Shown here: in pieces, positions 1-31,500 of the stretch
Layout: the number at the start of each line of letters is the position of its first letter
Position numbering within the stretch: the first letter of the stretch is position 1
IMG/VR virus record: IMGVR_UViG_3300045136_000374
Span: 1 to 31,500 of that record
DNA: 31,500 nt
Origin: a virus
Direction: 5' to 3' (one strand)
The notes under the pieces: model-generated
Databases searched by the model: none
Seen by the model: only the letters and a program-made list of their open reading frames with translations
Told to the model about the DNA's origin: nothing
Made by a program: the position numbers and the translations under genes

Positions 1-597
1 CCTCTTATCCTCGGGGTCGATCCGGCGCCGCGCGGGCGGACCACCTGGCGCTTCCGGCAGGGCAGGAACGCGCGTAATTGTTGCTGGCAGGACACCTGGG
101 GCGAACTCGATCATGCGGACAATGTCGAGATCGCGATGAAGGTTCTGGAGCTCGTGCAGAAGCACAAGCCCGATGCGGTGGTGGTGGACTTCGGGATGGG
201 AACCGGGGTAATCGATGTGCTGAAGCGAAACGGGGTTCGGCCGATCGAGGTCCGCTTTGGGGATGCGCCGGTATCTCGCCGCTCGGAATGGGCAACGCGT
301 GGGAGCGAGCTTTGGGCGATGATGCGGGAGTGGCTTCCGAACGGGATGCTGGAAGCCTCCGATGCCCTTGCTCGCGAGCTCACCAACCGAACCTGGCGCT
401 GGTATGGGCGCGAGGACGGCCGTAAGATTCTCGAGTCCAAAGCCTCAATGAAGGCGCGAGGGGTGGGAAGCCCAGATGCGGCGGACGCCTTGGCTCTGAC
501 CTTCGCTGCTTCGCCCGTGCGGCGCGATTCTCCGCTGGTCAGGGGCATCCGACCGATGGTTGCCGATGGCGTAGATGCTTCACCGTTCGGGTTTTGA
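1..597 (+). CDS. Terminase large subunit, C-terminal part (5' end outside window)
   Basis: The reading frame is open from base 1, so the ATPase half lies upstream and about 198 residues of the C-terminal nuclease domain are present. Three acidic residues stand where an RNase H-fold packaging nuclease needs them: Asp7 in LILGVDPAPRG, Asp63 in DAVVVDFGMGTG and Asp162 in PDAADALALTFA. In this family the domain cuts concatemeric DNA at the portal while the ATPase half packs it. The portal gene follows after two small genes, the usual order. An internal ATG at 136 is not the true start, because coding sequence including the first catalytic Asp precedes it. Confidence 0.9.
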   Translation, partial: PLILGVDPAPRGRTTWRFRQGRNARNCCWQDTWGELDHADNVEIAMKVLELVQKHKPDAVVVDFGMGTGVIDVLKRNGVRPIEVRFGDAPVSRRSEWATRGSELWAMMREWLPNGMLEASDALARELTNRTWRWYGREDGRKILESKASMKARGVGSPDAADALALTFAASPVRRDSPLVRGIRPMVADGVDASPFGF

Positions 598-621
598 GGC
601 GTAGGATATTTCTCCTGCATC

Positions 622-819
622 ATGCAGAAACTCGTCAAGGTCTCGTCCTCGGTGCAGGGCGCTGCGGCGCTCTCAGGCACTGCGCGGGTGGGAAGCGTGG
701 TGAAGGGGCTCGCGCGCGCGCCCGCGAAGCCCGTTGGGGTCGTGCCGCTCTGCACGGACTATGAGCGCGTGAGGGAGGCCGCGCAGGCCAAAGGAGCGAA
801 ACATGTCCGGTCTCGTTAG
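622..819 (+). CDS. Small phage protein, unknown function (65 aa)
   Basis: A 65-residue basic protein lies between terminase and portal. No family is recognised. The first half is rich in small residues and the C-terminus (TDYERVREAAQAKG) looks helical. The Shine-Dalgarno is weak, but the frame fills the space between terminase and the next gene and overlaps that gene's start by 17 bases, as is usual here. Position suggests a virion-assembly accessory, which is inference only. Confidence 0.5.
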   Translation: MQKLVKVSSSVQGAAALSGTARVGSVVKGLARAPAKPVGVVPLCTDYERVREAAQAKGAKHVRSR

Positions 820-1069
820 GTCCATTCTGAAAGCGGTCGGGATTGTCAAGGACGCGCCGCCCATTCCGCCTCTTCCGCCCCTGCCCGGTGAAGCGGGGCC
901 CTCGCCCCAGGAGGCTGCGGCAGAAGCGGCGCGGGCGGCTGCGGAAGCTCAGGCGAGAAGGAGCGGTCTGGGGTCGCTCGGTGTCGAGGACATTCAGAAT
1001 TTCTCCGAGCTTCTTTCCCTTCAGAGGGCTGCCCCCCGCAGGGCCTCGAAGAAGCTTCTCGAACTGTAG
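803..1069 (+). CDS. Small phage protein upstream of portal (88 aa)
   Basis: The start is supported by AAAGGAG seven bases upstream of ATG 803. The protein has a short hydrophobic N-terminus, a proline-rich stretch (PPIPPLPPLPGE) at about residues 19-31, an Ala-rich helical segment, and a basic tail. Its stop codon is directly followed by the portal ATG, so the two are probably translationally coupled. Similar short Pro/Ala-rich proteins sit before the portal in many podoviruses, but no function is recognised. Confidence 0.65.
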   Translation: MSGLVRSILKAVGIVKDAPPIPPLPPLPGEAGPSPQEAAAEAARAAAEAQARRSGLGSLGVEDIQNFSELLSLQRAAPRRASKKLLEL

Positions 1070-2725
1070 ATGCCCGACGCAGATTTCCACATTCGAAGGC
1101 TTGCCTCGCTTGAAGCCGCGCGCGCGCCTTTCGAATCCCAATGGGAGCAGATTGCCGAGAGGATTCTCCCCACCTCCAGCGGGCTTTTCTCTGGGCGCGG
1201 AGCACCGCAACAGTTCGAAGGCGCAAGGCGCGAGATCCCGATCTTCGATACCACCGCCTCCATCGCGCTATCTCGCTTTAGCTCCGTGATGGAGTCGCTG
1301 ATCACCCCGCAGGCATCGCGCTGGCACAGGCTCGTGCCTTCCGACAAGAGCCTGATGTCGAACAGGGTCGCCCGTCAATACCTCGATGAGCTCACTGAGG
1401 TCCTCTTCGACTACCGGTATCGAGCGAGCGCGAACTTCGTCTCCAACATCCAGCAGGTCTACCAGAGCCTCGGCGCGTTCGGGAACGGGATTCTCTTCGT
1501 CGACGCGGACGATGAGTCGCCGGGGCTGCGCTACCACTTCGTGCATCTTGCGGAAGCCTATTTCCAGCAGAACTTCGCTGGGGTCGTCGATACCCTCTAT
1601 CGCCGCTTCTTCATGAGCCCGCGGCAGATTGCCCAGCGGTTCGAGGGGGCGCCAAAGGAGATCGTCGAGCTAGCTTCTGCGCCCGATGAGCATTTGAGGA
1701 AGCGCCCGATCCTGCATGTGGTGATGCCGAGGGGCGACTATGACCCCGGGCGGGTAGACCCGAAGGGACGGAAGTTCCTCTCGCTCTACATCGACATTCA
1801 GACCCGAACGATCCTGGAAGAGGGCGGCTACGATACCTTCCCCTTTGCGGTCGCCCGCTACACGCAAGCGCCTGGCGAGACCTACGGGCGGGGGCCTGCG
1901 CAGCTCGTGCTTCCGGCGATCAAGCTCATCAACGAGCAGAAGAAGGTCCTTATTCGCCAGGCGCACAAGGCGCTCGATCCGGTGCTGCTCGTCCATGATA
2001 ACGGGATGCTCTCGAGCTTGAGCCTTCGCCCCGGCGCGATCAACCCCGGTGGGGTGAGCGCAGAAGGCCGCGAGCTCGTGAAAGCCCTTCCCGTAGGCCG
2101 CGTCGATGTGGGAGAGGCGGCGATGCAGCTCGAGCGCGCGGCGATCAACGATGCGTTCCTGCTCACCCTCTTTCAGATTCTGACCGAAACACCCCAGATG
2201 ACCGCAACCGAGGTGCTGGAGCGCGTGCGGGAGAAGGGGATGCTGGTTGCGCCGACCGCAGCGCGCCAGCAATCGGGGTTACTCGAGCCCTTGATCGAGC
2301 GAGAGCTCGAGCTCCTCTTCGATCAGCGCCTTGCGCCGGAGCCGCCACCGATTCTCGCCGGCGCGAACATCAAGATCGAGTATGATGCGCCACTATCCCG
2401 CATGCAGCGGGCTGAGCGCGCGGCGGGGTTCCTTCGGTCGCTTTCTTTCGTCATGAACTACGTTCAGGCGACCGGCGATCCCTCGCCGCTCGATCACTTC
2501 GATTTCGACGCCGCCACCCCGGAGATCATGGACATCTTCGGGTCTCCCGCAGCCTGGGTGCGGTCTCCCGCGCAAGTCGAGGCCGTGCGGCGCGCAAGAG
2601 CGCAGGCTGTTGCGAGTGCGCAGGCGGTATCGGCCGCGCCCGCGATTGCCTCGCTCGCCAAGGCGGGCCTCGGGCAGGCCCAGACCAACACAGCGAACTC
2701 CGCCCAGCAGGAGCCCACCCTATGA
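1070..2725 (+). CDS. Portal protein (head-tail connector)
   Basis: The 551-residue length fits podoviral head-tail connectors. The N-terminal layout matches the T7/BPP-1 connector family: an opening helix (RRLASLEAARAPFESQWEQIAERILP), then IFDTTASIALSRFSSVMESLITP and WHRLVPSD. A central segment reads YQSLGAFGNGILFVD, and PAIKLINEQKKVLIRQAHKALDPVLLV precedes the crown region. The last ~60 residues are Ala/Gln-rich. A portal is a dodecameric ring at one head vertex through which the terminase packs DNA and to which the tail attaches. The ATG directly follows the previous stop, and the end overlaps the next gene by ATGA. Confidence 0.93.
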   Translation: MPDADFHIRRLASLEAARAPFESQWEQIAERILPTSSGLFSGRGAPQQFEGARREIPIFDTTASIALSRFSSVMESLITPQASRWHRLVPSDKSLMSNRVARQYLDELTEVLFDYRYRASANFVSNIQQVYQSLGAFGNGILFVDADDESPGLRYHFVHLAEAYFQQNFAGVVDTLYRRFFMSPRQIAQRFEGAPKEIVELASAPDEHLRKRPILHVVMPRGDYDPGRVDPKGRKFLSLYIDIQTRTILEEGGYDTFPFAVARYTQAPGETYGRGPAQLVLPAIKLINEQKKVLIRQAHKALDPVLLVHDNGMLSSLSLRPGAINPGGVSAEGRELVKALPVGRVDVGEAAMQLERAAINDAFLLTLFQILTETPQMTATEVLERVREKGMLVAPTAARQQSGLLEPLIERELELLFDQRLAPEPPPILAGANIKIEYDAPLSRMQRAERAAGFLRSLSFVMNYVQATGDPSPLDHFDFDAATPEIMDIFGSPAAWVRSPAQVEAVRRARAQAVASAQAVSAAPAIASLAKAGLGQAQTNTANSAQQEPTL

Positions 2726-3015
2726 TGACGCTCTTCGATTGGCTGAAGAAGACGATCTCCAAGCGCAAGGCCGCCTACAGGGCGGTCTTCTCGGGGCCGC
2801 AGGCTGACATCGTGCTCGCGGACCTTGCGCGCACCTGCCGCTACTTTGATTCGACCTTCGATCCGAATCCTTCGGTCATGGCCTTTCTCGAGGGAAGGCG
2901 TGATGTCTTCATGAGGATCAGGCAGCACCTCGAGCTCACCGAGGAAGAGCTGATCGCGAGGGTGATGACCGTGCAACGCATCGAACAAGAGGAGGCATCT
3001 CATGTCGTCCACTGA
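2722..3015 (+). CDS. Bbp19-like small phage protein
   Basis: This 97-residue protein starts in an ATGA overlap with the portal stop and overlaps the scaffold start by 14 bases. The pattern RAVFSGPQADIVLADLARTC, then PNPSVMAFLEGRRDVFMRI, resembles the Bbp19 family of BPP-1-like podoviruses, always found between portal and scaffold. The molecular function is not established. The location suggests a head-assembly or connector accessory. Family assignment is from memory of the motif and is moderately sure. Confidence 0.7.
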   Translation: MMTLFDWLKKTISKRKAAYRAVFSGPQADIVLADLARTCRYFDSTFDPNPSVMAFLEGRRDVFMRIRQHLELTEEELIARVMTVQRIEQEEASHVVH

Positions 3016-3901
3016 GACCGTAACACAGACACAGACTGCTGAGCCGGCGCAGGCTCCGGAGAGGAGCGCGCCTGATGTGCAGACCACGCAGGGCGGGGCG
3101 GCGAACACCCAGCCCCAGGGTCAAGGGAAGGAAGCGCCCGCACCCTGGTTCGGCGACCCCTCCCTCGAAGCCTACGTGAAGAACAAGGGCTGGTCCGGGC
3201 CGCAGGATGCGGTGCGCTCCTACATCAACGCGGAGAAGTTCATCGGGCGCGATCCCTCGACCTTGATCAGCCTCCCGAAAGAGGGAGACGAGAAAGGCTG
3301 GAGCGAGCTCTGGGCAAAGTTGGGACGGCCCGAGTCCCCGGAGAAATACAACATGAAGGCCGGGCTCCCCGATGGGGCCGAGGTCGATGAGGTCTTCTCG
3401 CGAAAGATGGCCGAGGCGATTCACCGGGCGGGGCTCACCCAGAAGCAGGCGGAAGCGGTGATTGCGGAATACAACCGCATGCTGATCGAACGCACCCAAG
3501 AGGACTTGAAGAAGATGGAGCTCGACTACGCCGCCGGGGACAAAGAGCTTCAAGACGAGTGGAAGGGGGCCTACGACCGGATGATTGCGGTGGCGAGAGC
3601 CGCGGTCAAGGACCTCGGGATTCCCGCTGAGGCGATCGACGGGATTTCCGCCGCCATCGGCTACAAGAACACCATCAAGCTCTTCGCCGAGATCGGAAGA
3701 AAGCTCGGCGAGCCGGGCTTCGTTCCCGGAGGAGAGACGACCCGCTTCCCGGGCGCGCTCTCGCCGGAGGAAGCGCGCGCGCAATGGGAGAGCCTCAAGC
3801 TCGATCCGCATTACATGGCCGCTCTCATGGACCCGAAGAACCCGGGGCACAAGGAAGCGGTCGAGCGGCAGTCGCGGCTCTTTGCCATCATGCATGGCTG
3901 A
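3002..3901 (+). CDS. Scaffolding protein (head assembly)
   Basis: This is a 299-residue acidic, helical protein. The first ~45 residues are a low-complexity Gln/Thr/Pro/Ala leader. The segment WSGPQDAVRSYINAEKFIGRDPSTLISLP is typical of scaffolds in BPP-1-like phages, and the C-terminal part (SPEEARAQWESLKLDPHYMAALMD ... NPGHKEAVERQSRLF) is the conserved capsid-interacting end. Such proteins guide procapsid assembly and leave before maturation. AGAGGAGG lies just upstream of ATG 3002. Its place between portal and capsid supports the call. Confidence 0.85.
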   Translation: MSSTETVTQTQTAEPAQAPERSAPDVQTTQGGAANTQPQGQGKEAPAPWFGDPSLEAYVKNKGWSGPQDAVRSYINAEKFIGRDPSTLISLPKEGDEKGWSELWAKLGRPESPEKYNMKAGLPDGAEVDEVFSRKMAEAIHRAGLTQKQAEAVIAEYNRMLIERTQEDLKKMELDYAAGDKELQDEWKGAYDRMIAVARAAVKDLGIPAEAIDGISAAIGYKNTIKLFAEIGRKLGEPGFVPGGETTRFPGALSPEEARAQWESLKLDPHYMAALMDPKNPGHKEAVERQSRLFAIMHG

Positions 3902-3905
3902 GCGC

Positions 3906-3935
3906 TTGACAGCGATCTAGTTGTGGTGTTGGAAT
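3906..3935 (+). promoter_or_regulatory. Candidate sigma-70 promoter before the capsid gene
   Basis: A perfect TTGACA (3906-3911) is followed after 18 bases by TGGAAT (3930-3935, four of six matches). It lies in a 173-base gap, the longest in the head block, just before the most abundant virion protein. The remaining leader (3940-4074) can fold short hairpins, e.g. GACAGG with CCTGTC at about 4024-4043. The promoter is an inference from sequence only. Confidence 0.4.
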
Positions 3936-4074
3936 ATTCCCACGCAAGCCGGACAAGGGAACACACTTCCCCCCGGCAGTGCATCTTGATTGCGGCCCCC
4001 GAAGAGGGACAAGCCGGGCGTTGGACAGGGGCCTTATTCCTGTCTGGGTTCGGTAGATTTTGACGGGGGTAGAA

Positions 4075-4944
4075 ATGCCTCAAGCAATCGAGACCGCGTT
4101 CGTCCAGCAGTTCAAGACGAACGTCGAGCTGGTCATGCAGCAGAAGGAGGCGAGACTTCGGCCTCTCGTGACCACAGACTCCTATCAGGCGAAGTCGGCT
4201 TCGGTGGTCGAGCAGTTCGGCGTGATGGCCGCGCAGAAGGTCACGACCCGCAACGCTCCGACGCCTGTTCTGGACCTGGATCAGTCCAGGCGCTGGGTGT
4301 TCCCGACGACCTACGTTGCGTCCTCGACCGTGGACAGGTTCGACAAGCTGAAGATGGCGATCGATCCGACGAGCCCCTACGTGCAGGCGGCTGCAGCCGC
4401 GATGGCGAGGGCTCAGGATGCAGAGATCATGAGCGCCTTCTTCGGCACCGCAAAAGTCGGCGAGAACGGCACCGTCGACGAGGCCTTCGACACCACCTAC
4501 GAGGTCGCGTCCACCGTTGGGGGCGCCTCCAGCCTGAATGTGGCGAAGCTTCGGGCGGCGCTCAAGCTCCTCATGAAGGCGAACCAGGGGCAACTGAACG
4601 AGCCGGTCTACTGCGCGATCAGCGCCGAGGATCACGATGCGCTGCTCTCGGAAGTGCAGATCGCCTCGCGCGACTTCAATTCGCAGCCCGTGCTCGAGGA
4701 CGGCCGCATCCGGAGATTCCTGGGGATGGATTTCGTGGTGATCGAGTCGCTGCCCGTCTCTGGGAGCAACCGCTACATCCCGGTGTGGGTGCGCTCCGGC
4801 ATGCACCTCGGAGTCTGGGAAGATGTGAACACTCGGATCGACGAGCGTTCCGACATGAACTACGCAACCCAGATCTGGCTCTCCACCACTGTCGGGGCCA
4901 CTCGGCTCCAGCAGGGGAAGGTGGTCCGGATCGTGGTCGCGTAA
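4075..4944 (+). CDS. Major capsid protein
   Basis: This 289-residue protein has features of the podoviral capsid family often called Phage_capsid_2 (HK97 fold): an N-terminal FVQQFKTNVELVMQQKEARLRPLV helix, TRNAPTPVLDLDQSRRWVFPTTY, a DAEIMSAFFGTA segment, and a C-terminal YATQIWLSTTVGATRLQQGKVVRIVVA that matches the usual end of the fold. The ATG at 4075 is preferred over an in-frame TTG at 4060, because a GGGGG purine run precedes it at usual spacing and homologs typically start close to this point. It lies after scaffold and before head-decoration genes. Confidence 0.88.
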   Translation: MPQAIETAFVQQFKTNVELVMQQKEARLRPLVTTDSYQAKSASVVEQFGVMAAQKVTTRNAPTPVLDLDQSRRWVFPTTYVASSTVDRFDKLKMAIDPTSPYVQAAAAAMARAQDAEIMSAFFGTAKVGENGTVDEAFDTTYEVASTVGGASSLNVAKLRAALKLLMKANQGQLNEPVYCAISAEDHDALLSEVQIASRDFNSQPVLEDGRIRRFLGMDFVVIESLPVSGSNRYIPVWVRSGMHLGVWEDVNTRIDERSDMNYATQIWLSTTVGATRLQQGKVVRIVVA

Positions 4945-4956
4945 TGGGGGTGTGAC

Positions 4957-5460
4957 ATGGCGAACCAAAGCTCTCAAGTGATTCAGGACATCGCGGCCGG
5001 CAAGGCGCTCCGGAACACCGTCTACGGGGCTCCCTTGAGGGTTGCATCCGCAACCCTCGCCTGGACCTCGGCCGCCGCAAACGATGTGAAGTCGATGTTC
5101 CGGCTTCCCTCGCGGGCGGTGGTCAAGAGCCTCAAGCTCTACGGGGACAGTCTCGACTCGAACGCGTCCCCGACTCTCTCGGTGCACGTCGGTCTCTACG
5201 ACACCTCCGGGAACGTCGTGAACGCCTCCTTCTTCAAGGCGAACGCGAACGACCTTCGGGCGGCGTCCGACGGCACGGAGATCGCCTTCGGGAACGTGAT
5301 CGGGAAGCACACTAAGGCGAAGAAGCTCTGGGAGCACCTGGGTCTTGCGAAGGACCCGAACGTCGAATACGTGGTCGCCTTCACGGTAGCCACGGCGGCG
5401 GCGACCTTCGCGGCCGGCTCCACGAGCCTCGAGTGCCTCTACGTGGCTGAGGAGCTCTGA
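4957..5460 (+). CDS. Head decoration/structural protein candidate (167 aa)
   Basis: This 167-residue, probably beta-rich protein sits directly after capsid. It starts at ATG 4957 after GGGGGTG. Strands such as FRLPSRAVVKSLKLYGDSLD, TLSVHVGLYDTSGNVVNASFF and VEYVVAFTVATAAATFAAGSTSLECLYV look like a jelly-roll or Ig-like surface protein. BPP-1-like phages carry a cognate gene at this place. Position and strand pattern suggest capsid decoration, but no exact family is recognised. Confidence 0.65.
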   Translation: MANQSSQVIQDIAAGKALRNTVYGAPLRVASATLAWTSAAANDVKSMFRLPSRAVVKSLKLYGDSLDSNASPTLSVHVGLYDTSGNVVNASFFKANANDLRAASDGTEIAFGNVIGKHTKAKKLWEHLGLAKDPNVEYVVAFTVATAAATFAAGSTSLECLYVAEEL

Positions 5461-5461
5461 G

Positions 5462-5677
5462 ATGGCGGTGAAGAGGCTTTCTTCGACCGCTTCTCGGCCT
5501 CAGCCCCTCGACTGGGGGAGCCCCGCTTCCGGAGGCACCATCACCGGAAGCGGGGCGGTCGTCGAGCTCGTCTACAACGACGCGAACTTCCCCGCGACGG
5601 TGGAGGGGCGAGAGAGGCTCGCTCTGGCCGTGCGGACGCTGGCCGACCGAATCGCGACGATGCCGGCGTCCGTTTAG
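5462..5677 (+). CDS. Small head-region protein, unknown function (71 aa)
   Basis: This 71-residue protein begins one base after the preceding stop, with GAGGAGCTCTG just upstream. The N-terminus is basic and the middle is Gly/Ser/Thr-rich (WGSPASGGTITGSG). The C-terminal half is helical (GRERLALAVRTLADRIATM). No family is recognised. Its tight packing between head genes implies a minor virion or assembly role. Confidence 0.55.
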   Translation: MAVKRLSSTASRPQPLDWGSPASGGTITGSGAVVELVYNDANFPATVEGRERLALAVRTLADRIATMPASV

Positions 5678-5684
5678 AGCGGCG

Positions 5685-5873
5685 ATGGCGGCCGACTGGA
5701 TCAAAGGCGCGATCAAGAACCCCGGTGCGTTCAGCCGTCAGGCTGAGCGCGCCGGGATGTCCACCATCTCTTACGCGAGGAAGGTGCTTGCGCCGGGCTC
5801 TACGGCCTCGGAGACGACCAAACGTAGGGCGAGGCTTGCTCTGACTCTCATGAAGCTTGCAAGGAGGCGCTGA
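5685..5873 (+). CDS. Small basic phage protein (62 aa)
   Basis: This 62-residue, very basic protein opens DWIKGAIKNPGAFSRQAERAG and ends in a helix with repeated Lys/Arg (TTKRRARLALTLMKLARRR). Small proteins with the same pattern (a WI..AI..PGA opening, then KRRA.LA.TL) occur next to the head genes of many phages. Nucleic-acid binding or a packaged minor protein is possible, but no function is proven. The stop overlaps the next start (TGATG). Confidence 0.65.
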   Translation: MAADWIKGAIKNPGAFSRQAERAGMSTISYARKVLAPGSTASETTKRRARLALTLMKLARRR

Positions 5874-6154
5874 TGGCGAAGGTCTACATCGCGGAGTTCG
5901 GAGACATCCGGTTGGGTCTTCCGGTGCAGCCCCCCCTTGCGGAGCAGACTGTGACGATCGGGGCGTCGAGCACGCAGTCGAACGCGTTCCACCAGCATAC
6001 CCGTTACATCCGGGTGCACACCGATGCCATCATGAGCTTTGCGATCGGGCCGAACCCCGCGGCGACCGTAAACAACGCGAGGATGGCGGCGAACGCAACC
6101 GAGTATTTCGAGGTTCAGCCCGGCCACAAGATCGCTGTCGTGACCAACACATGA
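5873..6154 (+). CDS. Small virion protein candidate (93 aa)
   Basis: The start codon overlaps the previous stop (TGATG), with AAGGAGG about nine bases upstream. The protein is mostly beta: VTIGASSTQSNAFHQHTRYIRVHTDAIMSFAIGPNP, then ATEYFEVQPGHKIAVV. This profile resembles small head or head-tail joining proteins found between capsid and tail-tube genes. It is assigned as structural by position; no exact family is recognised. Confidence 0.6.
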   Translation: MAKVYIAEFGDIRLGLPVQPPLAEQTVTIGASSTQSNAFHQHTRYIRVHTDAIMSFAIGPNPAATVNNARMAANATEYFEVQPGHKIAVVTNT

Positions 6155-6161
6155 TGAGCCG

Positions 6162-6731
6162 ATGGCGATCAGCGAAATCGACATCGTCAACCGCGCGCTC
6201 CAGCGGATCGGTGCGCAGCGCATAGACGCATTCGACCAGTCCCACCCGAACGCTCGCAGCGCACTGGCAGCCTACGAGAGCGTCCGAGACCGGCTCCTTC
6301 GGGCGCATCCCTGGAACTTTGCGGTCAAGCGCGCGAGGCTTCCCGCGCTATCCGACAAGACCGAGTTCGGGGAGCTCTACCGCTATGAGCTTCCGGACGA
6401 TTTCCTTCGGCTCCTTCCGCCGGACGATCGAGCGCGCCGGGACTGGCGGATCGAGGGGCGCGAGATCACGACGGCGGACGCTCCGCCGCTAGATGTCCGC
6501 TACATCGCGCGAGTGACCGATCCCAACCTCTACGACGCTTCCTTTGTGGAAGTGCTCGCCTCCCGCTTGGCGCTCGAGCTAGCCTATGAGATCGCGCCCT
6601 CGCAGAACATCGTCCAGTTGACCAGCGCTCTTTACGAGGCCGCGCTCAGGGAGGCAAAAAGCGTCGGAGCCTTCGAGGAGCCGCCGCAAGAGCCGCCCGA
6701 GGATGACTGGATCACCATCATGCGGACATGA
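6162..6731 (+). CDS. Tail tubular protein A (T7 gp11-like)
   Basis: This 189-residue protein opens MAISEIDIVNRALQRIGAQRIDAFDQ and then SALAAYESVRDRLLRAHPWNFAVKRARL, which is the signature of podoviral tail tubular protein A. It continues with LYRYELPDDFLRLLP and the C-terminal SRLALELAYEIAPSQNIVQ helix. In T7 the protein forms the upper tail ring joining the portal to the nozzle. It overlaps the next gene by four bases (ATGA), and that neighbour is the matching nozzle protein. Confidence 0.9.
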   Translation: MAISEIDIVNRALQRIGAQRIDAFDQSHPNARSALAAYESVRDRLLRAHPWNFAVKRARLPALSDKTEFGELYRYELPDDFLRLLPPDDRARRDWRIEGREITTADAPPLDVRYIARVTDPNLYDASFVEVLASRLALELAYEIAPSQNIVQLTSALYEAALREAKSVGAFEEPPQEPPEDDWITIMRT

Positions 6732-9031
6732 GGTTTTCCAGAGCACAGAAATCCTTTGCGGCGGGCGAGTTCTCGCCGCTTTTGTATGGTAGGACGGACC
6801 TCGAGTCCTATGCTTCCGGGCTTGCGCTCTGCCGAAATGGCGTCGCGTTGACTCAGGGCGCCTGGACGAGAAGGCCTGGGACGTTCTTTCTCACCCGCAC
6901 CAAATACTTCCACAGGACTGCTCGGCTCATCCCGTTCAACTTCTCCGCGATCCAGAACTACGTGATCGAGGCCGGGCACCTCTACTTTCGGTTCTTCTCC
7001 GAAGGCGGAATCCTCGCCTCGGACTCCAGAGCGATCACAGGCATCACGCGGGCGAACCCAGCGGTGCTCTCCTACTCCGGGGCGAGCCTCTTTGCGAATG
7101 GCGATCGTGTGCTGGTGACTGGCGTATCCGGCATGGGGCAGGTAAACGGGCGGGAGTTCGTGGTGGCGTCGGCAGGTGCGAATTCTTTTTCCCTGCAAGA
7201 GGACTTGACCGGCACGCCCGTCGGCGTCAACTCGACCGCCTACGATACCTATTCTGGCGGCGGCACCGTCTACAAAATCTTCGAGATCGCGAGCCCCTAC
7301 CAGGAATCCGACCTTCCGCTTCTTCGCTGGGTGCAGTCTGTGGACACGCTCTACCTGCTGCACCCGAACTACGAGCCGAGAAAGCTCGTGAGGAAGACGC
7401 CTCTGTCCTGGTTGCTTTCGACCGTTGATTTCGTGGACGGCCCCTACTTCGAGCTGAACACCACGGCGACCACTCTGACGCCGTCTGGGACGACAGGGTC
7501 CATCACCATCACCGCAAGCGCTACCGCCGGCATCAACAACGGGCAAGGCTTCCTCGCAACCGACGTTGGCCGCTCGGTGAGGCTGCTTCATGGTTCGACT
7601 TGGGGTTGGGCGAAAATCACTGCGGTTACCTCCGCAACGCAGGTAACCGCGACGGTGAGGCGCGATTTGGGCGGCACGACCGCAACCCAGAACTGGAGGC
7701 TTGGGCTCTGGAGCGGCACCACGGGCTACCCTTCCTTCGGGACCTTCTACGAGGCGAGGCTCTTCCTCGGAGGGGCCAGAGGCTCTCCGCAGAGGCTCGA
7801 CGGCTCGAAATCGTTTCTGCCCGAGGACTTCAGCCCATCGAATCCGTCAGGCACGGTCGCAAACGACAATGCCGTTGCGGTCGTGCTGAACTCGGAGGAC
7901 GCGAACGTCGTTCGCTGGGCAGCGGGCACGGAGAAGGGGCTGCTCGTCGGCACGACGGCCGCCGAGTGGGTCGTGAGACCTTCCAGCCTGAACGAGGCAC
8001 TCTCGCCTACCAACGTCTCGGCGAAGGTTGCCACACGGAACGGCTCCTATCCGGTCGCGCCGGTGGTAGCCGGAAGTGCCGTTCTCTACGTGCAGAGGAC
8101 GGGCACGCGCCTTCGCGAGATGGCCTACGTCTTCGAGGTGGACGGCTTCCGCTCGCCGGACATGACGGTGATCGCCGAGCACCTCGTCCATTCGCCGCTC
8201 ATTGAGCTCACCATGACCGCCCAGCCGCAGCCCATCGTATGGGCGCGCCGGGCGGACGGGGCGCTCCTCGGCTTCACCTACGAGCGCGACCGCGGGGCAA
8301 CGGCCTGGCATCAGCACGAGCTCGGTGGGGCCTCCGATCCCGAAGGCGCTCTCATCCCGGTGGTCGAGGCGATGGCCCCCACTACGGTCTCGACGGGGAC
8401 TGAGGATCAGCTCTACCTCATCGTGAGGCGGCACATAAACGGCGTCACCCGCCGCTATGTCGAGTTTCTGACGCGCTTCTGGCAGACTGACGATGATGCC
8501 GTAGGGGCGTTCTTCGTGGATTGTGGAGCGACGCGCATCTTCTCTCCGACGCCTCAAGCGACGCTCACCGGTCTTTGGCACCTCGAGGGGCAGCAGGTGG
8601 CAATCCTCGCCGACGGGGCGGTCGAGCCGCAGGCGACCGTCTCGAACGGGAAGGTCACGCTGGGAAGAGCGGTAAGTATCGCTCATGTAGGGCTCCCCTA
8701 CGTAAGCGAAGCGCGCACGCTCCCCCAGGTCGGGGCCGCTCCGGACGGGGATCCCATGACGAAAGTGAGAAGGGTGCACCGCGTCGGCTTCTTCCTGTTG
8801 GACACCGCTTCCTTCAACTACGGTGTGCCCGGTGGCAGCCGCACAGCCATCCTCACCCGCTTCTGGGGGGAAGAGTTCGGTGCGCCGCCTGCGCTCTTCA
8901 CTGGAGTTGTGCGCGTGCGGCTCGAGGACGACTACACGCGCATCGGACAGGTAGAATGGGAGGTGTCCGATCCGGTCCCGGCTACGGTCCTTGCGGTCGC
9001 GACCCAAGGGGACGTGCAGGATGATTCATGA
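6728..9031 (+). CDS. Tail tubular protein B (tail nozzle), with FCCH-like insert
   Basis: The 767-residue length and opening FAAGEFSPLLYGRTDLESYASGLALCRNGVALTQGAWTRRPGT are typical of T7 gp12-like nozzle proteins. Residues ~98-175 (ITRANPAVLSYSGASLFANGDRVLVTGVSGMGQVNGREFVVA ... SGGGTVYKIFEI) are the insert that databases often label ubiquitin-activating E1 FCCH domain; in phage this is a small beta domain, not an enzyme. Later blocks (STVDFVDGPY, LFLGGARGSPQRLDGS, TEWVV-like AAEWVVRPSS) also fit nozzle proteins. It would form the hexameric tail exit below protein A. Confidence 0.9.
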   Translation: MRFSRAQKSFAAGEFSPLLYGRTDLESYASGLALCRNGVALTQGAWTRRPGTFFLTRTKYFHRTARLIPFNFSAIQNYVIEAGHLYFRFFSEGGILASDSRAITGITRANPAVLSYSGASLFANGDRVLVTGVSGMGQVNGREFVVASAGANSFSLQEDLTGTPVGVNSTAYDTYSGGGTVYKIFEIASPYQESDLPLLRWVQSVDTLYLLHPNYEPRKLVRKTPLSWLLSTVDFVDGPYFELNTTATTLTPSGTTGSITITASATAGINNGQGFLATDVGRSVRLLHGSTWGWAKITAVTSATQVTATVRRDLGGTTATQNWRLGLWSGTTGYPSFGTFYEARLFLGGARGSPQRLDGSKSFLPEDFSPSNPSGTVANDNAVAVVLNSEDANVVRWAAGTEKGLLVGTTAAEWVVRPSSLNEALSPTNVSAKVATRNGSYPVAPVVAGSAVLYVQRTGTRLREMAYVFEVDGFRSPDMTVIAEHLVHSPLIELTMTAQPQPIVWARRADGALLGFTYERDRGATAWHQHELGGASDPEGALIPVVEAMAPTTVSTGTEDQLYLIVRRHINGVTRRYVEFLTRFWQTDDDAVGAFFVDCGATRIFSPTPQATLTGLWHLEGQQVAILADGAVEPQATVSNGKVTLGRAVSIAHVGLPYVSEARTLPQVGAAPDGDPMTKVRRVHRVGFFLLDTASFNYGVPGGSRTAILTRFWGEEFGAPPALFTGVVRVRLEDDYTRIGQVEWEVSDPVPATVLAVATQGDVQDDS

Positions 9032-9425
9032 GGTGCGGCCTGCGAGCGAAGAGGATGTGCGGGCGATCCTCGATGAGGGCGCGAAGGAGCGCGGGGTTGC
9101 GCCGTTTTTCGGGAGTGCAGCCGGGCTTCTCTGCCTCCTGGAAGAGGGCAAGCCCGTTGCCGTCGGGGGCACAATCCCGATCTGGGAGGGGCACTCGATT
9201 GCGCTCGGGCTTGTATCGAGAGCAGCGCGTAGCCCCCTCGCCCTCTACCGGTTTGCCCTTTCGATCGTGGAGAAGCCCAAGGGCAGAGTTTGGGCTTTCG
9301 TGAGAAGCGACTTCAAGGAAGGAGTAAGATTCATCGAGCGCCTCGGGTTCGTGCGCGAAGGGCTACTCGAGCGCTTCGGACCTGACGGCGCGGACTATTT
9401 CAGCTACGCGAGGTTCAACGACTGA
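9021..9425 (+). CDS. GNAT-like virion-region protein (134 aa)
   Basis: The protein starts MIHEVRPASEEDVRAILDEG and contains KGRVWAFVRSDFKEGVRFIERLGFVREGLLERFG, a GNAT acetyltransferase-like fold. Genes of this type regularly follow the nozzle gene in podoviruses, in the place of T7 gp13. Whether it acetylates anything is unknown; it may be a structural or assembly use of the fold. ATG 9021, preceded by CGTGCAGG, is chosen. An upstream in-frame start would lie deeper inside the nozzle gene. It overlaps the nozzle stop by 11 bases and the next start by TGATG. Confidence 0.75.
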   Translation: MIHEVRPASEEDVRAILDEGAKERGVAPFFGSAAGLLCLLEEGKPVAVGGTIPIWEGHSIALGLVSRAARSPLALYRFALSIVEKPKGRVWAFVRSDFKEGVRFIERLGFVREGLLERFGPDGADYFSYARFND

Positions 9426-9973
9426 TGGCATTCCTTGCAGAAGCTATTCCGGCGATCGCGAGCTTCTTCTCGAGCTACGGCCCGATCATCTCGACGGCCG
9501 CGAGCGTCCTCGGGACACTCTCGCGCGCTTCTGCCGAGCGGGAGGCGGCCCAGCGCAATGCCATGATCGCGGCGCAGCGGGCGGAGGCCGAGCGGCGCTT
9601 GGCGAAGCTTTCCGCAGAGCGCGCGAAGATGGATCAGGAGAGAAAGCTCGGCGCGATCCGTGCGGCGGCTGGTGCGTCCGGGGTTGGGCTTGCCGGAAGC
9701 CCGATCGATGTGCTCTCTGACGTTGCGGCGGAGTCTGTGTTCGATGAATTGACTCGCCAGTTCGAATTCGAGTCCCGGGCAAGGGCCGCTGAGGCCGAGG
9801 CCGAGGTGCAGAGGTCGAGGGCATCCAGCGCGTTGACCGGCGGCATCCTCTCGGCTTCCGCGAAGCTGCTTGCCGAGCCCTCCGTCTTCGGCGGCAGCCC
9901 AACAGGCGCCGGGAAGAAGCCGAAGCCTGCGAGACCGAAGCTTCCCGGCACCGAGCTAGAAGCCGGTCTCTGA
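9425..9973 (+). CDS. Internal virion/ejection protein, gp14-like
   Basis: This 182-residue protein has a hydrophobic N-terminal segment (FLAEAIPAIASFFSSYGPIISTAASVLG), then a long Ala/Glu/Arg coiled coil (EREAAQRNAMIAAQRAEAERRLAKLSAERAKMDQERK). A Gly-rich patch (AAAGASGVGLAGSPIDVLSDVAAES) follows, as in the T7 gp14 and P22-type ejection proteins. The tail is Lys/Pro-rich. Ejection proteins of this class leave the head and build a channel through the envelope during infection. It is the first of three such genes in a row. Confidence 0.75.
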   Translation: MAFLAEAIPAIASFFSSYGPIISTAASVLGTLSRASAEREAAQRNAMIAAQRAEAERRLAKLSAERAKMDQERKLGAIRAAAGASGVGLAGSPIDVLSDVAAESVFDELTRQFEFESRARAAEAEAEVQRSRASSALTGGILSASAKLLAEPSVFGGSPTGAGKKPKPARPKLPGTELEAGL

Positions 9974-9985
9974 TGGGAGATCGCG

Positions 9986-11710
9986 GTGCCTAGGCTCCCC
10001 ACCTTCCAGTCCACGTCGCTCCCGCAGCCGGTGAGCCCGCGGTTTGCGGAGCCCGAGGCTTTCGGGGCAGCCTCAGGGAAAGCGCTCGAGGAGTTCGGCA
10101 GAGAACTCAAGACCAACATCGAGTCCTCGGAGGTGAGGCGAGCGCTCACCGAGCAAACGAGGCTTCGGACCCGCATCATGGACGCTCTCGACGAAGCGGC
10201 CAAGACCGGGACGCCCTTTCCGGAGGCGATCCGTCCGATCCTCGATGAAGCCGACCAGCTTCAGTTCCAGACGCGCGTCGCGCAAGAGGCCTGGCAGCTC
10301 TACCGGGCGCAGCTCGATGAGTCCACGGCGCACGCGCTTCGCTCCGCTGAGGCCGCCCGCGCGAAGATCGAGGTGAAGAACCAGGGCGAGGAGTTGCTCG
10401 TCAACCTGGGACGTCAGATCACCAGGGATCCGAGCTCGCTTGCGGAGGCCGAGCAGGTCGTCCGGGACTTCGTTCAGACCTTCGCCGGGCGCATGGACGC
10501 CGCAGCGCTCAAGGAGCAGGAACGGCGTCTGAGGAACGAGCTTCATCTGACCGCAGTGCTTGCTGCGATGCGGATCGATCCGAAGGGGATCGAAGAGAGG
10601 CTGCAGCGCGGGGAGTTCGAACTCGATCCGCAACAGCGCATGCAGGAAATCCAGAGGGCTCAGCAGCTCGCGAAGGCGCAAGAGCGGGATCGCATTCAGG
10701 AGATCAGGGACCAAGAGTTCCTGAGAAGGCTCAAGTCAGAAGAAGCGCGAGATGAGTGGTTCAAGGCGATCCGGACAGGCCAAGCCAAGGAGGCCGCCAT
10801 CATCGCGGACCCTCGGCTCACCGCTGCGGACCGCGAGCATCTCGTTTCCGTGCTGGATGCGTTCAGGAGAGCGCAGGAGGCCCCTTGGAAGGACGATCCT
10901 GTGACGGTCGCGCGGCTCGTCCAAGGTATTCTCGCGCCGCTCGGTTCACCGGAGCGGCTGAGTTCTCCTCAGCCCATCCTCGATGCGCTCGCTTCCCGCA
11001 AAATTACCCCGCATGAGGCGGTGAGGCTCCATGCGCTCTTCACACAGGCCCGCAACGAGCTCGGTGAAACTTTCGCATCCAAGGTTCGCCGATGGCACTC
11101 CGACATCCAGGCCTCGATTTCTCGCAACCCGATCTTCATGATGCAGCCCATGTTGGGCGCTCAGGTCGCGAACGAGTGGGAGCGCGAGCTTACGGAGCGG
11201 GTGAGAGCCTTCAGGGAGGGGCGAAGCAAGGTCTCCGAGGATGAGCTTCTCGATCCGAGATCGCCGCATTCGATGGTCTCCCCCGATGTAATCAACGACA
11301 TCATCAGAAGGGTCAGCGCCCAGACGAGCGGAGGGCCGTTCCCGACCATACGAAGCGAATCTGGCGAGGTCCAGATCTTCTACCCGTTCGGAGGTGCCGA
11401 TCGGCGCATCTCTCCCAAGGCTGGGGACATCTTCAACCATCCGCTCGACAGAACGAAGGCGCTCGTCTTCAACGGGGGCGATCCGGGATCCTGGCAGAGC
11501 TATTCGGTGATCAGCGCGGATGAGGCACAACGACGGAAGGGCTCGAGCACAGAAGGAGAGAGCGTGTTCGGGGCAGAGGAGAGGTTGCCGATAGGTGAGC
11601 GGGCAAAGATCGGGCGGCGGCTCGCGATAGAGGGTATGCGACAGCAAATGATGCGAGCGGAGGAGGAGCGGAAGAAGAGAGAAGAAGAGGCCGTGAAGCG
11701 CGAGAAGTAG
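9986..11710 (+). CDS. Internal virion/ejection protein, gp15-like (574 aa)
   Basis: The gene starts at GTG 9986 with GGGAGA five bases upstream. The protein is almost entirely helical and highly charged, with coiled-coil stretches at about residues 110-165, 205-260 and 545-574. The opening is Pro-rich (PRLPTFQSTSLPQPVSPRFAEPEAFG). This matches the middle-sized ejection protein of T7-like virions in order and character. No enzymatic motif is seen. The assignment rests on order, length and helicity rather than on clear residue identity. Confidence 0.7.
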   Translation: MPRLPTFQSTSLPQPVSPRFAEPEAFGAASGKALEEFGRELKTNIESSEVRRALTEQTRLRTRIMDALDEAAKTGTPFPEAIRPILDEADQLQFQTRVAQEAWQLYRAQLDESTAHALRSAEAARAKIEVKNQGEELLVNLGRQITRDPSSLAEAEQVVRDFVQTFAGRMDAAALKEQERRLRNELHLTAVLAAMRIDPKGIEERLQRGEFELDPQQRMQEIQRAQQLAKAQERDRIQEIRDQEFLRRLKSEEARDEWFKAIRTGQAKEAAIIADPRLTAADREHLVSVLDAFRRAQEAPWKDDPVTVARLVQGILAPLGSPERLSSPQPILDALASRKITPHEAVRLHALFTQARNELGETFASKVRRWHSDIQASISRNPIFMMQPMLGAQVANEWERELTERVRAFREGRSKVSEDELLDPRSPHSMVSPDVINDIIRRVSAQTSGGPFPTIRSESGEVQIFYPFGGADRRISPKAGDIFNHPLDRTKALVFNGGDPGSWQSYSVISADEAQRRKGSSTEGESVFGAEERLPIGERAKIGRRLAIEGMRQQMMRAEEERKKREEEAVKREK

Positions 11711-11716
11711 ACGGCT

Positions 11717-14700
11717 ATGCCGACCAACTATTTCACGCCAATCCCGGAGGGGCAGCCCACCCTCGGCGTGGGATCTGTGCTCCCCTTGTCTGGCGCCTTC
11801 GGTGGCGTGCAGCCTCCGCAGGCTCCTCGCGCGATCGCAGCGGACGTTCTGGAGGCGTTCTTTGCCGGAGCGCAGGAGACCGGCACCGTTCTTGCGCTCA
11901 GGAGAAAGCTTCCCTCGATCGAGCTTCCGCCGAACGCGCCTGCCGAGATGCGGATCGCTCGCGCCCTGGGAGCCCTCGTCGCCGATCTACCGCTGTCGCT
12001 CGTGTCGGGAGCAGCAGGGGCTTTTGCGGGGGGGCTTCCTGGAGCAGGGGCGGCCGCGGTCGGTGTGCCGATGGCGTTGAGAGAGGCTCTCATGGAGGCC
12101 TACAGGCGAGGTGGGGTGAACTCGGCTGAGGACCTCGAGAACGTCCTTGCGAAGGGCGGCGGTGGACTCGCGGCTGGCGCCTTCCTGGGCGCCTTGACCG
12201 CTGGGGCGGGGCAGTTCGCGCGCCGCATGCTCCCGGCGTTTTCTCCGGCCGCGCGCGAAACCGCGGCCACCACGTTGGAGATCGGCACCGCGGTAGCCGG
12301 GGCTTCCATCTTCTCTCAGCAGGCGCCAAGGCTCCAGGACTTCTTCGACGCAGGGGTTATCACCGCGCTCGTGCTCGGTGGGGTGAAAGGGGCGAGCCTC
12401 GTTCCGAGAACGGTCTCGAGGCTTCGGGCGATCTACGCCGAGACGGGTGTGCCGCCCGGGCAGGTTGCGAAAGAGGTCCTCGAGAAAAAGTCCGCCGAGT
12501 GGAAGCAGACGCTCATCGAGGACCTTCCAGACGATCTCGTGCCGGCCTCGCTCGGCAAGCTCGCGGAAGCCTCGAGGGCCGAGGCGGCGCTCAACCTCAC
12601 TAAACTCGACGAGCTAAGGGCCTCCATGATGAAGGCTCTCGCCGGAGAGGAGATTGAAGCGCCGCCCATCCGGTATGAATACATCACCGATCCAGGTGTC
12701 GCCACTACCGTGGCAAGGCTCATCGGGGAGGCGTTCAAGCCGGAGATCGAGTCCGTGCGCCGAGGAGTCCTGCACGATGCTGATGCTCTCAGAACGGCAG
12801 CCGAGATCATCGCGGGAAAGGGCATCCCGGTAACGGTCGTTGCTTCTCCAGAGGAGACGCTCGCCAGAGCGTTCCTCTTCAGGGGCGCGCTCGGGAAGGC
12901 CCTCGAGCTCGCGCGATCCCAGGTCGGGAGGGCGGACGACGAGATTTCGACGGCAGAGAAGCTCAGGCTTCTCGGGGCCCTCGAACAGGTGAAGATGTTC
13001 TACGAGCTCGTCTCTGGGGGCGGCGCAGAAGCCGCGAGGGCACTCAGACTACACAGGCAGCTCAAGCACGACCCGGCGTTCAGGGCCGTAGCCGACAAGT
13101 TGATAGACAGGATCAACTTGGCCCTCAAGGCTCCCAACGCGGAGGGGCCTGGCTTTGCTGCGCTCGTCGAAGCAGTGGCGCAGCTCGATGAGCCCGCAAG
13201 GCTTGCGGAGTTTGCAAGGAAGGTAGACACCGCAACGACTTGGGAGAAGTTCATCTACCTCTTCCGCGCCTCCGCAATCTCAGGCATTTTGACCTTCGGC
13301 GCGAACCTCTTCGGAAACCAGGCGCGTCAGATCATCGAGGCGTTTCTCGTGCGGCCGATCGAAGCGGGCCTCGAAGCGCTGAGGATGGCAGGGCAAGGGC
13401 AGCAGGTTAGGGCTGCCGAGATCAGAGCGATCATGGTGCAGGACATCATGGGCCTTCGCTTCGGGCTCATGGAAGGCCTGAAGGGCGCCGCCGAGAGGAT
13501 GCTCAAGTTCGGCGACATTGAGGGGAAACCCCTCTCGGAGGTGCCGGTCAAGGGGCCGATCGGGCGCGCCGCCAAGTTCTTCTACGATGCGCTCTACCTC
13601 CTGGACGTTCCTTACCGGATACCGGCCGAGCGCTCCGCCCTCTACCGGGCCGCCGTGAGGGAAGCCCTCGACCGCGGCTTGGAGCCTGGTGGCGAAGCCT
13701 TCGGGAAGTTCGTAAGAGAGGCGGTGCTCGACCCGAAAGGAAAGCTCGCCAAAGCCGACATCGAGGCCGCTGCGCAGGAAGGATTGCAGGCCGTCTATCA
13801 GGAAAAACTCAAGGCGATGGCGCCCTTCCAGCATGCGATTGCTGGGACCCCCGCCGAGTTCGTGTTCCTGTTCGTGAGGACGCCGGTCAACCTCCTCGAC
13901 TACGCCGTCTCCTTGAGCGGCCCATTTGCTCTGGTCTCCCCGACGGTCCGAGCCGAGCTTGCATCCGGCGGCCCTGCTGCGAGCCGCGCGCTCGCTCGAA
14001 TGATCGTGGGGACGGGCCTTATGTGGCTCGCCTTCGAGCTTCATAAGGCTGGCATCCTCTTCGGGCCCGGCGCGACTCTCTTCGACGAGCGGCGCGCAGC
14101 CGCCCGCGCCGCAACGGGCGCGATCCCGAACAGCATCAAGATCGGGGAGCGCTACTACGACATCTCCCGCTTCGAGCCCATCTCGCGTGTGCTCACTACC
14201 GCAGCCGGGCTGGCCGAGCTCGTCGAGGGCCTGGGCAAGAACCCGCGCGCGAGCGCGCTCGCCTACGGGACTCTGCTCTTCGCCAACGCGACCATCAGCA
14301 CGACCTACATGTCCGGTCTTGCGAACGCGATGATGGCAGCACTGGAGCCGCAGCGGTATGGTGAAGCTTATCTCAGGCTGATCGCCTCGGGCTTTGTCCC
14401 GAGGGTAGCGGGGCACGCTGCGCGCCTGCTCGATCCGATGGAGCGGGAGACCGAGACCGTTGCCGAGGCCGTCGCTTCACAGATTCCGTTCCTTCGGCAG
14501 ATGCTTCGGCCCAAGCTCGACGTGTGGGGCGAGCCCCGGCGCGCGGAATACCTCGCTGGGTTCCTTCCGGTCAAGGTCTCGGAGGAAACCAAGAACGAGA
14601 TCAAGAAGGAAGCCGACCGTCTCATGATCGTGCTCTCGTTCCCGGACCGCTACACCTTCGTTGCGGGGCCACTTCAGCCCGAGCAAAGGAGGATAGACCT

Positions 14701-14959
14701 CACCCCGGAGCAGGTGCACCGCATCACCGAACGCCGGGGCTCTGTTGCGATGCAAATCATGGCGGGAATGATGGCCACCCCCGAGTGGCAGACCGCCCCG
14801 GACTATCTCAGGGCCTACGTCATGAAGGAGGTCTTCGCTCGGGCCGGGCGCCTTGCGAGGCTGGAGGTGCTGCCTCCGGACTCGGTCGAGCGTAGAATGA
14901 AGATCATGGAGAACCTGGAGGAGATGCTGAGGCAGAACAGAGAGGCACTCGGGCGATGA
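11717..14959 (+). CDS. Large internal virion/ejection protein, gp16-like (1080 aa)
   Basis: This is the longest gene of the window. It has a Gly/Ala-rich hydrophobic region at about residues 87-230 (LVSGAAGAFAGGLPGAGAAA, GGGLAAGAFLGALTAGAGQF, ITALVLGGVKGAS) and a further hydrophobic stretch near 510-535. Another lies near 710-740 (FVFLFVRTPVNLLDYAVSLSG). The rest is helical and charged. Length and place match the large ejection protein that spans the envelope in T7-like phages. I see no lytic transglycosylase motif at its N-terminus, unlike T7 gp16. It overlaps the tailspike start by ATGA. Confidence 0.75.
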   Translation: MPTNYFTPIPEGQPTLGVGSVLPLSGAFGGVQPPQAPRAIAADVLEAFFAGAQETGTVLALRRKLPSIELPPNAPAEMRIARALGALVADLPLSLVSGAAGAFAGGLPGAGAAAVGVPMALREALMEAYRRGGVNSAEDLENVLAKGGGGLAAGAFLGALTAGAGQFARRMLPAFSPAARETAATTLEIGTAVAGASIFSQQAPRLQDFFDAGVITALVLGGVKGASLVPRTVSRLRAIYAETGVPPGQVAKEVLEKKSAEWKQTLIEDLPDDLVPASLGKLAEASRAEAALNLTKLDELRASMMKALAGEEIEAPPIRYEYITDPGVATTVARLIGEAFKPEIESVRRGVLHDADALRTAAEIIAGKGIPVTVVASPEETLARAFLFRGALGKALELARSQVGRADDEISTAEKLRLLGALEQVKMFYELVSGGGAEAARALRLHRQLKHDPAFRAVADKLIDRINLALKAPNAEGPGFAALVEAVAQLDEPARLAEFARKVDTATTWEKFIYLFRASAISGILTFGANLFGNQARQIIEAFLVRPIEAGLEALRMAGQGQQVRAAEIRAIMVQDIMGLRFGLMEGLKGAAERMLKFGDIEGKPLSEVPVKGPIGRAAKFFYDALYLLDVPYRIPAERSALYRAAVREALDRGLEPGGEAFGKFVREAVLDPKGKLAKADIEAAAQEGLQAVYQEKLKAMAPFQHAIAGTPAEFVFLFVRTPVNLLDYAVSLSGPFALVSPTVRAELASGGPAASRALARMIVGTGLMWLAFELHKAGILFGPGATLFDERRAAARAATGAIPNSIKIGERYYDISRFEPISRVLTTAAGLAELVEGLGKNPRASALAYGTLLFANATISTTYMSGLANAMMAALEPQRYGEAYLRLIASGFVPRVAGHAARLLDPMERETETVAEAVASQIPFLRQMLRPKLDVWGEPRRAEYLAGFLPVKVSEETKNEIKKEADRLMIVLSFPDRYTFVAGPLQPEQRRIDLTPEQVHRITERRGSVAMQIMAGMMATPEWQTAPDYLRAYVMKEVFARAGRLARLEVLPPDSVERRMKIMENLEEMLRQNREALGR

Positions 14960-17160
14960 CCGTAGCGACGACCACGACCAAGGTCCGGTATACCGGGGAC
15001 GGCACCTCGACCACCTTCGCCGTCCCGTTCATCTTCTACGAGGCCTCGAGCCTCAAGGTCTACTTCGTGGACGGCGCAACCGGCGTCGAGACACTGAAGA
15101 CGCTCGGCGCGGATTACATGGTCTCCGGGGGGAACGGCTCCACGGGTTCGGTGATCTTCAGCTCTGCGCCCCCCAACACAGTAGACGTTCTGATCCTGCT
15201 GTCGCTTCCTCTCACTCAGACGACGGACCTCCAGAACTTCGGCATCATGGATGCCGAGACAATCGAGAGGGCGCTCGATCGTGCGGCAAGCCGGGACCAG
15301 CAGCTCGATGAGAAAATCTCGCGCTCGGTGCTGCTTCCCGTCGGCACCACCGCGTCGAACATCTCTATCCCGAATCCTTCTGCGAACAAGTTCCTGCGGT
15401 GGAAGGCCGACCTCACCGGGTTCGAAAACGTAGATATCGCGTCCGTAGGCGCTCTGGTGGTCAGCGACTACATCAAGACGCTGCTTGACGACCCAGACGC
15501 TGCTACGGCGAGAAATACGTTGTCGGCGGTTGGCCCAGCCGACGTGCAAAAACAAACACACGTTCGAGCCGTCACCAGCGGCACGTCTACCGCATTCACC
15601 GCTGCGCCCACCCCAGCTATTACAGCCAACACCGCAGGCACGCGACTGCGCTTGACTTTTCATACGGCGGTCGGAGCTTCTGCGACGTTGGCTGTGTCTG
15701 GGCTTACTGCGCTTCCTCTGAAGTGCAAAGCTGGCGCAGCTCTTGTCAACGCGCCCGTAGGCATGGTGCTTGGCACTCAAGATGTCGAGTGCGACGGCAC
15801 CAATTGGGTTGTGCAGAAGGATGTCTCCGTCCTTAACGTCAAGGATTTTGGCGCCGTAGGGGACGGCACGACCGACGACAAGGCGGCCATTCAGAGCGCC
15901 ATTAACGCGGCAGTTGCCGCTAGCGGTGGGATTGTCTTTTTTCCGACCGGGAATTATGCCGTTGCTTCTGGGCTGACTGTAAGCGGCAGTCACGTACGGC
16001 TGGTAGGCGGAGCCGTAGGCGCCGCGTCGATAACAGCGACAGCGAACGGTTTCATCGTCCTGGATGTGACCGGGACGCGGCACTCCCTGGAAAATCTGCT
16101 CGTCTACCGGAACCTCTTTTCCTCGAACCCCTCCGACGTGCTCGTCCGGCTTAATAATGCCGTGCAGTGCAAGATCGATAACTGTTGGCTTCAGGGCGGC
16201 TTTTACAGCCTCGCAATCACCGGGACAAACTGCACGGACAATGTTATTACCTGCAGCACGCTTACATTTGCGACGGGTTCCGCCTTGGTGCTGATGCAGT
16301 CGAGCGGCGGAATAAACGGCGCCCATCATTTTTACCGTGTGCTGTGTAACCAGGCCTACCCAGCGGGCGTGCCGGTGGCAGCGAATTATAAAGGGGCGTG
16401 GAGCGCTTCGACCGCCTACGCCGTCAAAGACGTCGTCACGGTTGGCGCTTACTACTTGCAGTGCACTGTGGCTGGCACCAGCGGCAACGTCGCACCGGCC
16501 GTCAATGCGTTCTACGGCACGAACATCCCGGATAATACGGTCACGTGGCAGTTGATGGGCCGCGCAGACTACCGTGGCTTCCAGATCGATACCGGGGTTA
16601 CGTTCGTCCGAATCCGGGAATGCGATGTGACCGGCCCATACATCAATGGCATTAATCTCACGAACACACTGTCTGGTAGCGCCCCGCAAGCCATAACGAT
16701 TGAACGGTGCACGATTCATGGTCCGGTCTTCAACGGCGTTTTTGTGAATGCAGGCAAGGAAATTGAGCTGCTTGGCGTGAACACGTTCAGCCCTACAGGG
16801 GGAGGCTCAACACTCTACGGGATCGGGTTGGCCGGTAGCGAACAGGCCCTGGTGAAAGATTGCCAAGTGTACGGCTACACGCAAGGAATCTACACGAATA
16901 CACCACGCACCTCAATCATCGGTAACGCAGTCTTTGGCTGTAACGTCGGAATCTATGTTGAAGCGAATCTGAGCAGCTTTGCGATTGTAGGCAATCTGTG
17001 TGGCTCGTCCAGCGTGCGCGGTGGAAACACGATCGGGATCCAGGTCGCTGCGGGGACTTCCGACCGCTACGTGATTACGAACAATATCACGTTTGGCGCC
17101 ACCACTGGTGTGAGCGACGGGGGCAGCGGCGTCAACAAATCGGTGACGCAAAACTTCTAG
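14956..17160 (+). CDS. Tailspike: T7-fibre-like anchor plus pectate-lyase beta-helix
   Basis: Residues 1-130 resemble the T7 tail-fibre anchor domain (VRYTGDGTSTTFAVPFIFYE ... NFGIMDAETIERALDRAASR) that binds the virion. Residues ~295-320 carry VKDFGAVGDGTTDDKAAIQS, the hallmark of Pectate_lyase_3 beta-helix spikes, followed by many short beta turns to the C-terminus. Near residues 476-535 a separate module is inserted (AWSASTAYAVKDVVTVGAYY ... TVTWQLMG), resembling small carbohydrate-binding modules. It probably binds and cleaves a surface polysaccharide. Base and codon use change near 15540, suggesting that the receptor-binding part was exchanged. Confidence 0.88.
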   Translation: MTVATTTTKVRYTGDGTSTTFAVPFIFYEASSLKVYFVDGATGVETLKTLGADYMVSGGNGSTGSVIFSSAPPNTVDVLILLSLPLTQTTDLQNFGIMDAETIERALDRAASRDQQLDEKISRSVLLPVGTTASNISIPNPSANKFLRWKADLTGFENVDIASVGALVVSDYIKTLLDDPDAATARNTLSAVGPADVQKQTHVRAVTSGTSTAFTAAPTPAITANTAGTRLRLTFHTAVGASATLAVSGLTALPLKCKAGAALVNAPVGMVLGTQDVECDGTNWVVQKDVSVLNVKDFGAVGDGTTDDKAAIQSAINAAVAASGGIVFFPTGNYAVASGLTVSGSHVRLVGGAVGAASITATANGFIVLDVTGTRHSLENLLVYRNLFSSNPSDVLVRLNNAVQCKIDNCWLQGGFYSLAITGTNCTDNVITCSTLTFATGSALVLMQSSGGINGAHHFYRVLCNQAYPAGVPVAANYKGAWSASTAYAVKDVVTVGAYYLQCTVAGTSGNVAPAVNAFYGTNIPDNTVTWQLMGRADYRGFQIDTGVTFVRIRECDVTGPYINGINLTNTLSGSAPQAITIERCTIHGPVFNGVFVNAGKEIELLGVNTFSPTGGGSTLYGIGLAGSEQALVKDCQVYGYTQGIYTNTPRTSIIGNAVFGCNVGIYVEANLSSFAIVGNLCGSSSVRGGNTIGIQVAAGTSDRYVITNNITFGATTGVSDGGSGVNKSVTQNF

Positions 17161-17165
17161 AGACC

Positions 17166-17492
17166 ATGCTTGACCAGACCATCATCAATTGGGCCCTTAC
17201 TGGGTTTAGCGCGCTCCTTGGTTTTCTACTGAACTCAGCGTGGCAGGCAGTGAAAGACCTTCAAGCGTCAGACAAAGCACTGGTGGACCGCGTCAACGCA
17301 ATAGAAGTCCTGGTTGCCGGCGACTACGTTCGCCGTACAGATTTCGAACGCACCATTGAGGCGCTTTTCGCCAAGTTAGACAAGATCGAGGCCATCCGTG
17401 CGGCAGGCAAGCTCGCCGTGGACGCTGCGGATGATCATGCTGCGGTGGACGCGGCGCGGGATGAGGCTGTAGCTAAGCTCGGGGAGGTGTAG
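17166..17492 (+). CDS. Small one-pass membrane protein with coiled coil (108 aa)
   Basis: ATG 17166 lies five bases after the tailspike stop. The N-terminus (IINWALTGFSALLGFLLNSAW) is a single membrane span, followed by a helical, charged domain (VNAIEVLVAGDYVRRTDFERTIEALFAKLDKIEAI). Proteins with this WALTG...AVKDLQ...GDYVRR.DF layout are common next to fibre and lysis genes of phages; they are often listed as unknown or holin-like. Base use resembles the 3' part of the tailspike, so both may have moved together. Confidence 0.7.
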   Translation: MLDQTIINWALTGFSALLGFLLNSAWQAVKDLQASDKALVDRVNAIEVLVAGDYVRRTDFERTIEALFAKLDKIEAIRAAGKLAVDAADDHAAVDAARDEAVAKLGEV

Positions 17493-17496
17493 GGAG

Positions 17497-17922
17497 ATGA
17501 AGGAGAGGGTCAAGATTGCAGTCGTGGCGGTGTTGCTCTGGGCAATCTTTGCACTGTGCAACGCGGCGATCACCTTCGCGCAGCTCATCGTGATCGCATA
17601 CTGGCTCGCGACCGGATCGCAGCGGGCGCTGGAATGGGTGAAGAGGACCGGCAAGGCTGCCGATCAACTCACCAACGCGGGCGTCTTCGACGGGCACCCG
17701 AAGGAGACGGTCTCATCCCACATCGGGAAGACCTACCTTCTGCACCGCGTGAACCCCGAGCGGTATCCCGCGCCGAGCTTGAGCTTCCGCTTCTGGAGGA
17801 ACGTGACCGACCTCTTCGAGCGCCATCACGTCTTTCGGGCGATCGAGCTGCAGACGGGGATCGAGTTCACGCAGACCATGAAGATGAAGGCGATCGAGCT
17901 TGCGGAAGAGGGGAAGCTTTGA
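17497..17922 (+). CDS. Membrane-anchored phage protein (141 aa)
   Basis: GGGGAGGTGTAGGGAG upstream gives a strong ribosome site. The N-terminal hydrophobic stretch (IAVVAVLLWAIFALCNAAITFAQLIVIAYWLA, ~residues 7-38) could span the membrane once or twice. A soluble domain follows with NAGVFDGHPKETVSSHIGKTYLLHR and FWRNVTDLFERHHVFRAIELQTGIEF. A 'PKET-SSH-G' pattern of this sort recurs in phage lysis-region proteins of unknown role. The frame ends in a TTGA overlap with the next gene. Confidence 0.7.
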   Translation: MKERVKIAVVAVLLWAIFALCNAAITFAQLIVIAYWLATGSQRALEWVKRTGKAADQLTNAGVFDGHPKETVSSHIGKTYLLHRVNPERYPAPSLSFRFWRNVTDLFERHHVFRAIELQTGIEFTQTMKMKAIELAEEGKL

Positions 17923-18155
17923 CGGACACGGGCGGCTTCTTTCAGTTCCTCACCGCGGTTGTCTCGAGGGCAGACAACCTCGCGGTGCTGGTGCTGCTCG
18001 CAGTGTGCGGTGCGCTCATTTGGCTCCACGTCGTCTGGCGCAGGGAGGAGCGGGAGGACCGCAGGGCGCTTCTCGAGCTCATCAACAAGAACACAGAGGC
18101 GCTGAACAGCGTGAGGATGGCATTGATCGCGATCACAGGGAAACCTCTACCGTGA
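17919..18155 (+). CDS. Holin candidate, TTG start (78 aa)
   Basis: The start is TTG 17919, overlapping the previous TGA; GAGAGGGGAAG sits just upstream at correct spacing, and no better start exists in frame. The protein has one membrane span (ADNLAVLVLLAVCGALIWLHVVW), then a charged cytoplasmic or periplasmic tail (RREEREDRRALLELINKNTEALNSVRMALIAI). Size and topology suit a small holin or antiholin partner. Three small membrane proteins lie side by side here, so which one is the actual holin cannot be decided. Confidence 0.65.
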   Translation: MTDTGGFFQFLTAVVSRADNLAVLVLLAVCGALIWLHVVWRREEREDRRALLELINKNTEALNSVRMALIAITGKPLP

Positions 18156-18322
18156 GGCTGGGAGAGTTTGTTGCTGCGCTCGTCCTGCCGCGAAGAGGGG
18201 AAGTAAGGGACATGGTCAGACTCGCCTGCAAGCGGGCAGACGAGCTGGTGAAGGCCGCGCGCGAAGCCGCCAACGGGAGGGTTCGCGCAGCGCCCGATAC
18301 CGTGAAGAAGGAAGGGAAGTGA
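18152..18322 (+). CDS. Small basic protein, GTG start (56 aa)
   Basis: GTG 18152 overlaps the preceding stop as GTGA, and the frame fills the space up to the next gene with one base between. The 56 residues are basic and helical (MVRLACKRADELVKAAREAANGR). No family is recognised. The translational coupling to the holin candidate supports it as a real gene. Confidence 0.5.
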   Translation: MRLGEFVAALVLPRRGEVRDMVRLACKRADELVKAAREAANGRVRAAPDTVKKEGK

Positions 18323-18323
18323 T

Positions 18324-18728
18324 ATGGCCATTCAACTGGATGTTACGACCCGAAACGACAGGCTGAACGCCTTGGAGTCCTCGATCGGACCGTCGCCGAC
18401 GCTCAGGATAAGGACGGGCTCTCCGCCCGCAAACTGCGCGTCGGCCGACACGGGGACCGTGCTTGCGACGGTCTCGCTCCCTTCGGATTGGCTCTCGGAC
18501 GCTTCGGCTGGCCAGAAGACGAAGCTCGGCACCTGGGAAGACTTGTCGGCCGACAATTCCGGCACCGCTGGCCACTTCCGCATCTACGATTCCGTCAACG
18601 TCTGCCGCATGCAGGGCACGGTGACGGCGACCGGTGGGGGCGGTGACATGACGGTTGACAACGTCAACTTCGCCGCTGGCCAGAAGTTCACCGTCACGAG
18701 CTTTACCCTCACCGAGGGGAACGCCTGA
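18324..18728 (+). CDS. Conserved phage virion-associated protein (134 aa)
   Basis: GAAGGAAGGGAAG precedes ATG 18324. The sequence has a recognisable pattern: TRNDRLNALESSIGPSPTLRIRTGSPPANCASADTGTVLAT, LPSDWLSDAS, GTWEDLSADNSGTAGHFRIYD, then GGDMTVDNVNFAAGQKFTVTSFTLTEGNA. Closely similar proteins occur in many phages close to tail or fibre genes. It is predicted all-beta, so probably a small structural or fibre-associated protein. The exact role is unknown. Confidence 0.75.
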   Translation: MAIQLDVTTRNDRLNALESSIGPSPTLRIRTGSPPANCASADTGTVLATVSLPSDWLSDASAGQKTKLGTWEDLSADNSGTAGHFRIYDSVNVCRMQGTVTATGGGGDMTVDNVNFAAGQKFTVTSFTLTEGNA

Positions 18729-18751
18729 GAGCGGCCACGGCGTGAGCCCTC

Positions 18752-19963
18752 ATGGCGCTCGAATATGTGGGTGGCGTCACCGGCCAGGGGACCGGCGCAT
18801 CCTACACCATCAGCCTGAACGGGACGCTCACCGGAGGGATTGCATCCTCTCCTTCTCCCGGTGATGTAGTCGTGGTGGCCTCCGGCTTCGGAGGCACCGC
18901 CAACGGTACCGCTTCCCTCACCGTCTCGGGTAACTCCACGGGCGCCTACACCGCAGCCCATGCGGGGCTCTACAGCGACGACACCTGGGACACCAACTTT
19001 CGCGTCTTCTACGCACGCCAGGGCGCAACGCCTGACACGCAGCTCACCATAGAGCGCGTCTCCAACACCGCCTACGGCGGAGCGACGGCTGTCCATGTTT
19101 GGCGGGGCGTTGACCCCACCACTCCCATGGATGTGACCCCCGTCACCGCGACCGGCATCAACGGAAGCCGCCCGAATCCCCCTGCGATCACTCCGATCAC
19201 ACCCGGCGCCGTAGTGCTTGCGTGCGGATGCGGGATGCAGACCTCGACCGGATCGGCCTTCACGGTGCCCTCAGGGATGCAGAACGGTGTCTCTGTGAAT
19301 TCGGACGGCAGCACATCAGACTGCGGCACGTTCATTGCGTCCATATCGTGGACATCCGGTTCGTATGATCCTGCTCAGGCGACCGGCGGCACCACGAGCA
19401 CATCATCGTCCTGGGCGGCTTCCACTCTCGCGCTCAGGCCCGAGTCCATGGTCACGGCAACGCTCTCCGCGACCATGGCGGGCGTATCCCTCTCGGCGGC
19501 GTCCGAGCTTCCCATCGGGGCTTCCCTTTCCAGAACGCTCGACGGCGTGACCGCCCCAGGGGCGGCCGAGCTCTGGATCTCGGCTTCTCTCGAGGGAACG
19601 ACCGACGGCGTCTCGCTCTCGGCCACCGGGACTGTCTCCGACCCGACCATTCAGGGGCAACTCGATGCGGCGCTCGGGGGCGTTGCCCTTTCGGCCGCAT
19701 CTGAGCTTCCGGTGCGCGCATCGGTCCTCCAGACGATGGCGGGCGTTACCCTTTCCGGAACGCTCGAAATCCATCTCTCGGCAACGCTCGGGCAGACCTT
19801 GGGCGGCCTCTCGCTCGACTCTACCGGAGAGCTGCCGATCGGTGGGCAGTGTCCGATAACCCTAGAAGGGGTCTCCCTCAACTCGGTCGCCGAGGCTGCT
19901 GGCGGCGATACGGGGCGCGCGTCAAAGAGGTTCGCCTGGTGGCTCGACCGAGTGCTTGACTGA
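18752..19963 (+). CDS. Virion-like protein with C-terminal 21-residue repeats (403 aa)
   Basis: The N-terminal ~225 residues form a Gly/Ser/Thr-rich beta domain (ALEYVGGVTGQGTGASYTIS ... VVVVASGFGGTANGTASLTVS ... VHVWRGVDPTTPMDVTP), a pattern widely seen in phage surface proteins. From residue 236 seven imperfect repeats of 21 residues follow, then a short basic end (SKRFAWWLDRVLD). It is probably a fibre, head-fibre or adhesin-type protein exposed on the particle. The start at ATG 18752 lacks a strong Shine-Dalgarno, but a start further upstream would overlap the previous gene. Confidence 0.7.
   Translation: MALEYVGGVTGQGTGASYTISLNGTLTGGIASSPSPGDVVVVASGFGGTANGTASLTVSGNSTGAYTAAHAGLYSDDTWDTNFRVFYARQGATPDTQLTIERVSNTAYGGATAVHVWRGVDPTTPMDVTPVTATGINGSRPNPPAITPITPGAVVLACGCGMQTSTGSAFTVPSGMQNGVSVNSDGSTSDCGTFIASISWTSGSYDPAQATGGTTSTSSSWAASTLALRPESMVTATLSATMAGVSLSAASELPIGASLSRTLDGVTAPGAAELWISASLEGTTDGVSLSATGTVSDPTIQGQLDAALGGVALSAASELPVRASVLQTMAGVTLSGTLEIHLSATLGQTLGGLSLDSTGELPIGGQCPITLEGVSLNSVAEAAGGDTGRASKRFAWWLDRVLD
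19457..19906 (+). repeat. Seven tandem 63-base (21-residue) coding repeats
   Basis: Consensus per unit: A-S/T-L-x-x-T-L-x-G-V-x-L-S-A-x-x-E-L-P-I-x. Units begin ATLSATMAGVSL, ASLSRTLDGVTA, ASLEGTTDGVSL (24 residues), GQLDAALGGVAL, ASVLQTMAGVTL, ATLGQTLGGLSL and GQCPITLEGVSL. Each looks like two beta strands and a turn, consistent with a repetitive beta stalk. Nucleotide identity between units is partial, so the array is old rather than recently expanded. Confidence 0.8.
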
Positions 19964-19985
19964 GGCTGACAGACGAGCGTAGAGT
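19956..19985 (+). promoter_or_regulatory. Candidate promoter before the spanin/lysis genes
   Basis: TTGACT (19956-19961) and TAGAGT (19980-19985, four of six matches) are separated by 18 bases. They lie in the 58-base gap between the virion block and the lysis genes. The -35 has the same GCTTGAC context as the capsid-gene candidate. The -35 overlaps the end of the repeat-protein gene. Evidence is motif only. Confidence 0.35.
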
Positions 19986-20021
19986 GCGTCTAGCAGGGCG
20001 CTCGAATCAGGGAGAGATGGC

Positions 20022-20360
20022 ATGGACGGCTCTGGGCACATGGGCGATCGCGCCCGTTTGGTGTCGCGGCTTCTCATCTGGATTGCTGCGGCCACCGCCG
20101 GGCTCTACGCCATCTCTTCGAGCTTCGTCTATTCCAAGGAGGTCGCCGTCTTCAGAGGAGAGGGAGTCGTCATACGGCTCTACGATGACCCCTGCAGGTT
20201 AGATGCCGTGAAGAACCTGCCCTATCGGACCACTTGGGCCGAGGGCGGCAAAACCTACGAGGGCTGCTACGGCGTGATGGGCGGCATCCTCGTCGTGTCC
20301 TACTGGGAATCCAAAGAGGTCTCCGTCGTTCCGGCCAGGGCGTTCCTGCCGAGCATCTAG
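20022..20360 (+). CDS. Secreted or membrane-anchored small phage protein (112 aa)
   Basis: AGGGAG sits seven bases upstream of ATG 20022; a competing ATG at 20017 is in a different frame. An N-terminal hydrophobic segment (LVSRLLIWIAAATAGLYAISSSFVY) acts as signal or anchor. The exported domain has two cysteines (DDPCRL ... YEGCYGVMGG) that could pair, and the layout VVIRLYDDPC...TYEGCYGV...GILVVSYWE matches a common small periplasmic protein in phage lysis regions. Its function is unknown; a link to envelope or lysis is inferred from position. Confidence 0.7.
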   Translation: MDGSGHMGDRARLVSRLLIWIAAATAGLYAISSSFVYSKEVAVFRGEGVVIRLYDDPCRLDAVKNLPYRTTWAEGGKTYEGCYGVMGGILVVSYWESKEVSVVPARAFLPSI

Positions 20361-20369
20361 GCCCTAGAG

Positions 20370-20882
20370 ATGTGGAGGATTGCGCGGCCTTACCTCATCG
20401 CCGGGCTTGCCGTGAGCTACATCGTGGTGTGGCTCACGGCCTGGCACCTCTCTTCCCGCTCGACCGAGGCGAAGTGGCTTGCTCGGGAAGTCGAGATCGC
20501 AGAGCAAACCGCAAAGCGCCTTGCGGAGGAACAGAAGAGGGTGAGGGAAATCGAGTCGAAGGCTCGAGCTGAGCTCGACGTCATCAGGAAGCAGTATGAG
20601 ACGAGGATCAAGGAGGGTGAAGATGAGAAGCGCCGTGTGTTGGCTGACCTGCGCGATGCTCGTCGCAGGCTGTCAATCCCTGCCAAGTGCCCCGAGGCTC
20701 GTAGAGCTCCCGAGGGCGGAGCTTCCCCCGCCGCCGCCGGAGGTCATGCAGCAGAGAGAGCCGAACTTTCTCCAGAGGCTGCTGAATTTCTTGTCGGACT
20801 CGCCTCAGAGGCCGACGAGGTAGTGCGACAGCTTCAGGCTGCGCAGGAAGTCATTCGGTCATACCAGAAGGCTTGCCGGTAG
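20370..20882 (+). CDS. Inner-membrane spanin subunit (Rz-like)
   Basis: This 170-residue protein has one N-terminal membrane span (YLIAGLAVSYIVVWLTAWHL) and a long periplasmic coiled coil (EIAEQTAKRLAEEQKRVREIESKARAELDVIRKQYETRIKEGEDEKRRVLADLRDARRRLSI). This is the classic i-spanin layout. The C-terminal part ends VVRQLQAAQEVIRSYQKACR. Together with the o-spanin nested inside it, it would fuse inner and outer membranes at the last step of lysis in a Gram-negative cell. Confidence 0.88.
   Translation: MWRIARPYLIAGLAVSYIVVWLTAWHLSSRSTEAKWLAREVEIAEQTAKRLAEEQKRVREIESKARAELDVIRKQYETRIKEGEDEKRRVLADLRDARRRLSIPAKCPEARRAPEGGASPAAAGGHAAERAELSPEAAEFLVGLASEADEVVRQLQAAQEVIRSYQKACR
20623..20823 (+). CDS. 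Outer-membrane spanin lipoprotein (Rz1-like), nested in the Rz frame
   Basis: The frame lies wholly inside the i-spanin gene in another reading frame. AAGGAGG stands six to seven bases upstream of ATG 20623. The 66-residue product has a lipoprotein signal with lipobox LVAGC (Cys17), then a Pro-rich mature part (RLVELPRAELPPPPPEVMQQ) and a short helix (FLQRLLNFLSD), exactly the plan of Rz1 proteins. An in-frame ATG at 20596 would add an unneeded leader, so 20623 is preferred. Confidence 0.88.
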   Translation: MRSAVCWLTCAMLVAGCQSLPSAPRLVELPRAELPPPPPEVMQQREPNFLQRLLNFLSDSPQRPTR

Positions 20883-20894
20883 CCTCTGTTTGCC

Positions 20895-21065
20895 ATGGAA
20901 GAGACGCTGAGGTCGGCATACCGATTCCTCGCGCGTTTCGCGTTCGCCGGCGTGAAGCTGCCCGTCGAAATCAAAGTCTCGCGTGGACGAGCCGGGCGTG
21001 AGCGTCCGTCTCGTAAGGACAGAATCGGAGGCAAAGGTCCTTGCGAGAAGGAGAAAGATGCATGA
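20895..21065 (+). CDS. Small basic protein, uncertain (56 aa)
   Basis: This 56-residue frame begins 12 bases after the spanin stop and ends in an ATGA overlap with the next small gene. The product (opening MEETLRSAYRFLARFAFAG) is basic towards its end. There is no clear Shine-Dalgarno, so the gene is supported mainly by the coupling at its 3' end and by the lack of an alternative in the gap. No family is recognised. Confidence 0.4.
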   Translation: MEETLRSAYRFLARFAFAGVKLPVEIKVSRGRAGRERPSRKDRIGGKGPCEKEKDA

Positions 21066-21280
21066 AGGTCAGAAAGACTGGAGGCATCCTCGCGTCGCGT
21101 CAAAGGGATGCTGTGATCCTGTCCGGACGGGGTGATCTCTATCTGAGCCACAGAGGAGATGCCGGGGAAGGTTCGACCATAGCCATGTCCTGTTCGCGCT
21201 CTGGGACGGTTAAATACCATACGATTCTCTCCCAGGGCATCCGCCACGATCTGGTCCACGTATTGCTGAAAACGTCATGA
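21062..21280 (+). CDS. Small protein, unknown function (72 aa)
   Basis: GAGAAGGAG lies eight bases before ATG 21062. Both ends overlap neighbours as ATGA, which favours a real gene. The 72-residue product opens MKVRKTGGILASRQRDAVILSGRGDLYL and ends SQGIRHDLVHVLLKTS. No family is recognised; its short beta strands suggest a compact soluble protein. A longer reading from 21041 would remove the good ribosome site and is not preferred. Confidence 0.55.
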   Translation: MKVRKTGGILASRQRDAVILSGRGDLYLSHRGDAGEGSTIAMSCSRSGTVKYHTILSQGIRHDLVHVLLKTS

Positions 21281-21609
21281 GAATCTCAAAGGACGAGATC
21301 GCCCGCACGGCGACTGCGCTGCGCAAACATCGCGGGAACCTCATGGCAGCCGCCCGCGAGCTCGGGGTTGCCCGCTCGACCTTAGTCTTCAGAATCCGCC
21401 GTTATGGGCTCGACCGTAAACTTCCCGGCGTGAAGCGGGCCCCCGGCATGAGCATCGAAGAGTTCCGGCGCGAGCATGATAGAGGCTACGCCATCCTTCT
21501 CAAGCTCAAAGGGGCGCTACGCGAGCTCGGCCAGAACTGCCTCTACGAGTCCGCTGGGCGGGCAAGCCCTATTACGGATTCGATCGGCGCGTTGCGATGG
21601 AGGCGGTGA
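21277..21609 (+). CDS. Fis-type helix-turn-helix protein, apparently frameshifted near its end
   Basis: Residues 6-46 (EIARTATALRKHRGNLMAAARELGVARSTLVFRIRRYGL) are a clear Fis-family (HTH_8) DNA-binding domain. Such domains occur alone in phages and at the end of sigma-54 activators. After about residue 88 the frame loses protein character, and the last ~20 residues look non-coding. Another frame from ~21555 to 21662 reads WAGKPYYGFDRRVAMEAVKRMGVEEQAF and ends in an ATGA overlap with the next gene. The intact protein therefore probably ends at 21662. No standard slippery heptamer is visible. Confidence 0.7.
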   Translation: MRISKDEIARTATALRKHRGNLMAAARELGVARSTLVFRIRRYGLDRKLPGVKRAPGMSIEEFRREHDRGYAILLKLKGALRELGQNCLYESAGRASPITDSIGALRWRR

Positions 21610-21658
21610 AGCGCATGGGTGTCGAAGAGCAGGCATTTACCAAACCGAGGTGGTGGCT

Positions 21659-22135
21659 ATGAACACTTTGGGGTACGTGCGGGACGCTGTGATACCGACC
21701 GCCTTCCTTATCCTCCCGACAGAGATGGCGAGCGTGGAAGCGAAGGCTATGCTTCTTGCGATCGGGCTGCAAGAGTCTGGCTTCCTCTACCGCCGCCAGA
21801 TGGCGGGGGGGCCAGCGAGGGGCTTCTGGCAGTTCGAGATCGGGGGAGTTAAGGCCGTGCTTGGGCACGTGCAAAGCAAGGTTCAGGCGCGCCGCGCGCT
21901 CAGCATCATGCGCTACGACACCGAAGACCCGATCGCGAGCTACGCCGCGCTCGAGCACAACGACATCCTCGCTGCAATCTTCGCGAGGCTACTGCTCTGG
22001 ACGCATCCTAAGCCCCTCCCGAAGAGGGGCGAGGCCGAGCAGGCTTGGGACTACTACCTGGATACCTGGAGGCCTGGGAAGCCCAAGAGAGAGCGGTGGG
22101 AAGAGTGCTACAGGTCCGCCTGGTCAGTGATCTAG
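21659..22135 (+). CDS. Lysozyme-like/transglycosylase-like protein, endolysin candidate (158 aa)
   Basis: ATG 21659 is chosen because it overlaps the stop of the presumed frameshifted tail of the previous gene and the protein character begins there. The segment LLAIGLQESGFLYRRQMAGGPARGFWQFE resembles the catalytic part of lytic transglycosylases, with Glu39 as candidate acid and ARGFWQF in place of the usual A-GL-Q. The rest (NDILAAIFARLLLWTHPKPLP ... AWDYYLDTWRPGKP) matches a phage family often found in lysis regions. Peptidoglycan cleavage is inferred; no signal peptide is seen. Confidence 0.7.
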   Translation: MNTLGYVRDAVIPTAFLILPTEMASVEAKAMLLAIGLQESGFLYRRQMAGGPARGFWQFEIGGVKAVLGHVQSKVQARRALSIMRYDTEDPIASYAALEHNDILAAIFARLLLWTHPKPLPKRGEAEQAWDYYLDTWRPGKPKRERWEECYRSAWSVI

Positions 22136-22456
22136 ACCGAGACGATCGGCCTCGGCCACGATAACGTCCCAGTCCTTCACGTCCTCTACCGGCTCGAAGA
22201 GGTGCACGAATCCCGGCGCGTCGAACGGGCAGAACTCATCGAGCGCGCCCTTCACGATCCAAGAGCCCGGCTTCGCGCGCATTACTGTCTGGCCCACTAC
22301 CGGAATGATGATGTCGCCGTCCGGGGCCTGGTAGGCATACGGGCGCCTGTTGATGGACTGGTAAGTGTTGATCCAAGCAAGGAGCGTCTGCGGCGTCTCG
22401 GGCGGCGCGAAGCGCTTCGCTTCGACGATGTAGGGTTTCTTCCGGAAGAACGGCAT
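22124..22456 (-). CDS. Conserved phage protein with 'PGSWIVKG' motif (110 aa)
   Basis: The protein opens MPFFRKKPYIVEAKRF and contains MRAKPGSWIVKGALDEFCPFDAPGFVHLFEPV. The 'PGxWIVKGxxxEFxPxxPxxFxxxFEPV' core is very common in phage proteins of unknown function. It is probably a small beta-rich soluble protein. It is the last gene of the minus-strand operon and meets the lysozyme-like gene tail to tail, overlapping it by 12 bases. No obvious terminator separates them. Confidence 0.75.
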   Translation of the reverse strand: MPFFRKKPYIVEAKRFAPPETPQTLLAWINTYQSINRRPYAYQAPDGDIIIPVVGQTVMRAKPGSWIVKGALDEFCPFDAPGFVHLFEPVEDVKDWDVIVAEADRLGLDH

Positions 22457-22460
22457 CGTT

Positions 22461-22607
22461 TCACCAACCGGTCAGAACCTCGAAGCTCTTCCAGTCGTCC
22501 TTGATTGCGTCCTCTACCAGAAGCTGAGGATGAACGTTCTCGTATCCTTCTGGACTGTCTAGAAGGCCTTGCGCTCCATGAGTCAGTGCTTCATGAATAC
22601 AAGCCAA
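22461..22607 (-). CDS. Possible small protein, TTG start (48 aa), uncertain
   Basis: The 126-base gap between the methyltransferase stop and the next gene reads like protein in one frame (LLDSPEGYENVHPQLLVEDAIKDDWKSFEVLTGW) and ends four bases before the next ATG. No ATG or GTG is present close by; the nearest usable start is TTG 22607, inside the methyltransferase end. It may instead be the remnant of a longer gene. No family is recognised. Confidence 0.3.
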   Translation of the reverse strand: MACIHEALTHGAQGLLDSPEGYENVHPQLLVEDAIKDDWKSFEVLTGW

Positions 22608-23068
22608 TGGGTCATGCCGCGGCGGCCTGACGTGTGCCCGAAAAGCGGACGTTCTGGCGTGAGAGCCAGCACGTCTGCGAGGCGAACCTGCGTTTCGTTC
22701 CACTTGAATACGAGCACACCGTAAGGTTCCAGTACACGGAAGCATTCGGAGAATCCTGCGCGCAGGTCGTCCCGCCACCCGTGGCCGAGTTTTCCATAGC
22801 GGCTGGCCATCCATGATTCCTTTCCCGCCCGCACGATATGCGGAGGATCGAACGCGACCAGCTTGAATGTACAGTCCGGAAATGGGAGCTTTCTGAAATC
22901 GAGCTGAATATCCGGCTCGATTCTAAGTACCCGCTTTCCGTCCTCGCGGTGCGAGCGGTCTGTCACAGTGACCACCGCGCGGCGGTAGTCACCAAAAACC
23001 ACGTTCTCGTTCTTTTTCTCGAACCACATGGCTCTTGTTGAGCAGCACGGGTCAAGAATGTCCTTCAC
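22583..23068 (-). CDS. Class I SAM-dependent methyltransferase (161 aa), likely DNA methylase
   Basis: The protein opens with a short motif I-like DPCCSTRAMWF (Asp6) and has the catalytic motif DPPH at residues 74-77, the (D/N/S)PP(Y/F/W/H) class of amino methyltransferases. The following GFSECFRVLEPYGVLVFKWNE and SGRRGMTHWLVFMKH match a compact phage methylase family. With no target-recognition domain it is short. It probably methylates DNA bases (adenine N6 or cytosine N4), protecting phage DNA. It starts at GTG 23068, overlapping the nuclease gene by 17 bases. Confidence 0.8.
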   Translation of the reverse strand: MKDILDPCCSTRAMWFEKKNENVVFGDYRRAVVTVTDRSHREDGKRVLRIEPDIQLDFRKLPFPDCTFKLVAFDPPHIVRAGKESWMASRYGKLGHGWRDDLRAGFSECFRVLEPYGVLVFKWNETQVRLADVLALTPERPLFGHTSGRRGMTHWLVFMKH

Positions 23069-23378
23069 CGGTCAGCACCTCATCAACGCGCTCGCGCGAA
23101 TCAACCACCTCGACGCGCAGCCCGTATAAGCGCAGCCGCTCGATCTCCCGCTCCTGATGCGGCTGGAGCTTCTTTCCAGGTGCCTTTATCTCTACCCAGA
23201 TCGGATCTCTCGGCCTATTGAGAACCAAAGTACTGTCAAGAAGCGACTCGATGATCGGAGGCAGCAACACCAGCCTATCCGGCGCACCTCGCCGGCCGAT
23301 CCAGCGCACCTTGCGCACGATACCACCGATGGCCGTCACGCGCTCGACCAGATAGCGCTCAATGTCCCGTTCGCGCAT
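23052..23378 (-). CDS. VRR-NUC domain nuclease (108 aa)
   Basis: The whole protein is a single VRR-NUC (PD-(D/E)XK-type) domain. It has an N-terminal RERDIERYLVERVTAIGGIVRKVRW, the GAPDRLVLLP box with catalytic Asp, and WVEIKAPGKKLQPHQEREIERLR with the E-x-K pair and conserved Gln. It closes with YGLRVEVVDSRERVDEVL. Stand-alone VRR-NUC proteins in phages are thought to resolve branched DNA, e.g. Holliday junctions. ATG 23378 is preferred over a GTG one codon earlier. This phage thus carries two possible resolvases, the other being RusA. Confidence 0.87.
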   Translation of the reverse strand: MRERDIERYLVERVTAIGGIVRKVRWIGRRGAPDRLVLLPPIIESLLDSTLVLNRPRDPIWVEIKAPGKKLQPHQEREIERLRLYGLRVEVVDSRERVDEVLTGEGHS

Positions 23379-23393
23379 CACGGTTAGAATCGG

Positions 23394-23723
23394 TCAACGT
23401 GCATCAGCCCGCATGTCCACCTTGACCACCACGTCCTCGAAGCGCGCGCCGTCCTTGCAGATGAAGTTGAACACGCCCTGGCGCCCGGCGTGCAACACAA
23501 GTTCCTTGAGTCCGTCGTTCTTCCGGCAGACCCACTCGGCGATCCTGATGAGGCTCGGAGAAACGGCCGTGTGGCCCGTGCCAGCAGTCGCGACATGCTC
23601 GCCTTGCGAGCTGTAGAGACCCAGAGCGAGCGCTGCCGCGACACCGAGCGCGAATCCAACTAGAGTTCGCCTCGCGTCCCGCTTGCGTAGCGCCTCCTCA
23701 GTGGTGTAGACGCGAGAGCTCAC
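23394..23723 (-). CDS. One-pass membrane protein, unknown function (109 aa)
   Basis: GTG 23723 overlaps the stop of the upstream gene (GTGA), which fixes the start; a longer reading would overlap that gene fully. Residues ~19-37 (RTLVGFALGVAAALALGLYSS) are a membrane span. The external part has two cysteines (WVCRKN ... FICKDGARFEDVVVKV) that could form a disulfide. No family is recognised. Its place amid DNA-metabolism genes could mean a host-takeover or envelope role, which is speculative. Confidence 0.65.
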   Translation of the reverse strand: MSSRVYTTEEALRKRDARRTLVGFALGVAAALALGLYSSQGEHVATAGTGHTAVSPSLIRIAEWVCRKNDGLKELVLHAGRQGVFNFICKDGARFEDVVVKVDMRADAR

Positions 23724-23914
23724 CGAGTTAGCTCCGGGCACCACTCCGGGTGTCCGTTCTCCAACGCACCGCACGCGCTCATCGTCTCGCTGCACGGCGC
23801 GCCCCAGAACTCGCCTCTCGGCTCGCGCCATGTCCGAAGATACTGGCAGTCGAGACAGGCTCGACCGTCCTGAAAAATCGCCTCGACAGTCTTTTCGATC
23901 TTGGGTTGGTTCAT
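23720..23914 (-). CDS. Small Cys-rich, probably zinc-binding protein (64 aa)
   Basis: ATG 23914 overlaps the stop of the upstream Mom-like gene (ATGA), so this start is preferred over a GTG five codons earlier. Five cysteines are arranged as CLDC, GAPC, SAC and EWC within ~40 residues, suggesting a metal-bound small domain. No family is recognised. Both ends are coupled to neighbours, so it is translated as part of the operon. Confidence 0.65.
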   Translation of the reverse strand: MNQPKIEKTVEAIFQDGRACLDCQYLRTWREPRGEFWGAPCSETMSACGALENGHPEWCPELTR

Positions 23915-24465
23915 ACGTCTCGTCCCCACCTCACCTTCGGCCCCGGTGCCTGAGCGACTCTTCTGTCCCGTTTACTTCGAACCCAGTTGCCACTCCTATT
24001 TACAGCCTCCGCTTTCCAGCCGGCTGCAGCGTAGATAGTGCCTCGATGAACATCGCAGTCCTGGTAGCTGATTAGGTGCACAATGTGCGGCCATTTATTT
24101 TTGATCAGTCTCGCCATTACGGCGAGCATTCTGCTTGCTGTGTTCTTCGGGGCATCCGAAGAGATGGCGAATCGCCTCAACTCAAGCCAATTTCGACCAT
24201 TTAAAAGCCGAGCAATAGGACTCGTCCAGATAGCCACGGCGTAATAGCGGCCGTCGTATTCCGCACCGTAACAGACCAAGTGCCTTGTTCGTTGCAGATT
24301 GTTTTTAGACGCATATGGCAGCCTTGAATGCCAAAGCTCGTTAAGTTGTATCGCCCGCTCCAGAGATATTTCACCGATGTTGAGTTGGAGCGGCGATTCT
24401 GGACTAGACCAACCTGTTCCATCATGAAAAAGCGGATACGCAGCTCTCGTTGTATCGTTACTCAC
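23911..24465 (-). CDS. Mom-like GNAT-fold protein (candidate DNA modification)
   Basis: This 184-residue protein carries LELRRFAISSDAPKNTASRMLAVMARLI and LISYQDCDVHRGTIYAAAGWK. This resembles the acetyltransferase-like core of phage Mu Mom and related proteins (RM-I--DAP-N--S-ML ... ISY-D---H-GTIY-A-GW). Mom changes adenine to N6-methylcarbamoyl-adenine and blocks restriction. The gene is clearly lower in GC than its neighbours, a sign of recent gain. It starts at GTG 24465 with only a weak ribosome site. A general acetyltransferase of unknown target is the alternative. Confidence 0.65.
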   Translation of the reverse strand: MSNDTTRAAYPLFHDGTGWSSPESPLQLNIGEISLERAIQLNELWHSRLPYASKNNLQRTRHLVCYGAEYDGRYYAVAIWTSPIARLLNGRNWLELRRFAISSDAPKNTASRMLAVMARLIKNKWPHIVHLISYQDCDVHRGTIYAAAGWKAEAVNRSGNWVRSKRDRRVAQAPGPKVRWGRDV

Positions 24466-24469
24466 ACAA

Positions 24470-24610
24470 TTACCGGCTACGGATAAAATCTCTTACAAGC
24501 TCGATGTCCTCGCGCAACCAGTCGAACCTATCTACCGGTATGCGCTGGATCTGGTAGCCTGCCGCCTCGACGGCGGCGATGGCCTTCTCGTCAAAACGGA
24601 ATGTCTCCAT
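24470..24610 (-). CDS. Small protein downstream of SSB (46 aa)
   Basis: The ATG at 24610 follows GGGGGCGAAG and lies inside the 3' end of ssb, overlapping it by 20 bases. The 46 residues (opening METFRFDEKAIAAVEAAGYQ) form an acidic helical protein. It resembles no recognised family. Close coupling to ssb suggests co-translation; its role in recombination or replication is only a guess. Confidence 0.55.
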   Translation of the reverse strand: METFRFDEKAIAAVEAAGYQIQRIPVDRFDWLREDIELVRDFIRSR

Positions 24611-25001
24611 CTTCGCCCCCATCCTTCGGGGCAGGCTCATGCTGCTCCTTCTCGTCTTCCTGCCTCGACTTCTTGGACTTCGAGATGAGCTGGACCTCGT
24701 TCGCCACGACCTCGACCGTCGAGCGCTCGAGGCCGTCCTTACCCTGCCAGCGCCTGCGGCGAAGCCTCCCCTCGATGTAGACCTGATCGCCTTTGCCGAG
24801 GCGCTCAGACGCGAACTTCGCGGCCTGCCCGAAGATGACCACATCGTGCCATTCCGGTTTCTTCGGAAGATTGGCCTCCCGATTGCCGAAGTGCTCGTCG
24901 GTAGCGACCGAGAACGAGATAACCTCTCTCCCGTCCGCAAGGTGCGCGACCCTGGGGTTTGCGCCGATGCGCCCGACTAGGATGACCTTGTTGATGCTCA
25001 T
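24591..25001 (-). CDS. ssb: Single-stranded DNA-binding protein
   Basis: This is a 136-residue bacterial-type SSB. The OB fold is evident: INKVILVGRIGANPRVAHLADGREVISFSVATDE, then EWHDVVIFGQAAKFASERLGKGDQVYIEGRLRRRRWQGKDG. A charged linker ends in the conserved acidic tip GEDGDIPF, which recruits partner proteins. The start is ATG 25001, overlapping the exonuclease stop as TGATG with GGAGGG upstream. It coats single strands during phage replication and recombination with the neighbouring exonuclease and annealing protein. Confidence 0.93.
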   Translation of the reverse strand: MSINKVILVGRIGANPRVAHLADGREVISFSVATDEHFGNREANLPKKPEWHDVVIFGQAAKFASERLGKGDQVYIEGRLRRRRWQGKDGLERSTVEVVANEVQLISKSKKSRQEDEKEQHEPAPKDGGEDGDIPF

Positions 25002-26377
25002 CACTTCCCTCCGAGGAACGTCGCCTTCGCCTCCTCGAGCCTCGAGATGAGGCGGTCCACGATCGCCGGAAACTCGTCGGCCTTCACGAACCAGCCCCCC
25101 TTCTTGGATTCGATCCTCTTGAACCCGAGGGCTTCGAGCCCCTGCTCGCTGACGTAGAGAGGCGCGATCCTGCCGTTGATCTGCCCGAGCGAAAGCGTGC
25201 GGGCCTTCCCCTTCGCCTGGGTGGAGGCAAGCGAGGCTGCGAGCTCTGCCTCGAGCCTTGCGACCGCTTCGGCTGCGGCCTGTTCAGCCCCTGATAGCGT
25301 CCGGCGTCCCTTGATGGCTTCTGCGATTCTGATCGAGACCTCGTTCGGGGTGTCTTCCCCGAAGCGCGCCCGAAGACGCTCGACCGAGCGCTTGATGATC
25401 TCGATCTTGATCGCTTCTTTTCGCGCCCGCACCTCCTTGTCGAGCTTGAGGCGCACCGAGCGGCACTCGGATGCGATCTCGTCGAAGGCCATGAAGATCG
25501 TTGCGAGGTCTGGCACCTGCGAGAGCACGGCCTCCCTTGCGGTCTGAAGCTTTCCCTCGAGCTCCTTGCACCATCCGACCGCAGCCTCCGCTTTCGCGAA
25601 CTCTTCGTCCGTCTTGGGCTCGAGGTCGATCGAGCGGATTGCAGCGAGCGCGGCCGCCCTCCATTCCTTGACGTTCGTAGAGAGGACGCGCCCCTCCACC
25701 CGAACGCTCACCACGGGAAGCGCCGAGGGTGCCTCGACCTCGGGTTCGACCGCGACAGCGGAAAGCCTCTTCGTGGTTTCCGGGTCCTCAAGGTCGCGCT
25801 TCAGGTTCTTCCACCCCTCCACCAGTGCCGCCCTGAGATTCGGGTTCGACCGGTATTCGCAGGTCAGCATGTGCTCGGGCGTGCCGTCGCTAAGCACGTA
25901 GAGGACGCGCTCAGCCCCGCTCACCAATAGCTGGTGCTCGAGCTGCCAGATATGGTGGGCCGGAGGTTTTCCGTGGAGCTTCAGGTGTTCGGCATCGAGC
26001 TGGTTCAGAAGCTTGTGCTCAAAGCCGGCCGAGCCGTCCATGAGAAGCCCGTCCATAGAGGCGAGCATCGGAATCCCATCCACCTCGGCCGAGATGACCG
26101 CAGGGAAGAGTTCTTCTCCCCCGAAGAAGGACGCCTCGACGTGCGGCCTGATCGAAGCCTCGGCCTCGATCCCTTTTGCGAAGAGGGCTTTGGTGGGCTC
26201 GTCGAATTCCCGTTCCTGACGCGTGATCAGCCGCCGCAGAAGGTCGTCGCGTGAAGCGTAGGGGCTTGCGCCCATCATCGCGGGGGCGTCAGAAGCGCAG
26301 AAATGGCGCGCCCGAAGCTCACGCCACTCGTCCGTGCCCTGACGCACATCATGCACCTTCCGGTTCCGGATTCTCAT
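25001..26377 (-). CDS. YqaJ-family recombination exonuclease (458 aa)
   Basis: The N-terminal ~200 residues form a YqaJ/lambda-Exo-type nuclease: RQGTDEWRELRARHFCASDAPAMMGASPY, LFAKGIEAEASIRP, LASMDGLLMDGSAGFEHKLL (catalytic D...E-x-K) and HHIWQLEHQLLVSGAERVLYV. The remaining ~250 residues are a helical, coiled-coil-rich extension with a C-terminal LYVSEQGLEALGFKRI. The enzyme would digest one strand to feed annealing by the upstream gene product. ATG 26377 has AAGGAGG nine bases upstream and overlaps the partner gene by 29 bases. Confidence 0.87.
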   Translation of the reverse strand: MRIRNRKVHDVRQGTDEWRELRARHFCASDAPAMMGASPYASRDDLLRRLITRQEREFDEPTKALFAKGIEAEASIRPHVEASFFGGEELFPAVISAEVDGIPMLASMDGLLMDGSAGFEHKLLNQLDAEHLKLHGKPPAHHIWQLEHQLLVSGAERVLYVLSDGTPEHMLTCEYRSNPNLRAALVEGWKNLKRDLEDPETTKRLSAVAVEPEVEAPSALPVVSVRVEGRVLSTNVKEWRAAALAAIRSIDLEPKTDEEFAKAEAAVGWCKELEGKLQTAREAVLSQVPDLATIFMAFDEIASECRSVRLKLDKEVRARKEAIKIEIIKRSVERLRARFGEDTPNEVSIRIAEAIKGRRTLSGAEQAAAEAVARLEAELAASLASTQAKGKARTLSLGQINGRIAPLYVSEQGLEALGFKRIESKKGGWFVKADEFPAIVDRLISRLEEAKATFLGGK

Positions 26378-27317
26378 TGGTGTCCTCCTTTTCCAAGGCC
26401 ATGATGGCGGAGATCTGCGCTTCCGAGAGCCGGTAGCGCGTGGAAAGCATCGAGACGATGTCGGCCGGCTTCTGCCGCCCCGACTTCACGCGCGAGCGCC
26501 AGGTGGGGAGGTTCTTCTTCATCTGCTCTTCCGGGTATTCCGGAAGCTCCCCTTTCGATGGCGCGCCGAACCAGTCCTCGGGCTTGCTGATCCCGTCCTT
26601 GATGCTGTTGTAAATCTTCCCGAGCTGGACGATGAGGGCGGGCGTGATGCTCTCGATCCTTCGCCCGATCCGGGCCTCGATCTGGGCCTTGCCCACGCCC
26701 ACCTCCTCGAACCGTTCCAGCATGGCCTTGACCCTTTCCGGGGTCGCCTGCGCTTTGGTGTGCAGTGTGAGCTCGCATTGGCGCACCGCCGCCTCCTGCA
26801 CGTCCCCGGGGATCACCGCAAGAATGCAGGCGCGCTTCCTGCGCGCGCCCATGTTCGCGATGAGCTCGTAGATGTCGCGCTCGTCCTTGAGCGCGTATCC
26901 GCCCTCCTTGGTGTCGCGCCAGTGCCGCACTGTGAAGCGCTTCTCGTCCCTGAAATTGGACTCCAAGTCCCAGGCATAAGCGACGCACTCGGAATAGCCC
27001 GCGGAGCGCGAGAGCTCGATCACCCCGCAGGCGATGTTTCCCCAGCGCTGAGCGAGCACCTCGGCGAGCCTGATCGAGGGGCCGGAGACCTCGGTCCCGC
27101 CCCTCACGTAGGTATAGAGGGCGGACTCGGCGAGCGATTGCCGGGTGCAGTCCTGAAGGATGCGGTCCATGGCCGTGACCGGATCCCTCGGGAAGCGCTT
27201 CGCCATCATGATCGCGCCCTGGACTTCGGCGGCCTCCCTCTGACCGAGTGCAACCGCGCTTGCGCCTGGTTGCGCCTGCTGCACCTCTTGCTTGAAGGGA
27301 TTCGAGACCTCGTTCAT
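26349..27317 (-). CDS. Putative single-strand annealing recombinase, RecT-like by context (322 aa)
   Basis: AAGGAGGGC precedes ATG 27317, the chosen start; it forms ATGA with the upstream stop. The core (QGAIMMAKRFPRDPVTAMDRILQDC, LYTYVRGGTEVSGPSIRLAEVLAQRWGNIACGV, YELIANMGARRKRACILAVIPGDV) belongs to a phage family regularly found beside YqaJ exonucleases. I do not see a textbook RecT, Erf or Rad52 signature, so annealing activity rests on this pairing with exonuclease and SSB. A C-terminal KPADIVSMLSTRYRLSEAQISAIMAL may be a small helical domain. Confidence 0.65.
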   Translation of the reverse strand: MNEVSNPFKQEVQQAQPGASAVALGQREAAEVQGAIMMAKRFPRDPVTAMDRILQDCTRQSLAESALYTYVRGGTEVSGPSIRLAEVLAQRWGNIACGVIELSRSAGYSECVAYAWDLESNFRDEKRFTVRHWRDTKEGGYALKDERDIYELIANMGARRKRACILAVIPGDVQEAAVRQCELTLHTKAQATPERVKAMLERFEEVGVGKAQIEARIGRRIESITPALIVQLGKIYNSIKDGISKPEDWFGAPSKGELPEYPEEQMKKNLPTWRSRVKSGRQKPADIVSMLSTRYRLSEAQISAIMALEKEDTNENPEPEGA

Positions 27318-27469
27318 CGCGCCCTCCTTTCGATCCTCTTTGCGAGCAACCACTTGTCCCCGAGCATGACGATCGCCCGGGCATACCGCGCAGCCTGAAC
27401 GCAGCGCGCCTTGCGCGTTGCGCCCGGGTAGAACTTCATGGCCCGCCTTGCGAGACCGAGCGCGGTCAT
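27314..27469 (-). CDS. Small basic protein (51 aa)
   Basis: This 51-residue, strongly basic, helical product (ALGLARRAMKFYPGATRKARCVQAARYARAIVML) overlaps both neighbours by four bases (ATGA at each end). It is therefore probably translated as part of the chain 27558 to 26349. No family is recognised. Nucleic-acid binding is possible from charge alone. A longer reading to 27541 overlaps the upstream peptide and is not preferred. Confidence 0.6.
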   Translation of the reverse strand: MTALGLARRAMKFYPGATRKARCVQAARYARAIVMLGDKWLLAKRIERRAR

Positions 27470-27558
27470 ACCGCGGCCTCGCTCATCAGGACGAGCACCA
27501 CCGCGACGGCAACGGCCCAGAACACGGCCGCGTCGCACCATTCCTGAAGCGCTCTCAT
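27466..27558 (-). CDS. Tiny membrane peptide, first gene of the minus operon (30 aa)
   Basis: CGGAGGAT lies six bases before ATG 27558 on the minus strand, and the stop overlaps the next start. The product (opening MRALQEWCDAAVFWAVAVAV) is one hydrophobic span with a short acidic end. It may act on the membrane, or its translation may serve as a leader signal for the operon, since it is placed right after the terminator-like hairpin. No homolog is recognised. Confidence 0.55.
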   Translation of the reverse strand: MRALQEWCDAAVFWAVAVAVVLVLMSEAAV

Positions 27559-27573
27559 TCGGGATCCTCCGAG

Positions 27574-27652
27574 AAAAAGGTGCCGGGCAAGCTCAGCATC
27601 GCACCGGAGGATGGAGTGCGAGGAGACGATATGTAGCGAGCTGCCCGGCACC
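27574..27652 (-). terminator. Terminator-like leader hairpin (possible attenuator) before the recombination operon
   Basis: On the minus strand GGTGCCGGGCA (27652-27642) plus GCTC pairs with GAGC plus TGCCCGGCACC (27589-27579), with one bulged base, and is directly followed by TTTTT (27578-27574). The ~43-base loop holds a small inner stem (GCAC/GTGC). The loop also contains ATCCTCCG (27612-27605), an exact complement of the CGGAGGAT ribosome site (27571-27564) of the first gene. The structure could stop transcription or hide the ribosome site. Confidence 0.55.
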
Positions 27653-27656
27653 GGTG

Positions 27657-27685
27657 ATTATCCTCCTTCCGACCATCTTGCGCAA
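27657..27685 (-). promoter_or_regulatory. Promoter of the minus-strand recombination operon
   Basis: The -35 TTGCGC (27685-27680) and the -10 GATAAT (27662-27657, five of six matches) are spaced by 17 bases. Start of transcription would be near 27650, so the RNA begins within the leader hairpin. The -35 shares the palindrome TTGCGCAA with the opposing promoter. Confidence 0.55.
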
Positions 27686-27706
27686 TGTTGACAGATGTCA
27701 TACGAT
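27678..27706 (+). promoter_or_regulatory. Promoter of the Cro-like/replication operon
   Basis: The -35 TTGCGC (27678-27683) and the -10 TACGAT (27701-27706, four of six matches) are spaced by 17 bases. Start of transcription would be near 27713, giving a leader of about 17 bases to ATG 27730. The -10 lies between the first two operator half-sites. Confidence 0.5.
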
Positions 27707-27729
27707 ATTGTCAAGGAGGATGTTGACAA
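27685..27729. promoter_or_regulatory. Operator: three TTGACA half-sites at the divergent promoters
   Basis: ATGTTGACA occurs at 27685-27693 and again at 27720-27728. Between them TGTCAA (27709-27714) is the inverted copy. The first and second form an inverted repeat around the plus-strand -10; the third lies between the AAGGAGG ribosome site and ATG of the Cro-like gene. This is the expected place for self-repression by that protein. Confidence 0.6.
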
Positions 27730-27927
27730 ATGCCAAGTCCTGACCCTGCCTTGGACGTCCACGCTGTGGTGAAGAAGCTCGGTGGCACGACCAGGGCCGC
27801 TGTCTTCTTCGAGGTCACGCCTTCTGCGGTGAGCAAATGGAAGCTACGCGGCAGACTCCCGAAGGCCAAGGCTATGTATCTCCGCGTTGCCAAGCCGGAG
27901 GTCTATGCCGCTGCAATGAAGGGGTAA
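27730..27927 (+). CDS. Cro/YdaS-like helix-turn-helix repressor (65 aa)
   Basis: The 65-residue length and sequence HAVVKKLGGTTRAAVFFEVTPSAVSKWKLRGRLPKAKAMYLRVAKPEVYA are typical of Cro-like DNA-binding proteins; the helix-turn-helix spans residues ~19-40. AAGGAGG lies nine bases upstream of ATG. It is encoded next to a divergent promoter pair with TTGACA repeats, its likely binding sites. It probably controls both early operons. No CI-like partner is visible in the window, so a lysogeny switch is not shown. Confidence 0.85.
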   Translation: MPSPDPALDVHAVVKKLGGTTRAAVFFEVTPSAVSKWKLRGRLPKAKAMYLRVAKPEVYAAAMKG

Positions 27928-27931
27928 GGCC

Positions 27932-28555
27932 ATGGTGACCGAGATTCTGGCAGCCCGCGTTCTAAGGTCCCAGAAGGTCGAGGCCATCGGCTCGTTCGAG
28001 GCCGAGCGCCTCTACTACAGGATGCTCTTGGCTGCTGACCAATTGGGGAGGCTCAAGGGCGGCACCAAAGCGATCGCTGCGGCTTGCTTCCCGAGCAAGG
28101 CTCGGGAGATCGAGACCGAGTGTGAGCTTTGGCTCGCCGAGCTCATCCGCGCGGGACTAGTCACGGTCCGCGAGGGCGAACGGGGAACGCAAGTCCAGAT
28201 CGTGGACCCTCTTGCGCGGCATGATGCGGCTCAGGCTGTGCTGCCCATCCCGGAGATGGCTTCGCCGCCCAAGGCGAAGGTGGCCTCACCTCTTCAAGAG
28301 GCCGCGCGCCGGGTGCTCGCGTTCCTGAACGAGAAGGCGGGGCGGGCGTTCGAACCCTGCGAGCCCAACATCGGGTTGATCATCGCTCGCATCAAGGAAG
28401 GTGCCACGGAAGAGAAGCTCCGGCAGGTGGTGGTGAGGAAGTGCCGCGAGTGGAAGGGCACCGAGATGGAGAAATACCTCCGCCCCAAGACGCTGTTTAA
28501 CCGCACGAACTTCGCCCAGTATGTCGGCGAGCTCGTGCCGAGACTGGAGGACTGA
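27932..28555 (+). CDS. Replication protein with Phg_2220-type C-terminal domain (207 aa)
   Basis: Residues ~15-95 form a helical, winged-helix-like region (EAERLYYRMLLAADQLGRLKGGTKAIAAACFPSKAREIETECELWLAELIRAGLV). The C-terminal ~85 residues (VLAFLNEKAGRAFEPCEPNIGLIIARIKEGATEEKLRQVVVRKC ... LRPKTLFNRTNFAQYVGEL) are the conserved phage replisome domain Phg_2220_C, linked to DnaD-like and replication-initiation proteins. It probably opens or marks the phage origin. It starts four bases after the Cro-like gene with an AAGGGG ribosome site. Confidence 0.82.
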   Translation: MVTEILAARVLRSQKVEAIGSFEAERLYYRMLLAADQLGRLKGGTKAIAAACFPSKAREIETECELWLAELIRAGLVTVREGERGTQVQIVDPLARHDAAQAVLPIPEMASPPKAKVASPLQEAARRVLAFLNEKAGRAFEPCEPNIGLIIARIKEGATEEKLRQVVVRKCREWKGTEMEKYLRPKTLFNRTNFAQYVGELVPRLED

Positions 28556-28558
28556 GCA

Positions 28559-28975
28559 ATGGAATGCCCGGAATGCGGAACCGAGATCGGGAATGCTTCG
28601 GCCTGCGGCTGCGGATGGCGCAAGATTGAGCCCAAGGGGCCGTCGCGCTCAGGGCTCGTTGATCCCGAGCTCGGCTACATCCGCTGCGAGTGGACGGCAA
28701 ACGGCGAGCGCTGCCGGTATCCTGGCTCTCTCACCACCAACACCCGTGCGGGCGGCCCCTGGTATTGCGGCCCACATTTCAGATGCAAGGACCCGATCGC
28801 TGGGCTCGACATCCTGGAGGCTTCCCGCGACTACGTGCCGGAGACCGAAGAGGAGATCATGGAAGCTCGGCGCGCGAGGGCGCTTCAGTGGTGCAAGGAA
28901 AGGGGGCTCAACACGGTTGCCGAGATGCGCGCCTACGTGCGGTCAGTTGCGCAGGGAATCGGGCGGAAAAAGTAA
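28559..28975 (+). CDS. Zinc-ribbon phage protein (138 aa)
   Basis: CTGGAGG stands eight bases upstream of ATG 28559. The N-terminus has MECPECGTEIGNASACGCGW, a CxxC...CxC zinc-ribbon; a second cluster (IRCEWTANGERCRYP ... WYCGPHFRC) may hold another metal. The C-terminal half is helical (EEEIMEARRARALQWCKERGLNTVAEMRAYVRSV). Proteins of this kind often follow replication genes in phages. A DNA- or replisome-binding role is inferred. Confidence 0.75.
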   Translation: MECPECGTEIGNASACGCGWRKIEPKGPSRSGLVDPELGYIRCEWTANGERCRYPGSLTTNTRAGGPWYCGPHFRCKDPIAGLDILEASRDYVPETEEEIMEARRARALQWCKERGLNTVAEMRAYVRSVAQGIGRKK

Positions 28976-28991
28976 ACGCCTGGAGGGGGAA

Positions 28992-29087
28992 ATGAAGGTA
29001 AGGAAGAGGTCGTCGAGTGTCAGAACCATACTGAGCGGCGACGTAGTTTTTCTGGGGCGGGACGACCTGATCCATGCCTCCCGTTGA
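28992..29087 (+). CDS. Very small protein (31 aa)
   Basis: TGGAGGGGGA directly upstream gives a good ribosome site for ATG 28992. The 31 residues (opening MKVRKRSSSVRTILSG) have no recognised family. The gene's stop lies inside a hairpin. The evidence is the ribosome site and its fit in the gap between two real genes. Confidence 0.4.
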   Translation: MKVRKRSSSVRTILSGDVVFLGRDDLIHASR

Positions 29088-29092
29088 TCAGG
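29066..29092 (+). repeat. Intergenic hairpin before RusA gene
   Basis: CCTGATC (29066-29072) pairs perfectly with GATCAGG (29086-29092) around a 13-base loop. There is no T-run, so it is not a classical terminator; it might affect RNA stability or translation of the next gene. Confidence 0.45.
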
Positions 29093-29128
29093 CCGGATTA
29101 TGTATGGGCGAAGTTCTAGGAGGAGACG

Positions 29129-29551
29129 ATGATCGCCTTCACCATCCTCGGTGAGCCCGCCTCCAAAGCGAACTCCCGCCGGCTGGTCTACGTGCGAGGG
29201 CGCAAGAAGATACGCGCGCTTTTCATCCGGTCGAAGAAGGCGCTCAAGTATGTGGAAGACGCGAAGCGCCAGATTCCTGGATGGGCAAAAAGGAACTGGC
29301 AATTTCCTGTCAAGGTGACGATCAGAATCTTCTACGCGACCGAGCGGCCGGACCTGGATGAGTCCTTGATTCTGGACGTGCTGCAATCCCGCTACAAGGG
29401 AAGCGGGAAGAATCGCGTGCTCGTCGAGCGAGGCGTCTACGCGAACGACAGGCTCGTTCGCGAGAAGCACATCTACCACGCCATAGACCGAGAGCGGCCT
29501 AGGGCAGAGATTGCTGTCGAGCCGCTCTTTCCAGCAGCCACTCCGCAATAA
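29129..29551 (+). CDS. RusA-family Holliday junction resolvase (140 aa)
   Basis: This is a RusA fold. FTILGEPASKANSRRLVY is the opening beta-loop, RPDLDESLILDVLQ (Asp75, Asp77) matches the metal-binding acid pair, and GVYANDRLVREKH (Asp107) matches the third acid. The end (AIDRERPRAEIAVEPL) is also typical. RusA enzymes cut four-way junctions during phage recombination or before packaging. GGAGGAGACG precedes ATG 29129. Its last 53 bases overlap a convergent small gene. Confidence 0.88.
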   Translation: MIAFTILGEPASKANSRRLVYVRGRKKIRALFIRSKKALKYVEDAKRQIPGWAKRNWQFPVKVTIRIFYATERPDLDESLILDVLQSRYKGSGKNRVLVERGVYANDRLVREKHIYHAIDRERPRAEIAVEPLFPAATPQ

Positions 29552-29672
29552 TCCTTCCGGCCTCTTCTGGGGTCACCGAAAATTCCTTCATGAATTCCTC
29601 GAACACCTCCGCGGTCGAGAGGTGCCGGGTGGGGGCAAGGTCGTCGAGCCAGTCTTTTTGCTCGGGCGTCAT
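29499..29672 (-). CDS. Small acidic helical protein, convergent with RusA (57 aa)
   Basis: AGGAGG lies seven bases before ATG 29672 on the minus strand, which decides this start over longer readings to 29690 or 29744. The product (TPEQKDWLDDLAPTRHLSTAEVFEEFMKEFSVTPEEAGRIIAEWLLERAARQQ) is acidic and helical, and looks like a genuine folded protein. It is alone on this strand here, and its 3' end runs through the RusA gene end. Its promoter would lie in the palindrome region. No family is recognised. Confidence 0.6.
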   Translation of the reverse strand: MTPEQKDWLDDLAPTRHLSTAEVFEEFMKEFSVTPEEAGRIIAEWLLERAARQQSLP

Positions 29673-29721
29673 GCTATGTCCTCCTATCATCGCGACTAGA
29701 GTCCGGGTCCGGGTCCGCCCC

Positions 29722-29831
29722 CGCGTGAGTGAGCGCTCACTCACGCGCGGGTTAGCGAGCGCTTACTCCGAAGCGAAGTGAGCTCACATGGAGACATGCA
29801 AGTTCCGTGCCTGGAAGGTAAGTGAGCTTAC
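29722..29831. promoter_or_regulatory. Palindrome cluster in a 311-base non-coding control region
   Basis: A perfect 26-bp palindrome spans 29722-29747 (half-site CGCGTGAGTGAGC). Imperfect copies follow: AGCGAGC/GCTTACT centred at 29760, GTGAGCTCAC at 29779-29788, and GTAAG-TGAG-CTTAC at 29818-29831. All share the core AGTGAGC or GCTYAC. They look like binding sites of one dimeric regulator. The region 29673-29983 holds no gene that I can support. Confidence 0.7.
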
Positions 29832-29855
29832 TCAGGGCCTTAGCGGCGGCCGAGC

Positions 29856-29930
29856 TGACGCGGTACGTCAGGATGTGACGCTCTACGTCAGAATGTGACG
29901 CTCAGCGTCAGCACGTGTGGGCGTAAGTCA
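29856..29930. promoter_or_regulatory. Three TGACG-N5-CGTCA dyads with exact 20-bp spacing
   Basis: Perfect inverted repeats TGACG-N5-CGTCA occur at 29856-29870, 29876-29890 and 29896-29910; a decayed fourth (ending AAGTCA) lies at 29916-29930. The 20-bp period is two helix turns, placing all sites on one face of the DNA. Such iterated sites are used by replication initiators (iterons) or by activators and repressors binding cooperatively. Confidence 0.75.
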
Positions 29931-29942
29931 TTGATCCGCCGT

Positions 29943-29958
29943 TGGCACGGATCGTGCT
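29943..29958 (+). promoter_or_regulatory. Sigma-54-like promoter before the AAA+ operon
   Basis: TGGCACGGATCGTGCT matches the sigma-54 consensus TGGCAYRNNNNTTGCW with one mismatch; GG (29944-29945) and GC (29956-29957) are exactly ten bases apart. The transcript would begin near 29969, just ahead of AAGGAGG and ATG 29984. The iterated dyads upstream are in the place of an activator site. A lone motif can be chance. Confidence 0.45.
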
Positions 29959-29983
29959 ACGCTGGTGCCGAAAGGAGGACATC

Positions 29984-31015
29984 ATGGACCCCATCCGCTT
30001 TCTGCGCGCGCTTCACGCGGCGCCTTCGCAAGAGATCAGCCCCTGTTTGGTGGGGCCTACCGGGGCCGGGAAAACGGCCCGTGTCTCGGCTTACGCCGAG
30101 CAGGCCGGGCTACCGGTGCGGCGTATCCTACTGGGCTCGATGCTACCCGAGGACGTGCTCGGGCTGCCCCGCGTTGAGCGGGGGCGAACCGTCTGGTCGC
30201 TGCCAGATTGGGCCGCGGAGGCGCGCGAGCGGCCCGTGCTGCTGTTCCTCGACGAGCTCGATAAGGCTCGTCCGGAGTGTCACGCCGCGGCACTCACTTT
30301 GCTCGCCGAGCACCGAGTGCGCGACGTGGTGCTGCACCAGCAGACGCGCATCGTCTGCGCCATGCAGCCCGTCGAGCCCCGCGAGTGGACGGCAGACGAG
30401 ACCGGCCGCGCCCTCGCCGCGCGGCTGTGCTTCCTCCCGGTCGGCTACGACTGGGCATGGACCGGCCAGGCGACCGGTCTCGACCTCGCCGGGATGCCGC
30501 GTCCGGAGATCGCGCTTCCCGTCCTCGAACCTTGCCCGCGAACCGTCACGTGGTGGGTGTCGCTTTGCCGGGCGCATCCCGATGATCGCGAGCTCCATGA
30601 GACCGCCGCACGCGGTCTGTGGCCGGCCGACTACGCGGAGGACCTTATCCGCCGGCTGCGCGAAGGTCCGGCGCTCAAGCGCGATGCCGTGCTGCGGCTT
30701 CTCGCGCGGGAGCCGGAGCGGGTGCGCGAGCTCACCGTGCCCGAGCTCGTCGAGCTCGCCCCTGACATCATGCACCACTGCCCGCCGGCGACCTGGCGGG
30801 AGATGCTGGTGCGCGTCTGGACCGTGGGCTCTGAGGACGAGGCCTCGGCCCTCCTGCGCCGTGCATACGACGAGCTCGCGTCTCGCGTGGACGCGGCGGG
30901 CGGCGAGCTCGACATCGCGGCCGGGGCATCTGAGGACGAGGTCGCGCAGGCGATCAGTGATGCGTGCCGCGCGATCGCCGAGGAGTGGCAGGCGCGCGCG
31001 AAGGGGCGGTCATGA
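29984..31015 (+). CDS. MoxR-like AAA+ ATPase (343 aa)
   Basis: ATG 29984 follows AAAGGAGG. Walker A is GPTGAGKT (residues 24-31), then LLGSMLPEDVLGLP. Walker B is LLFLDE (86-91), and RALAARLCFLPVGYDW holds a candidate arginine finger (Arg147), the MoxR-type order. Sensor 1 reads VCAMQP, with Gln in place of the usual Asn. The C-terminal ~170 residues are helical with no family seen. MoxR ATPases act as chaperones that insert cofactors or remodel proteins, usually with a VWA partner; none is visible up to the window end. Codon use lacks the AGG/AGA arginine typical upstream. Confidence 0.8.
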   Translation: MDPIRFLRALHAAPSQEISPCLVGPTGAGKTARVSAYAEQAGLPVRRILLGSMLPEDVLGLPRVERGRTVWSLPDWAAEARERPVLLFLDELDKARPECHAAALTLLAEHRVRDVVLHQQTRIVCAMQPVEPREWTADETGRALAARLCFLPVGYDWAWTGQATGLDLAGMPRPEIALPVLEPCPRTVTWWVSLCRAHPDDRELHETAARGLWPADYAEDLIRRLREGPALKRDAVLRLLAREPERVRELTVPELVELAPDIMHHCPPATWREMLVRVWTVGSEDEASALLRRAYDELASRVDAAGGELDIAAGASEDEVAQAISDACRAIAEEWQARAKGRS

Positions 31016-31215
31016 TCGTCTCGCGCGGCGCCGTGCACTCGGGTGCATACATCTGGGGGCGGCGCGTCTGGCTGAAGTATGAAGCTATCGTGCTAGACGT
31101 GTGCGGGCCGGTGCGCGCGTGGCTCGTCTGGCGCAATGGGGCTGAGCAGGAAGGTGAGCTTATTTATCTCGGCATCATGCCGCGCAGCGTCTCAGAGCGC
31201 GTGGTGCAGTCATGA
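31012..31215 (+). CDS. Small protein coupled to the AAA+ gene (67 aa)
   Basis: The gene starts in an ATGA overlap with the AAA+ stop and ends in an ATGA overlap with the next gene. The product (YIWGRRVWLKYEAIVLDVCGPVRAWLVWRNGAEQEGELIYLGIM) looks like a small beta barrel. It has no recognised family. The tight coupling suggests it works with the ATPase or in the same early programme. Confidence 0.6.
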   Translation: MIVSRGAVHSGAYIWGRRVWLKYEAIVLDVCGPVRAWLVWRNGAEQEGELIYLGIMPRSVSERVVQS

Positions 31216-31418
31216 TCGTGCGTCGTGTAGAGCGGCATCTCGCCAACCATCGCGGGGAGTGCGTGCGGATCGGCGCCTTCGGCATCTGGAGCGATTCCGA
31301 CTACCGCGCGCGCGTCTGGCGTCTGTTCCGCGGCGACACCAGACCGGTGCCTGATGTGTCGTCGCGTCTGCCCGAGATCAAGGCGCGCTCGGTGGTATCG
31401 CAGAGCCGCAGGCCGTGA
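31212..31418 (+). CDS. Small basic protein (68 aa)
   Basis: This gene is coupled to the previous one by ATGA and shares its first four residues (MIVR/MIVS). The product (VERHLANHRGECVRIGAFGIWSDSDYRARVWRLFRG) is basic. No family is recognised. It is the third gene of the operon beginning at the sigma-54-like promoter. Confidence 0.55.
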   Translation: MIVRRVERHLANHRGECVRIGAFGIWSDSDYRARVWRLFRGDTRPVPDVSSRLPEIKARSVVSQSRRP

Positions 31419-31435
31419 GACAGGAGTCCGACTGC

Positions 31436-31500
31436 ATGCTGACAGCAACTGATCTTATCGCCGGACTGCGCAGAGCAGGCGTCCGGGTCATCGAGGACCC
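31436..31500 (+). CDS. Partial gene at window end, unknown (possibly amidase-type)
   Basis: AGGAG stands about ten bases before ATG 31436 and the frame stays open to the end, giving 21 residues (opening MLTATDLIAGLRRAGVRVIE). The opening is weakly reminiscent of the N-terminus of some phage N-acetylmuramoyl-L-alanine amidases, but this is far too short to assign. Confidence 0.4.
   Translation, partial: MLTATDLIAGLRRAGVRVIED

Follow-up and report, generated by a model that had tools for sequence, protein, structure and literature searches.

An array of phased TGACG-N5-CGTCA dyads in a phage genome fragment probably serves as the upstream activating sequence (UAS) of a bidirectional sigma54 promoter region, which would be read by an enhancer-binding protein (EBP) of the host, most likely PilR. 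The DNA analysed is a 31.5-kb viral contig, referred to throughout as the window, and covers no more than part of the genome of the phage. An earlier note on this DNA had proposed that the repeats might be either an origin of replication or a control switch for the AAA+ operon that follows them. The second of these proposals is supported and can be sharpened, in that the array lies between divergent sigma54 elements and matches the PilR-type enhancer of pilA, the pilin gene.

The three perfect dyads at 29856-29910, with a start-to-start distance of exactly 20 bp, were confirmed as described in that note, and they are the only perfect dyads in the whole record. Half-sites fall every 10 bp along the array and alternate in orientation. 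Among 300 first-order Markov sequences as long as the record, perfect dyads occurred at a mean of 0.05 per sequence, and phased pairs and triples did not occur at all (0 of each). The decayed fourth repeat is present as a partial match (Table 1), and it overlaps a 13-mer resembling a binding site for IHF; it is probably no fourth site for PilR.

Sigma54 elements were scored on both strands as a GG-N10-GC -24/-12 element near TGGCAC-N5-TTGCW, with a maximum score of 26.5. The two best scores of the 31.5 kb flank the array, and each element is directed away from it, whereas in Markov controls the expected number of scores of 23.5 or more within 60 bp on one side is 0.0004. The rightward element begins 31 bp past the last dyad, with a predicted start site near 29968, and the leftward element lies 42 bp beyond dyad 1, with a predicted start site near 29787. 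The window thus combines, as putative elements recognised by their sequence, the -24/-12 motif and the upstream activating sites of a sigma54-type promoter. A search of 29400-30100 for sigma70-like promoters found none. Sites for IHF between enhancer and promoter are common at sigma54 promoters, although not obligatory, and the IHF-like site of the window lies directly upstream of the rightward -24.

The genes downstream of the two elements are the AAA+ gene and a divergent 57-aa ORF rather than a pilin gene. Around its ribosome site, the 57-aa ORF repeats the sequence context of the AAA+ gene in inverted form, and this ORF is probably the target of the leftward promoter. A second set of palindromes extends across the leftward promoter and its leader; these may be operators through which a phage repressor would override the host signal on the leftward side.

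Table 1. Coordinates of the array and of the elements and genes around it
Feature	Position	Strand	Remarks
Enhancer dyad 1 (PilR-type UAS), TGACGCGGTACGTCA	29856-29870	no strand	exact match; motif also found between pilR and pilA in hosts
Enhancer dyad 2, TGACGCTCTACGTCA	29876-29890	no strand	exact match; dyad 1 + 20 bp
Enhancer dyad 3, TGACGCTCAGCGTCA	29896-29910	no strand	exact match; dyad 2 + 20 bp
Decayed fourth dyad, TGTGGGCGTAAGTCA	29916-29930	no strand	7 of 10 positions matched; overlaps IHF-like site
IHF-like site, GATCAATGACTTA	29924-29936	-	consensus WATCAANNNNTTR, first base the sole mismatch
Sigma54 element, TTGGCACG-GATC-GTGCT (-24 GG / -12 GC)	29942-29958	+	toward AAA+ operon; score 25.5 of 26.5, top of window
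Divergent sigma54 element, CAGGCACGGAACTTGCA	29797-29813	-	score 23.5, second in window
Shine-Dalgarno of AAA+ gene, AAAGGAGG	29971-29978	+	strong
AAA+ (AAA_5/MoxR-like) ATPase gene, 343 aa	29984-31015	+	leads rightward operon; Pfam AAA_5 5e-8; PHROG 1297 3e-22
67-aa ORF	31012-31215	+	overlaps 3' end of AAA+ gene; no family match
68-aa ORF	31212-31418	+	no family match
57-aa divergent ORF (MTPEQKDWLDDLAPTRHLSTAEVFEEFMKEF...)	29499-29672	-	lies in ORF 29499-29744; Shine-Dalgarno AGGAGG 29685-29680
Second palindrome set, four related members	29725-29833	no strand	across leftward promoter and leader; window's best matches here
Palindrome GTGAGTGAGCGCTCACTCAC	29725-29744
Palindrome GTTAGCGAGCGCTTACTC	29751-29768
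Palindrome AGTGAGCTCACA	29777-29788
Palindrome GTAAGTGAGCTTACTC	29818-29833

The case for PilR comes from bacterial chromosomes. When two phased dyads were looked for in about 85,000 bacterial and archaeal genomes (257 Gb), they were present at 18 loci, where fewer than one is expected by chance (our own estimate from the specified bases). In about half of the 18, the dyads sit at the 3' end of a gene encoding a PilR-type C-terminus (...ALRYRMEKLG or similar), shortly before a sigma54 motif and a pilin gene, or both. At one such locus, L011, pilS and pilR are followed by the array, a sigma54 element and pilA. Luteibacter jiangsuensis and Pseudoxanthomonas sp. PXM01, with loci L023 and L024, are examples of hosts that have dyads at pilA. 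Domain searches identified PilS by 6TM_PilS, HisKA and HATPase domains and PilR by receiver, sigma54-activation and HTH_8 domains, and the pilins at the host loci were confirmed by a Pilin/N_methyl domain.

The association was also found in a test that is independent of the motif. In 85 gammaproteobacterial genomes pilS was located through the 6TM_PilS family, the DNA behind 40 of these genes was taken, and the 26 loci with a recognisably complete pilR, picked through PilS only, were scored. The 350 bp that follow pilR (9,160 bp in all) contain three perfect dyads and six with one mismatch, a strong enrichment, whereas a reversed control pattern gave neither perfect nor one-mismatch matches in the same DNA. 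The pilR coding sequence (38,445 bp) holds no perfect dyad and two with one mismatch. A pilin-like start is present downstream at 17 of the 26 loci. In light of this enrichment behind independently chosen pilR genes, TGACG-N5-CGTCA is judged to be a pilA enhancer motif in at least part of the Gammaproteobacteria, with PilR as its obvious reader, and host PilR becomes the likely activator of the phage promoters. The array sequence of the window is accordingly one that is common to pilA promoters adjoining pilS-pilR, as expected of the PilR regulon, PilR binding itself being predicted. That PilR of this phage's own host would read the motif is extrapolated from other hosts.

The spacing differs between the two settings. 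At most of the host pilA promoters found, 85-143 bp separate the dyads from the -24, a greater distance than in phages, instead of 31-43 bp; the pilA promoter on contig L033 alone has 42 bp. In keeping with the greater distance at host pilA, a Gammaproteobacteria-wide search for a dyad 15-45 bp from a sigma54 element gave 0 of 369.

The same arrangement recurs in viral contigs. A scan keyed on the dyad together with TTGGCACG had given many chance-looking matches, and the key was therefore changed to phased half-sites, with sigma54 left out of the key and scored afterwards. Phased half-sites were found in 46 contigs, and a sigma54 score of at least 23.5 lies within 110 bp of the array on 17 of the 92 sides, versus 0.7% at positions drawn at random from these contigs. 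These 17 sides represent 16 contigs in about 10 unrelated groups, which in all-against-all comparison have few genes in common beyond scattered weak matches; contigs inside one viral group are not independent, and the viral and host sets are both partly shaped by the search patterns. In eight contigs (L004, L006, L028, L126, L130, L144, L073 and L074) the array separates leftward packaging-side genes from rightward small, mostly uncharacterised genes, the terminase having been recognised by family match in L006 and L028 and the other contigs having been judged by size, position or similarity. L006 resembles the window in having sigma54 elements on both sides of its array.

The geometry of these promoters is also shared. 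The nearest dyad is often 38-43 bp from the -24: 43 bp in L004 and L006, 42 bp in L074 and on the leftward side of the window, 41 bp in L073, 40 bp in L077 and L082, 39 bp in L152, 38 bp in L028 and 42 bp at the pilA promoter of L033. Other distances are the 31 bp on the rightward side of the window and 29, 51 and 61-83 bp in further contigs. IHF-consensus sites of the AATCAATGACTTA type occur 16-18 bp before the -24 in L004, L006, L028, L152 and the L033 pilA promoter; the window also has its IHF-like site there, with the 13-mer in the opposite orientation to the sites of those five.

Among the viral contigs examined, a pilin is driven by an array promoter in L033 only. This viral-collection contig has a probable terminase gene, and its pilin gene stands under a PilR-type promoter at the contig end; it is either a prophage border or a phage that carries pilA. 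No convincing sigma54 motif was found near the phased arrays of L005, L007, L008 and L009, and another protein may thus use the same site there. L008 has six consecutive perfect dyads with a 20-bp period at 4755-4869, with a TTGACC...CATAAT-like promoter further downstream, and more dyads, partly out of phase, at 1204-1356.

Together, these comparisons suggest a pathway in which the phage would borrow the host's own control of pilin. Sigma54 promoters do not fire without a signal-sensing activator. PilS would phosphorylate host PilR, dimers of which would occupy the three dyads, all on the same side of the helix, and assemble there; with the DNA bent by IHF, PilR would then touch RNA polymerase-sigma54 at the rightward (+) and probably also at the leftward (-) element. 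ATP hydrolysis by PilR would open the promoters, resulting in expression of the AAA+ operon in one direction and the 57-aa ORF in the other. Through its pilA-like promoter the phage operon would be tied to the state of PilS/PilR, and would be on while the host is geared to pilin production. From the sequence comparisons we infer PilR as the binder, dependence on sigma54, activity of the leftward promoter and a benefit to the phage.

The earlier note knew of no named phage regulator with a TGACG-N5-CGTCA site, which stands, and the relevant regulator appears to be the host's. It might nevertheless be an EBP other than PilR that shares its site, either of the host NtrC family or encoded in the missing part of the phage genome, of which the window covers only a fragment. 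A pattern in Xanthomonadales bears on this point. At loci L084-L104 a conserved dyad precedes a sigma54 element by 60 bp, usually with a CRP/Clp-like TGTGAT...ATCACA palindrome between the two, and downstream comes a small gene (MDxxxDFQPVYxxHDLLIELG...) that adjoins mnmG; the dyad-sigma54 pattern is present in 26 of 398 genomes, and a reversed control gave none. With a single dyad conserved before a sigma54 motif at this non-pilin gene, the motif seems to serve other sigma54 genes, and PilR may not be its only reader or pilA not its only target. Another EBP is nonetheless considered unlikely, given the specific enrichment of the motif right after pilR and before pilA. As to an activator of the phage's own, a sigma54-activation domain was not found among the window proteins searched, and the AAA+ protein is of the AAA_5/MoxR-like kind. 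A regulator of another type is encoded in the window, where a Cro-like protein (27730-27927) and a Fis-like HTH_8 protein (21277-21609) could act on the dyads as operators of the AAA+ operon with no part for PilR. The HTH_8 domain belongs to the same broad type as the DNA-binding domain of PilR, and the nearby palindromes at 29725-29833 do resemble phage operators. However, the same dyads occur at host pilR-pilA junctions where there is no phage, and the sigma54 elements would be left unexplained, which makes such operators improbable. The Fis-like protein was rejected as the binder: its similarity to PilR in HTH_8 is only generic, and the recognition-helix region differs (ARSTLVFRIRRYGL versus TFRALRYRLKKLG in PilR).

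Equally improbable is a decoy, whereby the array would titrate PilR off pilA in the course of phage replication, reducing piliation and excluding superinfection, with transcription secondary. Several dyads are present per genome, and a phage attack on the same system is known in PIT4, which acts on PilS and has been interpreted as a means of infection exclusion (PMC10714779). Three dyads per genome are a small sink, however, and activation is indicated by the -24/-12 elements, which are well formed and stand at set distances to either side, by the IHF-like site and by the ribosome sites right downstream. Least probable is the iteron-type origin of replication raised in the earlier note. A replication-initiation-type gene (27932-28555; Phg_2220_C) does lie upstream of the phased repeats, at a distance of about 1.3 kb, but an iteron origin is marked by direct iterons, an AT-rich unwinding region and usually DnaA boxes, whereas here the repeats are palindromes in DNA of 57-66% G+C that has no AT-rich stretch, and DnaA boxes are absent nearby. 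The skew, one of the checks suggested for an origin, does not switch at the array.

The virion and lysis genes recognised in the record encode a head-tail adaptor/portal, a major head protein, tail proteins, internal virion proteins and a spanin, and the other recognised products are a RecE-like exonuclease, a Mom-like protein, a P22-Cro-like protein, a replication-initiation-type protein and a RusA-like resolvase. Its portal protein is closest to those of an environmental podovirus (49%) and of Stenotrophomonas phages (39%). The Mom-like DNA modification protein (23911-24465, -) suggests that the phage DNA is modified. The Fis-type HTH_8 protein (110 aa, + strand) is encoded in the region after the spanin gene and has no PHROG match. 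Directly before the Cro-like gene, at 27690-27732, lies a TTGACAGATGTCATACGATATTGTCAA palindrome, likely a self-operator.

Searches with the AAA+ protein found no relatives in viral contigs and only distant ATPases in cultured phages, and searches with the RecE, portal and initiator proteins gave distant relatives only, the array being absent from those checked. It is likewise absent from the cultured phage MW202898 and, in Xanthomonas phage AhaSv, from an operon with a gene common to L004 and L006; Stenotrophomonas phage AXL3 has no perfect dyad.

The component parts of the proposed region, namely sigma54 promoters, PilR enhancers and IHF, are already known. In the literature searched, in which subscription journals were sparsely covered, no description was found of a phage operon under PilR/sigma54 control, nor of the repeated occurrence of such control in unrelated phages. 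Phages appear to have wired operons repeatedly to the host pilus regulon. We lean, with some reserve, toward the broader view that among tailed phages of Gammaproteobacteria many unrelated ones have, each independently, put operons under copies of the enhancer-promoter of host pilin, and that host PilS/PilR with RpoN, and hence a piliation state that often exposes the receptor, would time their expression. Because a sigma54 promoter needs a signal-sensing activator, a phage that uses one hands the decision to a host sensor. If that sensor is PilS/PilR, the phage would read whether the cell makes type IV pili, which are a common phage receptor. Such control would connect the state of the receptor with the control of phage genes in a way that can be tested, and would also give a sequence signature by which hosts of uncultured phages could be predicted.

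Among known systems, iteron origins and cooperative phage operators share with the window their phased short repeats, but the dyads of the window are flanked by sigma54 elements and lack origin features. In commensal Neisseria, pilE depends on RpoN, IHF and the activator Npa, and the published order is UAS, IHF site, RpoN site (PMC6528607). The parts of the window come in the same order, and the activation proposed here follows the description given for pilE, which differs in being a chromosomal pilin gene with Npa as its activator. The closer parallel is with the PilS/PilR-sigma54 promoters of pilA in Pseudomonas, Xylella, Kingella and others; in P. aeruginosa PilA is sensed by PilS, and pilA is activated by PilR with sigma54 (PMC10714779). 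These promoters resemble the window in their PilR-type dyads and -24/-12 element, and that of L033 also in its dyad distance and IHF-like site. They differ in that the window has phage genes rather than pilin to drive, three dyads that are usually nearer the promoter, and promoters on both sides. Finally, PIT4 of Pseudomonas phage LSL4, which binds histidine kinases (PMC10714779), represents another case of a phage engaging PilS/PilR, as is proposed here. The two differ in the direction of the contact: with PIT4 a phage protein strikes the kinases, whereas in the window phage DNA is apparently read by the response regulator.
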